From Agathobaculum sp. Marseille-P7918 (GTDB lineage Bacteria > Bacillota > Clostridia > Oscillospirales > Butyricicoccaceae), in contig NZ_UYYD01000001.1 of the NCBI RefSeq assembly GCF_900625105.1, positions 62,001-126,000 of the forward strand: 64,000 bases of DNA, in the 5' to 3' direction. Below the pieces are notes generated by a model. It did not search any database. It had not been told where the DNA came from and was given only the letters and a program-made list of their open reading frames with translations. Within the stretch, counting starts at the first letter, position 1, and each line of letters starts with the position of its first letter. The position numbers and the translations under genes were made by a program. Below are positions 1-64,000 of this stretch, piece after piece.

Positions 1-1003
1 GCTGCGTGCGCTGGGTTACAGTGATGCAGCCGGCGGCGATTTTACTTACGCACAGGCGATTCCGTTTGGTGAGTCGATCGGTCTGGTGGACTATGCCAAC
101 TGCGATCAGAGCAACTTCCTGCGCGATCATGTTGCAGCGATGAGCCTGACGGCGCTCAACACGGATGTCAAGGGTGAAAAAGATACCGCCCTGCTGAAGA
201 AGTTGGTAGCGGACGGCGCAGTAGATAAGAGCAAGGCGGACAACCTGCTGACGTTCTTCGGCCGTTACAACGATTATATGGATGCTTCCAAACAGATGAA
301 TGGTGCAACCAAATCGGATATGTCGGCTAACATTGTAGCGGATGTGACGATGAGCGGCGTCAAGGTGATGGATCTGTCCATGCCGCTGCGCATGAAGATG
401 GATCTGAATACGGCGCATATGGATCAGTCCAAGATCGCAGTGACCGGAACGGTCAAGATGGAAATGAACGAAGCACTGGTGGAACCGGGTGCGGAGACCA
501 CCATCAATCAGGATATTGCTTACTACTATACCGACGGCGTTTATTACATGAACATGGGTGGCCAGAAGGTCAAGATGGATATGTCTTTTGAAGATGTGAT
601 GGCGCAGCTGGGCGATCTGACCGGCATGCAGTCCTCCGAACCGCTTTGCCTGATTGAGTCCATCAGCGAGTCGGGCAGCGCGATGACAGTGCAGTATTCT
701 TCGTCCGGCGTGAACGCATTGGTCAATTCGGTTCTGGCCAATATGGGCATGGATCCAAATACGGTCGATATCAGCGTTCAGCTGGAAGATATGACCTCCA
801 AGGTAACGGTATCCGGCGGCAGCATCAAGAATATGGGCATGACGATGAAGATGTCGATGACCGTGGAAGGTGAGACGGTCACCATGAACATGAGCATGGA
901 TTGCGACGTCAACGCACTGGGCGGCAACGTAACGGTGACGCTGCCGAACGATCTGGATACCTATGTGGATATGATCGGCGGCGCAAACGCTCCCGCAGCA
1001 TAA
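1..1003 (+). CDS. SLH-type surface protein with Met-rich C-terminal domain (5' partial)
   Basis: The frame is open from base 2, so the start codon lies before the window. The first residues (LRALGY) and the later FLRDHVAAMS segment match the complete paralogue at 3597..4754 (LRALGY, FLRDDVAAAS), which shows this is the end of an SLH-type N-terminal region. From about base 300 onward the protein becomes a beta-rich domain with many methionines (for example MTMKMSMTVEG), reminiscent of secreted lipoprotein-like beta domains. I do not recognise a precise family. It is probably exported and attached to the envelope. A strong terminator follows 34 bases after the stop. GTG at base 86 is not the true start, because the homology continues upstream of it. 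Confidence 0.75.
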   Translation, partial: LRALGYSDAAGGDFTYAQAIPFGESIGLVDYANCDQSNFLRDHVAAMSLTALNTDVKGEKDTALLKKLVADGAVDKSKADNLLTFFGRYNDYMDASKQMNGATKSDMSANIVADVTMSGVKVMDLSMPLRMKMDLNTAHMDQSKIAVTGTVKMEMNEALVEPGAETTINQDIAYYYTDGVYYMNMGGQKVKMDMSFEDVMAQLGDLTGMQSSEPLCLIESISESGSAMTVQYSSSGVNALVNSVLANMGMDPNTVDISVQLEDMTSKVTVSGGSIKNMGMTMKMSMTVEGETVTMNMSMDCDVNALGGNVTVTLPNDLDTYVDMIGGANAPAA

Positions 1004-1036
1004 CGATTTTTCAAATCCTATCAAGGGCTTCTTATC

Positions 1037-1069
1037 AAAAAAACCGGCGGAACTTCCGCCGGTTTTTTC
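1037..1069. terminator. Bidirectional rho-independent terminator
   Basis: An inverted repeat CCGGCGGAA/TTCCGCCGG is flanked by a run of A on the left and a run of T on the right. It can therefore end transcription from the surface-protein gene on the plus strand and from the kinase gene on the minus strand. Confidence 0.85.
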
Positions 1070-1172
1070 TGCATTTTTCGGTTTACTCAGGACGATGGAG
1101 CAGTACGGACGAATAAAAGATCCCATCCTTCCATTCAAAACGCGCTGTCCCATGATAATGCTTTGCGGTGAC

Positions 1173-2429
1173 TTAAACGGATTGTGTTCCAAAACCGAAT
1201 CCTCTATGCTTGGTGGAGCGCAGGTGGCCGGATTCCCATTGCGGGGATTCCTGACAGCTGTTATCCACGGTGATGACCAGATGGGACGCCCGGTCCTGAC
1301 AAATCCGCACCTGAATAAAACGATCGCCTGGTATGCTGGCGCAGGCTTCCAATGCGATTTCCAGCAGGTTGCCGATCAGGGAGCAGAGCTCGGTTTCCGG
1401 AATAACGGTATCATCGCCCATCTGGACGGAAATGTCCCAATCGATAGCATTCTGCATTGCCTGTTCGGCATAGTAGTGCAGCACAGCATTGACCGCAAGG
1501 TTTTTGCAGTAGAGCTGCGGAGCGTCGAGCGGCAGGGCTTTGATATGCGCATGCACATAATTGGAAACCGATTGCAGGTCGCCGCTTTGGATATATCCCT
1601 GTAAGGCAACGAAATGATGGCGCAGGTCATGCCGGGCGCGGCGGGTTTCCTCCATGTTTTTTTGCAGCAGGCGGTATTGAGCGGACTGCATTTGCAGGAT
1701 TTCGTTTTCCTGTTCCAGACGCATTTCCTGACCCAGTCCGCGTGCCATCAAATAAAACATCAGATAGAGGAACAAGAGCAGGCACAGCAAAATAAAAGTC
1801 ATGACCGGGTATATGATCATCATACGGCCGGTGTAGAGCGTGTTGTAGTCCAGCGGCTGGATAAAAATATTGATGCCGATAAAAACAACCGGCAGAAGCC
1901 AGAATACATACCAGGTAGTTGGCATCTCCCATTCGGACAGGAGCCATCGCGCGGCGTGAGTGGCGGGATACCAGACGCAAGCGAGCACGGCCCAGCAAAG
2001 CAGGATATGGATGGCAACACCGGGAAGGGTAAACCATGGCGAATGGTTTTCTGGGGCAAGCAGGGCATCCGCGGTGGTAGCCAAGTTGGTTAGGCAGGAA
2101 AAGACCGCGCACACAGCCAGAAAAACACTGATGGTTTTCCAGACGGATAAATCGGAGATCCAGCAATAGAATACAGCGAAAGCCACCAGCGACGGAGCAA
2201 GCCAGGTGTTGGATTTCCAGGAAAGGGTATTACAAATCAGGCCGCCGGCAACCGTCCAAAGCACGAGAAAGGGAAGCCCGAGCGAAACCAGCGCGTGCGC
2301 AGAACGTTTCAATTTGCCCTTCAAGGGTAAGAAACATAAAACAGCGGCCGGAATGACAACGCTCAGCTCCAGTATGGGGCGCAGCGCATTGTATTCCGGC
2401 GCAAGATGAATGAACGCGTCCATCTGCAT
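1173..2429 (-). CDS. GHKL-family sensor histidine kinase, truncated and probably inactive
   Basis: The product has 418 residues. The N-terminal half holds about six hydrophobic membrane segments. A coiled region and the phospho-acceptor motif RHDLRHH (His267) follow, then a GHKL ATPase domain ending in GFGFGTQSV, as in AgrC-like quorum or citrate-type kinases. Two defects are visible. The N-box reads GNLLEIALEAC, with Ile358 where Mg-binding Asn is expected (ATC for AAC). The frame also stops with TAA at 1175-1173, although the next 29 codons, down to a TAA at 1083, still encode the usual tail (HYHGTARFEWKDGIFY). I place the start at ATG 2429, behind AAGGGGTGG. No response regulator is adjacent. 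The family assignment is firm; a functional kinase is unlikely. Confidence 0.8.
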   Translation of the reverse strand: MQMDAFIHLAPEYNALRPILELSVVIPAAVLCFLPLKGKLKRSAHALVSLGLPFLVLWTVAGGLICNTLSWKSNTWLAPSLVAFAVFYCWISDLSVWKTISVFLAVCAVFSCLTNLATTADALLAPENHSPWFTLPGVAIHILLCWAVLACVWYPATHAARWLLSEWEMPTTWYVFWLLPVVFIGINIFIQPLDYNTLYTGRMMIIYPVMTFILLCLLLFLYLMFYLMARGLGQEMRLEQENEILQMQSAQYRLLQKNMEETRRARHDLRHHFVALQGYIQSGDLQSVSNYVHAHIKALPLDAPQLYCKNLAVNAVLHYYAEQAMQNAIDWDISVQMGDDTVIPETELCSLIGNLLEIALEACASIPGDRFIQVRICQDRASHLVITVDNSCQESPQWESGHLRSTKHRGFGFGTQSV

Positions 2430-2551
2430 GGCAAACCACCCCTTATGTCTTATTGTATCACAAGTTGGGCAGATGGTGGTGGTGATCTGCAATTTTTTGT
2501 CAGGCGCTATGCGGGAAAAGCGGCTGTGATGCGTATGAATTCATGGGACGC

Positions 2552-3493
2552 TCAGTGGAGTTCCTGGATCAATGCTTTCATTTTTTGTGCCGAGCTTTGC
2601 AGGCGGCTGAGTTCCTCTGCGGACAGCGGAATATCGAGCACAGCTTCGACGCCGTTTCGACCCACGATCGAAGGCAGGCCTAGGCAAATCCCGTCCACGC
2701 CGTAATGTCCGCGGATCAGAGAGGATACCGGCAGGACGGAATGTTCGTCGCGGACAATCGCCTCTGCAATGCGGCGGACCGCCATGCCGATGCCGTAGTA
2801 GGTGGCGCCTTTGCTTTCGATGATGGAATACGCAGCATCGCGCACACTTTCGTAAATATGATGCAGCAGCTCGGCAGGCTCGGCAATGCCGGTGATGCGG
2901 CAATAGTCGTCCAGATCCACGCCGGACAGATTGGCGCTCGACCATACGGCCAGTTCGCTGTCGCCGTGTTCACCGATGATGAAGGCATGCACATTGCGGC
3001 TGTCCACACCGAGCTTTTGGCCGACCAGATATTTGAGCCGCGCGGTGTCCAGCACCGTGCCCGAGCCGATCACATGACCGGCCGGGAAGCCGGAAAGCTG
3101 CTGCGCCATGCAGGTGAGCACGTCCACTGGGTTGGACACGATCAGCAGCACGGCGTCGCGGTTGACGGCGGTCAGCTGCTCCATGATGGAGGACAGGATC
3201 ACACGGTTTCGGTGCAGCAGCTCAATGCGCGTTTCACCGGGCTTCTGGTTGGCGCCTGCGGCAATGATGACCAGACCGCATGCGGCCAGATCGCCATAGT
3301 CTCCGGCGCGCACAAAGCAGGGTTTTGCAAAAGAAACCCCGTGGTTGATATCCGCGGCTTCGCCTTCCGCCTTTTTGCGGTTCATGTCCACGAGCACCAC
3401 TTCGGAAAACAGGCCGGAAACCGCCAGCGTATAGGCACAGGTGGCGCCCACAAAACCGACGCCGATCACACCGCATTTTTGCATACTGGTCAA
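2552..3493 (-). CDS. ldh: L-lactate dehydrogenase
   Basis: This NAD-dependent enzyme interconverts pyruvate and L-lactate in the cytoplasm and regenerates NAD during fermentation. The sequence shows the N-terminal Rossmann motif GVIGVGFVGAT, the mobile substrate loop GANQKPGETR, the NPVDVLT stretch, and the catalytic His in IIGEHGDSE. The length of about 313 residues is usual for the LDH/MDH family. I chose TTG at 3493 as the start because GGGAG lies 8 bases upstream; ATG at 3484 is the alternative. It is transcribed alone, toward the kinase gene and divergently from the surface protein at 3597. Confidence 0.92.
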   Translation of the reverse strand: MTSMQKCGVIGVGFVGATCAYTLAVSGLFSEVVLVDMNRKKAEGEAADINHGVSFAKPCFVRAGDYGDLAACGLVIIAAGANQKPGETRIELLHRNRVILSSIMEQLTAVNRDAVLLIVSNPVDVLTCMAQQLSGFPAGHVIGSGTVLDTARLKYLVGQKLGVDSRNVHAFIIGEHGDSELAVWSSANLSGVDLDDYCRITGIAEPAELLHHIYESVRDAAYSIIESKGATYYGIGMAVRRIAEAIVRDEHSVLPVSSLIRGHYGVDGICLGLPSIVGRNGVEAVLDIPLSAEELSRLQSSAQKMKALIQELH

Positions 3494-3596
3494 ATCGAAC
3501 ACTCCCTTTCTTTGGGGTAGTATGTCCGTTTTCTGTTGGAAAAACCGCAAATGTATGATAAGATAAAAAGACCGAAGAATGAAGGAGCGTATGACA

Positions 3597-4754
3597 ATGA
3601 GACATTGGTTTCGAGCGGCGATCGCCGGAGCGTTATTGGCCGGTGCGTTAACGGTTTCGGCAGCTGCTGCGGATAATACGGTGTGTGCCGAGCACTTGCA
3701 GGATTTGGGGCTGTTTCAGGGAACCGAGCAGGGCTATGAGCTGGACCGTGCGCCCACGCGCGGCGAGGCAGCGGTCATGCTGGTGCGCCTGCTGGGAGAA
3801 GAACAGTCCGCGCTGACGCTTACCTATTCTGCGCCGTTTACCGATTTGCAGGATTGGGAAAAGCCTTATGTGCAATATCTGTATGAGATCGGTGCGACGA
3901 CCGGTGTGTCGGCGACCGAATTTGCCCCCGAGGAATCCTGCACTGCACAGATGTATGCGGCGTTTGTCCTGCGCGCCCTTGGATATACCGAGGCGGACGG
4001 TGACTTTACTTATACGGACGTGGACGTCTTTGCGCAGCAAATCGGGTTGTATGATGCCGCGGTGATCGATACGGCAGACTTTTTGCGCGACGATGTGGCG
4101 GCTGCCAGCTACACGGCTTTGTCGCTCCCACCGAAGGACAGCGAACAAACGCTGCTGGAGCAGTTGGTTGCGGACGGCGCGGTGGACGCGCAGGCGGCCG
4201 AGCCGTATCAGGCGCTGTTTGACACCTATGCGCAGTATCGCACAGCGACGGCAGACATGGCTGCGCTGGAGCAATTTGCCGTGCGCGGCGGTTTGGAAGC
4301 CAATGTGATATCCGACGGGAAGAGCAGCCTGACCGTGCAGACGCAGGATTATACGACGGCCAACCGCACGGACGGCACGGCGGTTTCGGAAGGAACGGTC
4401 ACGCTGGACGCGCCGATGGTGGATGCCTATACGCAGGCCTATCGCCGAGATGCAGCTGATTTGTCCGGAGCAGAGAAAACTGCGCTGCTGTATGGATATG
4501 GCACGGTACCGCTGGCTTGCGTGCAGTCCGTGGAGCGGTCGGGGAATGACTGGACGTTCTCGTTTACCGGCCTGCCCGCCCAGTATGATGGCGGTCTGTG
4601 GGCGTTGTCGCATTCCGGCATCGCGTTGGAACAGGGGGAAGATGCAGTACTGGTGCAGACCGTACGGAACGGTCACATTGCGTCGCAGGTGCTGCGTGTT
4701 TCGACCGCAACACTGCAAGCCGAGCTTTCCGGTGCACTGGAAGAAGTGCGCTGA
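3597..4754 (+). CDS. SLH-domain surface protein
   Basis: The product has 385 residues. A signal peptide (about residues 1-26, hydrophobic core then SAAAAD) is followed by SLH-like repeats: RGEAAVMLVRLLG near residue 50, then a repeat with PFTDLQDWEKPYVQYLYEIG and AAFVLRALGY. SLH modules usually tether proteins to pyruvylated wall polymers. The C-terminal half (from about residue 190) is a beta-rich domain of unknown function, shorter in methionine than its paralogue at the window start. The start at 3597 has AAGGAG 9 bases upstream; ATGs at 3579 and 3591 fit less well. A strong terminator follows. Confidence 0.75.
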   Translation: MRHWFRAAIAGALLAGALTVSAAAADNTVCAEHLQDLGLFQGTEQGYELDRAPTRGEAAVMLVRLLGEEQSALTLTYSAPFTDLQDWEKPYVQYLYEIGATTGVSATEFAPEESCTAQMYAAFVLRALGYTEADGDFTYTDVDVFAQQIGLYDAAVIDTADFLRDDVAAASYTALSLPPKDSEQTLLEQLVADGAVDAQAAEPYQALFDTYAQYRTATADMAALEQFAVRGGLEANVISDGKSSLTVQTQDYTTANRTDGTAVSEGTVTLDAPMVDAYTQAYRRDAADLSGAEKTALLYGYGTVPLACVQSVERSGNDWTFSFTGLPAQYDGGLWALSHSGIALEQGEDAVLVQTVRNGHIASQVLRVSTATLQAELSGALEEVR

Positions 4755-4828
4755 GCATTGCTTCGAAAATCAATCGCCGGACGGCAGGGGAGAAGTTCCT
4801 TGCTGTCCGGCGGCTGCTTGATCGGGAT

Positions 4829-4862
4829 AAAAAAAGCACCGCCGATTGGCGGTGCTTTTTTT
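4829..4862. terminator. Bidirectional terminator
   Basis: GCACCGCC/GGCGGTGC stem with an A run on the left and a T run on the right, between the convergent surface-protein gene and nfnB. Confidence 0.88.
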
Positions 4863-4869
4863 ATGTTGT

Positions 4870-6261
4870 TTACTGCTTGTTCTTGATGTATTCGTCCATC
4901 GCAGCGGCAGCGCGCTTGCCCGCGCCCATCGCGAGAATAACGGTGGCAGCGCCGGTAACGGCGTCGCCGCCGGCGAACACACCGTCCTTGGACGTGATGC
5001 CGTGCTCATCATCCGCAATGATGCAGCCCTTGCGGTTGGTTTCCAGACCCGGGGTGGTGTGACGGATCAGCGGGTTCGGGCTGGTGCCGATCGCGGCGAT
5101 TACGCAGTCCAGATCGAGCGTAAACTCGCTGCCCGGCACGGGGACCGGACGGCGGCGGCCGGACTCATCCGGCTCACCCAGTTCCATCTGCTGGCACTTC
5201 ATGCCGGTGACGTTGTAATTCTCGTCCGACAGCACTTCGAGCGGCGCGGTCAGGAACTTGAAGATGATGCCCTCTTCCTTGGCGTGATGGATCTCTTCCA
5301 GACGCGCGGGCAGCTCCTTTTCCGAACGGCGGTAAACGATGTAAACCTCTTCCGCGCCCATGCGCTTGGCGCAGCGCGCCGCGTCCATGGCAACGTTGCC
5401 GCCGCCGACGACCGCAACCTTGTGCGCGTGGAAGATCGGGGTATCCGAGCCTTCCTTGTAGGCCTTCATCAGGTTGATGCGGGTCAGATACTCGTTAGCC
5501 GAGTACACGCCGTTTGCGTTTTCGCCCGGTACGCCCAGGAAGGACGGCAGGCCCGCGCCCGAGCCGACGAAAATCGCTTCATAGCCGTCGGCAAACAGCT
5601 CGTCGATGGTCTCCGAGCGGCCGACAACAAAGTTGAGCACAAATTCAACGCCGAGGTCCTTGAGCGTATCGATTTCCTTCTGTACGATCGCCTTGGGCAG
5701 ACGGAATTCCGGAATGCCGTACATCAGCACACCGCCCGCGGTGTGCAGCGCTTCGAATACGGTCACCTCGTAACCCATACGCGCCAGATCGCCCGCGCAG
5801 GTCAGGCCGGCAGGGCCGGCGCCTACGATCGCGCACTTGTGGCCGTTGGAAGCGGGCTTCACCGGCTTCTCTTCGCCATGCTCGCGCGCATAGTCGGCAA
5901 CAAAGCGCTCCAGACGGCCGATCGCGACCGGCTCGCCCTTGATGCCGCGCACACACTTCATCTCACACTGGGTTTCCTGCGGGCACACACGGCCGCAGAC
6001 AGCCGGCAGGGCAGAGGTCTCTTTGATCTTGGCGGCCGCTTCAAGGAACTTGCCTTCGGCGACCAGCGCGATAAACTCCGGGATCTTGACCTGAACCGGG
6101 CAGCCGGTGATGCAGGGCTTGTTCTTACAGTTGAGGCAGCGCTGTGCTTCTTCGATCGCCATTTCCGGCGTATAGCCCAGCGTTACTTCTTCGAAATTCT
6201 TATTGCGCACGTCCGGCGCCTGCTCGGGCATGGGCATCTTTTTCGGATTCATATTCGGCAT
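4870..6261 (-). CDS. nfnB: NfnB / GltA-type NADPH-binding flavoprotein (large subunit of ferredoxin-dependent transhydrogenase)
   Basis: The 463-residue product is homologous to the small subunit of glutamate synthase. An N-terminal double [4Fe-4S] domain shows CLNCKNKPCITGCP and VCGRVCPQETQCEMKC. An FAD site follows (IVGAGPAGLTCAG), then an NADPH site (VVGGGNVAMDAARC). The gene directly upstream encodes the small subunit. That pairing identifies electron-bifurcating NADH-dependent reduced ferredoxin:NADP oxidoreductase (NfnAB) rather than glutamate synthase, since no large GltB subunit is present. The start lies 2 bases after the nfnA stop, so translation is probably coupled. Databases often label this gene gltA. 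Confidence 0.9.
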   Translation of the reverse strand: MPNMNPKKMPMPEQAPDVRNKNFEEVTLGYTPEMAIEEAQRCLNCKNKPCITGCPVQVKIPEFIALVAEGKFLEAAAKIKETSALPAVCGRVCPQETQCEMKCVRGIKGEPVAIGRLERFVADYAREHGEEKPVKPASNGHKCAIVGAGPAGLTCAGDLARMGYEVTVFEALHTAGGVLMYGIPEFRLPKAIVQKEIDTLKDLGVEFVLNFVVGRSETIDELFADGYEAIFVGSGAGLPSFLGVPGENANGVYSANEYLTRINLMKAYKEGSDTPIFHAHKVAVVGGGNVAMDAARCAKRMGAEEVYIVYRRSEKELPARLEEIHHAKEEGIIFKFLTAPLEVLSDENYNVTGMKCQQMELGEPDESGRRRPVPVPGSEFTLDLDCVIAAIGTSPNPLIRHTTPGLETNRKGCIIADDEHGITSKDGVFAGGDAVTGAATVILAMGAGKRAAAAMDEYIKNKQ

Positions 6262-6263
6262 GA

Positions 6264-7115
6264 TTACTTGACCTCCATCTTGAACAGGTTGCAGTGGTCC
6301 TCGCGGCGTTCCACTGCCTGCTTTTCCTGTGCCTTGTACATCGCACCGCGGCGCATTGCACTGTCAAAATCGACAAGATGGCCGTCAAAGTCCGGGCCGT
6401 CCACGCAGGCGAACTTGGTCTCGCCGCCGACCGTCAGGCGGCAGCCGCCGCACATGCCGGTGCCGTCTACCATGATGGTGTTCATGGAAACGATGGTCTT
6501 GATGCCGTAGGGGCGGGTCACTTCGGAAACAAACTTCATCATAATCATCGGGCCGATCGCAATGACTGCGTCATACTGGTTGCCCGCGTCGATCAGTTCC
6601 TTGAGCTTGTCGGTGACGAAACCCTTGTGGCCATTCGAACCGTCGTCGGTCATAATATAAAGGTTGGTGGAAGCGGCCTTCATCTCATCTTCGAGGATGA
6701 TGATATCCTTGTTGCGGAAGCCAGCGATCAGGTCTACTTCACAGCCCATCTCATGCAGCTTCTTGGCCTGCGGATAGGCGATGGCACAGCCGAGGCCGCC
6801 GCCGACGACCGCAACCTTCTTCATGCCGTCAAATTCGCTTGCCTTGCCCAGCGGGCCGACAAAGTCATGCAGGCAGTCGCCTTCGTTCAGCGCGCCGAGC
6901 GCCATGGTCGTTGCGCCGACCTCCTGGAAAATAATCGTGACCGCACCCGTCTCGCGGTTATAGTCCGCAATGGTAAGCGGGATACGCTCGCCGTCCTCGC
7001 TCACGCGCAGGATAATAAACTGGCCGGGCTCGGCCTTGCGCGCCACATGCGGCGCGTCAATCACCATCAGCTTGGTGTTGGCGTTGAGCGTCTGCTTTTT
7101 CAAAATCTGATACAC
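6264..7115 (-). CDS. nfnA: NfnA: sulfide/dihydroorotate dehydrogenase-like FAD/NAD-binding protein
   Basis: The 283-residue product is the small subunit of NfnAB. An N-terminal ferredoxin-reductase-like FAD domain (QFIILRVSEDGERIPLTI) is followed by an NAD-binding domain (AVVGGGLGCAIAYP) and a C-terminal [2Fe-2S] cluster motif, GMCGGCRLTV then FACVDGP. It exchanges electrons with NADH while NfnB handles NADPH and ferredoxin, linking NAD, NADP and ferredoxin pools in anaerobes. It starts at GTG 7115 behind AAGGAGGT. The gene heads a two-gene operon with its own promoter. Confidence 0.9.
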   Translation of the reverse strand: MYQILKKQTLNANTKLMVIDAPHVARKAEPGQFIILRVSEDGERIPLTIADYNRETGAVTIIFQEVGATTMALGALNEGDCLHDFVGPLGKASEFDGMKKVAVVGGGLGCAIAYPQAKKLHEMGCEVDLIAGFRNKDIIILEDEMKAASTNLYIMTDDGSNGHKGFVTDKLKELIDAGNQYDAVIAIGPMIMMKFVSEVTRPYGIKTIVSMNTIMVDGTGMCGGCRLTVGGETKFACVDGPDFDGHLVDFDSAMRRGAMYKAQEKQAVERREDHCNLFKMEVK

Positions 7116-7157
7116 GAAATTTCGTACCTCCTTGCGTTTATCGCATCGAACATATCT

Positions 7158-7186
7158 ATTATACTGTCTATGCAGGTCGAACGCAA
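7158..7186 (-). promoter_or_regulatory. Sigma-A promoter of nfnAB
   Basis: On the minus strand TTGCGT and TATAAT are separated by 17 bases, about 45 bases upstream of the nfnA start. Confidence 0.7.
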
Positions 7187-7238
7187 GGAGAAATCCAGCC
7201 AGAAAGACAGATGTTTGTGTCCCAAAGACACGGTGAAT

Positions 7239-7499
7239 TTAGTAATTCAGCACAATTTTATCGCCGGGAACATAGCCAAGGTATTGTCCGTAGCGGATGG
7301 CATGCCAATCAGCACGGCGGCCGAGCACCTGAAGGCAGGCGCCGCATGGCGCGGTGCCGATGACCTCGGCTTGAGAAGAGGGCGACGCATAGATAGACAC
7401 GTCACCGGAAAAAGACTCGGCGGTTGCCGTCCGGCCGTGGATTGGTCTGCCGGAGTGCTGCAAGGAACGGTCATATGTAAGAACACGATGATACCGCAT
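7239..7499 (-). CDS. Small bacterial SH3-domain protein
   Basis: The 86-residue product has one SH3b-type fold from about residue 33 on (SIYASPSSQAEVIGTAP, then a WHAIRYGQYLGYVPG ending). SH3b modules usually bind peptidoglycan or act as small adaptors. No signal peptide is obvious, so its location is uncertain. ATG 7499 has a good AGGAGG site. It lies alone between nfnA and the ABC transporter and is read in the minus direction. Confidence 0.6.
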   Translation of the reverse strand: MRYHRVLTYDRSLQHSGRPIHGRTATAESFSGDVSIYASPSSQAEVIGTAPCGACLQVLGRRADWHAIRYGQYLGYVPGDKIVLNY

Positions 7500-7628
7500 A
7501 GGAATGCCTCCTGTAAATTAAGGTATTGTCAGGGTATGCAGGGGTGGCGAAAATGGTCACAGCGGAGCTTTGTTGTGGATATGACGAAAACGGACCGGAT
7601 TTTTATCGTGTTTTTGCTGATTTTTGGG

Positions 7629-7657
7629 TTGAATCTTTAAACAAGCCCATGTATAAT
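7629..7657 (+). promoter_or_regulatory. Promoter of the amino-acid ABC transporter operon
   Basis: TTGAAT, 17-base spacer, TATAAT, ending 57 bases before the lipoprotein start codon. Confidence 0.75.
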
Positions 7658-7713
7658 AAATCTTGTTTGAAATGTCCGGTAGAAAAACCGGCAATTGGGA
7701 GGAGAAGAAAACA

Positions 7714-8529
7714 ATGAAAAAGCTTTCTATTGCTATGCTGAGCATGCTGCTGGCTGGCTCGATGCTGCTGACCGGCTGCGGCGGCGGCAACGACGCGCAG
7801 ACGACCACGGACGATCAGTCTGACAGCACCGCTTCCGAGACCAATACGGATTATAAGCTGGCGGTTGACGGTACGCTGACCATGGCGACCAATGCGTTCT
7901 TTGAGCCGTATGAGTACTACGAGGGCGAAGAGATCGTCGGTATTGATGCTGAGGTTGGTAAGGCAATTGCGGATAAGCTGGGTCTGAACTTCGCAATTTC
8001 CGACATGGAGTTCGATTCGATCATCACTGCGGTTTCTTCCGGCAAGGCTGATATGGGTATGGCCGGCATGACCGTTACCCCGGACCGCGAAAAGAACGTT
8101 GATTTCTCGCGCACCTATGCAACCGGCGTACAGTCTATCATCGTTCCTGAGGGCTCTGATATCACTTCCCCGGACGATCTGGCTGGCAAGAAGATCGGCG
8201 TGCAGCAGGGCACCACGGGCGACCTGTACTGCACCGATGACTTTGGCGAAGAAGCGATGAGCCGTTACAGCAAGGGTACGGACGCCATCATGGCGCTGAC
8301 GCAGGGCAAGATTGACTGCGTTGTTATCGATAACGCTCCGGCGCAGAAGTATGTGGAAGCAAATGAGGGCCTGAAGATTCTGGATACCGCTTATGCGGAA
8401 GAGGATTACGCCATTGCATTTGCTAAGGACAACACCGCGCTGAAGGATGCGGTTGACGCTGCACTGGGCGAGCTGATTGAAGACGGCACGGTTCAGTCGA
8501 TCATTGATAAGTATATCACGGCGGACTAA
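7714..8529 (+). CDS. Amino-acid ABC transporter substrate-binding lipoprotein
   Basis: The product has 271 residues. A lipoprotein signal peptide ends in the lipobox LLTGC, so the mature protein is anchored outside the membrane. It is followed by a family-3 solute-binding domain with the signatures GIDAEVGKAIADKLG, FDSIITAVSSGKADM and GKKIGVQQGTTGD. This family delivers polar amino acids such as Glu, Gln, Arg or cystine to the permease encoded next; the precise substrate cannot be read from sequence. The start at 7714 has GGAGAAGAAA upstream; the in-frame ATG at 7663 would hide the signal peptide. Confidence 0.9.
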   Translation: MKKLSIAMLSMLLAGSMLLTGCGGGNDAQTTTDDQSDSTASETNTDYKLAVDGTLTMATNAFFEPYEYYEGEEIVGIDAEVGKAIADKLGLNFAISDMEFDSIITAVSSGKADMGMAGMTVTPDREKNVDFSRTYATGVQSIIVPEGSDITSPDDLAGKKIGVQQGTTGDLYCTDDFGEEAMSRYSKGTDAIMALTQGKIDCVVIDNAPAQKYVEANEGLKILDTAYAEEDYAIAFAKDNTALKDAVDAALGELIEDGTVQSIIDKYITAD

Positions 8530-8546
8530 GTGAGCAGAAAAAGCTG

Positions 8547-8572
8547 TGGGGACGGCCTTTTTGGCCGCCCCC
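8547..8572 (+). terminator. Intercistronic stem-loop
   Basis: GGGGACGGCC/GGCCGCCCCC hairpin with a T5 loop and no long T run after it, between the binding-protein gene and the permease gene. Such hairpins usually lower downstream expression so that the binding protein is made in excess. Confidence 0.6.
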
Positions 8573-8610
8573 TCTGCGCATATTAATCAATAAAAAGGGG
8601 GATTGTGCCG

Positions 8611-9342
8611 GTGTCAAATTTTATCCAATGGTTTCAGGACCAATTTTATCAAACCTTCATTGAGGGCGACCGGTGGTACATCTATTTTGCCAAGGGCCTT
8701 GGCACAACGCTGGAGGTTACGGTCGGTGCGCTGATTTTGGGCGTTGTCATTGGCGTTTGTATTGCGATCATCCGCTCGGCTTATGATTCGCAGCGTGTGC
8801 ACTGGCGCGGCCTGGGCGGCGTGCTGCTCGGTTTGGGCAATATCGTCTGCAAGGTATATCTGACCGTGATTCGCGGTACGCCGAGTACGGTTCAGCTGCT
8901 GATCATGTACTTTATTATTTTCGGTTCTTCGCAAAACATGATTGCAGCGGCGATTATATCGTTCGGCGTCAACTCCGGTGCTTATGTTGCGGAGATCGTG
9001 CGTTCTGGTATTATGTCCATCAACAAAGGACAGATGGAAGCGGGCCGCTCGCTGGGACTGAATTATGCAGCTACCATGCGATATGTCATCATTCCGCAGG
9101 CGATCAAGAATATCCTGCCGGCACTGGGTAATGAGCTAATTACGCTGCTCAAGGAAACCTCGATTTGTACGGTAATCGGTCTGATGGATCTGACTAAGGG
9201 CGCAATGATTGTGCAGAGCCGTACCTATGCGCCGTGGATGCCGTATTTGTCGATCGCGGTGATTTATCTGGTGATGGTACTGATCCTGACCAAGTTGCTG
9301 GGTATTCTCGAAAGGAGGCTGCGCGCAAGTGATCAGCGTTAA
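8611..9342 (+). CDS. Amino-acid ABC transporter permease
   Basis: The 243-residue integral membrane protein has about five hydrophobic segments. The EAA-loop region typical of HisM/GlnP permeases reads [25 protein letters not shown] and contacts the ATPase. N-terminal TM segments follow a short amphipathic stretch. I prefer GTG at 8611 because AAGGGGG ends 9 bases upstream; GTG at 8605 is possible but too close. The 3' end overlaps the ATPase gene by 14 bases, which indicates coupled translation. Confidence 0.9.
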
Positions 9343-10051
9343 AAACTTACACAAATCCTTTGGTGATCATAAGGTGCTGATTGGCGTGAATGAGCAGATC
9401 GAAAAGGGTGAAAAAGTGGTTATTATCGGGCCGTCCGGCTCGGGCAAATCAACTTTTCTGCGCTGCCTGAATCTGCTGGAAGAGCCGACGAGCGGTGAAA
9501 TCATTTTTGAAGGTCAGAACATCACCAGCAAGCAGACGGATATCAACTTGATCCGCCGTAAGATGGGCATGGTGTTTCAGCAGTTTAACCTGTTCCCGCA
9601 TTTGACGGTCAAGGAAAACATCAAGCTCGCGCCGGTCAAGCTCAAAGTGATGACCGATGCGGAAGCGGACAAGCGTGCAATGGAACTCCTTGAGCGTGTC
9701 GGCCTGCCGGATAAGGCAGACAGCTATCCGATCCAGCTTTCGGGCGGTCAGCAGCAGCGCATCGCGATCGCGCGTGCGCTGGCGATGAACCCGGACGTGA
9801 TGCTGTTTGACGAGCCGACTTCGGCACTTGATCCGGAGATGGTCGGCGAGGTCCTTGAGATTATGAAGGAACTGGCGGAAGACGGCATGACGATGGTCGT
9901 TGTTACGCACGAGATGGGCTTTGCCCGTGAAGTCGGCACCCGTGTGCTGTTCATGGACGGCGGCAATATCGTAGAACAAAATGAGCCGCATGCCTTTTTT
10001 GAGCATCCGCAAAATCCTCGTTTGAAAGACTTTCTGTCTAAGGTACTCTAA
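9329..10051 (+). CDS. Amino-acid ABC transporter ATP-binding protein
   Basis: The 240-residue GlnQ/HisP-type ATPase powers the permease at 8611. Walker A is GPSGSGKST, the Q-loop lies in [14 protein letters not shown], the signature is LSGGQQQR, Walker B with catalytic Glu is [13 protein letters not shown], and the switch His lies in VVVTHEMGF. It starts at GTG 9329 behind AGGAGG inside the permease gene. It is the last gene of a three-gene operon, followed by a terminator. Confidence 0.94.
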
Positions 10052-10054
10052 AAA

Positions 10055-10089
10055 TGAAAATCCCCCTCTGAAACAGAGGGGGATTTTTT
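10055..10089 (+). terminator. Terminator of the ABC transporter operon
   Basis: TCCCCCTCTG/CAGAGGGGGA stem followed by a T6 run. Confidence 0.9.
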
Positions 10090-10108
10090 CGTGTCGGATG
10101 CATGGTTC

Positions 10109-10137
10109 TTGACAGTTTTAGAACGTTGAAGTATGAT
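10109..10137 (+). promoter_or_regulatory. Strong sigma-A promoter of the NlpC/P60 gene
   Basis: TTGACA, 17-base spacer, TATGAT, ending 54 bases before the start codon. Confidence 0.8.
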
Positions 10138-10191
10138 TGAAAATGGGGAATGGCAATTGCTGTATAAACTATAAATTTCTGGGGTGGTAAC

Positions 10192-11991
10192 ATGAGAAAA
10201 AGAATTTTGAGTCTGTTGTTGGCGGTAGTCATGATTTGCACACTGATCCCGTTGTCTTGGGCTGGAGCGGCTTCGGTCAGCGGACGGGATATTGTGGACA
10301 AGGCGATGGAATACATCGGAAAGGTGCCCTATGTATGGGGCGGGACAAAGATTGACGGCAGCAATCCGGGGGCGGACTGCTCCGGGTTCATTTGCCGGAT
10401 TTATGAAAAATTCGGTATCGATATGTGGGCGTACCGCACAAAACTGCGCAATTACGGCACAAACTTGGGTACGGATTTGAATGTTGCAAAGCTGGGTGAC
10501 ATCATCTGGTTTGATGGCCATGTGGCGATTTATGCAGGCAAGGATTCCAAGGGGAATCATATGATCGTGCATGAAACCGGAGGAGATTTCCAGAATGTCG
10601 TATACACCAAGGTCAGTGTGGTGAGGGCGGAGCTCAAAGGCGTCATCCGAATTCCTGGGGTAGACGGCGATGGGCTCTACATTGGCGAGCCGGATTCTGT
10701 TACCAATACAAGCGGCGTGACATTTTCCATGCCGACCGATTCGAACTATACCTCCAAACAGAAGATCACCAACACCAACGCCGTGGTGGTCAACAAGATC
10801 ACCAAACCTGCGGGTGTTTCGGTTAACCGCATGGGTGTGATCCTCTTCGATGAAAATGATGGCAAGATCTTTGATCATTCGGAATATGTGTCCAATGTCA
10901 AAGATTCCACCAAAACTTATCACTCCTGGTTTGACATCAATTCCGAGCTGCATGTCACGCTGACGCCGGGCACTAAGTATAAGTACCAGTTCTATGGCTA
11001 TTTCGATGGGCAGAAGATTGCCGGACCGACCTACACCTTCACAACCACCGGCAAACAACCTGTTGCCCGTTTCTGGCTCAGTGATTCGGAAAATAAGACC
11101 GTTGCGCTGCGGACGGGATACGGTTATTCCTATCTCGGTCAGTTCCCACAGCCGTATGAGCGGGACGGATACACTTTTGCAGGATGGTATACCGATCCGG
11201 TCGGCGGTACCAAGATTTCGCTGTCAATGACGTATACCGGCACCTCGGATGTTGACCTATATCCGCATTATACCAAGAATGAAGTTTCCGAACCGGAAGT
11301 GGATGTTTCGGTCGGACCTGATGTGGTAGTTAATCCGGATACCGGAACTGAACCCGAGCCTGAGCCGGAAACCTATACGCTCGTTTATATGGACCTTCGC
11401 ACGATGATCTCGTACGGCACTTATACCGTGCAGAACGGCGACAAGTATCCGATTCCGTCCAAGACGCCGACCCGCGAGGGATATACCTTTGCCGGCTGGT
11501 TTACTGCGTATACGGGCGGCACGCAGGTGACCGCTTCGACCACGGTCAACTTGACGAAGGATCAGAACCTGTATCCGCATTGGACGGAAAATGCAGAGGA
11601 AACGAATACCATTACCTTGCAGATCGGCAGCCCGTATTTGTATATCAACGGCGTTCGTCAGACCATTGATGCGCAGGGTACGGTTCCGCTGCTGCGCAAT
11701 GACCGCACCTTGCTGCCTGTCCGCGCGGTTGTGGAAGCAATGGGCGGTACGGTAGGCTGGATCGGCAGTTCGGAGACCGTTGTGATGAGCATGGACGGCA
11801 AGTCGCTCAATCTGCAGATCGGCAGCAAGACCGCGTGGAGCGGCGCCGGGGTGCAGTATTCGATGGATGTAGCACCTATTCTGGTCAATGACCGGACGAT
11901 GCTTCCGATCCGTTTTATCGTAGAATACTTTGGCGGCACGGTTTCGTGGGCGGATGCGACCCAGACCGTCACGATCCAGTATGCTTCCTGA
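10192..11991 (+). CDS. Secreted NlpC/P60 cell-wall hydrolase with InlB repeats and copper-amine-oxidase-like stalk
   Basis: The product has 599 residues. After a signal peptide (about 1-26) comes an NlpC/P60 cysteine peptidase domain with Cys63 in ADCSGF, His110 in GHVAIY and His127, the expected catalytic arrangement for cleaving peptide bonds in peptidoglycan. A linker follows, then two InlB B-type repeats (about 290-365 and 393-470; GYTFAGWYTD and GYTFAGWFTA). The C-terminus (about 475-599) holds two copper-amine-oxidase N-domain-like motifs (NDRTLLPVRAVVEAMGG and NDRTMLPIRFIVEYFGG), common in clostridial envelope proteins. The gene is monocistronic with its own promoter and terminator. 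Confidence 0.88.
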   Translation: MRKRILSLLLAVVMICTLIPLSWAGAASVSGRDIVDKAMEYIGKVPYVWGGTKIDGSNPGADCSGFICRIYEKFGIDMWAYRTKLRNYGTNLGTDLNVAKLGDIIWFDGHVAIYAGKDSKGNHMIVHETGGDFQNVVYTKVSVVRAELKGVIRIPGVDGDGLYIGEPDSVTNTSGVTFSMPTDSNYTSKQKITNTNAVVVNKITKPAGVSVNRMGVILFDENDGKIFDHSEYVSNVKDSTKTYHSWFDINSELHVTLTPGTKYKYQFYGYFDGQKIAGPTYTFTTTGKQPVARFWLSDSENKTVALRTGYGYSYLGQFPQPYERDGYTFAGWYTDPVGGTKISLSMTYTGTSDVDLYPHYTKNEVSEPEVDVSVGPDVVVNPDTGTEPEPEPETYTLVYMDLRTMISYGTYTVQNGDKYPIPSKTPTREGYTFAGWFTAYTGGTQVTASTTVNLTKDQNLYPHWTENAEETNTITLQIGSPYLYINGVRQTIDAQGTVPLLRNDRTLLPVRAVVEAMGGTVGWIGSSETVVMSMDGKSLNLQIGSKTAWSGAGVQYSMDVAPILVNDRTMLPIRFIVEYFGGTVSWADATQTVTIQYAS

Positions 11992-12006
11992 TCGATAGGG
12001 GATATG

Positions 12007-12049
12007 CAAAAAAACAGGCCTTTCGCTTGCTGCGAAGGGCCTGCTTTCT
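12007..12049 (+). terminator. Terminator of the NlpC/P60 gene
   Basis: CAGGCC-centred inverted repeat (arms ACAGGCCCTTCGC-like with small mismatches) preceded by A7 and followed by a short T-rich stretch. Confidence 0.65.
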
Positions 12050-12121
12050 GTCTGCGCATTTGTTTTGGTAAAAAAATAAAAAGCAAACGGGAAAACATTC
12101 GCTTTTTATACAAAAACAATA

Positions 12122-12151
12122 TTGACTTATTGTAGAAAAACATGGTATAAT
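12122..12151 (+). promoter_or_regulatory. rpoBC promoter
   Basis: TTGACT, 18-base spacer, TATAAT, about 150 bases upstream of rpoB, just after the preceding terminator. Confidence 0.75.
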
Positions 12152-12303
12152 AAAACGCTCAACAAAATCGGGTGAACTTCCCGATTCCTAATTACATGTT
12201 AGCACGGTCTGCTGACAAAAGCAAGACCAAAAACAATATTTTTGCAACGCCGCCGGGCGTATCAACACCAACACAGCCGAAAGAAACGGAGTGATCAAAG
12301 CAC
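12152..12303 (+). promoter_or_regulatory. Structured 5' leader of rpoB
   Basis: About 150 untranslated bases contain three small hairpins: ATCGGG/CCCGAT near 12168, GGTCTGCT with AGC-bulge-AGACC near 12205, and ACGCC/GGCGT near 12248. No known riboswitch is recognised. GGAG at 12288-12291 is the probable ribosome site. The leader could mediate autogenous or pause-based control, which is inference. Confidence 0.4.
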
Positions 12304-16011
<3,708 letters not shown>

Positions 16012-16065
16012 GCGTGACGGATAGCAAAAATCATCTGTGAATAGGGAAGGAGCATCTTAAAATAT

Positions 16066-19599
<3,534 letters not shown>

Positions 19600-19643
19600 C
19601 AGAAATCGGCGGAATTAATAAAATCAGCCGTATAAAAATGAGA

Positions 19644-19678
19644 GAACAGGGGAATGCTGAAAGGCGTTCCCCTGTTTT
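19644..19678 (+). terminator. Terminator after rpoC
   Basis: AACAGGGGAA/TTCCCCTGTT stem followed by a short T run. Confidence 0.8.
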
Positions 19679-19776
19679 GGTAACTTCAGTTGGGATAAGT
19701 CAGGAAGGCAAATTTGCGCATGCCGCCGGATTCGGTAAAATCTGGCCGAAAAACAAGAAAAACTCTTTAAAAATGC

Positions 19777-19805
19777 TTGACTTCCGAAAGAGAAAGACTT
19801 ATACT
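19777..19805 (+). promoter_or_regulatory. Promoter of the L7Ae-rpsL-rpsG-fusA-tuf operon
   Basis: TTGACT, 17-base spacer, TATACT, 29 bases before the L7Ae-family start codon. It gives the str operon transcription separate from rpoBC. Confidence 0.75.
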
Positions 19806-19834
19806 AATGAAGTATGCCGTATAGGAGGGTTAGT

Positions 19835-20077
19835 ATGCTTTCAGAACTTCGCACGGCGCACAAAGTGATCGGCGTGAAGCAGTCGAAAAAGGCCATTCGT
19901 GACGGCAAAGCCGCAGAGGTCTTTGTTGCGCTGGACGCCGAAAAACGCGTGGTTGGCCCGATTTATGAGCTGTGTCATGAAATGGATACCAAGCTCACAG
20001 AGATCACCACGATGACAGAACTGGGAGACGCAGCCGGCATTGATGTCGGTGCGGCAGTCGTGACCGTTCTGCGCTGA
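19835..20077 (+). CDS. L7Ae/L30e-family ribosome-associated protein (YbxF-like)
   Basis: The 80-residue basic protein fits the L7Ae/L30e/S12e fold (RTAHKVIGVKQSKKAIRDG near the N-terminus, GAAVVTVLR at the end). Members of the YbxF group bind kink-turn RNA. Their usual location, between rpoC and rpsL in Firmicutes, matches this position. ATG 19835 has a TAGGAGGG site; the in-frame ATG 19814 lies upstream of that site and is less likely. Confidence 0.85.
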   Translation: MLSELRTAHKVIGVKQSKKAIRDGKAAEVFVALDAEKRVVGPIYELCHEMDTKLTEITTMTELGDAAGIDVGAAVVTVLR

Positions 20078-20142
20078 ATTCTTATTGGTGAATCGCGCAA
20101 AGGCGCTTTTCATAAATATCTTTGAAAGAAGGAGGAAATAAA

Positions 20143-20562
20143 ATGCCAACTTTTAACCAACTCGTCCGTAAGGGTCGCGAGGCAGTCGTTTACAAATCTA
20201 CGGCACCGGCTCTGCAGGTAGGCTACAATTCTCAGAAGAAGAAGGCCACCGATCAGTCCGCTCCGCAGAAGCGTGGCGTCTGCACGACGGTTAAAACCAT
20301 GACGCCGAAGAAGCCGAACTCTGCGCTTCGTAAGGTTGCTCGTGTTAAGCTGACCAACCAGATGGAAGTTTCCGCTTACATCCCGGGCGAAGGTCACAAC
20401 CTGCAGGAGCACTCGGTTGTAATGGTTCGCGGTGGCCGTGTAAAGGACCTTCCTGGTGTCCGTTACCACATCATCCGCGGCACGCTGGATACCCAGGGTG
20501 TAGCGAACCGCCGTCAGGCTCGTTCCAAGTACGGCGCGAAGCGCCCGAAGGCCGGCAAGTAA
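20143..20562 (+). CDS. rpsL: 30S ribosomal protein S12
   Basis: The 139-residue S12 sits at the decoding centre of the small subunit. The loop KKPNSALRK and the loop [13 protein letters not shown] keep the Lys residues that are altered in streptomycin-resistant mutants, so the wild-type state is expected. The start is ATG 20143 behind AAGGAGG. It is part of the str operon. The following 190-base gap to rpsG holds a 16-base palindrome (20611-20626) but no gene. Confidence 0.98.
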
Positions 20563-20753
20563 TTTTGCCACCCACAAGGTTTTGCGAGAATTAAAAGTTT
20601 TCAGCAAAGCACAAAGCATGCTTTGTCTGAGGCGTTTTATATCCGATTTATCTGATAAACGGGTGTATTTCCTCGGACAGGCATTACAACGGCTGTCATA
20701 AAGGCACGCCGGAGTACCTATGAAATCAAATTATTTTGAAGGAGGGAAGTAAA

Positions 20754-21224
20754 GTGCCAAGAAGAGGTAATGTCCCCAAGAGAGACGTTCTGCCCGATCC
20801 GCTTTATAATTCCAAGCTCGTCACCAAGCTGGTAAACTCTATCATGCTCGACGGCAAGAAGGGCGTTTCGCAGAAGGTCGTTTATGGTGCTTTCGATATC
20901 GTCCGCGAAAAGACCGGACGTGAACCGCTGGAGGTTTTCACCGAAGCGATGGAGAACATCATGCCGTCGCTGGAAGTCAAGGCGCGCCGTGTAGGCGGTG
21001 CTACCTATCAGGTACCGATGGAAGTTCGCCCGGAGCGTCGTCAGACCCTGGGCCTGCGCTGGATCACCAAGTATGCCCGTGCTCGTTCTGAGAAGACCAT
21101 GCGCGAGCGTCTGGCTGGCGAGATCATGGATGCCTGCAACAATCTGGGCGGTGCTGTCAAGAAGCGCGAGGATACGCACAAGATGGCGGAAGCAAACAAG
21201 GCGTTTGCACACTATCGTTATTAA
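20754..21224 (+). CDS. rpsG: 30S ribosomal protein S7
   Basis: The 156-residue primary 16S rRNA-binding protein nucleates assembly of the small-subunit head. The N-terminus [15 protein letters not shown] and the stretch [15 protein letters not shown] are typical. Translation starts at GTG 20754 behind GAAGGAGGG. In other bacteria S7 represses its own operon by binding the upstream intercistronic RNA, and the 190-base gap before this gene could serve that role (inference). Confidence 0.97.
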
Positions 21225-21259
21225 TCTGCGATCCACTGAGCGTTTGAAAGGAGAGCAAT

Positions 21260-23362
<2,103 letters not shown>

Positions 23363-23442
23363 AACTATTGCAATTTTCTGTGATTTGCAGTAGAATAAAT
23401 TCACCATGACTTTGAATTTAATTTACGAGGAGGATATCCACA

Positions 23443-24648
23443 ATGGCAAAGGAAAAATTTGACCGCTCCCTGCCGCACGTTAACATCGGTACCATCGGCC
23501 ACGTTGACCATGGCAAGACCACGCTGACCGCGGCGATCACCAAGGTGCTGGCTCTCGAGGGCGAGGCTGAATATCAGGCTTACGACTCGATCGATAAGGC
23601 TCCGGAAGAGAAGGAGCGCGGCATTACCATCAACACTGCGCACGTTGAGTATCACACCAAGAACCGTCACTATGCGCACGTTGACTGCCCGGGCCACGCT
23701 GACTACGTTAAGAACATGATCACTGGTGCTGCTCAGATGGACGGCGCTATCCTGGTTGTTTCTTCCGCTGACGGCCCGATGCCCCAGACCCGTGAGCACA
23801 TCCTGCTCGCTCGTCAGGTAGGCGTACCGTATATCGTTGTATTCATGAACAAGGTTGACCAGGTAGACGACGAGGAGCTGCTCGATCTGGTTGAGATGGA
23901 AATCCGCGACCTGCTGTCCTCTTACGAGTTCCCGGGCGACGACATCCCGGTAATCCGTGGTTCTGCACTTCAGGTTCTGACCTGCGATTCCACCGATCCG
24001 AACGCTCCGGAGTATGCTTGCATCCACGAGCTGATGGACGCTGTTGACACCTATATCCCGACCCCGGACCGTGCTGCTGACAAGCCGTTCATCATGCCGG
24101 TTGAGGACGTATTCTCCATCACCGGTCGTGGTACCGTTGCTACCGGCCGTGTTGAGCGTGGTATGCTCAAGATGGGCGAAGAAGTTGAGATCGTTGGCCT
24201 GATGGATGCTCCGCGCAAGACCGTTGTTACCGGTATCGAGATGTTCCGCAAGCTGCTCGACTACGCTGAGGCTGGCGACAACATCGGCGCTCTGCTCCGT
24301 GGTATCCAGAAGAATGAGGTTGAGCGTGGCCAGGTTCTGGCTAAGCCGGGCTCCATTCATCCGCACACTAAGTTCCACGGCCAGGTTTACGTCCTGAAGA
24401 AGGAAGAGGGCGGCCGCCATACTCCGTTCTTCAACAACTATCGTCCCCAGTTCTACTTCCGCACCACCGACGTTACCGGCGTTATCACCCTGCCGGAAGG
24501 CGTTGAGATGTGCATGCCGGGCGACAACGTTGAGATGGACGTTGAGCTGATCACCCCGATCGCCATCGAGGAAGGTCTGCGTTTCGCTATCCGTGAGGGT
24601 GGCCGCACCGTAGGTTCCGGCGTTGTTACCAAGATCAACGCTGACTAA
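23443..24648 (+). CDS. tuf: Elongation factor Tu
   Basis: The 401-residue GTPase delivers aminoacyl-tRNA to the ribosome. G1 is [10 protein letters not shown]2 contains [10 protein letters not shown]3 is DCPGHADY and G4 is NKVD. Domains II and III end with [16 protein letters not shown] 23443 follows ACGAGGAGG. It is the last gene of the str operon, closed by a very strong terminator. Confidence 0.98.
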
Positions 24649-24656
24649 TTGATCTT

Positions 24657-24692
24657 TCAAAAGCTCCCATGTTTTACATGGGAGCTTTTTCT
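24657..24692 (+). terminator. Terminator after tuf
   Basis: Perfect stem AAGCTCCCATG/CATGGGAGCTT followed by T5. Confidence 0.93.
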
Positions 24693-24743
24693 TGTCTAAA
24701 TCCTGTTTTGCTGCGCAAAATACCTTTGAAGGAGGGATGCGCT

Positions 24744-24971
24744 ATCGAGCAGGATAAGCAGAAGCGGTATCAGGAGCAGGCGGCGCAAAAACAGTTTGAA
24801 TGGTTGGCGCGCAGTACGCCGGCGTCGTCTTGCAGCGATCAAAATGAAGCAGATGGCGTTCCGGAGGGGATCGCTTTGCCGCCGCATGAGCGAGACTGCG
24901 GCCGCGCACACCCAATGCGCGGAACAAACAGCGAAGATTTGACCGAATGGTGCACCAAGCACGAATCATAG
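24744..24971 (+). CDS. Small hypothetical protein, possible non-standard start
   Basis: About 75 residues, hydrophilic and Gln/Glu-rich at the start (EQDKQKRYQEQAAQKQFEW) with several Cys. It is not recognised. A very good ribosome site AAGGAGGG (24729-24736) lies 7 bases before an ATC codon in this frame, where ATG would be expected; an in-frame TTG at 24726 overlaps the site. A terminator follows the stop. Either the gene uses a rare start or it is a recent loss-of-start mutant. Confidence 0.35.
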   Translation: MEQDKQKRYQEQAAQKQFEWLARSTPASSCSDQNEADGVPEGIALPPHERDCGRAHPMRGTNSEDLTEWCTKHES

Positions 24972-24978
24972 CAAGCAA

Positions 24979-25011
24979 AGCTGTCGGTATCAGACCGGCA
25001 GCTCTGTTTTT
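24979..25011 (+). terminator. Terminator
   Basis: AGCTGTCGG/CCGGCAGCT stem followed by a T-rich stretch, after the small ORF. Confidence 0.7.
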
Positions 25012-25020
25012 GCATGGCGT

Positions 25021-25049
25021 TTTACATTTTTCGTGACTTGTGATACAAT
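25021..25049 (+). promoter_or_regulatory. Promoter upstream of the 99-residue ORF and recD2
   Basis: TTTACA, 17-base spacer, TACAAT. Confidence 0.6.
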
Positions 25050-25112
25050 GTATCAAGATAAAGGAACCGGGATCGGTTCTGCGGCATAGCCTGAAAACAG
25101 GAGGGGAGTCTC

Positions 25113-25412
25113 ATGCCTGTTTTTTGGGAGTCTGTACTGGCCATTTTTGCGGCGATCGGGTTTTATTCATTGCTGCATGTTGTGTATGAAATCATCTATG
25201 CCCGTCTGCTGCGCATGCACGGTTCTGCGGAGCTGACACTGTATGGTGACGGCAGCGAGGCCGCCAGCGAGCAGCTGCTTCGGATCGCGCTGCGCATGCG
25301 AAAGCAGTATTTGCCGGGATTGTCTATCACTTTTGTAGAGATCGGCTGCGGGGAAGAAAATAACGTTGCCAAGCACATGGCAGCCCGCAACGATATCATG
25401 TATTTGGAATGA
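25113..25412 (+). CDS. Small membrane-anchored hypothetical protein
   Basis: The 99-residue product has one N-terminal transmembrane segment (about 5-27) and then a soluble part (ELTLYGDGSEAASEQLLRIA) of unknown function. ATG 25113 has a strong AGGAGGGG site. It shares a promoter with recD2, whose start lies only about 20 bases downstream of this stop. No recognised domain; the composition is normal for the genome. Confidence 0.65.
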   Translation: MPVFWESVLAIFAAIGFYSLLHVVYEIIYARLLRMHGSAELTLYGDGSEAASEQLLRIALRMRKQYLPGLSITFVEIGCGEENNVAKHMAARNDIMYLE

Positions 25413-25434
25413 CGAGAAAGAGGAACGGTTGCGT

Positions 25435-27678
25435 TTGGACGAGAGAGAGTATGTGCTGATACGCGGCACGGTAGAGCAAATCGTATTTTATAATCAGGAA
25501 AATGGATATGCTGTGCTGCGTCTGAACGCAGAGGACGGTGCAGAGGTCACGGCAACCGGAACATTTCCCAACATTGGTTTGGGGGAAGAGGTAATCCTGA
25601 CCGGCACCTGGGTCACGCATCCGTCCTACGGCGAACAGTTTGCCACGGAAGCATTTGAGCGGCGCCTGCCGTCGTCGGTGCGTGGTATTGCGGAGTATCT
25701 CGGGTCAGGTTTGATCCGTGGTGTGGGTCCGCGCCTTGCGTCGCGAATTGCGGAGAAGTTCGGGGAGGATACGTTTGACGTGCTCGCCTATGAGCCCGAA
25801 CGCCTGACTGCGATTCGTGGGATCACGGAAAAGAAGGCACGGGAGATCGGCCGTCAGTTCACCGAACAGAACGAAATGCGCCTGCTGATGGACTTTTTGG
25901 CCGAGCACGGGTTGCCGGTGTCATTGACACCGCTGCTTTATAAGCGGCTGCACGACAGTGCGATCGACGCGCTGTGCGAAAATCCGTATTTGCTGTGTGA
26001 CCCATATTATGATGTGGATTTCAAGCTGGCGGACGGGCTGGCAATGGAACTGGGGCTTTCACTGCTCTCGGATGAGCGCGCGGACGCCGGCGTGCTGTAT
26101 ACGCTGGTGTTCAATCTGGATAACGGCCATACGTTCATTCCGGTGGAAAAATTGACGGCGGCGGTGTGTTCGCTGCTGTCGGATGACGATGTGCTGTTTG
26201 ATGAAGATCGCGCGCTCGCATCCATTGCACGGCTGCGTGAGCGCGGGCGGCTGGTCTGCGAGCATATCGCCGGTCGGGATGCGGTCTATCTGCGCGACAT
26301 GCATGACGCGGAGGCGTATCTGGCGGAAATGCTGGGCAGCATGGCGGAAAAAAACTATGCGTATGATTTCGATGTGGACGAGCTGCTCAGCGCGTTGGTG
26401 ATGGACAGCGAAGTGCCGTATTCGGAGACACAAAAGCTCGCCATCACGACCGCTGCGCGCAACGGTTTGGTTATTCTGACCGGCGGACCCGGCACCGGCA
26501 AAACGACGACGGTGCGCGGTATCTTGCAGGTGTTTGAGGCGCTGGGGCTCAATACGCTGCTGGCGGCGCCGACCGGGCGTGCAGCGAAGCGCCTGTCCGA
26601 CCTGACCGGCATGGAAGCGAAAACCATTCACCGGCTGCTGGAAGCCGGATTCGGCGTGGGCGGGCGCACGGCCTTTGCCCGGAATCTGACCAATCCGCTG
26701 GAATGTGATGCGGTGATTTTGGACGAGGTGTCCATGGTGGACATCACCTTGATGCAGGCGCTCATCGAAGCGTTGCCACACGGCGCGCGATTGGTCTTGG
26801 TTGGCGACGCTGACCAGCTCCCGCCGGTGGGACCGGGCAATTTCCTGCGTGATATCATCGGTTCGCATCGCGTGCCGACGATTCAGCTGACGGATATTTT
26901 CCGTCAGGCACAGCAGTCCGATATCGTGATGAACGCGCATGCTGTCAACGAAGGCCGCATGCCGGTGCCGTCCGGTGCGGACGGGGATTTCTTCTTTATG
27001 AAGCGTTCGGACCCTGCGGCCGTGATCGAAACCGTTGCACAGCTTTGTTCATACCGGCTGCCGAATCATTATGGCTTGTTGCCGTCGCAAATCCAAGTAC
27101 TTTCGCCGGCAAAACGGCAGGGAAGCGGCACGATTGCCCTCAATCGCCGTTTGCAGGAAGCGCTCAATCCGCCGTCGGAGGAGAAACTCGAAAAGCGATT
27201 CGGCGACTGGATCTTTCGTGAGGGCGACCGGGTGATGCAGGTGCGCAACAATTACGATATCATCTGGGAAAAACGCGAAAACGAGGAGCAGGGTACCGGC
27301 GTTTTCAACGGCGACGTTGGGGAGATCCTGCAAATCTTTCCACGGCAGGAATGTATGGTGATCCGGTTTGACGATCGGATTGCGACTTATACATATGACA
27401 TGCTGGGCGAACTTGAGCTGGCGTATGCCGTGACGGTGCACAAATCGCAGGGCAGTGAGTTTGATGCAGTGGTGTTGGCGCTGTCGGATTCGCTGCCGCG
27501 CAGATTGCTCACGCGCAATATCCTGTATACGGCGATCACCAGAGCGAAGCAACTGTTGGTGATCGTTGGAAGTCAGGATGTCGTGGCATATATGGTGGGG
27601 AACAACCAGAAGGGACGGCGGTACAGCGCGCTGAAGGCGCGGCTTCGCGAAGAGCAGCCGTCTCAGCCCGCGTTGTGA
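25435..27678 (+). CDS. recD2: ATP-dependent RecD-like DNA helicase (RecD2)
   Basis: The 5'-3' superfamily 1B helicase of about 747 residues acts in DNA repair without RecBC. It has the long N-terminal region with helix-hairpin-helix motifs (YLGSGLIRGVGPRLASRI, ERLTAIRGI) that distinguishes RecD2 from RecD. The helicase motifs follow: Walker A GGPGTGKTTT near residue 350, DEVSMVD, GDADQLPPVGPG, and the C-terminal VTVHKSQGSEFD and YTAITRAKQL. I place the start at TTG 25435, 10 bases after AGAGGA; no ATG with a site is available close by. ATG 25366 would overlap the upstream gene. Confidence 0.93.
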   Translation: MDEREYVLIRGTVEQIVFYNQENGYAVLRLNAEDGAEVTATGTFPNIGLGEEVILTGTWVTHPSYGEQFATEAFERRLPSSVRGIAEYLGSGLIRGVGPRLASRIAEKFGEDTFDVLAYEPERLTAIRGITEKKAREIGRQFTEQNEMRLLMDFLAEHGLPVSLTPLLYKRLHDSAIDALCENPYLLCDPYYDVDFKLADGLAMELGLSLLSDERADAGVLYTLVFNLDNGHTFIPVEKLTAAVCSLLSDDDVLFDEDRALASIARLRERGRLVCEHIAGRDAVYLRDMHDAEAYLAEMLGSMAEKNYAYDFDVDELLSALVMDSEVPYSETQKLAITTAARNGLVILTGGPGTGKTTTVRGILQVFEALGLNTLLAAPTGRAAKRLSDLTGMEAKTIHRLLEAGFGVGGRTAFARNLTNPLECDAVILDEVSMVDITLMQALIEALPHGARLVLVGDADQLPPVGPGNFLRDIIGSHRVPTIQLTDIFRQAQQSDIVMNAHAVNEGRMPVPSGADGDFFFMKRSDPAAVIETVAQLCSYRLPNHYGLLPSQIQVLSPAKRQGSGTIALNRRLQEALNPPSEEKLEKRFGDWIFREGDRVMQVRNNYDIIWEKRENEEQGTGVFNGDVGEILQIFPRQECMVIRFDDRIATYTYDMLGELELAYAVTVHKSQGSEFDAVVLALSDSLPRRLLTRNILYTAITRAKQLLVIVGSQDVVAYMVGNNQKGRRYSALKARLREEQPSQPAL

Positions 27679-27731
27679 TCGTTTTTTGCGCGTGAAATGT
27701 TGTCAGTTTCATAACAAATTTGCAAATTGTC

Positions 27732-27761
27732 TTGAAAATGGATGTATCTATGGGGTATAAT
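27732..27761 (+). promoter_or_regulatory. mreB promoter
   Basis: TTGAAA, 18-base spacer, TATAAT, about 50 bases upstream of mreB. Confidence 0.7.
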
Positions 27762-27812
27762 AATAATACTGCAATTTGGTGGTAACAGAGCAAAAAAGGA
27801 TGATTGTTGATT

Positions 27813-28877
27813 ATGGCTTCTTTTTTGGAAACAATTGCGAAGAAGTTTTCGCTTTTTTCAAGTGATATCGGTATTGACCTTGGCACGGCGACCGTTCTGG
27901 TGTATGTCAAGGGCAAGGGCGTTGTGCTCAACGAGCCTTCTGTCGTAGCGGTGGACAAGGTTTCGGGTAAAATTCTGTCTGTCGGTGCGGAGGCACAAAA
28001 GATGCTGGGCCGTACGCCGGGCAATATCATTGCCATTCGTCCGCTGCGTGAGGGCGTCATTTCCGACTATGAGATGACCGAGCGCATGATCAAGGAGTTT
28101 ATCCGTAAGGTGCAGGGGTTCCGCTTGTTCAAGCCTAACGTTGTCATCTGCGTTCCGTCCATCATCACGGAAGTAGAAGAGCGTGCGGTTATCGATGCTG
28201 GTACGCAGGCGGGCGCCAAGCGCGTTTTCCTGATCGAGGAGCCGGTCGCGGCCGCGATCGGTGCGGGCATTGACATCGCAAAGCCGAATGGCAATATGGT
28301 GGTGGATATCGGCGGCGGTACGACCGACGTTGCGGTCATTTCGCTTGGCGGTATCGTGGAATCCACTTCGATCAAAATTGCGGGCGATAAGTTTGACGAA
28401 GCGATCGTCAAATATGTCCGCCGCAAGCACAATGCACTCATCGGCGAGCGCACGGCGGAGCAGATCAAGAAGAATATTGGCTGCGTTTATCCGCGCACGG
28501 AAGAAGTGACGATGGAGGTCAAGGGCCGCTGCCTGATGACCGGTCTGCCGCGTACGTTTACCGTGAATTCCACTGAGATTCTGGATGCGCTGGAGGAAGT
28601 CTCCACGGCGATCATCGAAGCGATCCATTGGGTCATCGAGCGCACGCCCCCGGAACTGACGGGCGATATTTCCACCAACGGTATCGTGATGACCGGCGGC
28701 GGTTCGCTCATCTGGGGTTTTGATAAGCTGGTTGCGTCCAAGACCGGAATTCCGACCCATGTGGCGGACGAGGCCATTTCGTGTGTGGCATACGGTACGG
28801 GCAACTGTCTGGAAAACCTGGCCGGTATGCAGGATGGTACCATGAACCTGTCGCGTCAGCGTCAGATGATGCAGTAA
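27813..28877 (+). CDS. mreB: Rod-shape determining protein MreB
   Basis: The bacterial actin homologue of about 354 residues polymerises under the membrane and guides lateral wall synthesis. Phosphate-1 motif DIGIDLGTATVLVY, phosphate-2 MVVDIGGGTTDVAV, and the adenosine motif region GIVMTGGGSLIWG are intact. I use ATG 27813; TTG 27807 sits closer to the AAAGGA site and is possible. It has its own promoter and terminator and is not followed by mreC or mreD, so it is a stand-alone MreB/Mbl-type gene. Confidence 0.95.
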   Translation: MASFLETIAKKFSLFSSDIGIDLGTATVLVYVKGKGVVLNEPSVVAVDKVSGKILSVGAEAQKMLGRTPGNIIAIRPLREGVISDYEMTERMIKEFIRKVQGFRLFKPNVVICVPSIITEVEERAVIDAGTQAGAKRVFLIEEPVAAAIGAGIDIAKPNGNMVVDIGGGTTDVAVISLGGIVESTSIKIAGDKFDEAIVKYVRRKHNALIGERTAEQIKKNIGCVYPRTEEVTMEVKGRCLMTGLPRTFTVNSTEILDALEEVSTAIIEAIHWVIERTPPELTGDISTNGIVMTGGGSLIWGFDKLVASKTGIPTHVADEAISCVAYGTGNCLENLAGMQDGTMNLSRQRQMMQ

Positions 28878-28894
28878 TCCAAGGGATGTATGTG

Positions 28895-28927
28895 AAAAAA
28901 CACCCGTTATTTAACGGGTGTTTTTAA
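28895..28927 (+). terminator. Terminator after mreB
   Basis: AACACCCGTT/AACGGGTGTT stem followed by T5, with an A run before it. Confidence 0.88.
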
Positions 28928-28967
28928 TGCAAACAAGTGCCAGTAGATCGACATGGTTGAGGGGAAT

Positions 28968-29468
28968 ATGACCGAACAGGAAAAATACATGAAGGCTGCC
29001 CTTCGGCTGGCGCGCAAGGCCGCAGAAGAAGGGGAAGTCCCAGTGGGCGCTGTTGTGGTTTGCGACGGCAAGATCGTGGGACGCGGACGAAACCGACGCG
29101 AAACCAAGAAGAATGCGCTGCACCATGCGGAAATCGAGGCCATCGGCAAAGCTTGCAAAAAGCTGGGCGGATGGCGGCTGCACCGCTGTGATTTATATGT
29201 TACGCTGGAGCCGTGCCCGATGTGCGCCGGAGCGATCATCAATGCCAGAATCAAAACCGTGTATTTTGGCGCTGCTGATCCCAAAGCTGGCTCGTGCGGA
29301 TCGCTGGTCAATCTGTTTGAACTGCCATATAACCACCAGCCGGAAGTCGTGTCGGACGTGCTGGGGGAAGAATGTGCGGAGGTATTGAAATCCTTTTTCA
29401 AGGCATTGCGTGAAAAAAGGAAAGCCCTTCGCCTGCAACAGAAATCAGACACTGCCAACAGTGTTTGA
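28968..29468 (+). CDS. tadA: tRNA-specific adenosine deaminase
   Basis: The 166-residue zinc-dependent deaminase converts A34 of tRNA-Arg(ACG) to inosine. It shows the HAE catalytic motif (HHAEIEAI) and the zinc motif PCPMCAGA. The C-terminal part is about 20 residues longer than minimal TadA. ATG 28968 follows GAGGGG closely; ATG 28953 is an alternative start. The sodium-dependent transporter begins 34 bases downstream. Confidence 0.93.
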   Translation: MTEQEKYMKAALRLARKAAEEGEVPVGAVVVCDGKIVGRGRNRRETKKNALHHAEIEAIGKACKKLGGWRLHRCDLYVTLEPCPMCAGAIINARIKTVYFGAADPKAGSCGSLVNLFELPYNHQPEVVSDVLGEECAEVLKSFFKALREKRKALRLQQKSDTANSV

Positions 29469-29502
29469 ACATAGAATCCAAGAGAAATAAGGGGTTAAAA
29501 CA

Positions 29503-30873
29503 ATGCAAAGAGAAAAGCTTGGCTCGCGCCTTGGCTTCATTCTGCTCTCTGCGGGATGTGCGATCGGCGTGGGTAACGTTTGGAAGTTCCCGTGGATGGT
29601 GGGACAGTACGGCGGCGGTGCGTTCGTTGTCTTTTATGTACTGTTTCTGATTATTCTGGGTCTTCCGATTATGACGATGGAATTTGCCGTCGGCCGTGCC
29701 AGTCAGAAAAGCCCGGTGCGTGCCTATCAGGTGCTGGAAAAGCCGGGTACCAAATGGCATATTCATGGCTATCTTGCCATGATCGGCAACTATCTGCTGA
29801 TGATGTTTTACACGACGGTCTGCGGTTGGATGCTGCACTATTTCTATTTGACCGCTTCCGGCAAGTTTGTCGGCGCGTCCACGGAGCAGGTCGGCGCGGC
29901 CTTTCCGGAAATGCTCAGCCAGCCTCTGGTGATGGTGGGCTGGATGATCGTTGTCGTAGTGGTCGGCTTTGCCATCAATTCCTTTGGCCTGCAGGGTGGC
30001 CTGGAGCGCGTGACCAAGGTGATGATGATCGCGCTGCTCGCGATCATGGTGGTTTTGGCCATCAACAGCGTGATGACAGAGGGTGCCGGTGAGGGTCTGA
30101 AGTTTTACCTGATTCCGGATCTGGATCGCATGATGGAATCCGGCCCGATCAATGTCATCGTGGGCGCGATGAACCAGTCGTTCTTCACCTTGTCGCTCGG
30201 CATTGGTGCAATGGCGATCTTCGGCAGCTATATCGGCAAGGGTCGTGCGCTGCTGGGGGAAGCGGTTAACGTTGCAATTCTGGATACCTTTGTTGCTTTT
30301 ACCGCGGGTCTGATTATTTTCCCGGCCTGCTTTGCATTTGGTGTTTCGCCGGACAGCGGCCCGAATCTGATTTTCGTCACGCTGCCGAACATCTTCAATC
30401 ACATGGCGGGCGGACGCCTCTGGGGCAGCCTGTTCTTCGTGTTCATGGCGTTTGCCGCGTTCTCGACCGTTCTGGCGGTCTTTGAGAACATCATGTCCTG
30501 CTGCATGGATCTGACCGGTTGGAGCCGTAAGAAGGTTGCGCTGCTGAATACCGTTCTGATAATTGTGCTCTCCCTGCCGTGTGTGTTGGGTTATAATATC
30601 TGGTCCGGTTTCCAGCCGTTTGGCGATGGTTCTGCTGTGCTGGATCTGGAAGATTTTCTGGTTTCGAATATCTGGCTGCCGCTTGGTTCTTTGGTTTACC
30701 TGCTGTTCTGCACTACGCGCTACGGTTGGGGCTGGAAGAACTTCAAGGAGGAAGCCAACGAAGGCGGCGGTCTGAAGGTACGCGATGGCATTCGGTTCTA
30801 TGTCAGCTATATCCTGCCGCTGATCGTTCTGATTATTTTTGTGCTCGGTATTAAAGATAAATTTTTTGCCTGA
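29503..30873 (+). CDS. Sodium-dependent transporter of the neurotransmitter:sodium symporter (SNF/NSS) family
   Basis: The 456-residue protein has about eleven transmembrane segments, as is usual for bacterial NSS members such as MhsT and TnaT. The first helix reads GFILLSAGCAIGVGNVWKFP, carrying the unwound GNVWKFP substrate and sodium site. It likely imports a neutral or aromatic amino acid using the Na gradient; specificity cannot be told. It lies after tadA on the same strand and before tRNA-Leu. Confidence 0.92.
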   Translation: MQREKLGSRLGFILLSAGCAIGVGNVWKFPWMVGQYGGGAFVVFYVLFLIILGLPIMTMEFAVGRASQKSPVRAYQVLEKPGTKWHIHGYLAMIGNYLLMMFYTTVCGWMLHYFYLTASGKFVGASTEQVGAAFPEMLSQPLVMVGWMIVVVVVGFAINSFGLQGGLERVTKVMMIALLAIMVVLAINSVMTEGAGEGLKFYLIPDLDRMMESGPINVIVGAMNQSFFTLSLGIGAMAIFGSYIGKGRALLGEAVNVAILDTFVAFTAGLIIFPACFAFGVSPDSGPNLIFVTLPNIFNHMAGGRLWGSLFFVFMAFAAFSTVLAVFENIMSCCMDLTGWSRKKVALLNTVLIIVLSLPCVLGYNIWSGFQPFGDGSAVLDLEDFLVSNIWLPLGSLVYLLFCTTRYGWGWKNFKEEANEGGGLKVRDGIRFYVSYILPLIVLIIFVLGIKDKFFA

Positions 30874-30879
30874 TATATC

Positions 30880-30908
30880 TTGAAATTTGGGGTGCAATAG
30901 GATATAAT
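30880..30908 (+). promoter_or_regulatory. tRNA-Leu promoter
   Basis: TTGAAA, 17-base spacer, TATAAT, ending 23 bases before the mature tRNA. Confidence 0.8.
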
Positions 30909-30931
30909 ATCTATTGTTGCACCCCATATTT

Positions 30932-31018
30932 GCCGGTGTGATGGAATTGGTAGACGTAGTGGACTCAAAATCCACCGCTGGCGACAGCGTACCGGTTCGA
31001 GTCCGGTCACCGGCACCA
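30932..31018 (+). tRNA. tRNA-Leu (CAA)
   Basis: GCCGGTG pairs with CACCGGC in the acceptor stem and the CCA end is encoded. The anticodon loop CTCAAAA gives anticodon CAA, which reads UUG. A long variable arm (CGCTGGCGACAGCGT) is characteristic of class II tRNAs, and the T-arm is ACCGG-TTCGAGT-CCGGT. Confidence 0.96.
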
Positions 31019-31052
31019 AAAACCCCTGTATTCGTATGAATACGGGGGTTTG
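31017..31052 (+). terminator. Terminator after tRNA-Leu
   Basis: AACCCCTGTATTC/GAATACGGGGGTT stem (one wobble) followed by a T-rich stretch. Confidence 0.8.
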
Positions 31053-31089
31053 CTATTTTGTTTTTTCTCGTTCCACAATGAAAAAAATC

Positions 31090-31118
31090 TTGACAATCCG
31101 GTGAGAGGCGACTATACT
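31090..31118 (+). promoter_or_regulatory. ars operon promoter
   Basis: TTGACA, 17-base spacer, TATACT, directly followed by the ArsR-type operator. Confidence 0.85.
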
Positions 31119-31126
31119 GATAATAC

Positions 31127-31142
31127 ATCAAAAATATTTGAT
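31127..31142 (+). promoter_or_regulatory. ArsR operator 1
   Basis: Perfect dyad ATCAAA-N4-TTTGAT just downstream of the -10 box. The same dyad recurs before the permease gene. It matches the usual form of ArsR/SmtB operators. Confidence 0.8.
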
Positions 31143-31157
31143 ATGAGGAATGCCGCA

Positions 31158-31469
31158 ATGAAGGAGAAGTATCTGGACCAGGCAAAGGTTTTCAAAGCGT
31201 TGTGCGATCCAAAGCGTTTGGCGATTTTGGAGCAGCTGCGCAGCGGAGAAAAGTGTGCCTGTGTGCTGCAAGAGCCGCTGGACCTGACGCAATCCGGGCT
31301 ATCGTATCACATGAGAATTTTATGTGAGTCCGGTTTGGTCATCAGCCGCCAAGAGGGAAAATGGACCCATTATTGTCTTGCGCCTGAGGGAAAAGCGTAT
31401 GCTTTGCAGCTGCTGTCGGATATCCTGACGCCAATTTCCAAAGCCAATGATGTTTGCGTGCAATGCTGA
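31158..31469 (+). CDS. arsR: ArsR-family metalloid-responsive repressor
   Basis: The 103-residue winged-helix repressor carries KVFKALCDPKRLAILEQL at the N-terminus. Its helix region GEKCACVLQEPLDLTQSGLSYH bears a Cys-x-Cys pair at the place of the ELCVCDL arsenite site of classical ArsR; a further Cys sits in RILCESG and two more in the C-terminal VCVQC. It should leave its operator when As(III)/Sb(III) binds. ATG 31158 has GAGGAA upstream; the longer in-frame ORF from 31050 would start before the promoter. It leads the operon and is probably autoregulated. Confidence 0.88.
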   Translation: MKEKYLDQAKVFKALCDPKRLAILEQLRSGEKCACVLQEPLDLTQSGLSYHMRILCESGLVISRQEGKWTHYCLAPEGKAYALQLLSDILTPISKANDVCVQC

Positions 31470-31515
31470 CGATCCGCGCCATCCAAGATCGGTGGCGCTT
31501 TGCTTTGCACAACAC

Positions 31516-31531
31516 ATCAAAATAATTTGAT
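31516..31531 (+). promoter_or_regulatory. ArsR operator 2
   Basis: Second perfect dyad ATCAAA-N4-TTTGAT, 20 bases before the permease start. A weak hairpin (GCGCCA/TGGCGC, 31476-31498) lies between arsR and this site. Confidence 0.7.
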
Positions 31532-31551
31532 TTGATGGAGATGGAATCGAA

Positions 31552-32550
31552 ATGAAAGTATTTCAATTTTTGCAGGATCAGGTGTTGAGCATGAAGTGGC
31601 TCAATCAGCTGATCGGGAATGCGCTTTCCGCACTGGGAATGGACCTCAGCAGCCGGATCGGAGGGAGCATCCAATTCTTTTTGTATGACGTCGTAAAAAT
31701 TGCCATCCTGCTTTGTCTGCTGATTTTTCTGATTTCGTATATACAAAGCTATTTTCCGCCGGAACGCAGCCGGAAGATTTTGAATCGGTTTCACAGCTGG
31801 CAGGCCAACTGCTTGGCTGCATTGCTTGGAACCGTCACGCCGTTCTGCTCCTGCTCATCCATTCCGTTGTTCATCGGCTTTACCAGCGCAGGACTGCCGT
31901 TGGGGGTAACTTTTTCATTTCTGATTTCTTCCCCCATGGTGGATCTGGCCAGTCTGTTCTTGCTGATGAGTGTGTTCGGTTGGAAAATCGCGATTGCTTA
32001 TGTGGTACTCGGCTTGGTAATTGCCGTACTGGGCGGATCGATGATAGAAAAGCTTCATATGGAGCCGTATGTGGAAGAATACATCTTTACAACCCAGAGC
32101 ATTGACACGTCATCGCCTGAAGTAACGGTACGCGATCGCATTGCATATGCAAAAGAACAAATGAAAAGCACTTTTCAAAAGGTCTTTCCTTATGTGCTGA
32201 TCGGTGTTGGTGTTGGCGCTGTGATCCATAATTGGATTCCGGAAGGTTGGGTACAGACGATTTTGGGCACCAACAATCCGCTGGGCGTGATTCTGGCGGT
32301 GATTGTGGGCATTCCGATGTATGCGGATATTTTCAGCACGATTCCGATTGCGGAAGCATTGCTCAGCAAGGGCGCACAGTTGGGAACCGTTCTCGCCTTT
32401 ATGATGGCGGTTACCACGTTGTCAGTTCCGTCGTTGATTATGCTTCGTAAAGCCGTGAAGCGTCGCCTTTTGTGGGTGTTCATCGGAATCTGTACGGTGG
32501 GCATCGTGCTGGTAGGCTATTTATTTAATCTGTTACAAGTGGTATTATAA
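31552..32550 (+). CDS. ArsP/YraQ-family permease (DUF318), probable metalloid efflux
   Basis: The 332-residue protein has eight to ten hydrophobic segments. The hallmark TPFCSCSSIPLFIGF, with its Cys-x-Cys, is followed by GLPLGVTFSFLISSPMVD, the core of the ArsP/UPF0718 permease family. Known members export trivalent organoarsenicals or other soft metal species. Here it is the only efflux candidate in an arsR-arsC operon (no ArsB or Acr3 nearby), which makes inorganic arsenite a possible substrate by inference. Confidence 0.85.
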   Translation: MKVFQFLQDQVLSMKWLNQLIGNALSALGMDLSSRIGGSIQFFLYDVVKIAILLCLLIFLISYIQSYFPPERSRKILNRFHSWQANCLAALLGTVTPFCSCSSIPLFIGFTSAGLPLGVTFSFLISSPMVDLASLFLLMSVFGWKIAIAYVVLGLVIAVLGGSMIEKLHMEPYVEEYIFTTQSIDTSSPEVTVRDRIAYAKEQMKSTFQKVFPYVLIGVGVGAVIHNWIPEGWVQTILGTNNPLGVILAVIVGIPMYADIFSTIPIAEALLSKGAQLGTVLAFMMAVTTLSVPSLIMLRKAVKRRLLWVFIGICTVGIVLVGYLFNLLQVVL

Positions 32551-32570
32551 TATAAGGAGGAGAAGATACA

Positions 32571-32903
32571 ATGAAATGGTTTGGCAAAACGAAGGATACA
32601 GCAAAAGAAGCGCCTCACACGGAGCCGCATATGGAAAACGCGCCTGCACAATCGCCGACAGAGGGTGTTTGCGTCTTGGGTTCGGGTTGCAGCAAGTGCC
32701 AGGCGCTGGAAAAAGCCGTCTGCGAAGCGTTGGAAGAATTGGGTATGGACACGAAGGTGGTGCATGTCACTGACTTTGCGCAGATCGCAGCCTATGGAGT
32801 GATGTCTACGCCGGCGCTGGTCGTGGATGGAAAAGTAGTGTCCAGCGGCAAAGTGCTGCAAAAGGAAGCGGTCAAGAAACTGATTCTGGAAGTGAGAAAA
32901 TGA
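32571..32903 (+). CDS. Thioredoxin-like redox-active disulfide protein
   Basis: The 110-residue protein has an N-terminal polar extension of about 30 residues and then a small thioredoxin fold (VCVLGSGCSKCQALEKAV with the active-site Cys-x-x-Cys, and cis-Pro in VMSTPALVVDGKV). This redox-active disulfide protein 2 family often accompanies ArsP-type permeases. It may reduce ArsC or present the metalloid to the permease. Its stop overlaps the arsC start (ATGA). Confidence 0.88.
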   Translation: MKWFGKTKDTAKEAPHTEPHMENAPAQSPTEGVCVLGSGCSKCQALEKAVCEALEELGMDTKVVHVTDFAQIAAYGVMSTPALVVDGKVVSSGKVLQKEAVKKLILEVRK

Positions 32904-33310
32904 CAAACAATCGGACCAAACCCAAAGTTGCGTTTGTCTGCGTGCACAACTCCTGCCGAAGTCAAATTGCCGAGGCGCTGGGTAAGCATCTCGCATCGGA
33001 TGTATTTGAGAGCTTTTCGGGGGGAACCGAAACCAAGCCGCAGATCAATCCGGATGCGGTACGGTTGATGAAACAGGTCTATGGCATTGATATGGAGCGC
33101 ACACAGCGCAGTAAACTGTTGTCTGAACTGCCGCCTGTGGACGTAGTGATTACTATGGGATGCAATGTGGCGTGTCCGAACTTGCCTTGCCGGCATCGGG
33201 AGGATTGGGGCTTGGAAGATCCGACCGGGAAGTCGGATGCGGCTTTTTTGGAAACCATGCAGCGTATTCACGAAAATATTCTGGCTCTGAAAAGAAAACT
33301 GCAAAACTGA
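32900..33310 (+). CDS. arsC: Arsenate reductase, low-molecular-weight phosphatase type
   Basis: The 136-residue enzyme reduces arsenate to arsenite. The P-loop is VCVHNSCRSQ (Cys-x5-Arg) and the distal cysteines lie in MGCNVACPNLPC, which matches thioredoxin-coupled ArsC of the Staphylococcus type. It begins 4 bases inside the thioredoxin-like gene, so translation is coupled and the reductant may be its neighbour. It is the last gene of the ars operon. Confidence 0.93.
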   Translation: MTNNRTKPKVAFVCVHNSCRSQIAEALGKHLASDVFESFSGGTETKPQINPDAVRLMKQVYGIDMERTQRSKLLSELPPVDVVITMGCNVACPNLPCRHREDWGLEDPTGKSDAAFLETMQRIHENILALKRKLQN

Positions 33311-33376
33311 AAAGGGGGAGCGCGGTGCAGAATACCGATTTGAAATATCCGGCTGCACTGATCCTTCGCACAAAAA

Positions 33377-33409
33377 GAACCCGGCTGCATCTAAGATGCA
33401 GCCGGGTTC
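33377..33409 (-). terminator. Perfect 15-bp hairpin, T-run on the minus side only
   Basis: GAACCCGGCTGCATC pairs perfectly with GATGCAGCCGGGTTC around a TAA loop. The U-tract follows only when read on the minus strand (AAAAA on the left in plus orientation), although the nearest minus-strand gene ends at 37297. Confidence 0.6.
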
Positions 33410-33594
33410 ACGCATATGCGGTTATCGGAAGAAACGCGCTTTCAGTGGTTCCGTGCATCAATAGGGGACATGCGGAATACCTGCATCCGTTCAATTAGTC
33501 TACCACTTTTATCCCTCTTTTGGCATATATGGTTATTTAGTTATATGTATCAATATTTGCAGTGGATTACCGAAAAAAATGTTTCTTTTCCCAT

Positions 33595-33623
33595 TTGTCT
33601 TGTAGGGATAATTTTGTTATAAT
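33595..33623 (+). promoter_or_regulatory. Promoter of the large surface protein
   Basis: TTGTCT, 17-base spacer, TATAAT, 61 bases before the start codon. Confidence 0.65.
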
Positions 33624-33684
33624 GCTTAAAAGCTGATTGAACCAGGAAACAGTTAGCTGTAATAAAAGGAACGGAGAAGATGAA

Positions 33685-36600
33685 ATGAACAAATTATTCC
33701 GGCAGGGGCTTTCTGCGGTGCTTTCCGTTATGGTGCTTGGGCAGGCGCTGCCCGTGTCCTATGCGGCGGCATCCGATCAGGAGCAGGGTTCTGTGTCTAT
33801 CACAGAGCAGGCGTTCCCGGATCAGAAGTTCCGTCAGTGGCTGACGGATTCGTCAAATATCCATGGCTACGGTGCAGACGGCATTCTGACGACGGCAGAA
33901 CTGGCGGGGATTTCGGAAATCAATGTTTCAGGGATCGGAGTGCGCTCCTTGCAAGGCATTGAGTATTTTTCTGCACTCGAGCAGCTGGATTGCAAAAACA
34001 ATGCGCTGACGCAGTTGGATGTGCAAAACAACCGCTCGCTGAAATATCTGCATTGTGCGTTTAACAGCATTGTATCGCTGGATGTGTCCGGGCTCGATCA
34101 ATTGATTTCGCTCAATTGCGAGAGCAATCAGATGACTTCGCTGGATTTAACAGGCTGCACGGCTCTGGAAATCATCTACTGCCGCAATAACAATCTGCCG
34201 AAGGTGGATTTTTCCACCAATACCGCGCTCAAGTTTATCGAAACGTTTGATAATAAGCTCAAAGAGGTGGATCTGTCCAATCTGAAGCAGTTGGAGTTTG
34301 TCCATCTGGATCATAACCTGCTGACCCATCTGGATCTGAGCGCAAATACCAATCTCAGCCCGGTGGGCAGCGGCTTTGTCGCTCGCAACAATCAGCTGGA
34401 TACGCTGACGCTTCCGGTGAAAGCGACCTTGATTGTGGAGGATTCGGTTTACGCGGAGCAGGACCCGAAGAAGGGGTATGAACGGACCGAGTGGTATTTG
34501 GATAGCGCGTTCACGCAGCCGGCGCCTTCGGAAATTGTTGCCAACGGGCAGACGCTGTATGTCAAATGGCTGCCGAACGATTATACCATTTCCTTTTCCG
34601 GCAATGGCGGCAGCGGTTTGATGCCCGCAGTGCCCGCGGTGTGGGATGCGCCGGTGGAGCTGCCCAAGAGCACATTCAGCCGTGTTGGATATCGGTTTGC
34701 AGGTTGGGAAGATACGTTTGGCGATGGTGCGAAATACACCGATCAGCAGACCGTGACCAATCTGGCGGGTGAGATTCAGGGCGACCGCGTTACGCTGTAT
34801 GCGCAGTGGCAGCCGATCACCTATACGGTGGCGTTTGACGCCAACGGCGGGCAGGGTGAAATGCAACCCGAGACGCATACCTATGATCGGTCCAAAACCC
34901 TGTCGAGCAACACGATCCAGGCGCCGGCGGGCAAGGAATTTGCCGGATGGGCAAGACAGAAAAACGGTCCGGTTCTGTATGCGGACGGTGCTTCTGTGCG
35001 CAACCTGACGGCAACACAGGATGAAACCATTACACTGTATGCGATTTGGCGCGAGCCGATCGTCAACCAGTATCGGGATGCGTTGGATCAGGCATTCGCC
35101 GCCTACCAGGCGGATCAATACACCGAACAGGATTGGAGCCAATTGGCCGGGATCTATGATGAAGCGACCCGCAATCTTGCGGGAACTGCCGAAGAGTCGC
35201 AGATGCAGGATATTTTGGCAACTGCCAAAAATGAGATGGCAACGGTGCCGACTTTCGCCATGCGCGTGAAGCAGGCAGTTTCCGCGTGGGAAACCGCTTA
35301 CCGTACGGTGATTGCACAGGCATCCGGCGGCGCAGTGGACGAGGCAAACGCACAGGAGATCGGCGCTGCGGCACAGGCGGCAGCGGTTGGATTGACGACT
35401 GACTTTGTCGCGACAAATTCCGACCTGACGATCGCGGCGGATCGGGAACTGGTGACCGCACGCGCGCTGCAGGAAATTGAAACGACCGTGCAGGCGCTGC
35501 AAAAGCTGGCAGATGCGGCCGCTTGGGCGGGCGGTCTGGACGGGTTGTCCACGCGTGCGCTGTCGGAGGTTACTTCGCAGTGGCAGGCAAATTACGAGAC
35601 CGCATATCAGCAAGCCGGGGCCTATCAGGCGCAGCTCAGTGCCGGTCTGATGAACGCTTTGCAGATGCGTGCGTCGCTCGCGCTGCAAAAGCAGCAGGCG
35701 GTGACCCAGCTGCACATGGATTACAGCGGCTTGGATCGGGAACAGTACACCGAAGAAAATCTTCGCAAGCTGGACAGCATTTTCCAGTCCGGTACGGACG
35801 GAATCGAAGCGGCGGATTCGAACGGCGCAGTAGCTGCGCTGCTGGCGAAGGCGCAGGAGGAGCTGCGCGCGGTTCCGGACAAAAACCAAACGGAAAAGCC
35901 GGGCGGCGGGGAATCCGGTGAATCCGGGGAAGGCGGAGCTGGCGGCGGCGTTTCCGGAGGAGGAACCGCCGGTGGCGGCGGTGCTGCGGGCGGAGGTGCC
36001 GGCGGCGGTGGCACCGCGCCGGGACCGTCCGACCAGGTAAGCAGTGAACAGACGATTGCAGCAACGGTTACGGCAGATACTTCGGCAGGCACGGCGAAGG
36101 CGCAGCTGGATGCGGCAGAGGTCAAGAAAAAAGTGGATGCCGCACTTCAGGCAGCCCAAAAGGATCAGTCCGCGCCGGTCATCACGGTGACGATGGATTC
36201 CAACGCTGCGAAAACCGTATCGCTTTCCGTGCCGTCTCAGGCGCTGGGAGAACTTGCCAAAAATGCAAAAGCTGTGTTTTCCGTGCGGTGCGGACTCGGC
36301 AAGGTGACGCTGAACGCCAAGGCCATCCAGGCCGTTGTTCAGCAGGCAGGACAGGATGCGTTTGTTCTGACGATTGCCTCCGTGACCGAAGCGGGACAGA
36401 ACAACCGTCCGGGATATGATATTTCGATCCAGAGTGCCGGCAAGAAGATCACGGATCTGTCCGGCGGCACTGCTGTGGCAGCAGTACCGTACACGCTTGG
36501 GGTAGACCAGCAGGCCGGTGGTGTTATCGCTTATGCGGTGGCGGCAGATGGCGGACGAAGTGCGTGCAGCACGACGTATGATCGGAAAACGCAAACCGTT

Positions 36601-37212
36601 CAGTTTACGTTGCACCAGCTGTCCCAGGTCGAGATCGTTTACGACGAGACGGCGGCGTGGCAGGGCAGATTTGATGATGTCAAATCGACCGACTGGTACT
36701 ACGATGCCGTGCGGTATGTCTGTGCCCATGGCATCATGAACGGGCACTCGGCAACTGCATTTGGGCCGGAAGAAAATCTGTCCCGCGCGCAGTTGGCACA
36801 GGTGCTTTATAATATGGAAGGCCGTCCGGAAACCGTGCATGCGGAGTATTCCGATGTCACCCCGGGCGCGTGGTATGAAAATGCGATCAACTGGGCTGTG
36901 ACCAACCATATCCTGACCGGCTATGGAGACGGTCTGATGGGGCCGGACGACGCCGTGACGCGGGAGCAGCTGGCGGCCATGCTGTATCGGTATTCCGGCC
37001 TGAAGGGATACGGTACGGATAACCGTGCGGATCTCAGCGCTTTCGCCGACGCATCGCAGATCAGCGCGTATGCGCAGATTCCGATGCAGTGGGCAAATGC
37101 GGAGGGGATCGTAAACGGTACCAGCGCAACCGAGCTGACGCCGGGCGGTAATGCGACCCGTGCGCAGACGGCAGCTATGCTGATGCGCTTTGTGCAAAAG
37201 CAGGATCAATAA
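33685..37212 (+). CDS. Large modular surface protein: LRR, InlB B-repeats, FIVAR-like domains, SLH anchor
   Basis: The product has 1175 residues. After a signal peptide (about 1-30) comes a leucine-rich-repeat region of the internalin-like type (about 60-220; repeats such as LEQLDCKNNALTQLDVQNN). Three InlB/Listeria-Bacteroides repeats follow (about 230-460; GYRFAGWEDTF, VAFDANGGQGEMQPE). Two FIVAR-like helical modules (DQYTEQDWSQLAGIYDEA and REQYTEENLRKLDSIF) come next, then a Gly/Ser-rich linker near 750-790, a beta domain, and three C-terminal SLH repeats (FDDVKSTDWYYDAVRYV, YSDVTPGAWYENAINWA, third near the end). It is probably a wall-bound adhesin. ATG 33685 follows GGAGAAG. Confidence 0.88.
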   Translation: MNKLFRQGLSAVLSVMVLGQALPVSYAAASDQEQGSVSITEQAFPDQKFRQWLTDSSNIHGYGADGILTTAELAGISEINVSGIGVRSLQGIEYFSALEQLDCKNNALTQLDVQNNRSLKYLHCAFNSIVSLDVSGLDQLISLNCESNQMTSLDLTGCTALEIIYCRNNNLPKVDFSTNTALKFIETFDNKLKEVDLSNLKQLEFVHLDHNLLTHLDLSANTNLSPVGSGFVARNNQLDTLTLPVKATLIVEDSVYAEQDPKKGYERTEWYLDSAFTQPAPSEIVANGQTLYVKWLPNDYTISFSGNGGSGLMPAVPAVWDAPVELPKSTFSRVGYRFAGWEDTFGDGAKYTDQQTVTNLAGEIQGDRVTLYAQWQPITYTVAFDANGGQGEMQPETHTYDRSKTLSSNTIQAPAGKEFAGWARQKNGPVLYADGASVRNLTATQDETITLYAIWREPIVNQYRDALDQAFAAYQADQYTEQDWSQLAGIYDEATRNLAGTAEESQMQDILATAKNEMATVPTFAMRVKQAVSAWETAYRTVIAQASGGAVDEANAQEIGAAAQAAAVGLTTDFVATNSDLTIAADRELVTARALQEIETTVQALQKLADAAAWAGGLDGLSTRALSEVTSQWQANYETAYQQAGAYQAQLSAGLMNALQMRASLALQKQQAVTQLHMDYSGLDREQYTEENLRKLDSIFQSGTDGIEAADSNGAVAALLAKAQEELRAVPDKNQTEKPGGGESGESGEGGAGGGVSGGGTAGGGGAAGGGAGGGGTAPGPSDQVSSEQTIAATVTADTSAGTAKAQLDAAEVKKKVDAALQAAQKDQSAPVITVTMDSNAAKTVSLSVPSQALGELAKNAKAVFSVRCGLGKVTLNAKAIQAVVQQAGQDAFVLTIASVTEAGQNNRPGYDISIQSAGKKITDLSGGTAVAAVPYTLGVDQQAGGVIAYAVAADGGRSACSTTYDRKTQTVQFTLHQLSQVEIVYDETAAWQGRFDDVKSTDWYYDAVRYVCAHGIMNGHSATAFGPEENLSRAQLAQVLYNMEGRPETVHAEYSDVTPGAWYENAINWAVTNHILTGYGDGLMGPDDAVTREQLAAMLYRYSGLKGYGTDNRADLSAFADASQISAYAQIPMQWANAEGIVNGTSATELTPGGNATRAQTAAMLMRFVQKQDQ

Positions 37213-37218
37213 AGAAAC

Positions 37219-37257
37219 AGAAGGGCCGATGCAGCCAAATCGCTGCATCGGCTCTTC
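37219..37257. terminator. Terminator between surface protein and enoate reductase
   Basis: AGAAGGGCCGATGCAGC/GCTGCATCGGCTCTTCT inverted repeat between convergent genes; the flanking T and A tracts are short. Confidence 0.75.
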
Positions 37258-37296
37258 TGCTATTTTGGGAAGTGGTATCAGCTGGTTTCAAGACAA

Positions 37297-39225
37297 TCAG
37301 ATCTGTAATGCGGCATCCAGCGCGTCGCCGGTGGCGTGAACCGCGTTGCCGGGCGCTTTGGCGGCTTCGCCAATGACCAGAACCTGCGGCGCAATGCGTT
37401 CCGCGGTTTCTTTGAGTGCGGCATTGGAGCGCGAGCCCATTGCCAGCACGACGTTGTCGTATCCGCGCATCGAACCGACGGTGCCGTCTGCCAGCGTATA
37501 ATCTACGCCGTCCGGATAGAAATGACCGACCCTAGCGCCGGCGCGAAGCGTAACATGATGCCGCTCGAACGTGTCAAACATAACACGGCGGTTTTCCGGC
37601 ATGACGTCCGCGGCAATGACGTCCTTCATCTCAATGATGCCGACTTCATGTCCGCGTTCGGCCAGATATTCCGCAGCTTCACAACCGACCATGCCGCCGC
37701 CGACGACCAGCACACGCTTGCCGACGGCAGCCTTGCCGACCAGCATATCCTGTGCCGTGACAAAGCCGCAGTCCTGCAATCCGGGGATCGGCAGAATGAG
37801 CGGGGTAGAGCCGGTGGCCAGAATGATGGCATCCGGCTGCAAAGCACGCAGCAGTTCCTCGTCGGCTTCCGTGCTCGTGCGGATGTCCACGCCGGCTTTT
37901 TGTGCGCGGACGATCATAGCACGGATGGGTTCGGACAACTGTCCCTTGCCGGTCGGGAAGGAGGCAACACGGAAGTTGCCGCCGAGTTCGCTGTCCTTTT
38001 CCAGCAGCGTGACCCGATGACCGCGAACCGCACAGGCCCAGGCAGCATACAGACCGCCGGGGCCGCCGCCGATGACAACAACCTGCTTATGCTGCGCGGC
38101 GGGTTTGAGATCGGCTTCACGGCCTACGCACGGATTGACGGCGCAGGTGATGGGTTTGCCTGCGAACATGTTCGGCACACAGCCGAGCAGACAGCCGATG
38201 CAGGGACACAGTTCTTCCAACTGGCCGTTTCGGGCCTTGTTCGGCAGTTCCGGATCGGCAATGCTTTGACGGCCAAAGGCGATCAAGTCGGCGCGGCCCT
38301 GTTTGACCAGCAATTCCGCGTACTGTGGTTCCGTGAAGCGACCGACGGCAATGACAGGCACGGAAACCGCCCGCTTGATTTCGGATACCAGATCGGCGTT
38401 GAATCCGCCGTGGGTCACGCCGGGCGCCCACATGAATTCGTCGTGCAGGTGCACCGCGCGGGTGACGTGGATGGCGTCCACGCCGCATTCCTGTTCCAGA
38501 TAGGCGGCAACGGCTGCGGCGTCCTGGACGCTTTGGCCGCCTTCGACTTCGTCGCTGGCGTTGATGCGGCACAGGATGGGCAGATTCCCGCCGGTTTTGT
38601 GGCGGATATTTTCAATAATCAGACGCGGCAGGCGCATTCTGTTCTCAAAGCAGCCGCCGAATTCGTCCGTGCGGTGATTGGTGCGCTGGGAAATAAACGT
38701 GCTGACCAGATAGCCGTGCGCGCAGTGCACTTCGACCATGTCGATGCCGGCCTGCTGTGCCCGGCGTGCGGCGTCGCCGTAACATTCAATGATGCGGTAG
38801 AGCTCTTCGTTGGAAACAGCCTCGGGAATCTCGCGACCCTGCGCGGCAGGGACTGCGCTGGCGGCTTTGAGCGGATAACCGGTCAGTGCCGAGTTTCCTT
38901 CCGGACCGGCGTGCTGCAGCTGAATGGATACCTTGGCGCCATACGCGTGGCAGGCGTCGGCAACCTGACGGAAGCTCTCTACGGTGTCGTCGGAAAACAG
39001 GCAGGGTTTGCGCGGTCCGCCCTTGGCCTCCTGATATACGACGGTCGATTCAATGGTGATCAGGCCAAAACCGCCTTTGGCGCGTGCCGCATAGTAGTCC
39101 CGCGAGCGGTCGCTCAGGCTGCCGTCGGTGTTGGCAAAGTTGTTGCCCATGGGCGGCACGACAAAGCGGTTGGGAACCGTTACTGTGCCGATCTGGATGG
39201 GGGAAAACATGGTGGGAAATTTCAT
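37297..39225 (-). CDS. Old-Yellow-Enzyme-type enoate reductase (NADH:flavin oxidoreductase / 2,4-dienoyl-CoA reductase family)
   Basis: The 642-residue, three-domain enzyme has an N-terminal FMN TIM barrel (PNRFVVPPMGNNFAN; active-site stretch EVHCAHGYLVSTFIS). The [4Fe-4S] motif CPCIGCLLGCVPN...TC follows near residue 340, then C-terminal FAD/NAD domains (VVIGGGPGGLYAAW near 385 and VLVVGGGMVGCEAAEYLAE near 520). The family hydrogenates C=C bonds conjugated to a carbonyl. It is the last gene of the shikimate-type operon, which suggests a cyclic enone such as 3-dehydroshikimate as substrate (inference). AGGAGCG precedes ATG 39225. Confidence 0.9.
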   Translation of the reverse strand: MKFPTMFSPIQIGTVTVPNRFVVPPMGNNFANTDGSLSDRSRDYYAARAKGGFGLITIESTVVYQEAKGGPRKPCLFSDDTVESFRQVADACHAYGAKVSIQLQHAGPEGNSALTGYPLKAASAVPAAQGREIPEAVSNEELYRIIECYGDAARRAQQAGIDMVEVHCAHGYLVSTFISQRTNHRTDEFGGCFENRMRLPRLIIENIRHKTGGNLPILCRINASDEVEGGQSVQDAAAVAAYLEQECGVDAIHVTRAVHLHDEFMWAPGVTHGGFNADLVSEIKRAVSVPVIAVGRFTEPQYAELLVKQGRADLIAFGRQSIADPELPNKARNGQLEELCPCIGCLLGCVPNMFAGKPITCAVNPCVGREADLKPAAQHKQVVVIGGGPGGLYAAWACAVRGHRVTLLEKDSELGGNFRVASFPTGKGQLSEPIRAMIVRAQKAGVDIRTSTEADEELLRALQPDAIILATGSTPLILPIPGLQDCGFVTAQDMLVGKAAVGKRVLVVGGGMVGCEAAEYLAERGHEVGIIEMKDVIAADVMPENRRVMFDTFERHHVTLRAGARVGHFYPDGVDYTLADGTVGSMRGYDNVVLAMGSRSNAALKETAERIAPQVLVIGEAAKAPGNAVHATGDALDAALQI

Positions 39226-39249
39226 ATCTTAACGCTCCTGTTCGGTCTG

Positions 39250-40122
39250 TCAGGAAAAGAACTTTTCCAGAACTTCCTGCGCGGGCATATCCTTGCCGGT
39301 AAACAGCTTAAACGCTGCAACGCCCTGCCACAACAGCATGCCGATGCCGCCAACCGCTGCCTTGCAGCCTGCTGCTTCGGCTTGCTGGATCATGCGGGTC
39401 TCCCGCGGATTATATACGGTATCCGCCACTACCAGATCGGAGCGGAGCAGGGAAGCGGGAACGAGAGTCTGGTCATCCAGAGGCTTCATGCCGACCTTGG
39501 TGGCGTTGACAAGAATGTTGCAGCCGCGTACAGCGTCGGCCAGTGCGTCCGCGTCTTCCAGCGGCGTGATCGTAGCCTTGCAGCCGGGCACGGCCTGCGC
39601 CAGCTTTTCGACGGTCCGCTCGCCGTTGGCATAGAATTCATCGCGGCGGTTGAAGATCGCGATCTCCGCTGCGCCGTCCAGCGCCGCCTGTACGCAGATC
39701 GCCGTCGCGGCGCCGCCTGCGCCGAGCACGACCAGTTTCTGGCCCTTTACTTCCACGCCATTTTCATGCAGGTTTTGGACAAAACCGATGCCGTCGGTGT
39801 TATGACCGGTCAGCTTGCCGTCTTCGCTTACCGTGACGGTATTGCATGCGCCGATCAGACGGGCGGCAGGCGACAGCTCATCCACGATGCCAGCCACCGC
39901 GGTTTTGTCCGGCATGGTGACGTTAAAACCGCCGACATGGAGTGTTTTCAGGGCGGCAACGCCCTCTTCTACCTGCTCCAGCGGAATTTCAAAGGCGAGA
40001 TATGCGGCGTCCACGCCGGTGCGCTCAAAACTGTAATTGTACATCGCGGGCGAGCCGGAATGACCGACCGGGGAACCGATCAGGCAATAGAGTCTGGTAT
40101 GACCGGAAATTCTGTTTTCCAT
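39250..40122 (-). CDS. aroE: Quinate/shikimate dehydrogenase (AroE/YdiB family), copy 1
   Basis: The 290-residue enzyme oxidises or reduces C3 of shikimate or quinate with NAD(P). The substrate-binding motif HSGSPAMYN, the catalytic Lys in NVTMPDK, Asp in NTDGIGF and the glycine-rich GAGGAAT are present. After the second strand it has FNRRDEF, the sequence found in E. coli YdiB that allows NAD as well as NADP, unlike the NRT motif of biosynthetic AroE. Lying in a catabolic-looking operon supports a YdiB-like role. The start is ATG 40122, behind AGGAGGATT. Confidence 0.9.
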   Translation of the reverse strand: MENRISGHTRLYCLIGSPVGHSGSPAMYNYSFERTGVDAAYLAFEIPLEQVEEGVAALKTLHVGGFNVTMPDKTAVAGIVDELSPAARLIGACNTVTVSEDGKLTGHNTDGIGFVQNLHENGVEVKGQKLVVLGAGGAATAICVQAALDGAAEIAIFNRRDEFYANGERTVEKLAQAVPGCKATITPLEDADALADAVRGCNILVNATKVGMKPLDDQTLVPASLLRSDLVVADTVYNPRETRMIQQAEAAGCKAAVGGIGMLLWQGVAAFKLFTGKDMPAQEVLEKFFS

Positions 40123-40147
40123 AAGTAAATCCTCCTATTTTTTCTGA

Positions 40148-40993
40148 TTATGCTTGCAATACTTCGGGCCAAACCTGTTCCAGAAGGGTTTTGGTCGCGT
40201 CAAAGTTTTCCTTGGCAGCTTGGGCAACGCCATGGCTCAGGATTTCGTCGCTGATGACTTCCACGCCGACAACGGCGGGCTCGATGCCCTTGTCGTGGAT
40301 CATCTTGACAAAGCCTGCGGTGTCGCCGTAACCCGTGCCGGGGAGCATGCGGTCATGCATGGATTCGTCGCGGAGAATGCTCTTGGCATAGGGATGCGCC
40401 TGTACGTCGTTGATCTGGATGGAGACGATCTTGTCTGCCGGGATATCAGCCAGCACGGAAAGATCGCAGGGCTGACCGGCGCGGATGTAGTGCCAGGAAT
40501 CCAGGATCAGCTTGGCATTGTCGCAGCCGGAAGCTTTGACCACGGCCCAAGCCTTTTTCACATCGGGCAGGCCGCTGTACGGCATCGGCTCGACGCCGAT
40601 CGTGTATTTGCCTGCGCGGTGGCACAGCTCTTTGAGCTTCTGCGCCGTGTATTCTACCGAGTAGTCTTCCATCAGACCGCAGTTGATGTGGTGGACGCCG
40701 AACAGCTCGCACATGTGGAAGCATATCTGCTCCTTGTATTTCTGCTCGTAGGAACGGTGCTCTTCCGCCCACTGTACGATGTATTCCACTTCGGTGACCT
40801 GCATGTCGTACTTTTTCAGGATCGCCAGCAGATCGGCGTCAAAAAGGCCTTCGTTCAGGGCATCGACATAGGTTTCCGCGCGGAGGCCGATGCCTTCAAA
40901 GCCGGCGGCTTTGGCAGCTGCCACACGTTCTTCAAAGGTGCATTGATCGCCGAGCGTCCAGGAACTGATGGTAATGGGATACTTGTGAGACAT
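40148..40993 (-). CDS. TIM-barrel sugar-phosphate isomerase/epimerase family protein (possible 3-dehydroshikimate dehydratase)
   Basis: The 281-residue protein has the AP-endonuclease-2/xylose-isomerase-like fold. Candidate metal ligands are Glu in TIGVEPMP, Asp and His in LILDSWHY and Glu in VVGVEVIS. The family contains inosose dehydratases and the AsbF/QuiC-type 3-dehydroshikimate dehydratases. Its place between two shikimate-pathway genes favours a C7 cyclic polyol acid substrate, but sequence alone does not settle dehydratase versus isomerase. ATG 40993 has AGGAGG at the right distance; an upstream in-frame ATG at 41017 is less likely. Confidence 0.8.
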   Translation of the reverse strand: MSHKYPITISSWTLGDQCTFEERVAAAKAAGFEGIGLRAETYVDALNEGLFDADLLAILKKYDMQVTEVEYIVQWAEEHRSYEQKYKEQICFHMCELFGVHHINCGLMEDYSVEYTAQKLKELCHRAGKYTIGVEPMPYSGLPDVKKAWAVVKASGCDNAKLILDSWHYIRAGQPCDLSVLADIPADKIVSIQINDVQAHPYAKSILRDESMHDRMLPGTGYGDTAGFVKMIHDKGIEPAVVGVEVISDEILSHGVAQAAKENFDATKTLLEQVWPEVLQA

Positions 40994-41019
40994 GGATGAT
41001 TTCCTCCTGTGATCCAAAA

Positions 41020-41544
41020 TTATTTTGTGGTTGTCTCGGTCTGCGCAGCCAGCTTGATGATTTCCCGGCAGACTTCCTCGATCGTTCGATCCGAGGTATC
41101 TACGGTGATATCGGCTGCGGCCTCATATTTCGGTCTGCGTTGTTCCATGAGCGCAGAAATATAAGGAACGTCTTTGTGTCCTTCCAGCAGAGGGCGGCTG
41201 TGGTCATGTTCGACCCGCCCAAGAATCACTTCCGGGCGCGCGGTGAGCAGCACAATGGTGCCGCAGCGGCGCATGGCCGCAACATTTTCTTCGCGCATGG
41301 GCACGCCGCCGCCGCAGGAGACGATGCGCGGCGCGCCGGCGGTGAAGCTTTCCAGCAGCGCAGTTTCACAGGCCCGGAAGTACGGCTCGCCTTTTTGGGC
41401 GAAGATCTCCTGAATGGACATGCCTTCTTTTTGTGCGATGCACGCATCCATTTCGATGACTTCCCGGTGCAGCAGCTGGTGCAGGCGGTGGGAGACGGAA
41501 GACTTGCCGGCCCCCATAAATCCAATCAAAAACACATTGTTCAT
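41020..41544 (-). CDS. aroK: Shikimate kinase
   Basis: The 174-residue enzyme phosphorylates shikimate at O3 with ATP. Walker A is GFMGAGKSS. The shikimate-binding residues expected for AroK can be seen: Asp in EMDACI, Arg in YFRACE, the CGGGVP triple glycine, and Arg in the lid RPLLEG. All key residues are intact, so it should be active. It starts 3 bases after the MFS gene stop, with GAGGGAT overlapping that stop. Being inside a regulated transport and dehydrogenase operon suggests it feeds imported shikimate into aromatic biosynthesis. Confidence 0.92.
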   Translation of the reverse strand: MNNVFLIGFMGAGKSSVSHRLHQLLHREVIEMDACIAQKEGMSIQEIFAQKGEPYFRACETALLESFTAGAPRIVSCGGGVPMREENVAAMRRCGTIVLLTARPEVILGRVEHDHSRPLLEGHKDVPYISALMEQRRPKYEAAADITVDTSDRTIEEVCREIIKLAAQTETTTK

Positions 41545-41547
41545 TTG

Positions 41548-42762
41548 TTATCCCTCGGTTTCCACCGCTGCCCGCTCGCGCTTGAGACAGGCGTTAAGAT
41601 AGAGTGCCAGAATGATGCCGATCAGCGTAATGACCATGTTGAACAGCAGCACCAGACGCGGGCCTTCGGTGCCGCTGACTTTGGTCAGTACACCGGCGAT
41701 GCTGATGACGATGTAGTTGGCCAGACTGGAAGAGATCATCACGATCGAGGTGATAACGCCGCGGTTTTTGGGGAACATTTCATTTGCTACCGCGGTCACC
41801 AGCTGCAATACGCCACCTGCGGCAAAGAAGCCCAGCAAAAAGCCGCCGATCAGACACATCACAGGCTGCTGGATGAAATAGATCGCGCCCAACGTGATTA
41901 ATGCAATCGTGGGGTAGGTGACAAGGATCTTTGCCGGCTGCACGTTTCTGCGCAGCAAGGCTGCGCTGACAAACAGCGCCAGTACAATGCCGACCGAGTA
42001 GAAGGACTGGATTTTGCTGGGATCTGCAAGACCGTACAGCGTGCCCAGTTCCTGATTGCAGTTCATCCAAAGCATGAAGGTGGTCGAAGTGGTAAAGCCC
42101 AGGCAGACCAGCACGATGGCGGCGGGGGAGAAGTGCATTTTTTCTTTCTTTTTCTCGCCTTTCACCGTGCGCTCAAAGGGCGGGAACGGAAGAAACGCAA
42201 GGAAGATTCCATCGACCACGATGATGACGGCCGTCGCCAGAAAGATCGTGTTGAACGGCAGATTGCGAACGGCAACAAAGCCGATGGCAAACGGCAGCAA
42301 AAACTGTGCGATCGAAATGGACAGTTTGGTGAATATATTGGCGATGGTGCCTTTTTCCTTAAAGATTTCCATGCAGGAGGGGGTGATGCTGGTATCCAGA
42401 AAGGAATTGGCCATACCGCTGATGACGGCCAGCACATAGCCGACATACAGATTGGGCGAGAACGTGACTGCCAGCAGAAAAATGGCATAGAGCGTGCAGC
42501 CGATCAAGGCGGAGAGCCGACGCCCCAGTCGGTCGCTGAGCGGGCCGGCGATCGGAAACGCCAACAGGCGGCCAAGACCAATGGCGGCGATGACGGCGAC
42601 CACGCTGGAAACATCATAGCTGCCGTCGGAAAGGGTGGCAGCGCCCCACAGAGCGGCAAAGTTCTGTTTGTATTGTCCCATGATGGTGGAGGCAACACCG
42701 AGGACAAAATAGGTGATATACAGCGCCAGCGCCGTTGGATAGTATCGTTTGGATTCGTTCAT
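41548..42762 (-). CDS. MFS transporter, probable shikimate/quinate importer
   Basis: The 404-residue protein has twelve predicted membrane segments in two halves separated by a basic loop (VKGEKKKEKMH). The MFS motif A GPLSDRLGRRLSA follows TM2. The family fixes it as a secondary transporter. The substrate is inferred only from the operon, where shikimate or quinate is the shared theme. ATG 42762 has AAAGGAAC upstream and it is the second gene of the operon. Confidence 0.85.
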   Translation of the reverse strand: MNESKRYYPTALALYITYFVLGVASTIMGQYKQNFAALWGAATLSDGSYDVSSVVAVIAAIGLGRLLAFPIAGPLSDRLGRRLSALIGCTLYAIFLLAVTFSPNLYVGYVLAVISGMANSFLDTSITPSCMEIFKEKGTIANIFTKLSISIAQFLLPFAIGFVAVRNLPFNTIFLATAVIIVVDGIFLAFLPFPPFERTVKGEKKKEKMHFSPAAIVLVCLGFTTSTTFMLWMNCNQELGTLYGLADPSKIQSFYSVGIVLALFVSAALLRRNVQPAKILVTYPTIALITLGAIYFIQQPVMCLIGGFLLGFFAAGGVLQLVTAVANEMFPKNRGVITSIVMISSSLANYIVISIAGVLTKVSGTEGPRLVLLFNMVITLIGIILALYLNACLKRERAAVETEG

Positions 42763-42783
42763 ATGCAGTTCCTTTCTGTTTGT

Positions 42784-43647
42784 TTATCGATAAAGCAATT
42801 GCCGGATTTGTTCGACAGGCATTTCCAGACCGCTGTAAAGCCGGAAAGCAGCAGCGCCCTGACACAGCAGCATGCCCAGACCGTCACAGGTGCGGCAGCC
42901 GGCGGCTTTGGCTTCGCGCAGCATTTTGGTCTCTTCGGGAGAGTAGACTACATCGGTTACGACGAGGTCGGGGCGGAACCAGGAAAGGTCGGTGATGTTG
43001 CTCTGCTCCTCATAAGGCGCCATGCCAACCCGAGTGGCGTTGGAGAGAATGTCGCAGCGATCGATGGCGGCTTTGAGTTCGTTGCGGTCGCTCAGGTCGT
43101 GCAGAGAGAGCTTGCAGCCGGGTGCCGCCTGAGAGATGGATTTCAGCCCATTGCTGACCCGCTCCCAGAATGCGTCTCTCAGGTTGAACACCGCGATTTC
43201 AGCGGCGCCTTCCAGCGCGGCCTGAATGGCAATCGCGGAAGCTGCGCCGCCGCCGCCAAGCAATACGATTTTCTTGCCCGCGACGTCCACGCCGTTTCGG
43301 CGCAGATTCTGTGTGTAGCCACAGCCGTCAGTGTTGTGGCCGATCAGCCGTCCGTTTTCATTGAGGATGGTGTTGACGGCTTGGATGGCTTTTGCTGCCG
43401 GGGAAAGCTCGTCCAAAAAGGGGATGACCGCATTTTTGCAGGGCATCGTCACATTGGCGCCCCGCATGTGCAGGGTGCGGATCGCGGCAACCGCCTTGCC
43501 GGCGTCCTCTGCCGGAACGTCAAAGGCGAGGTATGCCCAGTTCAAATCGAATTTGTCAAAACAATAGTTATACATGGCTGGAGATTTGGAATGCGCCACC
43601 GGCGTTCCAATCAGTCCAAGCATTTGGGTTGTTCCCGAAATGTGCAT
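42784..43647 (-). CDS. aroE: Quinate/shikimate dehydrogenase (AroE/YdiB family), copy 2
   Basis: The 287-residue protein is clearly paralogous to the copy at 39250 but well diverged. It has HSKSPAMYN, catalytic Lys in NVTMPCK, NTDGCGY and the cofactor loop GGGGAAS. The cofactor-selecting loop reads FNLRDAF rather than FNRRDEF, so coenzyme preference or substrate may differ. It is the first gene of the six-gene operon, with GAAGGAG before ATG 43647, and faces the LysR regulator across about 150 bases. Confidence 0.9.
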   Translation of the reverse strand: MHISGTTQMLGLIGTPVAHSKSPAMYNYCFDKFDLNWAYLAFDVPAEDAGKAVAAIRTLHMRGANVTMPCKNAVIPFLDELSPAAKAIQAVNTILNENGRLIGHNTDGCGYTQNLRRNGVDVAGKKIVLLGGGGAASAIAIQAALEGAAEIAVFNLRDAFWERVSNGLKSISQAAPGCKLSLHDLSDRNELKAAIDRCDILSNATRVGMAPYEEQSNITDLSWFRPDLVVTDVVYSPEETKMLREAKAAGCRTCDGLGMLLCQGAAAFRLYSGLEMPVEQIRQLLYR

Positions 43648-43710
43648 GATTGCACAGCTCCTTCTGCCGCAAATACGGCGTTTCTGTTTCGCGACTCCTA
43701 TCTTAGCTTA

Positions 43711-43728
43711 TTGTTAGAAAAATAACAA
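43711..43728. promoter_or_regulatory. Dyad 1 in the LysR/operon divergent region
   Basis: TTGTTA-N6-TAACAA. On the minus strand the left-hand TTGTTA could also serve as -35 for a TAAGAT box 17 bases on, the likely operon promoter. Confidence 0.5.
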
Positions 43729-43748
43729 ATCAATTGTTCTCATAAAAC

Positions 43749-43765
43749 GATAGATTTTATCTATC
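43749..43765. promoter_or_regulatory. Dyad 2, LysR-type T-N11-A operator
   Basis: GATAGAT-TTT-ATCTATC, a perfect 7-base-arm repeat containing T-N11-A, immediately upstream of the regulator gene. Typical LysR recognition sites look like this. Confidence 0.6.
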
Positions 43766-43798
43766 AAATGTGGTATGGTAAAAATGGAGGTGGACGCC

Positions 43799-44680
43799 TT
43801 GAATTTGTTCCATTTACGATACTTTGTGCAATTGGCGCATACGAAGCATTACACACAAACAGCAAAACAGTTATGTATTACGCAGCCCAGCCTCAGCCAT
43901 GCGATCGCGCAGTTGGAGGCGGAGTTGGGTGTGCCGCTGTTTGAAAAAACAGGGCGGAATACGGTTCTGACCCACTTCGGTGAGGAATTCCTGATTTGTG
44001 CGGAAAATACCCTGTCCACGTTGGATGAAGGGGTGGAAGCCATGCGGCGCAATGCGCGCGGAGAGGGGCTCATTCGTCTTGGCCTGCTGCGCACGCTGGG
44101 GGTCGAATATGTTCCGCGCCTCGCCGCCGGTTTTTTGAAAGCAAATCCCGGAAAGGATATTCGTTTCACCTTTCAAACCGGTGTAACACAGGAGTTGTTG
44201 GAAAAACTGTCCGCGAGACATTTCGATCTGGTTTTCTGCTCAAAACCGCCTGCGGAAATGGAGTTTACGGCAATTCCGGTCGATAAGCAGGATTTGGTTT
44301 TGATCGTTCCGCGCAATCATCCGTTGGCGGGGCGGCATTCGGTGGATTTGGAAGAGACCTTGCCTTATGAGCAAGTTTATTTTTCCAAGGAATCTGGTTT
44401 GCGGAACGTCGTGGATGGGCTGTATGCGCAGATCGGCGGGACGCCGCGGATCGCCTATGAAACGGAGGAGGATCAGGTGATTGCCGGACTGGTGGCGCAG
44501 GGCTTTGGCATCGCGGTTGTGCCGTATATGGAGATTTTGCTGCGGCTGGACGTGAAGATTATTCAGATCAGTCATCCTGCTTGGGAGCGGAATTTTTATG
44601 TGGTCAGTAATGACAAGGCGTTCCAGTCGCCGGCGGTTCGGCAATTTCGACAGTATATTTTGGATGGCGGCGAATTGTGA
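43799..44680 (+). CDS. LysR-family regulator of the shikimate/quinate operon
   Basis: The 293-residue protein has an N-terminal winged helix-turn-helix (HYTQTAKQLCITQPSLSHAI) and a periplasmic-binding-like effector domain from about residue 88. It is divergent from the six-gene operon, so it most likely activates it on binding shikimate or a relative. I place the start at TTG 43799, because GGAGGTGG lies 6 bases upstream and the HTH then begins at the usual distance; GTG/ATG codons from 43775 are alternatives. Confidence 0.88.
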   Translation: MNLFHLRYFVQLAHTKHYTQTAKQLCITQPSLSHAIAQLEAELGVPLFEKTGRNTVLTHFGEEFLICAENTLSTLDEGVEAMRRNARGEGLIRLGLLRTLGVEYVPRLAAGFLKANPGKDIRFTFQTGVTQELLEKLSARHFDLVFCSKPPAEMEFTAIPVDKQDLVLIVPRNHPLAGRHSVDLEETLPYEQVYFSKESGLRNVVDGLYAQIGGTPRIAYETEEDQVIAGLVAQGFGIAVVPYMEILLRLDVKIIQISHPAWERNFYVVSNDKAFQSPAVRQFRQYILDGGEL

Positions 44681-44766
44681 GTCTTTACCAATAATAAAGA
44701 TCGTTTTTTTACCCCATAGATAGAATCGATCGTTTGATAAACAGAATACATTGTGCAGTGATGTAT

Positions 44767-44803
44767 AAAAAAACAGACTTGCAGTTTGCAAGTCTGTTTT
44801 TTC
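44767..44803. terminator. Bidirectional terminator between lysR and zupT
   Basis: AAACAGACTTGCA/TGCAAGTCTGTTT stem with A and T runs on the two sides. Confidence 0.9.
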
Positions 44804-44813
44804 ATCCAATGCT

Positions 44814-45617
44814 TTACAAAAATAGCAGCAGGCTGACAGCCATGACAGCCATCCCGGAAATCAGTCCGTAGATGGACAGGTGATGCTCTCCATATTCCCG
44901 CGCGGCAGGCAGCAGTTCATCGAAAGAGATGAACACCATGATACCGGCTACGCCTGCAAAGAGAATGCCGAATACCGTTGGATTCATGATTGGACGGAGC
45001 AGCAGCCATCCCAGCAGCGCGCCGACCGGTTCGGACAGTCCGGAAAGAAAGGAATACCCGAACGCGCGATATCGGGAACCGGTGGCCTGATAGATCGGCA
45101 CGGAGACCGCAATGCCTTCCGGAATGTTGTGAATCGCAATGGCGACCACAATAGGAATCGCCACGCTGGGCTCTTGCAGGGCGGATACAAAGGTGGCAAG
45201 TCCCTCCGGGAAATTATGAATTGCGATGGCCAGCGCCGTGAACAGACCCATGCGCATCAGGCGATTCGGATGCGGCATGTCGCTGCTTGTTTGCTCCATG
45301 GATTTGACTTCGTGGGGATTTTCCTCCGATGGGATTAATCGGTCGATCAGAGCGATCAGTAGCATGCCGCCGAAAAAGGAGATAACGGTGACCCAGTTGC
45401 CGAGTCGGTCCCCCAACTGGGGAAGCAGATATTCCCGTGCCTTGGAGAAAATCTCGATCATGGATACATAAATCATGACGCCTGCGGAAAATCCAAGCGC
45501 AACCGAAAGAAATTTTCGGTTGGTTTGCCGGCAGAGGAAGGCAATGCAGCTGCCGATTCCCGTGCTGAGTCCTGCGAGCAGCGTCAGGGAGAACGCAAGA
45601 AAAAGTGATTGATTCAA
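44814..45617 (-). CDS. zupT: ZIP-family metal transporter (ZupT)
   Basis: The 267-residue protein has about eight transmembrane segments. The ZIP metal-site helices read AIAIHNFPEGLATF and AIAIHNIPEGIAV. ZupT proteins import divalent cations, chiefly Zn, also Fe, Mn and Co. A His-poor cytoplasmic loop (EENPHEVKSMEQTS) links helices 3 and 4. Translation starts at TTG 45617 behind AGGAGG. A strong promoter and an 18-base dyad lie upstream, which suggests metal-dependent control. Confidence 0.92.
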   Translation of the reverse strand: MNQSLFLAFSLTLLAGLSTGIGSCIAFLCRQTNRKFLSVALGFSAGVMIYVSMIEIFSKAREYLLPQLGDRLGNWVTVISFFGGMLLIALIDRLIPSEENPHEVKSMEQTSSDMPHPNRLMRMGLFTALAIAIHNFPEGLATFVSALQEPSVAIPIVVAIAIHNIPEGIAVSVPIYQATGSRYRAFGYSFLSGLSEPVGALLGWLLLRPIMNPTVFGILFAGVAGIMVFISFDELLPAAREYGEHHLSIYGLISGMAVMAVSLLLFL

Positions 45618-45640
45618 TGAAATCCTCCTGAATAAATAAG

Positions 45641-45658
45641 AGTTAGATGTAACTAACT
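45641..45658 (-). promoter_or_regulatory. Dyad in the zupT leader
   Basis: AGTTAG-N6-CTAACT, a perfect 6-base-arm repeat between the transcription start and the zupT ribosome site. It may be a metalloregulator operator; I cannot assign the regulator. Confidence 0.45.
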
Positions 45659-45700
45659 GTGATGCAAAAAATATGGGGCATCCTTGCCTCTTATGCTTAT

Positions 45701-45729
45701 ATTATAGTAATTCAGTATGAATTTGTCAA
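45701..45729 (-). promoter_or_regulatory. zupT promoter
   Basis: On the minus strand TTGACA, 17-base spacer, TATAAT: a consensus sigma-A promoter. Confidence 0.85.
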
Positions 45730-45771
45730 GCGTGGATGCACGAGATTGTCTCTTGCTGCTTTGTGCTTGAC

Positions 45772-45808
45772 AAAAAGCAGAACACCGCAGAAGTTTCTGC
45801 GGTGTTCC
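45772..45808 (-). terminator. Terminator of the serine operon
   Basis: GAACACCGCAGAA/TTCTGCGGTGTTC stem; read on the minus strand it is followed by TGCTTTTT. Confidence 0.88.
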
Positions 45809-45835
45809 GATCGCGTATGGATGCTGACGCGAAAT

Positions 45836-46705
45836 TCAACTGCACCGGCCGCACAATTCGCAGGCCGAAGGGGTGACGGCGCAGCCGCCCAATGCGGTTT
45901 CGCGCAGTTCGATGGGAATACGGCGGCCGACAGCATACATGGTTGCAAGCATTTCGTCAAACGGGATCAGCTGCTGTACACCGCTGAGCGAGAGCTCGGC
46001 CGCAATCAGGGCATTGGCAACACCGGCGGCGTTGCGGTTCTGGCAGGGGTATTCGACCAGACCGCCAACCGGATCGCACACCAGACCGAGCATGTTCATC
46101 AATACGGTGGAGGCAGCGTCCAAACTTTGCTCAGGGGTGCCGCCCATCAATTCCACGGTTGCGGAGGCCGCCGTGGCAGCGGCGACGCCGATCTCCGCCT
46201 GACATCCGCCGACGGCGCCGGCAACCGTTGCGTTGCGCATGGCCAGATAGCCCACGGCACCGGCGTTGAAGAGCGCATCGATCAGGCGGCTGTCGGAGAT
46301 TTTGTAGCAGTCCTGCAGCGCCAGCAGCAGACCGGGCACCACACCGGCAGAGCCAGCGGTGGGCGCTGCGACAATCAGGCCCATGGATGCGTTGACTTCC
46401 AGAACAGCCATGGCGTAGGTCATGGCCTTGGTCAGCACATCGCCGCAGATCGCTTTGCCCTTGGCGGCATGGCTGGATATTTTTTTCGCTTCGCCGCCGA
46501 TCAGACCGCCCATGGATTTCAGGGGGCTTTTTAGCGGTTGGGTTGCGGAATTGCGCATGATCTCCAAGGCGCGCGCCATGCGGTGATCCACCATGTCGCG
46601 GGTCGTTTCGCCCAGAACACATTCCCGGCGGCGCATGATCTCAGAGATCAGACATTGGTCCTGCCGGCATAATTCCAGCAGTTCTTTGGCAGATTTGAAA
46701 TCCAT
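45836..46705 (-). CDS. sdaAA: L-serine ammonia-lyase, iron-sulfur-dependent, alpha subunit
   Basis: The 289-residue catalytic subunit of the [4Fe-4S] serine dehydratase converts L-serine to pyruvate and ammonia. Conserved stretches include SPLKSMGGLIGGEA, APTAGSAGVVPG and GLVCDPVGGLVEYPC, plus C-terminal cysteines (SACELCGRC) that contribute cluster ligands. It follows sdaAB by 14 bases with AGAGAGGG upstream. It is oxygen-sensitive, consistent with an anaerobe. Confidence 0.94.
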   Translation of the reverse strand: MDFKSAKELLELCRQDQCLISEIMRRRECVLGETTRDMVDHRMARALEIMRNSATQPLKSPLKSMGGLIGGEAKKISSHAAKGKAICGDVLTKAMTYAMAVLEVNASMGLIVAAPTAGSAGVVPGLLLALQDCYKISDSRLIDALFNAGAVGYLAMRNATVAGAVGGCQAEIGVAAATAASATVELMGGTPEQSLDAASTVLMNMLGLVCDPVGGLVEYPCQNRNAAGVANALIAAELSLSGVQQLIPFDEMLATMYAVGRRIPIELRETALGGCAVTPSACELCGRCS

Positions 46706-46719
46706 CTTTTTCCCTCTCT

Positions 46720-47388
46720 CTACGGTTCTACGATCATAACGTCATGCACATTGGGATTGTTGCGCAGCGGTTCTGCAATCCCCTCCGGGAAGCGCCCGTC
46801 GGATTCCACGATGGTATAGGCGGTGTTGCCCTTGGATTCGCGGAACAGGCGCATGAAGGCAATATTGACATTGCTGTCGCTGAGCACTTTGGTGATATGC
46901 GCGACCACGCCGGGCTTGTCCTGCTGGACAACGATGACGGTGCTGTAATCGCCGGTGAAATCCACGGAAACGCCGTTGATGCGGGAAATACGCACCTTGC
47001 CGCCGCCCAAGGATTCACCGCGAACCGTCATCACTTGTCCGCGTGCGTTTTCCATCCGGATATCGACCGTGTTGGGATGCACATCGGTTTCGGTTTCGCA
47101 CGGGGTGAAGCTGTAAGCGAGACCGCGCTCCGCGGCGATCTGGAACGAGTTGCGGATGCGGATATCATCTGTGCTGAAGCCCATCATGCCGCCCAGCAGG
47201 GCACGGTCGGTGCCGTGCCCGTGATAGGTTTTGGAAAACGAACCATACAGGATAAAATCCACTTTTTTCAGCGGGGGAGCGATCATCTTATGCGCCAGAA
47301 AGGCAATGACGGCGGCGCCGGCTGTGTGGGAGCTGGAGGGGCCGATCATATTCGGCCCCAGAACATCGAAAACACTGACATAGGACAT
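46720..47388 (-). CDS. sdaAB: L-serine ammonia-lyase, iron-sulfur-dependent, beta subunit
   Basis: The 222-residue beta subunit has the N-terminal domain signature GPNMIGPSSSHTAGA and a C-terminal ACT domain (VVQQDKPGVVAHITKVL) that usually senses serine. ATG 47388 has AAGGAGAAC just upstream; the longer frame to 47466 extends into the transporter gene and lacks a site. It lies between the transporter and sdaAA. Confidence 0.94.
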   Translation of the reverse strand: MSYVSVFDVLGPNMIGPSSSHTAGAAVIAFLAHKMIAPPLKKVDFILYGSFSKTYHGHGTDRALLGGMMGFSTDDIRIRNSFQIAAERGLAYSFTPCETETDVHPNTVDIRMENARGQVMTVRGESLGGGKVRISRINGVSVDFTGDYSTVIVVQQDKPGVVAHITKVLSDSNVNIAFMRLFRESKGNTAYTIVESDGRFPEGIAEPLRNNPNVHDVMIVEP

Positions 47389-47416
47389 TGCAGTTCTCCT
47401 TATCTGATGCGGAAAA

Positions 47417-48637
47417 TCAGGATTTGACAGAAGATTTGTTGATGAATTTCCGATAAATGGTGTCAACGATCACGCCGATCGCGTTGTCACCGGATACGTT
47501 GCACGCGGTGCCGAAGGAATCCTGCGTGATGTACAGCGCAACCATGATCGCGCAGATCGGGCCGCTGGGGTCGCCGGCTTCCGCACCGAAGATCATATAC
47601 AGGAAGGGCAGTGCGGTCATGATCGAGCCGCCGGGCGCGCCGGGAGAGGCGACCATCGCAATGCCGAGCGTCATGACGAAGGGAACCACCGTGGCAAGGC
47701 TGATCGGAATCTGGTTCATCAGGCAGACTGCGGTAGCGCAGGCGGTAATGGTGATCATCGAACCCGCCATATGGATGTTGGCGCACAGTGGAACGACAAA
47801 ATTGCGGATTTCTTCGGAAACGCCGTCCGCTTCTGCGCATTGCAGGTTGACCGGAATGGTGGCGGCGGAAGACTGCGTGCCCAGCGCCGTGGCATAACCG
47901 GGGATCTGATTCTTGATGAGCGCAAAGGGGTTTTTGCGGCTGACCAGGCCGGCGATGGTGAACTGGATCACGATGCAGATCAGGTGCATGATGATGACAA
48001 CCAGGAATACCTTCCATAGGATGCCCAGAATTGCGAAGGTTTTACCGGATTTGGTCATATCGGTGAACGTACCGCAGATGTAAAGCGGCAGCAGCGGGAT
48101 GATGACCGCGTGCAGGACCTTGTCGATGATGCCGGAGAAATCGCTGATTCCATTATATAAGGTATCTCCGATGGTTTTTCCGCGTAGTGTGGACAGACAC
48201 AGACCGAGCACAAAAGCCAGAACAACTGCGGAAAGAGTGTCCATCAGGGCGGGGAGATTCAGGCTGAAATAGGTCTCCAGCGAATTTTCTGCGGTGGCGG
48301 AAATCTGCTCGAGTGCGTCGGCGCTCATAAAACTGGGGAACAGGTTATGCGCAACAAGATAGGAGGCCGAGCCGGCAATCAGGGTGGAACCATAGGCAAG
48401 AATGACGGTGATCAGCAGCAGCTTGCCCGCGCCGTTTTTCAGATTGGCGATACCCATGGTGACATAAGCCAGAATCATCAGCGGGATGACAAATGAGAGG
48501 AAGGTGCTGAAAAGCGTGGATGCGGTCACCACGACCCGGCAAAACCATTCCGGCAGGAACTGGCCGAAAAGGATACCGACGATGATTGCGATGACGAGTT
48601 TGGGGAGCAGGCCGAGTTTGAATTTTTTCTTGTCCAT
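47417..48637 (-). CDS. Dicarboxylate/amino-acid:cation symporter (DAACS family), probable serine uptake
   Basis: The 406-residue member of the glutamate/serine symporter family has eight membrane helices with two re-entrant hairpins. The hairpin-2 and TM8 region lies around GIAMVASPGAPGGSI and GDNAIGVIVDTIY. It is first in an operon with both serine dehydratase subunits, so serine (perhaps also threonine) is the likely substrate, driven by Na or H. AGGAGG precedes ATG 48637. Confidence 0.9.
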   Translation of the reverse strand: MDKKKFKLGLLPKLVIAIIVGILFGQFLPEWFCRVVVTASTLFSTFLSFVIPLMILAYVTMGIANLKNGAGKLLLITVILAYGSTLIAGSASYLVAHNLFPSFMSADALEQISATAENSLETYFSLNLPALMDTLSAVVLAFVLGLCLSTLRGKTIGDTLYNGISDFSGIIDKVLHAVIIPLLPLYICGTFTDMTKSGKTFAILGILWKVFLVVIIMHLICIVIQFTIAGLVSRKNPFALIKNQIPGYATALGTQSSAATIPVNLQCAEADGVSEEIRNFVVPLCANIHMAGSMITITACATAVCLMNQIPISLATVVPFVMTLGIAMVASPGAPGGSIMTALPFLYMIFGAEAGDPSGPICAIMVALYITQDSFGTACNVSGDNAIGVIVDTIYRKFINKSSVKS

Positions 48638-48683
48638 AAGCGAAACAACCTCCTATAATTTTGCTCAATTTTCCCTTGACCCT

Positions 48684-48713
48684 TTGTTGAAATTAGTATA
48701 TTCTGTTTATAAT
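48684..48713 (+). promoter_or_regulatory. Promoter of the serine-locus LysR gene
   Basis: TTGTTG, 18-base spacer, TATAAT; it overlaps the oppositely oriented operon promoter. Confidence 0.5.
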
Positions 48714-48723
48714 GATAAGTCAA
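48695..48723 (-). promoter_or_regulatory. Promoter of the serine operon
   Basis: On the minus strand TTGACT, 17-base spacer, TATACT. It overlaps the lysR promoter, so the two directions probably exclude each other. Confidence 0.75.
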
Positions 48724-48793
48724 ATTCATAAATTTAATATTATTGTTTCAAAATTTTAATACTAAAAATGCAATCGAAAAGAGGCGCGTTGAT

Positions 48794-49684
48794 ATGGAGT
48801 TGCGACAGATCAGCACATTCATCCGGGTTGCTCAATTCAAGAGTTTTTCCAAGGCAGCGGAAAGCCTGGGATATTCGCAGTCCGCTGTGACTGTGCAGAT
48901 TCATCAGCTGGAAGAAGAACTTCACACCCGTCTGTTTGACCGGATGGGTAAACGGATTGCCCTGACCGATCCGGGCGCGCAGTTCCTCGAACGCGCGTAT
49001 GAGGTGCTCAATGAAGTCAACAAAGCAAGGCTTTCGGTTTCGGACGCAGGAGAACTGCATGGACGCTTACATATCGGAACGATCGAATCCCTGTGTTACT
49101 TTAAGCTGCCCGCTGTTCTCAAATTATACTGGGAACGACACCCGAAGGTGGTCATCAATGTGACCATCGGGGAACCGGAACATTTGATTGAACAAATGGA
49201 GCGCGGCGAATTGGATATGATCTATATTTTGGATGAGCCACAGTATAACAACAACTGGCGCAAGCTGATGGAGCAGCGGGAAGAAGTTGTGTTCGTGGCT
49301 TCGGCTGCGCTTGGAGAGGAGATGCGTGGCATTTCCGATCTCAGGTTGGAGCAGCTGCTTGATCAGCCGTTTTATCTGACAGAGCGTGATGCCAACTACC
49401 GCCGTGTATTGGATCGGTTCCTTGCTTCCCGCGAAACCATTCTGACGCCGTTTTTGGAATGCAGTGATACGTCCTTCATCATCAAAATGCTGGAGAATAA
49501 TCGGGGGATTTCACTTTTGCCATGGTATGCGGTGGAGCAAAGCGTCCGGCAGGGAAAACTGTCCCTGCTGAGAGTGAGTAATTTTCATGTTTCCCTGTAT
49601 CGTCAGATTTTCTCGCACAAAGAAAAATGGCACACCAGAGAAATGAATGAATTTGTGCGCCTGGTTGAGGAAATCAATCGCTGA
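48794..49684 (+). CDS. LysR-family regulator of the serine operon
   Basis: The 296-residue protein has the winged HTH MELRQISTFIRVAQFKSFSKAA...LGYSQSAVTVQI at the N-terminus and an effector-binding domain from about residue 90. It is divergent from the serine transporter/dehydratase operon, which it probably controls. ATG 48794 follows AGAGG; the ORF upstream to 48743 lacks a site and lies before conserved HTH residues. Confidence 0.88.
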   Translation: MELRQISTFIRVAQFKSFSKAAESLGYSQSAVTVQIHQLEEELHTRLFDRMGKRIALTDPGAQFLERAYEVLNEVNKARLSVSDAGELHGRLHIGTIESLCYFKLPAVLKLYWERHPKVVINVTIGEPEHLIEQMERGELDMIYILDEPQYNNNWRKLMEQREEVVFVASAALGEEMRGISDLRLEQLLDQPFYLTERDANYRRVLDRFLASRETILTPFLECSDTSFIIKMLENNRGISLLPWYAVEQSVRQGKLSLLRVSNFHVSLYRQIFSHKEKWHTREMNEFVRLVEEINR

Positions 49685-49730
49685 GATATATTCTGCGAAC
49701 CTTTGCTAGTAAGAGTCATCAATACAGGCT

Positions 49731-50100
49731 TTATTCGCGGTGCGAGCAGGGATGGAGCATACCGTTTCGGGAAGCACATGATGCAGCATATGATAGGGAA
49801 ATCACGTGCTTTTGATAGGCGGTCAATATTATGCCAGCGATAGCCGCGTACTCCATCGGCCGGACATTTTTATCGCAGGGAATACGGGCGAAACAGGCGT
49901 CATTTTTGCTGCAGCTTCGCAATGGTCGGATTACTGTCCACTGTATACCTCTGCTGCATTTCAATCAGATCATGATGTTTTTTCCGGGGCGGAATGTTGG
50001 ATGCTGTCGATGGAACCCATTTGACGGACGCGGAAATGCGCGTTATGCATCCTGATGAGTACAGCGATGTGTTGGAAAATACGCTTTTGCTGGCATAAAA
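49731..50100 (+). pseudogene. Degenerate remnant related to the protein at 52848
   Basis: No intact gene. Bases 49871-49940 align with 53250-53320, inside the copper-amine-oxidase-like gene, at roughly three-quarters identity by eye, including the stretch encoding QASFLLQLRNGRI (versus QASLLPQLRHGRI). A one-base deletion near 49890 and stops in the remaining frames break the reading frame. The rest of the segment is too diverged to align by eye. Confidence 0.5.
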
Positions 50101-50114
50101 CAGTATGGGATTGA

Positions 50115-50444
50115 GTCCAGCTGGATGCTGCCGGATTCCTTCTTAGGGGAAACGCTTTGCATCCAACAGTCACGCTTTTTTATAAATCGCAGTGCGTGGT
50201 TTACTCACATTTACGAAAACTACGAACCGGTTCTTCTCATGCAAACTTTGATTTTTCTGATCCTGCAGATATGGTGTGTTACAATTTGACTACCGGCGAA
50301 CCACTGAGCAGTCCAGCACTGGGGAAAAGCAGTTTTGAACAAGAGTGCGAAATCTTGCTGCGGACGGTAATAGGATCTGCGCTGTCAAAAGTCAGAAAAG
50401 TAGATGAATCGAATCGAGAAGATGATGCGTCTATATTATTATAG
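50115..50444 (+). pseudogene. 5' portion of a frameshifted surface-protein gene
   Basis: An open frame without a start codon in good context encodes FDFSDPADMVCYNLTTGEPL and continues to a TAG at 50442. It overlaps the next frame, which carries on with YYRVFATKDTEK. The join lies in a short TAT/ATT repeat at about 50430-50445, a likely slippage site. No signal peptide is found. I read it as the N-terminal part of the SLH protein that follows. Confidence 0.4.
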
Positions 50445-51342
50445 AGTATTTGCCACCAAAGACACAGAGAAAGTCATGATCCCTGCAGGACGGTACGAGG
50501 AACTTCGGTTTTCCTATGATTACGGTACAGATGATGAGACGGTCTGGTGCTTCCATGATGGCAAACTGTGTGCCATTTACGACAAGCAAGGGCGCAAAAT
50601 TGCGACTGCACCAATCCCCATAGAGGACTGCACGCACGATGGTGGTTATGATTGGCCGCAGCTTGGTTTGTATTCAGCGGGGGATCGCATCTATACGACA
50701 GATGGTGATTGCATCCTACAGGCAGATCTTCTGCGTACCGAATGGTCTGGAAATGCGATCTACATCCAGCGGAATGGAAAGTGGCAAGTTGCGATGCTGC
50801 ACCCCTATGATGGGTCACCTTCTGCATGGGCTGAGCCGGAGATTAACGCGGCAGAGAGCGCCGGGATACTGCCGGATGCTCTAAAAGTGAGCTGGGATAT
50901 GCCGATCAGCAGAGAGGACTTCTGCGTGCTGGTGATGCAGGCGCTGCACCAGCAAGGAATTGCGGTAGACGATCCTTCGATTTCTGATCCGTTTACAGAT
51001 ACCAGTCATGAGGATGTGGTGGAAGCCTATGCACTCGGAATCGTAAACGGTGTGGGAAACGGGCGGTTCGCTCCGGACGAGTCCATTACTCGAGAGGAAG
51101 CGGCCAAAATGCTTTGGAAAGCAGCCATTTTACTAGGATACCAAGCAACGGATGAGCCGCTGTCCTTTGCGGATCAAAATAAGATTTCTGATTGGGCGCT
51201 GGAATCGGTAAATGCCATTTCTTCCATCAGCGGTGCTGGCCGACCTGTCATGCATGGAACAGGAAATAACCGTTTCTCGCCAAAAGGTTCTTATACACGG
51301 GAGCAGGCCGCAGCCACGGTTTACCGCCTATATATCGGTTAG
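50404..51342 (+). CDS. SLH-domain protein, probably 5' truncated by frameshift
   Basis: The frame encodes 312 residues but lacks a signal peptide, which SLH proteins need. Residues 20-130 form a domain of unknown type (GRYEELRFSYDYG, WCFHDGKLCAIYDKQG). Residues 150-310 contain SLH repeats: DALKVSWDMPISREDF, FTDTSHEDVVEAYALGIVNG with FAPDESITREEAAKML, and FSPKGSYTREQAAATV. The ribosome site before ATG 50404 is poor. It probably forms one broken gene with 50115-50444. Confidence 0.6.
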   Translation: MNRIEKMMRLYYYRVFATKDTEKVMIPAGRYEELRFSYDYGTDDETVWCFHDGKLCAIYDKQGRKIATAPIPIEDCTHDGGYDWPQLGLYSAGDRIYTTDGDCILQADLLRTEWSGNAIYIQRNGKWQVAMLHPYDGSPSAWAEPEINAAESAGILPDALKVSWDMPISREDFCVLVMQALHQQGIAVDDPSISDPFTDTSHEDVVEAYALGIVNGVGNGRFAPDESITREEAAKMLWKAAILLGYQATDEPLSFADQNKISDWALESVNAISSISGAGRPVMHGTGNNRFSPKGSYTREQAAATVYRLYIG

Positions 51343-51501
51343 GGAATCGGGGCAAAAAAGCAAATCCTTTGCAAGTCACCGGCCAAGCCGGTGGCTTTTG
51401 CTTACAAATACAAAGGACAACAATCAGATGGGTAGGGGCGGTACATTGGTGAAAAAAACGGTCTTATCCCATGCTATTCTATAGATGAGGAGGTTGGTAA
51501 C

Positions 51502-52794
51502 ATGAAAAAACTCACAGTTATTTTCCTTGCTGCGCTGTTTTTCTGCCTATCGCCGGCATATGCAGCGACTACGGAGCAAAACAGGGGGATCACTTGGTCG
51601 GTAGACGGGACAACGCTGACCATCAGCGGCGAAGGAGCTATACCGGACTATGCCGACCCCAACCATAACTTCAACAACGAATCCATAGCCCCTTGGTATG
51701 GCATGAATATTGAAAAAGTAATCATTGAGGAAGGCGTTACACGTATCGGACAACTATCATTTTTGAAAATGAATAATTTGAAAACTGTGGAACTTCCCTC
51801 TACGGTTGCTGAAGTTGGATGTTGGGCATTTTCACAGTGTCCAATTACTTCTATCACCTTTTCTGGACCTGTATATTTGGAAAATAATGTTTTTGAAGGG
51901 TGCGAGGAATTATATTCCATTATATTTGAAAGTCCTGCTACCTTTTCGAATTTGTCCTTATCAAATTGCCCCAGCTTAACTGCATTACATTTCCCGGATG
52001 GTACAACGGATTTGGGTTGGGCTCCGTTTTATAACGGCTCTTTGAAAGCAGTCTGGATTCCTGATAGCGTACAAAATGGCGAAGATATCTTCATGTCATG
52101 GGGAAGTGCAGACGGCACATGGAATTACAGAGGTCTGACGGTGTATGGGGAAGCAAGTTCATTTATTGAAGGAGAATGCGAAAAAGATAATATAACCTTT
52201 GTCGCTCGTGCAGAAACTCCAAGCCTGACGTTTTTCCGTGGACAGGCCAAATATCCTGCTGGGAAATTCCAAGATATTGCTGCATCGCAAGAGTCTGCGG
52301 TCAAAACCGTTTATGAGCTCGGCATCATGAATGGCCAGTCCGACAGCCGCTTTGCGCCGTCCGGTTCGCTGACTGTGGCCGAAGCGGTAAAAATGGCGGC
52401 GATGGTGCATAACACTTATAACGGCTTTCAGGGTGTATTTCCGATTCGGGCGCAGGGTGCAGCGTGGTATCAGCCTTATGTAGACTACTGTGTTGCGCTG
52501 GGAATCATGACCGGGACAGAATTTGACGATTATAACCAACCGGCTACACGCGCACAGATGGCATACCTGTTTGCAAATGCACTGCCGGAACAGGAACTGG
52601 CAGAGATCAGTGATATGTCCGCATTTCCGGATGTCACGGACCAAACCCCTTATTTTGAAAGCATTTTAGCACTGCAAAAGGCCGGCATCGTGATCGGAGA
52701 TGAAAAAGGATATCGTCCGAATGATACGATTTCTCGTCTGGAAGCGGCCATCATCATTTCCCGCGAAGCTGTACCGGATATGAGAGTTTCGTAA
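51502..52794 (+). CDS. Secreted BspA-type leucine-rich repeat protein with SLH repeats
   Basis: The product has 430 residues. A signal peptide (about 1-22, ending AYAAT) is followed by a BspA/LRR_5 domain (ITWSVDGTTLTISGEGAIPD; then repeats such as MNNLKTVELPSTVAEVGCWAF). From about residue 255, three SLH repeats follow (FQDIAASQESAVKTVYELG, an AWYQPYVDYCVALGIMTG repeat, and FPDVTDQTPYFESILALQKAG). It is likely a wall-attached adhesin-like protein. The first half is AT-richer than the surrounding genome, suggesting acquisition. AGGAGG precedes ATG 51502. Confidence 0.85.
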   Translation: MKKLTVIFLAALFFCLSPAYAATTEQNRGITWSVDGTTLTISGEGAIPDYADPNHNFNNESIAPWYGMNIEKVIIEEGVTRIGQLSFLKMNNLKTVELPSTVAEVGCWAFSQCPITSITFSGPVYLENNVFEGCEELYSIIFESPATFSNLSLSNCPSLTALHFPDGTTDLGWAPFYNGSLKAVWIPDSVQNGEDIFMSWGSADGTWNYRGLTVYGEASSFIEGECEKDNITFVARAETPSLTFFRGQAKYPAGKFQDIAASQESAVKTVYELGIMNGQSDSRFAPSGSLTVAEAVKMAAMVHNTYNGFQGVFPIRAQGAAWYQPYVDYCVALGIMTGTEFDDYNQPATRAQMAYLFANALPEQELAEISDMSAFPDVTDQTPYFESILALQKAGIVIGDEKGYRPNDTISRLEAAIIISREAVPDMRVS

Positions 52795-52847
52795 AAGTGG
52801 ATGAAGGTAGGACTGTTAAGGGTAGGATGAATAGGAGGGAAGGGCCT

Positions 52848-53789
52848 ATGCGCAGACTGAAATACAGCATGATCGCTTGCTGCATGCTGCTCTCTCTTGT
52901 GCTTCCTGCAGCGTTTGCAGCAGAAACGGAAACTGATGTACCCAAAGTGTCCGGTCTGTCCATCAGTATGAAAATCTCCGAGCCATCGGCCCTGATAAAC
53001 GGTGAACCTACTGCTTTGGAAAATGCACCGTTTTTGCTGGATGATGTCCCGTATGTGCCGCTTCGGGAAACGGTTGAGCGATTTGGCGGCATCATTGCGC
53101 CGACGTATATCGGCAATAGCATTTCCGGCGCACTTTATGCATTGCCGGAAAGGAACGATCCGGAGAGCTGGTGCTTTTCGCAAATCTGGATGGACAATAC
53201 GGATTATATGCTCAATGGCAGTATGCAGCCCCGCTGGCAGGACAAATATTATCGCAGGGATTATGGGGCAGAACAGGCATCTCTTTTGCCGCAGCTTCGG
53301 CATGGACGAATTTTTGTTCCGGTTCATGTGATGCAGATGAGCGGGCAGATTGAGGTGGTTTGGGAGCCGGATGACCAGCGCGTCATCCTTACGATGGCAA
53401 GAAACGAAAACGGCATACCGGGGTTTGCTGTCGGAAGCGACTTCAGCGGGCTGGATGATGCGGTTCAGGAACGGTTTTACCCTGTGGAAGATGCCCATCC
53501 CGCGCTGGGTCTGGGAGGGTATTGTGAGCAGACCTATACGGATGGCGATATTGAACTGGTTCTGGGTTCCGGATACCGCGAATGGCCGGCCTCCCGAAAG
53601 GAGATACGGAGCGTAAAGCTGGTTACAGACCGTTATTCCTCGATCCGGGGACTGCGGGTCGGCGACAGCATGGAGCGGTATAAAGATCTATATGGAACCA
53701 CCTTGACGGTATCAAAAGACAAGATGCCTATCGAGGTAATAGATGGCCGGATCACATCGATCAGCTTTGTGGCGCAATCCCTCTACTGA
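52848..53789 (+). CDS. Secreted protein with copper-amine-oxidase N-domain-like region
   Basis: The product has 313 residues. A signal peptide (MIACCMLLSLVLPAAFAAE) is followed by a stalk domain of the copper-amine-oxidase N-terminal type (residues about 40-190: FLLDDVPYVPLRETVERFGG, then HGRIFVPVHVMQMSG and VIL). This is a common clostridial envelope module, not an oxidase. The C-terminal part (LRVGDSMERYKDLYGTTL) resembles small extracellular domains of unknown role. ATG 52848 is behind AGGAGGG. A degenerate relative lies at 49731-50100. Confidence 0.75.
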   Translation: MRRLKYSMIACCMLLSLVLPAAFAAETETDVPKVSGLSISMKISEPSALINGEPTALENAPFLLDDVPYVPLRETVERFGGIIAPTYIGNSISGALYALPERNDPESWCFSQIWMDNTDYMLNGSMQPRWQDKYYRRDYGAEQASLLPQLRHGRIFVPVHVMQMSGQIEVVWEPDDQRVILTMARNENGIPGFAVGSDFSGLDDAVQERFYPVEDAHPALGLGGYCEQTYTDGDIELVLGSGYREWPASRKEIRSVKLVTDRYSSIRGLRVGDSMERYKDLYGTTLTVSKDKMPIEVIDGRITSISFVAQSLY

Positions 53790-53807
53790 ACTATCATATT
53801 GTTACAG

Positions 53808-53832
53808 AAAGCCCTGCTTTTGCAGGGCTTTC
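53808..53832 (+). terminator. Terminator after the surface-protein cluster
   Basis: AAAGCCCTGC-TTTT-GCAGGGCTTT stem; the T run afterwards is short. Confidence 0.65.
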
Positions 53833-53925
53833 CATGTGATAAAGCTTATTTTGTGAACACAGAGTAATAATTGCCAGAAGTACAGGAGGTAACCTGTTAT
53901 TTTTCCCAGCGATGGCAAATGCGTA

Positions 53926-54171
53926 TCACCGGATATTCATACTGTTTGTCACTATTTTTCTTCCATCAATCAGTTGGTATTCTGGGCATATATGCAACAT
54001 ATAAACACCGTAATACTCATTTACAGCGCTGCGAACATCCTCAACATAATTGTTTATCATGACGCTGCCCAAAGTACCACTTATTGCTTTATAAGGTTCT
54101 CCCTCATAGCAAATGATGAGTTCCTTCGTTACATCTGCAAGATGAGGGGATTCTTCATAGTAAAGCAGCAT
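53926..54171 (-). pseudogene. C-terminal fragment of an unidentified protein
   Basis: An 81-codon frame encodes protein-like sequence (LLYYEESPHLADVTKELI, EGEPYKAISGTLGSVMINN). It is open only to a TGA about 15 codons upstream of its first ATG and has no ribosome site. It looks like the tail of a longer, lost gene. The 484-base gap around it (53790-54273) is otherwise without a gene and is AT-rich. Confidence 0.35.
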
Positions 54172-54273
54172 TTCACTTTTTGCTTTTATACTGCACGCTG
54201 CATCCGAATCCTGTCAGATAGGGTCTGCAATTACATGTGAGTTTCCCCAAAGGGGGGATACAAAACGGAAAAC

Positions 54274-55251
54274 TCAGTCTGCCCAGTGGGCATTTTTAAA
54301 GATTGCTCGGCCCACGCCGATGAGGTCGGCACAGCCCTCCAGCAGGAGGGTTTCGGCCTGTGCTGGGGTGGTGACCCCTCCTGTCAGAAGAACAGGGAGA
54401 CAGACAGCCTGCTTTACGGGAACAGACAGATCCCGGAAATACCCGGGTTCGGTGTGTCCGGGTCGAATGAAGCCGTGCATGCCGCCGGTGAGATGAATCA
54501 GATCGATGCCGCTGTGCTCCAGCAGCCGACAAGCCTCCACACAGTCCAGAGCGGTACTTCCTCCCTCTGCATAGTCACAGCCGCCCAGCCGCAGGGCAAT
54601 GGGAAAGTCATCCCCCACAGTCTGTCGAACTGCCTGAATGACTTCCCGATGGAAGCGGATGCGGTTTTCCACTGACTGAGGACCGTACGCATCGGTTCTC
54701 TGGTTGGCCAGCGGGGAGAAAAACTGATTGAGGAGATAGCCGTGGGCGGAGTGGATCTCCACGCCGTCAAAGCCAGCCTGTTTTGCCCGAACGGCAGCCT
54801 GCGCAAACCATTCGGTTACCTGCCGGATCTGTGCAAGCGTCATCTCCGCAGGCGGTTCTTCCTGCTGCTTGGGGTGGCAGATCGGGCTGGGGCCTACGGG
54901 CGGCTGCCCAGTGATCTTGGACAGCGCCGCCGACCCCGCGTGGCTGAGCTGCGCAAAGACTTTGACACCCTCCCGGTGGATGCAGTCGGTCAGCTGCCGA
55001 AAAGAGGGGATCACATCATCCGAGGCCAGCGAGGTTTGGCCTGGATGGGCCTTGCCTTGCAGATGAATATAGCTGTGTTCGGTGATGATCAGGCCGATTT
55101 TGCTGTATTTTGCGCGTTCGCGGTAGTAGTCGCATACCGCATCTGTCACATGGCCGTTTTCGTCCGCCTTTGCGGTGGCCATGGGAGGCATCACCAGACG
55201 GTTGGACAGGGTCAGGTTCCGGATGGTAATGGGATCGGAAATATGAGTCAT
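54274..55251 (-). CDS. Short Old-Yellow-Enzyme-type NADH:flavin oxidoreductase
   Basis: The 325-residue single FMN TIM barrel is without the Fe-S and FAD domains of the long form at 37297. It has NRLVMPPMATAKADENG at the N-terminus, VFAQLSHAGSAALS, and the active-site EIHSAHGYLLNQFFSP. YqjM-like members reduce activated alkenes, nitro compounds or electrophiles. ATG 55251 lies 8 bases after GGAGG; the frame further upstream overlaps the MATE gene. It follows the MATE gene closely in the same direction. Confidence 0.87.
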   Translation of the reverse strand: MTHISDPITIRNLTLSNRLVMPPMATAKADENGHVTDAVCDYYRERAKYSKIGLIITEHSYIHLQGKAHPGQTSLASDDVIPSFRQLTDCIHREGVKVFAQLSHAGSAALSKITGQPPVGPSPICHPKQQEEPPAEMTLAQIRQVTEWFAQAAVRAKQAGFDGVEIHSAHGYLLNQFFSPLANQRTDAYGPQSVENRIRFHREVIQAVRQTVGDDFPIALRLGGCDYAEGGSTALDCVEACRLLEHSGIDLIHLTGGMHGFIRPGHTEPGYFRDLSVPVKQAVCLPVLLTGGVTTPAQAETLLLEGCADLIGVGRAIFKNAHWAD

Positions 55252-55274
55252 AACAATATCCTCCATAGAAAACT

Positions 55275-56648
55275 TTATGTTTGGGATTGGCCACAGCGTC
55301 CGGTTTTTCTCCATTCCGCAAAGCCAAAGGCCAGTGCCAACACAAAGGCGCAGGCGTCGCCTACCGGTCCGGCCCACAGGGCACCTTCCACCCCAAAAAA
55401 GCGGGGCAGGATCAACAGAGCCGGCAGCAAAAAGAGCACTTGACGGGATAGAGAGATCAAAGTGGCCTGTATCGGCTTTCCGATTGCCTGAAAAAAGGTG
55501 CCTGTGCACAGCTGAAATCCGTTCAAGAGGATGAGCAGCAGAAAGATCTTCAGGCTCTTGACTGCAAATTCTCGATACAGCTCGGACTCTGAGCCAAAAA
55601 TACTGACGATCGAGTCGGGGAACAACTGAAACAACAGCGTACCTGCACCCATGACGATCGTGGAAAAGATGATCGCCAACAAGTAGGTTTTCTGCGCCCG
55701 TGCTGTCTTTCCGGCACCATAATTGTATCCAATGATGGGTTGGGAGCCAACAGAAATTCCGATGACAATGCCGGTGATAATCTGGTTGACCTTCATGGTA
55801 ATGCCCAGCGTGGTCATGGGGATTTCAGCGCCATACTTGGAGGCTGCGCCGTATTTGACCAGCACATTGTTCATTACAGTGATCACAATGGTGGCCGCCA
55901 GCTGAAGAAAGAAACTGGAAATGCCAAGGCTGCATACCTTGCCGCACAACTTCCATCGGAGGAGCAAACAGTCAGGGGTCAGGGTGATGCACCGGAATTT
56001 TCTCAGATAAAGCAGGGTCATGATGCAGGAAACGATCTGCCCCAGAACCGTGGCTATGGCAGCTCCCTTTACCCCCATGTGGAAAACAAAAATAAAAACT
56101 GGGTCCAGAATGGTATTCAAAATCGCGCCGCTCAGTGTCGCCAGCATGGCATAGACCGGGCTCCCGTCCGCACGCATAATGGAGTTAAATCCCATGCTGA
56201 ACATATAAAAGGGAAAGCCCAATACAATGATGTACCCATACTCCAGAGAGTAGGACATGGTGGCGTCTGTGGCGCCAAACAGAACGCAGAGGGGTTTCAG
56301 AAAGAGCAGAGACAGGGCGGTCAACAGAATGCTGACTATCACCGTCAGGGTAATGGCATTGCCTACGCCCTGTGCGGCTCTCTGACGGTTTTCCTGCCCC
56401 AAGCACAGACTGAAATAGGCTGTGGTACCGTCTCCGATCATCAGGCCAAGCGCCAGGGCAATTACGGTCAGGGGCAGGATTACATTGGTTGCACCGTTTC
56501 CCAAATAGCCGACACCGCGGCCTATGAAAATCTGATCGACGATATTATACAGGGTACTGACTACCATGGAAATAATGCTGGGCACGGCGAAGGTGCCAAG
56601 CAGCTTTCCGACCGGCTCATACCCAAGGGGATTGGTTTGCGCCTGCAT
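55275..56648 (-). CDS. MATE-family multidrug efflux transporter
   Basis: The 457-residue transporter has twelve membrane helices. The N-terminal LLGTFAVPSIISMVVSTLYNI and GATNVILPLTVIALALGLMIGDG belong to the NorM/MepA-type MATE family. These pumps extrude cationic compounds using Na or H. ATG 56648 follows GGAGGAAG; the longer frame to 56762 would run through its promoter. The gene is driven by a MerR-type promoter and is followed by the ene-reductase. Confidence 0.9.
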   Translation of the reverse strand: MQAQTNPLGYEPVGKLLGTFAVPSIISMVVSTLYNIVDQIFIGRGVGYLGNGATNVILPLTVIALALGLMIGDGTTAYFSLCLGQENRQRAAQGVGNAITLTVIVSILLTALSLLFLKPLCVLFGATDATMSYSLEYGYIIVLGFPFYMFSMGFNSIMRADGSPVYAMLATLSGAILNTILDPVFIFVFHMGVKGAAIATVLGQIVSCIMTLLYLRKFRCITLTPDCLLLRWKLCGKVCSLGISSFFLQLAATIVITVMNNVLVKYGAASKYGAEIPMTTLGITMKVNQIITGIVIGISVGSQPIIGYNYGAGKTARAQKTYLLAIIFSTIVMGAGTLLFQLFPDSIVSIFGSESELYREFAVKSLKIFLLLILLNGFQLCTGTFFQAIGKPIQATLISLSRQVLFLLPALLILPRFFGVEGALWAGPVGDACAFVLALAFGFAEWRKTGRCGQSQT

Positions 56649-56703
56649 GGTTTTTCTTCCTCCATTTTGGTTTTGATTGGGCGGGAAATCCCCGCAATAT
56701 GCA

Positions 56704-56734
56704 ATCATAAACCTTACTATAATAGGAAAGTCAA
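56704..56734 (-). promoter_or_regulatory. MerR-type promoter of the MATE/ene-reductase operon
   Basis: On the minus strand TTGACT and TATGAT are 19 bases apart, with the dyad CCTATTATAGTAAGG between them. An over-long spacer with a central dyad is the hallmark of MerR-activated promoters. Confidence 0.75.
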
Positions 56735-56805
56735 GGGGATTTTTTGAGTAAAAATTATTCAAAGAAAGAGGGCGCGGGGAGAAATGCTCCCAGCGCCCTT
56801 TGGGG

Positions 56806-57594
56806 TCAAATTGGTTGCTGTAATTCGAGTAGCGGTCCTTTCAGATCAAAAAATGCGGAAGTCAGATTGGTGATGATCACCTGATTTGCTTCGGGATGCT
56901 GCACAAAGTATTCTGTGATCAACGCATCCACATGTTCCAGCGCCTGTGCGGGTCTCTGCTGGCAGAGATAATTCCCTTCGGGCAGCACGTCCAGATTGGT
57001 AATCCCATCTTCCTGCTGGAGTACCTCCAGAAAAATATCAGTATCTGTGCGGTCTCCCTGTCGCTGGGCAATTAGTCCAATGGGAAAAGTGAAGGCGGGC
57101 AGCAGACCCAGGGATTGTCCGCGGAGAAAAATCTCCGTGGAGCTCTGCTTGAACGCCAACTCTCCGCCGGAGGGAGTGAAGGGTTGCCGCAAAATAAGCC
57201 GCTGGCGCAGATGCCGTCGATAAACACCCTCCTGTTCCTGATAGCGTTTGTTTTCTTCGATCCGGCGGAGCGCTTCCTCCATTTGCTGCATGGTGTTGCG
57301 CAGGTGGGCCAGCTTTTCGTGTGCTTTTTGCTGGCCATCCTCGAGCAAGCGGCGAATGTCCAGCGTCTGGTCGGACTGCCGGTATTGCTCTGCATTTCGC
57401 AGGGGAATGTCCAGCTCCAGACACATCAAAATCATGTCCATTTCCACCAGCTGCTCCAAGGCATAGTACCGGTAGCCAGTTTCCGGGTCGATATATGCTG
57501 GAATCAGCGCACCGATCCGCTCATAATATCGCAGCGATTTGGGGTTTACATTGCGAAGCTTGGCAAAGTCACCGATGGAAAGAAAGCCCTGCAT
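56806..57594 (-). CDS. MerR-family activator with GyrI-like effector domain
   Basis: The 262-residue protein starts with the MerR HTH (FLSIGDFAKLRNVNPKSLRYYERIG). A long coiled helix (ALRRIEENKRYQEQEG) and a C-terminal GyrI-like ligand domain (about 150-255) follow, as in BmrR/BltR multidrug sensors. It should dimerise, bind a hydrophobic or cationic ligand and realign 19-bp-spacer promoters; two such promoters flank it. AGGAGG precedes ATG 57594. Confidence 0.9.
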   Translation of the reverse strand: MQGFLSIGDFAKLRNVNPKSLRYYERIGALIPAYIDPETGYRYYALEQLVEMDMILMCLELDIPLRNAEQYRQSDQTLDIRRLLEDGQQKAHEKLAHLRNTMQQMEEALRRIEENKRYQEQEGVYRRHLRQRLILRQPFTPSGGELAFKQSSTEIFLRGQSLGLLPAFTFPIGLIAQRQGDRTDTDIFLEVLQQEDGITNLDVLPEGNYLCQQRPAQALEHVDALITEYFVQHPEANQVIITNLTSAFFDLKGPLLELQQPI

Positions 57595-57617
57595 CTGTCA
57601 TTCCTCCTGATTACTAC

Positions 57618-57648
57618 TTGACTTTCCTATTATGGGAAGGACTATTTT
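57618..57648 (+). promoter_or_regulatory. MerR-type promoter of the TSCPD gene
   Basis: TTGACT, 19-base spacer, TATTTT, with TTCCTATTATGGGAAGG between. The first 16 bases equal those of the MATE promoter. Confidence 0.65.
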
Positions 57649-57698
57649 GTTATTATACAGCAAATCGTCAAGGATTGCCAGAGACAGGAGAGAACCGT

Positions 57699-57980
57699 AT
57701 GATTTATGAGACCAAAGGCACCTGTGCCAAGGAAATTCGATTGGAAGTAGACCATGGAGTGATTCGGTCGGTGGAATTTGTGTTGGGCTGTCCAGGATTT
57801 ACGCAGGCGCTCAGCCGCCTGCTGATAGGGATGCATGTGGAGGACGCGATTGCGCGGTTACAGGGAATCCAATGCCTGGATAAAGGGACTTCCTGCCCGG
57901 ATCAGTTAGCCCTGGCACTGGCACAGGAATTGGAACAGGCAAATGGGGAAAAGAGTATAACAAGATCATGTCCTGGATGA
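57699..57980 (+). CDS. TSCPD domain-containing protein
   Basis: The 93-residue member of the small family named for its C-terminal TSCPDQLA motif is complete here. Cysteines in KGTCAKEI, VLGCPGFT and IQCLDKGTSCPDQ are conserved and could bind metal; the fold resembles the C-terminal domain of class II ribonucleotide reductases. The last residues (KSITRSCPG) go beyond the usual end and overlap a recombinase remnant, so the original 3' end may have been replaced. ATG 57699 follows AGGAGAG. Confidence 0.8.
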   Translation: MIYETKGTCAKEIRLEVDHGVIRSVEFVLGCPGFTQALSRLLIGMHVEDAIARLQGIQCLDKGTSCPDQLALALAQELEQANGEKSITRSCPG

Positions 57981-58110
57981 TCTGTATGCGGGGAGCCATA
58001 TAGATGGAAAGAGGACGATCCTGCGGCAAATTATTGAGCGGGTAAATATTAGGCAGAAGTTTGAAATCGAAGTGGAATTTAAAATCAGTGTCACACAGCT
58101 CTTTGACTGA
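57961..58110 (+). mobile_element. C-terminal remnant of a serine-type site-specific recombinase
   Basis: Fifty codons with no start encode DDLYAGSHIDGKRTILRQII, then ERVNIRQKFEIEVEFKIS and a stop. This pattern (basic helix, then an EIEVEFK-like last strand) is what the extreme C-terminus of large serine recombinases looks like. A TAA lies directly before it in frame. It is next to tRNA-Ala and the MerR module and probably marks the edge of a former integrative element. Confidence 0.5.
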
Positions 58111-58160
58111 TTACATCCGGAAGGGGACAAGAGTGTGTATCATCACGCATCCTGGGAGCA

Positions 58161-58196
58161 TAAAAAATCGGGAGATCTCAAAACGAGATCTCCCGA
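58161..58196 (-). terminator. Terminator of tRNA-Ala
   Basis: CGGGAGATCTC/GAGATCTCCCG perfect stem; on the minus strand it is followed by ATTTTTT. Confidence 0.9.
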
Positions 58197-58199
58197 GCA

Positions 58200-58275
58200 T
58201 GGTGGACCTGAAGAGATTCGAACTCTCGACCTCTCGGATGCGAACCGAACGCTCTCCCAACTGAGCTACAGGCCC
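58200..58275 (-). tRNA. tRNA-Ala (CGC)
   Basis: Seventy-six bases with an encoded CCA end. GGGCCTG pairs with CAGGTCC and contains the G3-U70 wobble pair that identifies alanine tRNAs. The anticodon loop TTCGCAT gives anticodon CGC (reads GCG). The D-arm GCTCAGTTGGGAGAGC and the T-arm GAGAG-TTCGAAT-CTCTT are regular. Confidence 0.95.
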
Positions 58276-58309
58276 ATATTTTGTTTTTTACAGTGTTTCG
58301 TAACTGCTC

Positions 58310-58338
58310 TTGACAAGTAAATATTATACATGTAGAAT
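58310..58338 (+). promoter_or_regulatory. Promoter of the glycyl-tRNA synthetase gene
   Basis: TTGACA, 17-base spacer, TAGAAT. The leader is only about 75 bases, too short for a T-box. Confidence 0.75.
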
Positions 58339-58418
58339 AAACACATGTCAAGCATTTTTTTGATGCCTGATCAAAAAAAGCGTGCATCAGCCAGATGCGC
58401 CAAAAGGAGAATTGAAAA

Positions 58419-59810
58419 ATGAAAAACAGCGAAAAGACAATGGAAAAAATCGTTGCCCTGTGCAAGGGCCGTGGCTTCGTGTATTCCGGCTCGGAGATTT
58501 ACGGCGGTCTTGCCAACACTTGGGACTACGGCCCGCTCGGCGTTGAGTTTAAGAACAACGTCAAGGCTGCATGGCGGAAAAAGTTCGTGCAGGAAAGCCC
58601 GTACAATGTCGGTTTGGATGCAGCCATTCTGATGAACCCGACGACTTGGGTGGCTTCCGGCCATGTAGGCGGTTTTTCCGATCCGCTGATGGATTGCAAG
58701 GACTGCAAGACCCGTCATCGTGCCGACCAGCTAATCGAAGATGCGACCGGCGAAAATCCGGCCGGCTGGACCAATGAGCAGATGAAGGCCTATATCGATG
58801 AGCATCAGATTGCCTGCCCGAACTGCGGCGGTCATAACTTCACTGATATCCGTCAGTTCAACCTGATGTTCAAGACCTATCAGGGTGTTACGGAAAACGC
58901 AAAGAATGAGATTTATCTGCGTCCTGAAACCGCGCAGGGCATCTTTGTCAACTTCCAGAATATCCAGCGCACCACCCGTAAGAAGATCCCGTTCGGCGTC
59001 GGTCAGGTGGGCAAGTCTTTCCGCAATGAGATTACGCCCGGCAACTTTACCTTCCGTACCCGTGAGTTCGAGCAGATGGAACTGGAGTTCTTCTGCAAGC
59101 CCGGTACCGATCTGGAGTGGTTCAAGTATTGGAAGGACTATTGCCACAACTGGCTGCTGTCCCTCGGTATGAAGGATGAGAACCTGCGTCTGCGTGACCA
59201 TGATCCGGAGGAGCTGTCGCACTACTCCAATGCGACCACCGATATCGAATTTCTGTTCCCGTTTGGCTGGGGCGAGCTGTGGGGCATTGCCGACCGCACC
59301 GACTTTGACCTGACTCAGCATCAGAAAACTTCCGGTGTGTCGATGGAATACTTCGATCAGGAAGCGAACGAAAAGTATATTCCGTATGTTATCGAGCCTT
59401 CGCTCGGTGCCGACCGTGTTGCGCTTGCATTCCTGTGCGATGCGTACGACGAGGAAGTCGTGGGCCAGGATAAGAACGGCAAGGACGATGTCCGCACCGT
59501 ACTGCGTCTGCATCCGGCGCTCGCGCCGTTCAAGGCTGCGGTGCTGCCGCTGTCCAAGAAGCTGTCCGACAAGGCAATGCCGATCTGGCAGGAGCTGTCC
59601 AAGCAGTTCTCGGTGGACTTTGACGACGCCGGTTCGATCGGCAAGCGTTACCGTCGTGAGGACGAGATCGGCACGCCGTACTGCGTCACGGTGGACTTTG
59701 AAACCGAGCAGGACGGCTGCGTGACCGTCCGTGACCGTGATACGATGGAGCAGGTGCGCATCAAGGTAGAAGATGTGGCTGCATATATCGCAGAAAAGGT
59801 TGCGTTTTAA
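58419..59810 (+). CDS. glyS: Glycyl-tRNA synthetase, alpha2 (single-chain) type
   Basis: The 463-residue class II synthetase charges tRNA-Gly. Motif 1 region is [19 protein letters not shown], motif 2 contains [20 protein letters not shown], and motif 3 is [15 protein letters not shown] zinc-like cluster (CKDCKTRH...CPNCGG) lies in the insertion around residues 89-130. A C-terminal anticodon-binding domain follows. The single-chain form is typical of many Firmicutes and differs from the split GlyQ/GlyS of others. AAAAGGAG precedes ATG 58419. Confidence 0.97.
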
Positions 59811-59823
59811 GCAAAGATAAGTA

Positions 59824-59858
59824 GAAAAACCGCTGCTTTGAGCAGCGGTTTTTCTTTT
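59824..59858. terminator. Bidirectional terminator after glyS
   Basis: AAAAACCGCTGCT/AGCAGCGGTTTTT stem with A and T tracts, between convergent glyS and the DUF378 gene. Confidence 0.9.
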
Positions 59859-59862
59859 TGCG

Positions 59863-60081
59863 TCAGGAAGTATGTCGTTCTTCGGAATCGTTGTTGCCGC
59901 GGAACAGCAGGGAAATGCACCATAGTGCCGCCAGACCTACAAGGGAAAAGATAATGCGGCTCATGGCGCTCGCTTGTCCGCCGAAGAGAAATCCCACCAG
60001 ATCGAAACCGAACAGACCGATGCTGCCCCAGTTCAGACCGCCAATAATGGCCAGAATCAATGCAAGTTTATCAAGAAACAT
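59863..60081 (-). CDS. DUF378 small membrane protein
   Basis: The 72-residue protein has two membrane helices. The signature ALILAIIGGLNWGSIGLF near the N-terminus is typical of the DUF378 family, whose function is unknown. The second helix (IIFSLVGLAALWCISLLF) and a charged C-terminus follow. The ribosome site GGAAAGGGGAG before ATG 60081 lies within the 3' arm of a perfect 13-base-pair hairpin (60087-60127). Confidence 0.9.
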   Translation of the reverse strand: MFLDKLALILAIIGGLNWGSIGLFGFDLVGFLFGGQASAMSRIIFSLVGLAALWCISLLFRGNNDSEERHTS

Positions 60082-60086
60082 GAAAA

Positions 60087-60127
60087 CTCCCCTTTCCGGT
60101 TTTTCGTAGTATTGCCGGAAAGGGGAG
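60087..60127 (-). promoter_or_regulatory. Hairpin enclosing the ribosome site of the DUF378 gene
   Basis: CTCCCCTTTCCGG and CCGGAAAGGGGAG are exact complements 15 bases apart. On the minus-strand transcript the second arm is the Shine-Dalgarno sequence of the following gene, so pairing would block initiation. Confidence 0.6.
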
Positions 60128-60165
60128 AAACCATGCAGAAAAATGGATTTTTTCGATGCTATCGA

Positions 60166-60882
60166 TTAAAGCTGAGAAAACACTTGCCCAATCGGCGCGT
60201 GGATTACCAAATCGGCGCGGCGGTCGGCCGGGGTTGCGGATTTGTTGACCAGAACCAACTTGTTGCCGCGGTAATAGTCGATGAGTCCGGCCGCGGGATA
60301 AACGGCGAGGGAAGTGCCGCCGATAATGAGGATATCGGCATTCCGGATATACTCCACGCTCTTGTTGATCGTGTAACTGTCCAGACTCTCCTCGTACAGA
60401 ACAACATCCGGTTTGATCGTGCCGCCGCACTCGCACTTGGGCACACCCTTGCCGGCAGCGATGTCGCGCACATCATAGGGCTTGTGGCAGCGCATGCAGT
60501 AGTTGCGCAGCACCGAGCCGTGCAGTTCGAGCACTTCTTTGGAACCGGCTTTCTGGTGCAGGCCGTCGATGTTTTGGGTGACGACCGCGCGGCATTTGCC
60601 CATGCGTTCCCATTCCGCCAGTTTCAGATGCGCAGCATTGGGCTGCGCATCCAGCGCAAGCATTTTGGCGCGGTAAAAACGGTAAAATTCCTCCGGTTCT
60701 GCCATAAAAAAGGTGTGGCTCAAGATGGTTTCCGGCGGATATTTATATTGCTGGTTGTACAGGCCGTCCACCGAGCGGAAATCCGGGATGCCGCTTTCGG
60801 TCGAAACACCGGCGCCGCCGAAAAACACGATGTTATCGCTGGCATCAATCCATTCTTTCAGCTTGGCAACTTGTGCATCCAT
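60166..60882 (-). CDS. cobB: NAD-dependent protein deacylase, Sir2 family
   Basis: The 238-residue sirtuin removes acyl groups from lysine using NAD. The NAD site reads [18 protein letters not shown], followed by [11 protein letters not shown] and the catalytic His in ELHGSV. The four zinc cysteines lie in CMRCHKPYD and KCECGG, with KPDVVLYEE after them. Length and motifs are those of an active class U/III bacterial enzyme. The start ATG 60882 has AAAGGAGG; the nitroreductase gene ends 14 bases upstream, so both are probably cotranscribed. Confidence 0.94.
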
Positions 60883-60896
60883 TGAGAGGACCTCCT

Positions 60897-61418
60897 TTAT
60901 TCCACGACAGAAATGGTGCCTTCCTTGCGGGGCTTTGCCGGGGTTTCCTTGGCGATATAGCCGATCGCGGCAGAGCAGATGACGATATGATCTTCCGGCA
61001 CACCGTATTCGGTCAACAGCGCGCGCACCTTCGGGTCATCGCAGCATTCCCGGATCTGGTTGATCCAGCAAGAGCCCAGTCCAAGTTCGGTCGCCATGAG
61101 CAGCAGGTTTTCCATTGCTGCGGCGCCATCGACAAAAGCGTGATGCTCGTCGCGTTTGTAGGAAATAATAATGTTGACCGGCGCACCGTAGAAGTTGTAT
61201 TCCGGGCCGCGGTTGTCCGCTTCTGCAACGGCGCGTGCCAATGCGAGGGATTTATCGGCGCTGTAAACCACCGTGAAGTGCCAAAGATATTTGCTCATGC
61301 CGGAGGGCGCCCATTCGGCGGCCTCAACCAACTGCATGATTTGGTCTTTCGGGGCGAGCTTGGATTCAAACGCGCGCGTGGAGCGGCGGGATTTGATGAT
61401 TTGCATCAGGTTGGACAT
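60897..61418 (-). CDS. Nitroreductase-family flavoprotein
   Basis: The 173-residue FMN-dependent oxidoreductase has the N-terminal signature IIKSRRSTRAFES, the flavin-contacting EWAPSGMSKYLWHF and the C-terminal GLGSCWINQIRECC, as in short nitroreductases of anaerobes. The substrate is unknown; candidates are nitro compounds, quinones or electrophilic metabolites. It precedes the sirtuin gene in a probable two-gene operon. Confidence 0.9.
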   Translation of the reverse strand: MSNLMQIIKSRRSTRAFESKLAPKDQIMQLVEAAEWAPSGMSKYLWHFTVVYSADKSLALARAVAEADNRGPEYNFYGAPVNIIISYKRDEHHAFVDGAAAMENLLLMATELGLGSCWINQIRECCDDPKVRALLTEYGVPEDHIVICSAAIGYIAKETPAKPRKEGTISVVE

Positions 61419-61585
61419 GGAAAAACCTCCTTGATAAGAATAAATATAGTATAGACCCTGTGCGGTCCGGTTTCAATACAACATCACCAAAAATGCGGAC
61501 GGACGTGTAAAAAAACTGTGAAAAGCAAAGTTTGTATGATATACTGTTACAGATCGAAAAAAGACAAACAGGAGGCGGATGCAGC

Positions 61586-63190
61586 ATGATTACCATCAGC
61601 GATCTGAGCTTGAATTTCAGCGGGGAGCCGCTTTTTAAGGACGTCAATCTGAAGTTTACGGAAGGAAATTGTTACGGCGTGATCGGCGCAAACGGCGCCG
61701 GCAAATCCACGTTTCTGCGCATTTTGTCGGGTGATCTGGACCCGTCCACCGGCACGGTTTCCATCGCGCCCAAAACGCGTATGAGCGTCTTGAAGCAGGA
61801 CCATTTTGCGTTTAATGAGGAGACCGTACTCAATACTGTGCTCGGCGGCAATCCGCGCCTGCTGGAGGTCATGCAGGAAAAGGATGCGCTTTATATGAAG
61901 GACCCCTTTACCGAGGAGGACGGCAACAAGGCGGCGGAACTGGAAGCGGAATTTGCTGAGATGGGCGGCTGGGAAGCGGAAACCGAAGCCAGCCAGCTGC
62001 TCAACGGCCTTGGTCTGGATGCCGACGCGATCCTTTATACCGAAATGCAGTATCTGGGCGACGTGGAAAAGGTAAAGGTGCTGCTGGCGCGCGCCTTGTT
62101 CGGCAAGCCGGATATCCTGCTGCTCGACGAGCCGACCAACCATCTGGATATCCAGGCAGTGCGCTGGCTGGAAGATTTCCTCGCGGACTTTGAAGGCACC
62201 GTGCTGGTTGTTTCGCATGACCGTCACTTCCTCAATAACGTTTGTACGCATATCGTGGATATTGACTATGGCAAGATCAAGCTGTACGTCGGTAACTACG
62301 AGTTCTGGTATGAGTCCTCTCAGCTGATCCAGCGCATGATTAAGGACCAGAACCGCAAGAACGAAGAGAAGATCAAGGAGCTGCAGAACTTCATTCAGCG
62401 TTTTGCGGCAAACAAATCCAAGTCCCGTCAGGCGACCAGCCGCCGCAAGCTGATCGACAAGCTGACGGTGGAGGAACTGCCGGCGTCCTCGCGCCGCTAT
62501 CCGTGGGTTTCGTTTGCGGCGGATCGCGAGGCGGGCAAGGATATTCTCGAGGTGCGCGGCATTTCCAAGACAATCGACGGCGAAAAGGTGCTGGACAACG
62601 TCTCCTTTATTGTGCGCCGCGGGGATAAGATCGCATTCATCTCGGACAACGAACTGGCGATGACTACGCTGTTCCAGATTCTGATGGGAGAGATCAAGCC
62701 GGACGAGGGCAGCTTTAAGTGGGGCGTTACTACGTCGCAGAGCTATTTCCCCAAGGACAACAACGAGTTCTTTGAAGGACATACCGAAAACATGCTGGAC
62801 TGGATTGCGCCGTATTCGCGCACGGACACGCTGGAAAGCACGCTGCGCGGCTTCCTTGGCCGCATGCTGTTCTCAGGCGACGATGTGTATAAGCCGGTGC
62901 GTGTACTGTCGGGCGGTGAAAAAGTGCGTCTGATGCTGGCGCGGATGATGCTGTTTGGCTCCAACGTGCTGGTGATCGACCAGCCGACCAACCATCTGGA
63001 TCTGGAATCCATCACGGCGGTCAACAATGGCGTGCGCGATTTCAAGGGTACGGTGCTTTTTGCTTCGCATGACCATGAGTTCGTGCAGACCATTGCAACG
63101 CGCATCATCGAAATCCGTGACAAGGGCGTGCTGGACAAGGAGTGCACCTATGACGAGTTCCTGGAGTTCCGCGAGACCTATCAGGGTTAA
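61586..63190 (+). CDS. ABC-F ATPase (YkpA/YbiT-type)
   Basis: The 534-residue soluble protein has two ABC domains joined by a basic linker (residues about 240-300) and no membrane part. The first domain has GANGAGKST and LLLDEPTNHLD, but the signature is altered (LGDVEK). The second has canonical LSGGEKVR and then VIDQPTNHLD, with Gln where the catalytic Glu normally stands. ABC-F proteins act on ribosomes in translation control or antibiotic protection. This subgroup is a housekeeping type rather than a clear resistance type. ATG 61586 follows AGGAGGCG. Confidence 0.92.
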   Translation: MITISDLSLNFSGEPLFKDVNLKFTEGNCYGVIGANGAGKSTFLRILSGDLDPSTGTVSIAPKTRMSVLKQDHFAFNEETVLNTVLGGNPRLLEVMQEKDALYMKDPFTEEDGNKAAELEAEFAEMGGWEAETEASQLLNGLGLDADAILYTEMQYLGDVEKVKVLLARALFGKPDILLLDEPTNHLDIQAVRWLEDFLADFEGTVLVVSHDRHFLNNVCTHIVDIDYGKIKLYVGNYEFWYESSQLIQRMIKDQNRKNEEKIKELQNFIQRFAANKSKSRQATSRRKLIDKLTVEELPASSRRYPWVSFAADREAGKDILEVRGISKTIDGEKVLDNVSFIVRRGDKIAFISDNELAMTTLFQILMGEIKPDEGSFKWGVTTSQSYFPKDNNEFFEGHTENMLDWIAPYSRTDTLESTLRGFLGRMLFSGDDVYKPVRVLSGGEKVRLMLARMMLFGSNVLVIDQPTNHLDLESITAVNNGVRDFKGTVLFASHDHEFVQTIATRIIEIRDKGVLDKECTYDEFLEFRETYQG

Positions 63191-63556
63191 ATGAAAAAAG
63201 GGGTATGCGGCCTTTTGGTGCTGCTGGCCATGACTGCGGCGGCGTTTGTGTCCTCCTCGATTTTGGGATGGGGCTGTCCGCTGCAGCATTTTACCGGTAT
63301 TCCTTGCCCGGGCTGCGGGTTGTCGCGCGCGGCGGTCGCGCTGCTGCGGTTGGATTTTGGGCTGGCGTTTCGCTATCACCCCATGATTTATGTGCTGCCG
63401 CCGGTGGTGCTTCTGGTTCTGTTCCGGCAAAAACCGCTGCTCGGCTCCAACCGGCGTGAGCGAATCTTCCTTTGGGGCGTGATGGCGCTGTGGGCAGGGA
63501 TTTGGATCGTACGACTGCTCTTGCGCGATCCGCTGATTTGCGGCACGGCGATATAG
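63191..63556 (+). CDS. DUF2752 membrane protein
   Basis: The 121-residue protein has three hydrophobic segments. The DUF2752 signature CPLQHFTGIPCPGCGLSRA lies near residues 30-48, with a conserved Cys-x-x-x-Cys set. The function is unknown. ATG 63191 follows the ABC-F stop codon with no gap (TAAATG), so translation should be coupled to it. A terminator follows. Confidence 0.88.
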   Translation: MKKGVCGLLVLLAMTAAAFVSSSILGWGCPLQHFTGIPCPGCGLSRAAVALLRLDFGLAFRYHPMIYVLPPVVLLVLFRQKPLLGSNRRERIFLWGVMALWAGIWIVRLLLRDPLICGTAI

Positions 63557-63568
63557 AGATAAGACCAC

Positions 63569-63599
63569 AAAAACGCATGGCAGCAAACCATGCGTTTTT
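63569..63599 (+). terminator. Terminator after DUF2752 gene
   Basis: AAAACGCATGG/CCATGCGTTTT stem followed by T-rich sequence. Confidence 0.88.
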
Positions 63600-63637
63600 C
63601 CTTTATAATATTTAAGAAACAGGATATGCTGCATCGC

Positions 63638-63667
63638 TTGCTTCGAGCGTTTAAAATATGGTATAAT
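63638..63667 (+). promoter_or_regulatory. Promoter of the terminal CpXC gene
   Basis: TTGCTT, 18-base spacer, TATAAT, 41 bases before the start codon. Confidence 0.6.
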
Positions 63668-63707
63668 ACATTGAATTGGGTATATACCGAGGAGGAAAAC
63701 CAAAAAC

Positions 63708-64000
63708 ATGCTTATCACTTGTCCGCACTGTCAGGCCGAAACCGACCATAAGGTGCTTGATCATATCAATATTGACCGGAGCCCGGAACTCAGGGCACAG
63801 GTGCAGGATTTGTCCTGTTTCCGCGTCAAATGCCCCAATTGCGGCGAGACGGCGTTGGTGGTGCATCCCTGTCTGTATCACGATATGGCTAACCAGTTCA
63901 TGGTCTGGCTGTGGCCGGAGGAAGGGGAAGCTCCCAAAGCGCAGTTTGATCCGCTGTCCGGGTACACGCTGCGCATTGTGGACAGCCTGAACGCATTCCG
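63708..64000 (+). CDS. CpXC-type zinc-ribbon protein (3' partial)
   Basis: The frame starts at ATG 63708 behind GAGGAGG and is still open at the window end, giving about 97 residues. MLITCPHCQAETDHKVLDHI and FRVKCPNCGETALVVHPCLY carry two Cys-Pro-x-Cys knuckles, the pattern of the CpXC family of unknown function. An overlapping open frame from 63676 is out of frame and rejected. The rest of the gene lies outside the window. Confidence 0.8.
   Translation, partial: MLITCPHCQAETDHKVLDHINIDRSPELRAQVQDLSCFRVKCPNCGETALVVHPCLYHDMANQFMVWLWPEEGEAPKAQFDPLSGYTLRIVDSLNAF

Follow-up and report, generated by a model that had tools for sequence, protein, structure and literature searches.

The six genes lying head to tail on the minus strand between positions 37297 and 43647 of the window, the 64-kb stretch of DNA that was analysed, could constitute a shikimate-sensed operon for the reductive use of hydroaromatic plant acids, in which 3-dehydroshikimate would serve as an electron sink; from gene content and neighbourhood we regard this as a credible, if tentative, reading. 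The second set of shikimate genes, the regulator, the reductase and the two dehydrogenases of the original prediction of such a sink were upheld, while the role of the TIM-barrel protein and the end product were not. Coordinates of the open reading frames and family matches confirmed the run of six genes with gaps of 3–26 bases (21, 3, 26, 25, and 24 bases in order of transcription) and a LysR gene opposite. The operon is closed by a bidirectional terminator-like stem (37218–37259; 18 pairs, 11 of them G-C), the longest among 21 such sites when positions 37000–44900 were scanned.

The gene neighbourhood was compared across 80 named loci, these being the ones kept out of 125 encoding a relative of the TIM-barrel protein, selected by two peptide patterns and hence chosen by the TIM barrel alone. 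The loci are mutually related, so not independent, and loci L011–L013, which came from the search of genomes of the class, were excluded from all counts out of 80. An AroE/YdiB dehydrogenase adjoins the TIM-barrel gene in 76 of the 80. Within 5.5 kb of it, 71 loci have a LysR gene in divergent orientation, 69 an MFS-family gene (at least 24% identity) and 60 a closely related enoate reductase. A shikimate kinase lies near the TIM barrel in 17 loci and a same-strand AroD in 15, and all six families occur together in eight. No kinase was found in 63/80, a count which, like the other counts of absence, is an upper bound because contig ends or the 9-kb flank truncate many loci. Two dehydrogenases are not essential to the cluster, since 52 loci have exactly one within 5.5 kb and four have none. 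Given this conservation across loci selected by the TIM barrel, accidental clustering was rejected and a chance grouping of the six genes is very unlikely.

Named gut genera with the cluster include Blautia, Dorea, Anaerobutyricum, Anaerostipes, and Megasphaera, and it was also found in Oscillospiraceae. Individual carriers include the commensals Anaerobutyricum hallii DSM 3353 (L027) and Blautia hansenii (L081), as well as Clostridium ljungdahlii (L047). The TIM-barrel protein was detected in four of 391 genomes of the class, the window's genome included, in one of 394 genomes of the order, which is the window's own, and in none of the 10 listed genomes of the same genus. Given the count for the order, vertical inheritance within it is unsupported, and horizontal transfer of the cluster is likely. 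A recurrent transporter-like protein present in 21 loci of relatives had no match in this genome, in a search run without a positive control.

A shikimate sensor appears to activate the operon, judging from the sequence of its regulator. The LysR gene (43775–44680, plus strand; HTH_1 and LysR_substrate domains) has as its nearest solved relative Lmo0488 of Listeria, which we take to be QuiR (5ted; E = 1.3e-41, 146 bits, the second-best match scoring 104), and a QuiR-like regulator is thus supported. The spacer holds an operator candidate, ATAGA-N5-TCTAT, of the T-N11-A type (43750–43764), and a second palindrome, TTGTTA-N6-TAACAA (43711–43728). The first of these occurs in full once in the genome and, with at most one mismatch, was found in 52 of 68 spacers of relatives, whereas shuffles that moved dinucleotide blocks gave 2.03 on average. 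The motif was picked from the window, which was excluded from these 68, the number of the 80 loci that gave a usable spacer. The LysR protein would bind shikimate and activate transcription from this conserved palindrome.

The presence of two distinct dehydrogenases was supported, as they are of two kinds by both phylogeny and linkage to AroD. Shikimate dehydrogenase paralogue 1, encoded by the first gene of the operon (42784–43647, minus strand; 287 aa, YdiB/AroE family), carries the motif TMPCK, and paralogue 2 (39250–40122, minus strand; 290 aa) carries TMPDK. Profile searches found PF08501 in both; against the cut-off of 432 bits for NF009200, paralogue 2 scored above (438.8) and paralogue 1 just below (429.5). 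Paralogue 2 groups in clade B, whose members are linked to the reductase and never to AroD, and paralogue 1 in clade A together with AroD-linked dehydrogenases, in a midpoint-rooted tree whose deep split is weakly supported (0.43 and 0.56). Dehydrogenases of the SMPNK type adjoin AroD in 21 of 29 cases, and those of clade B (TMPCK, TMPDK, and similar) in 0 of 68.

The last gene of the operon (37297–39225, minus strand) encodes a long Old-Yellow-Enzyme/enoate reductase of 642 aa, comprising an FMN barrel (PF00724, 252.8 bits), presumed Fe-S cysteines at 342, 345, 349, and 361, and an FAD/NAD domain (PF07992). His-x-x-His-x-Tyr is the active-site motif of Old-Yellow-Enzyme ene-reductases. The corresponding residues H167, H170, and Y172, together with the four cysteines, were present in all 58 aligned operon-linked reductases, the window included, in keeping with the enone-type reductase that had been proposed. 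Nine further residues, charged or polar (K68, K73, R256, H259, D262, E263, W266, H272, and R296) are common to the 58 and mostly missing from 15 other long Old-Yellow-Enzymes of the same loci, which were taken from 25 by omitting the near-duplicates L024, L026, L048, and L086 and six fusions. The domain layout is shared with BaiCD, bilirubin reductase and FadH (1ps9; E = 3.5e-80), from which the operon reductase differs in its operon context and these clade-specific residues. The nearest NCBIfam model, that of BaiCD (NF041087), gave 489.5 bits, under its cut-off of 825, so that the protein was not assigned to BaiCD, and the model of the long bilirubin reductase gave 475.7 bits, under its cut-off of 750. 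BaiCD acts on a 3-oxo enone, which favours the sink; that long Old-Yellow-Enzymes of this family can also run as dehydrogenases counts against it.

A reductive role is further supported by what is found where this reductase is missing. A short-chain dehydrogenase (SDR) occupies its slot in 16/80 loci, all of them Bacilli, and the two never occur together. Ten of these 16 also have a fumarate-reductase-like FMN_bind/FAD flavoprotein, alone or fused to an Old-Yellow-Enzyme domain, and two more have a stretch resembling the Old-Yellow-Enzyme part of the fusion, cut by the end of the locus; in the DNA available per locus, no flavin reductase was seen in the remaining four. The FAD-type flavoprotein was not found in loci other than the SDR loci. 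Neither reductase nor SDR is present in four Anaerotignum-type loci. The exchange follows one taxonomic split and may therefore represent a single event.

Under the electron-sink reading, shikimate or quinate would be brought in by the MFS transporter, the presumed importer (41548–42762, minus strand; 404 aa, PF07690), after which dehydrogenase 1, from its family, would convert shikimate to 3-dehydroshikimate. The enoate reductase would then saturate the C=C bond of this compound with NADH, and dehydrogenase 2 would reduce the ketone. The TIM-barrel protein may dehydrate 3-dehydroshikimate, as a side exit to protocatechuate, or it may dehydrate the saturated ketone, with further reduction leading to 3,4-dihydroxycyclohexanecarboxylate. 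In all, two to four electrons would be disposed of per shikimate, part of which the kinase would divert to chorismate.

The TIM-barrel protein (40148–40993, minus strand; 281 aa from ATG, PF01261) had been left without a role, yet a dehydratase is among the closest of its functionally characterised relatives. An alternative upstream TTG start would give a protein of 289 aa. By both sequence and Foldseek, the protein is closest to Lmo2234 and then to the 3-dehydroshikimate dehydratase QuiC; identity to Lmo2234 is 53% in a structural alignment that re-examined the matches found by Foldseek itself. Six residues (E135, D165, Q193, E245, H213, and R215) align with QuiC, and the first four, presumably the metal ligands, form a QuiC-like E/D/Q/E site on a xylose-isomerase-like barrel; at least 95% of 83 TIM-barrel sequences retain them. 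This sample of 83 TIM barrels and 57 linked reductases includes L011–L013, and the 83 include the window. The curated QuiC model NF042435 gave 42 bits against a cut-off of 1200, the model spanning the 635 positions of a whole two-domain protein. The protein is likely to be a dehydratase of the 3-dehydroshikimate type, metal-dependent by resemblance. Dihydroshikimate, the end product originally proposed, is consequently not supported as written, since protocatechuate becomes possible.

This resemblance to a protocatechuate-making dehydratase speaks against the sink, and protocatechuate formation is a serious rival. The cluster would in that case be an aromatising, Listeria-like qui operon, in which shikimate or quinate is oxidised to 3-dehydroshikimate and the TIM barrel turns this into protocatechuate that is exported or used by neighbours, with the reductase as an accessory or remover of by-products; we consider this rather unlikely. 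Relatives in Listeria have reportedly been found to make protocatechuate from shikimate, and the same-strand AroD genes near 15 loci fit such a scheme, as does QuiC2, not equated here with Lmo2234, which a paper cited in PMC9324987 (Xue 2020) names in its title as a class of Listeria dehydroshikimate dehydratases. However, aromatisation would yield no ATP and would make NADH, which would be of little use to a fermenter, and it leaves the reductase of 60 loci jobless. Decarboxylation of protocatechuate by UbiD was rejected, as no UbiD match was found in this genome (the control matched in nine of 14 genomes), and of the 24 families present in at least six loci, none was recognised by eye as serving protocatechuate use.

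The kinase gene (41020–41544, minus strand; 174 aa, PF01202, E = 6.9e-43) bears on another possibility, that imported shikimate or quinate is scavenged through the kinase to chorismate and aromatic amino acids while the other genes adjust the pool. A second shikimate kinase lies within the operon, and kinases recur in 17 loci. Nevertheless, a separate AroE-AroK open frame exists elsewhere in the genome, where the other shikimate kinase copy is on contig C13, no kinase was found in most of the loci, and neither dehydratase nor reductase would be needed; scavenging is therefore improbable and ordinary aromatic biosynthesis was rejected as the main role. That separate frame supports, from gene content, the view that the shikimate genes of the operon are a second set with a dedicated purpose. 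It is equally improbable that the substrate is some other hydroaromatic or cyclitol-like acid and the TIM barrel not a dehydratase but a sugar-type isomerase, as the two shikimate dehydrogenases, the shikimate kinase, the AroD of relatives and the Lmo0488-like regulator all indicate shikimate or quinate.

Among known systems, the operon is closest to the qui loci of Listeria monocytogenes, without the type I dehydroquinase. It has the divergent QuiR-like LysR gene and, by sequence, fold and neighbourhood, an Lmo2234-type dehydratase beside a shikimate dehydrogenase. Its YdiB-type dehydrogenases are closest to 3tnl, presumably Lmo0490, although 3tnl has SMPNK where they have TMPCK or TMPDK. Compared with the layout in Listeria, the present cluster differs in being one operon with two such dehydrogenases and a shikimate kinase. 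Type I dehydroquinase (AroD), the entry point for quinate, is part of the Listeria qui loci; no AroD (PF01487) was found in this genome, where the type II enzyme (PF01220) is present elsewhere, so the operon was not counted among the qui operons in the strict sense. A different QuiA, membrane-bound, is described in PMC11325843.

The electron-sink reading also has a parallel in the lactobacilli. Anaerobic disposal of electrons on shikimate and quinate, proposed here from genes alone, would be shared with Lactobacillus plantarum, which, according to work by Whiting and Coggins in the 1970s, is said to reduce both compounds to saturated acids including dihydroxycyclohexanecarboxylate. The chemistry of saturated acids would thus not be new. 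Four lactobacilli (L087 and L091–L093) possess a related cluster, in which an SDR replaces the long Old-Yellow-Enzyme and a fumarate-reductase-like flavoprotein is found in three. In the literature searched, neither the genes for this reduction in L. plantarum nor anything recognisable on genes of shikimate reduction or its first reductive steps was found, and genes for reductive shikimate use might be new.

The most specific form of the electron sink, which we consider unlikely, is a four-electron anaerobic reduction of shikimate in gut Clostridia and Negativicutes. In this route, the Old-Yellow-Enzyme would saturate the C1=C2 bond of 3-dehydroshikimate, the TIM barrel would strip the saturated ketone of its C5 hydroxyl, and the diketone or enone so formed would be reduced by the dehydrogenases, with the reductase, to give 3,4-dihydroxycyclohexanecarboxylate. 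If true, it would supply missing bacterial genes for the conversion of dietary quinate to cyclohexanecarboxylate and on to urinary hippurate. With a compact, regulated cluster in many named gut genera, the gene basis of the first reductive steps would become testable with a few purified enzymes and cultures.

The six head-to-tail genes claimed to lie opposite a LysR gene are present on the − strand of the window (37297–43647), with gaps of 21, 3, 26, 25 and 24 bases, and the families originally named for them agree with the profile matches of this analysis: dehydrogenase 1 (42784–43647), an MFS transporter, a shikimate kinase, an Lmo2234-like TIM barrel (putative dehydratase, 40148–40993), dehydrogenase 2 (39250–40122) and a long Old-Yellow-Enzyme (OYE) enoate reductase (37297–39225). 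A long, bidirectional terminator-like stem lies 3' of the last gene, and the G+C of the operon is 0.58 against 0.52–0.53 in adjoining DNA. The genome (2.83 Mb, 36 contigs) was found to carry one extra shikimate dehydrogenase domain and one extra shikimate kinase domain in a single open frame on contig C13, as well as a type II dehydroquinase, which makes the operon a second, dedicated shikimate set. The closest known system is that of the Listeria qui loci; however, no type I dehydroquinase (AroD) was found in any of the 36 contigs, and the operon was therefore not classed as a qui locus. A big surface-type protein (33637–37212) whose repeats, by eye, are leucine-rich, InlB-like and, at the C-terminus, SLH-like is convergent with the operon, and a second, short OYE of 326 aa (54274–55254), apparently unrelated to it, directly adjoins a gene that, by eye, encodes a MATE-type transporter (55275–56762).

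Using the TIM-barrel profile only, 125 relatives were found in the genome_contigs collection, and the best 80 loci were scored for neighbours within 5.5 kb (identity of at least 40% for dehydrogenases and 50% for enoate reductases). In these best 80 of 125, a same-strand shikimate dehydrogenase occurred at 76 loci, a divergent LysR at 71, an MFS-family gene at 69 and the reductase at 60, which makes accidental clustering very unlikely; shikimate kinase (17), AroD (15) and all six families together (8) were less frequent. Carriers among the 80 include Oscillospiraceae, Blautia, Dorea, Anaerobutyricum, Anaerostipes, Megasphaera, Streptococcus, Gemella, lactobacilli, Clostridium ljungdahlii, C. 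carboxidivorans and C. magnum. The nearest six (L014–L019; TIM barrels 86–89% identical to that of the window) carry the titles Oscillospiraceae, Oscillibacter or Clostridia; two of these loci come from isolates labelled Chicken. As the TIM-barrel gene occurs in 1 of 394 genomes of the order (the window's own) and 4 of 391 of the class, the operon is patchy in distribution and was probably transferred.

Several loci showed individual peculiarities. In Blautia hansenii (L081:8196–8996) a shikimate kinase beside the TIM barrel is apparently fused, by eye, to a chorismate mutase domain, and an Eggerthellaceae locus (L069:9001–10903) has tandem TIM barrels, 71% and 28% identical to the window's, upstream of the reductase. 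Outside the 80, a truncated TIM-barrel frame abuts a truncated MFS frame without the kinase between (L012:1489–2566), which is a deletion or an assembly fault. A membrane-transporter-like protein of ~460 residues (by eye) lies near these operons at L089:6826–8217 and 20 other loci; it had no Pfam or NCBIfam match at E 0.001 and is perhaps an undescribed quinate/shikimate carrier.

The closest solved structure to the LysR protein (43775–44680, + strand) was Lmo0488 (5ted; 146 bits, the next scoring 104), which is QuiR, the regulator responsive to shikimate. The spacer between its gene and the operon holds the palindrome ATAGATTTTATCTAT (43750–43764). Among the spacers of 68 relatives, 52 contain its core, ATAGA-N5-TCTAT, either exactly (8) or with one mismatch (44); of the rest, 15 have two mismatches and one has three. 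After shuffling, sets of these spacers gave on average 2.03 such matches (100 shuffles). The genome holds a single copy of the complete 12-base palindrome. When up to one mismatch is allowed in the 10-base core, the window has three copies against 0.61 expected, so this looser form is not specific alone.

The reductase has PF00724 and pyridine-nucleotide domains. Its scores against the nearest curated families were all below the cut-off: 489.5 bits for BaiCD (cut-off 825), 478.9 for mycofactocin OYE 2 (cut-off 793.15) and 475.7 for long bilirubin reductase (cut-off 750). H167, H170, Y172 and cysteines 342, 345, 349 and 361 are invariant in 58 operon-linked reductases, including that of the window, and also in 15 other long OYEs (those aligned out of 25), except for Q at 170 in one. 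The operon-linked reductases also share K68, K73, R256, H259, D262, E263, W266, H272 and R296, which are mostly absent from these 15; their clade may thus have its own substrate pocket, whose basic residues could hold a carboxylate.

Of the best 80 of 125 loci, 60 have the reductase, 16 a short-chain dehydrogenase (SDR, ~280 residues) and none both. In each of these 16 loci, all of them from Bacilli, the TIM barrel is followed by the SDR as the next labelled gene; since the split follows taxonomy, it may be one event. Within the locus DNA examined, an FMN_bind/FAD reductase was present in 10 of the 16, fused to an OYE domain in six, and none was seen in L066, L068, L071 and L092; L072 and L073 hold just a fragment resembling the OYE part of the fusion, ended by the locus end. 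The FMN_bind/FAD reductase was not found in the non-SDR loci of the 80. The L093 flavoprotein is similar to urocanate and fumarate reductases. It thus appears that the Bacilli loci regain, in a different guise, a flavoenzyme that reduces C=C bonds. The fusions of OYE, FMN_bind and fumarate-reductase-like FAD domains (~970 residues; L079:5020–7929, also L075–L078 and L082) lie near the TIM-barrel operon in Gemella and Streptococcus. Four loci (L023–L026, titled Anaerotignum except L025, Clostridia bacterium) have neither reductase nor SDR; a more distant OYE lies on the far side of their LysR. An ABM-domain protein, of a family present in 6 loci, sits between TIM barrel and dehydrogenase at L025:9856–10149.

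The original prediction assigned oxidation to one dehydrogenase and reduction to the other. Among 112 dehydrogenases from named loci, 29 have the SMPNK motif, read likewise in 3tnl and YdiB, and AroD lies within 2.3 kb of 21 of these. Clade B (TMPCK, TMPDK and similar; n=68) is beside AroD in 0/68 and adjoins both TIM barrel and reductase in 54/68. Dehydrogenase 2 falls in clade B and dehydrogenase 1 in clade A, with the AroD-linked group. The two clades fit such a division, but support for the tree's deep split is weak and 56 of the best 80 of 125 loci have fewer than two dehydrogenases within 5.5 kb.

No account of these genes in this role turned up in the literature searched, which says little about subscription journals. 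3-Dehydroshikimate is an enone that dehydrates to protocatechuate, and enones are reduced by OYEs. Aromatisation is the main rival to a reductive pathway and, at little more than one chance in four, the less probable of the two. The operon is real, conserved and regulated, and its proposed role as an electron sink is plausible and partly supported. Given the conserved reductase and its partial replacement, the lack of a UbiD match in a whole-genome search and the need of a fermenter for an NADH sink, we tentatively favour the reductive pathway, at a little short of even chances. Should the putative dehydratase act on the saturated ketone, the product would match the dihydroxycyclohexanecarboxylate reportedly obtained from Lactobacillus plantarum by Whiting and Coggins.
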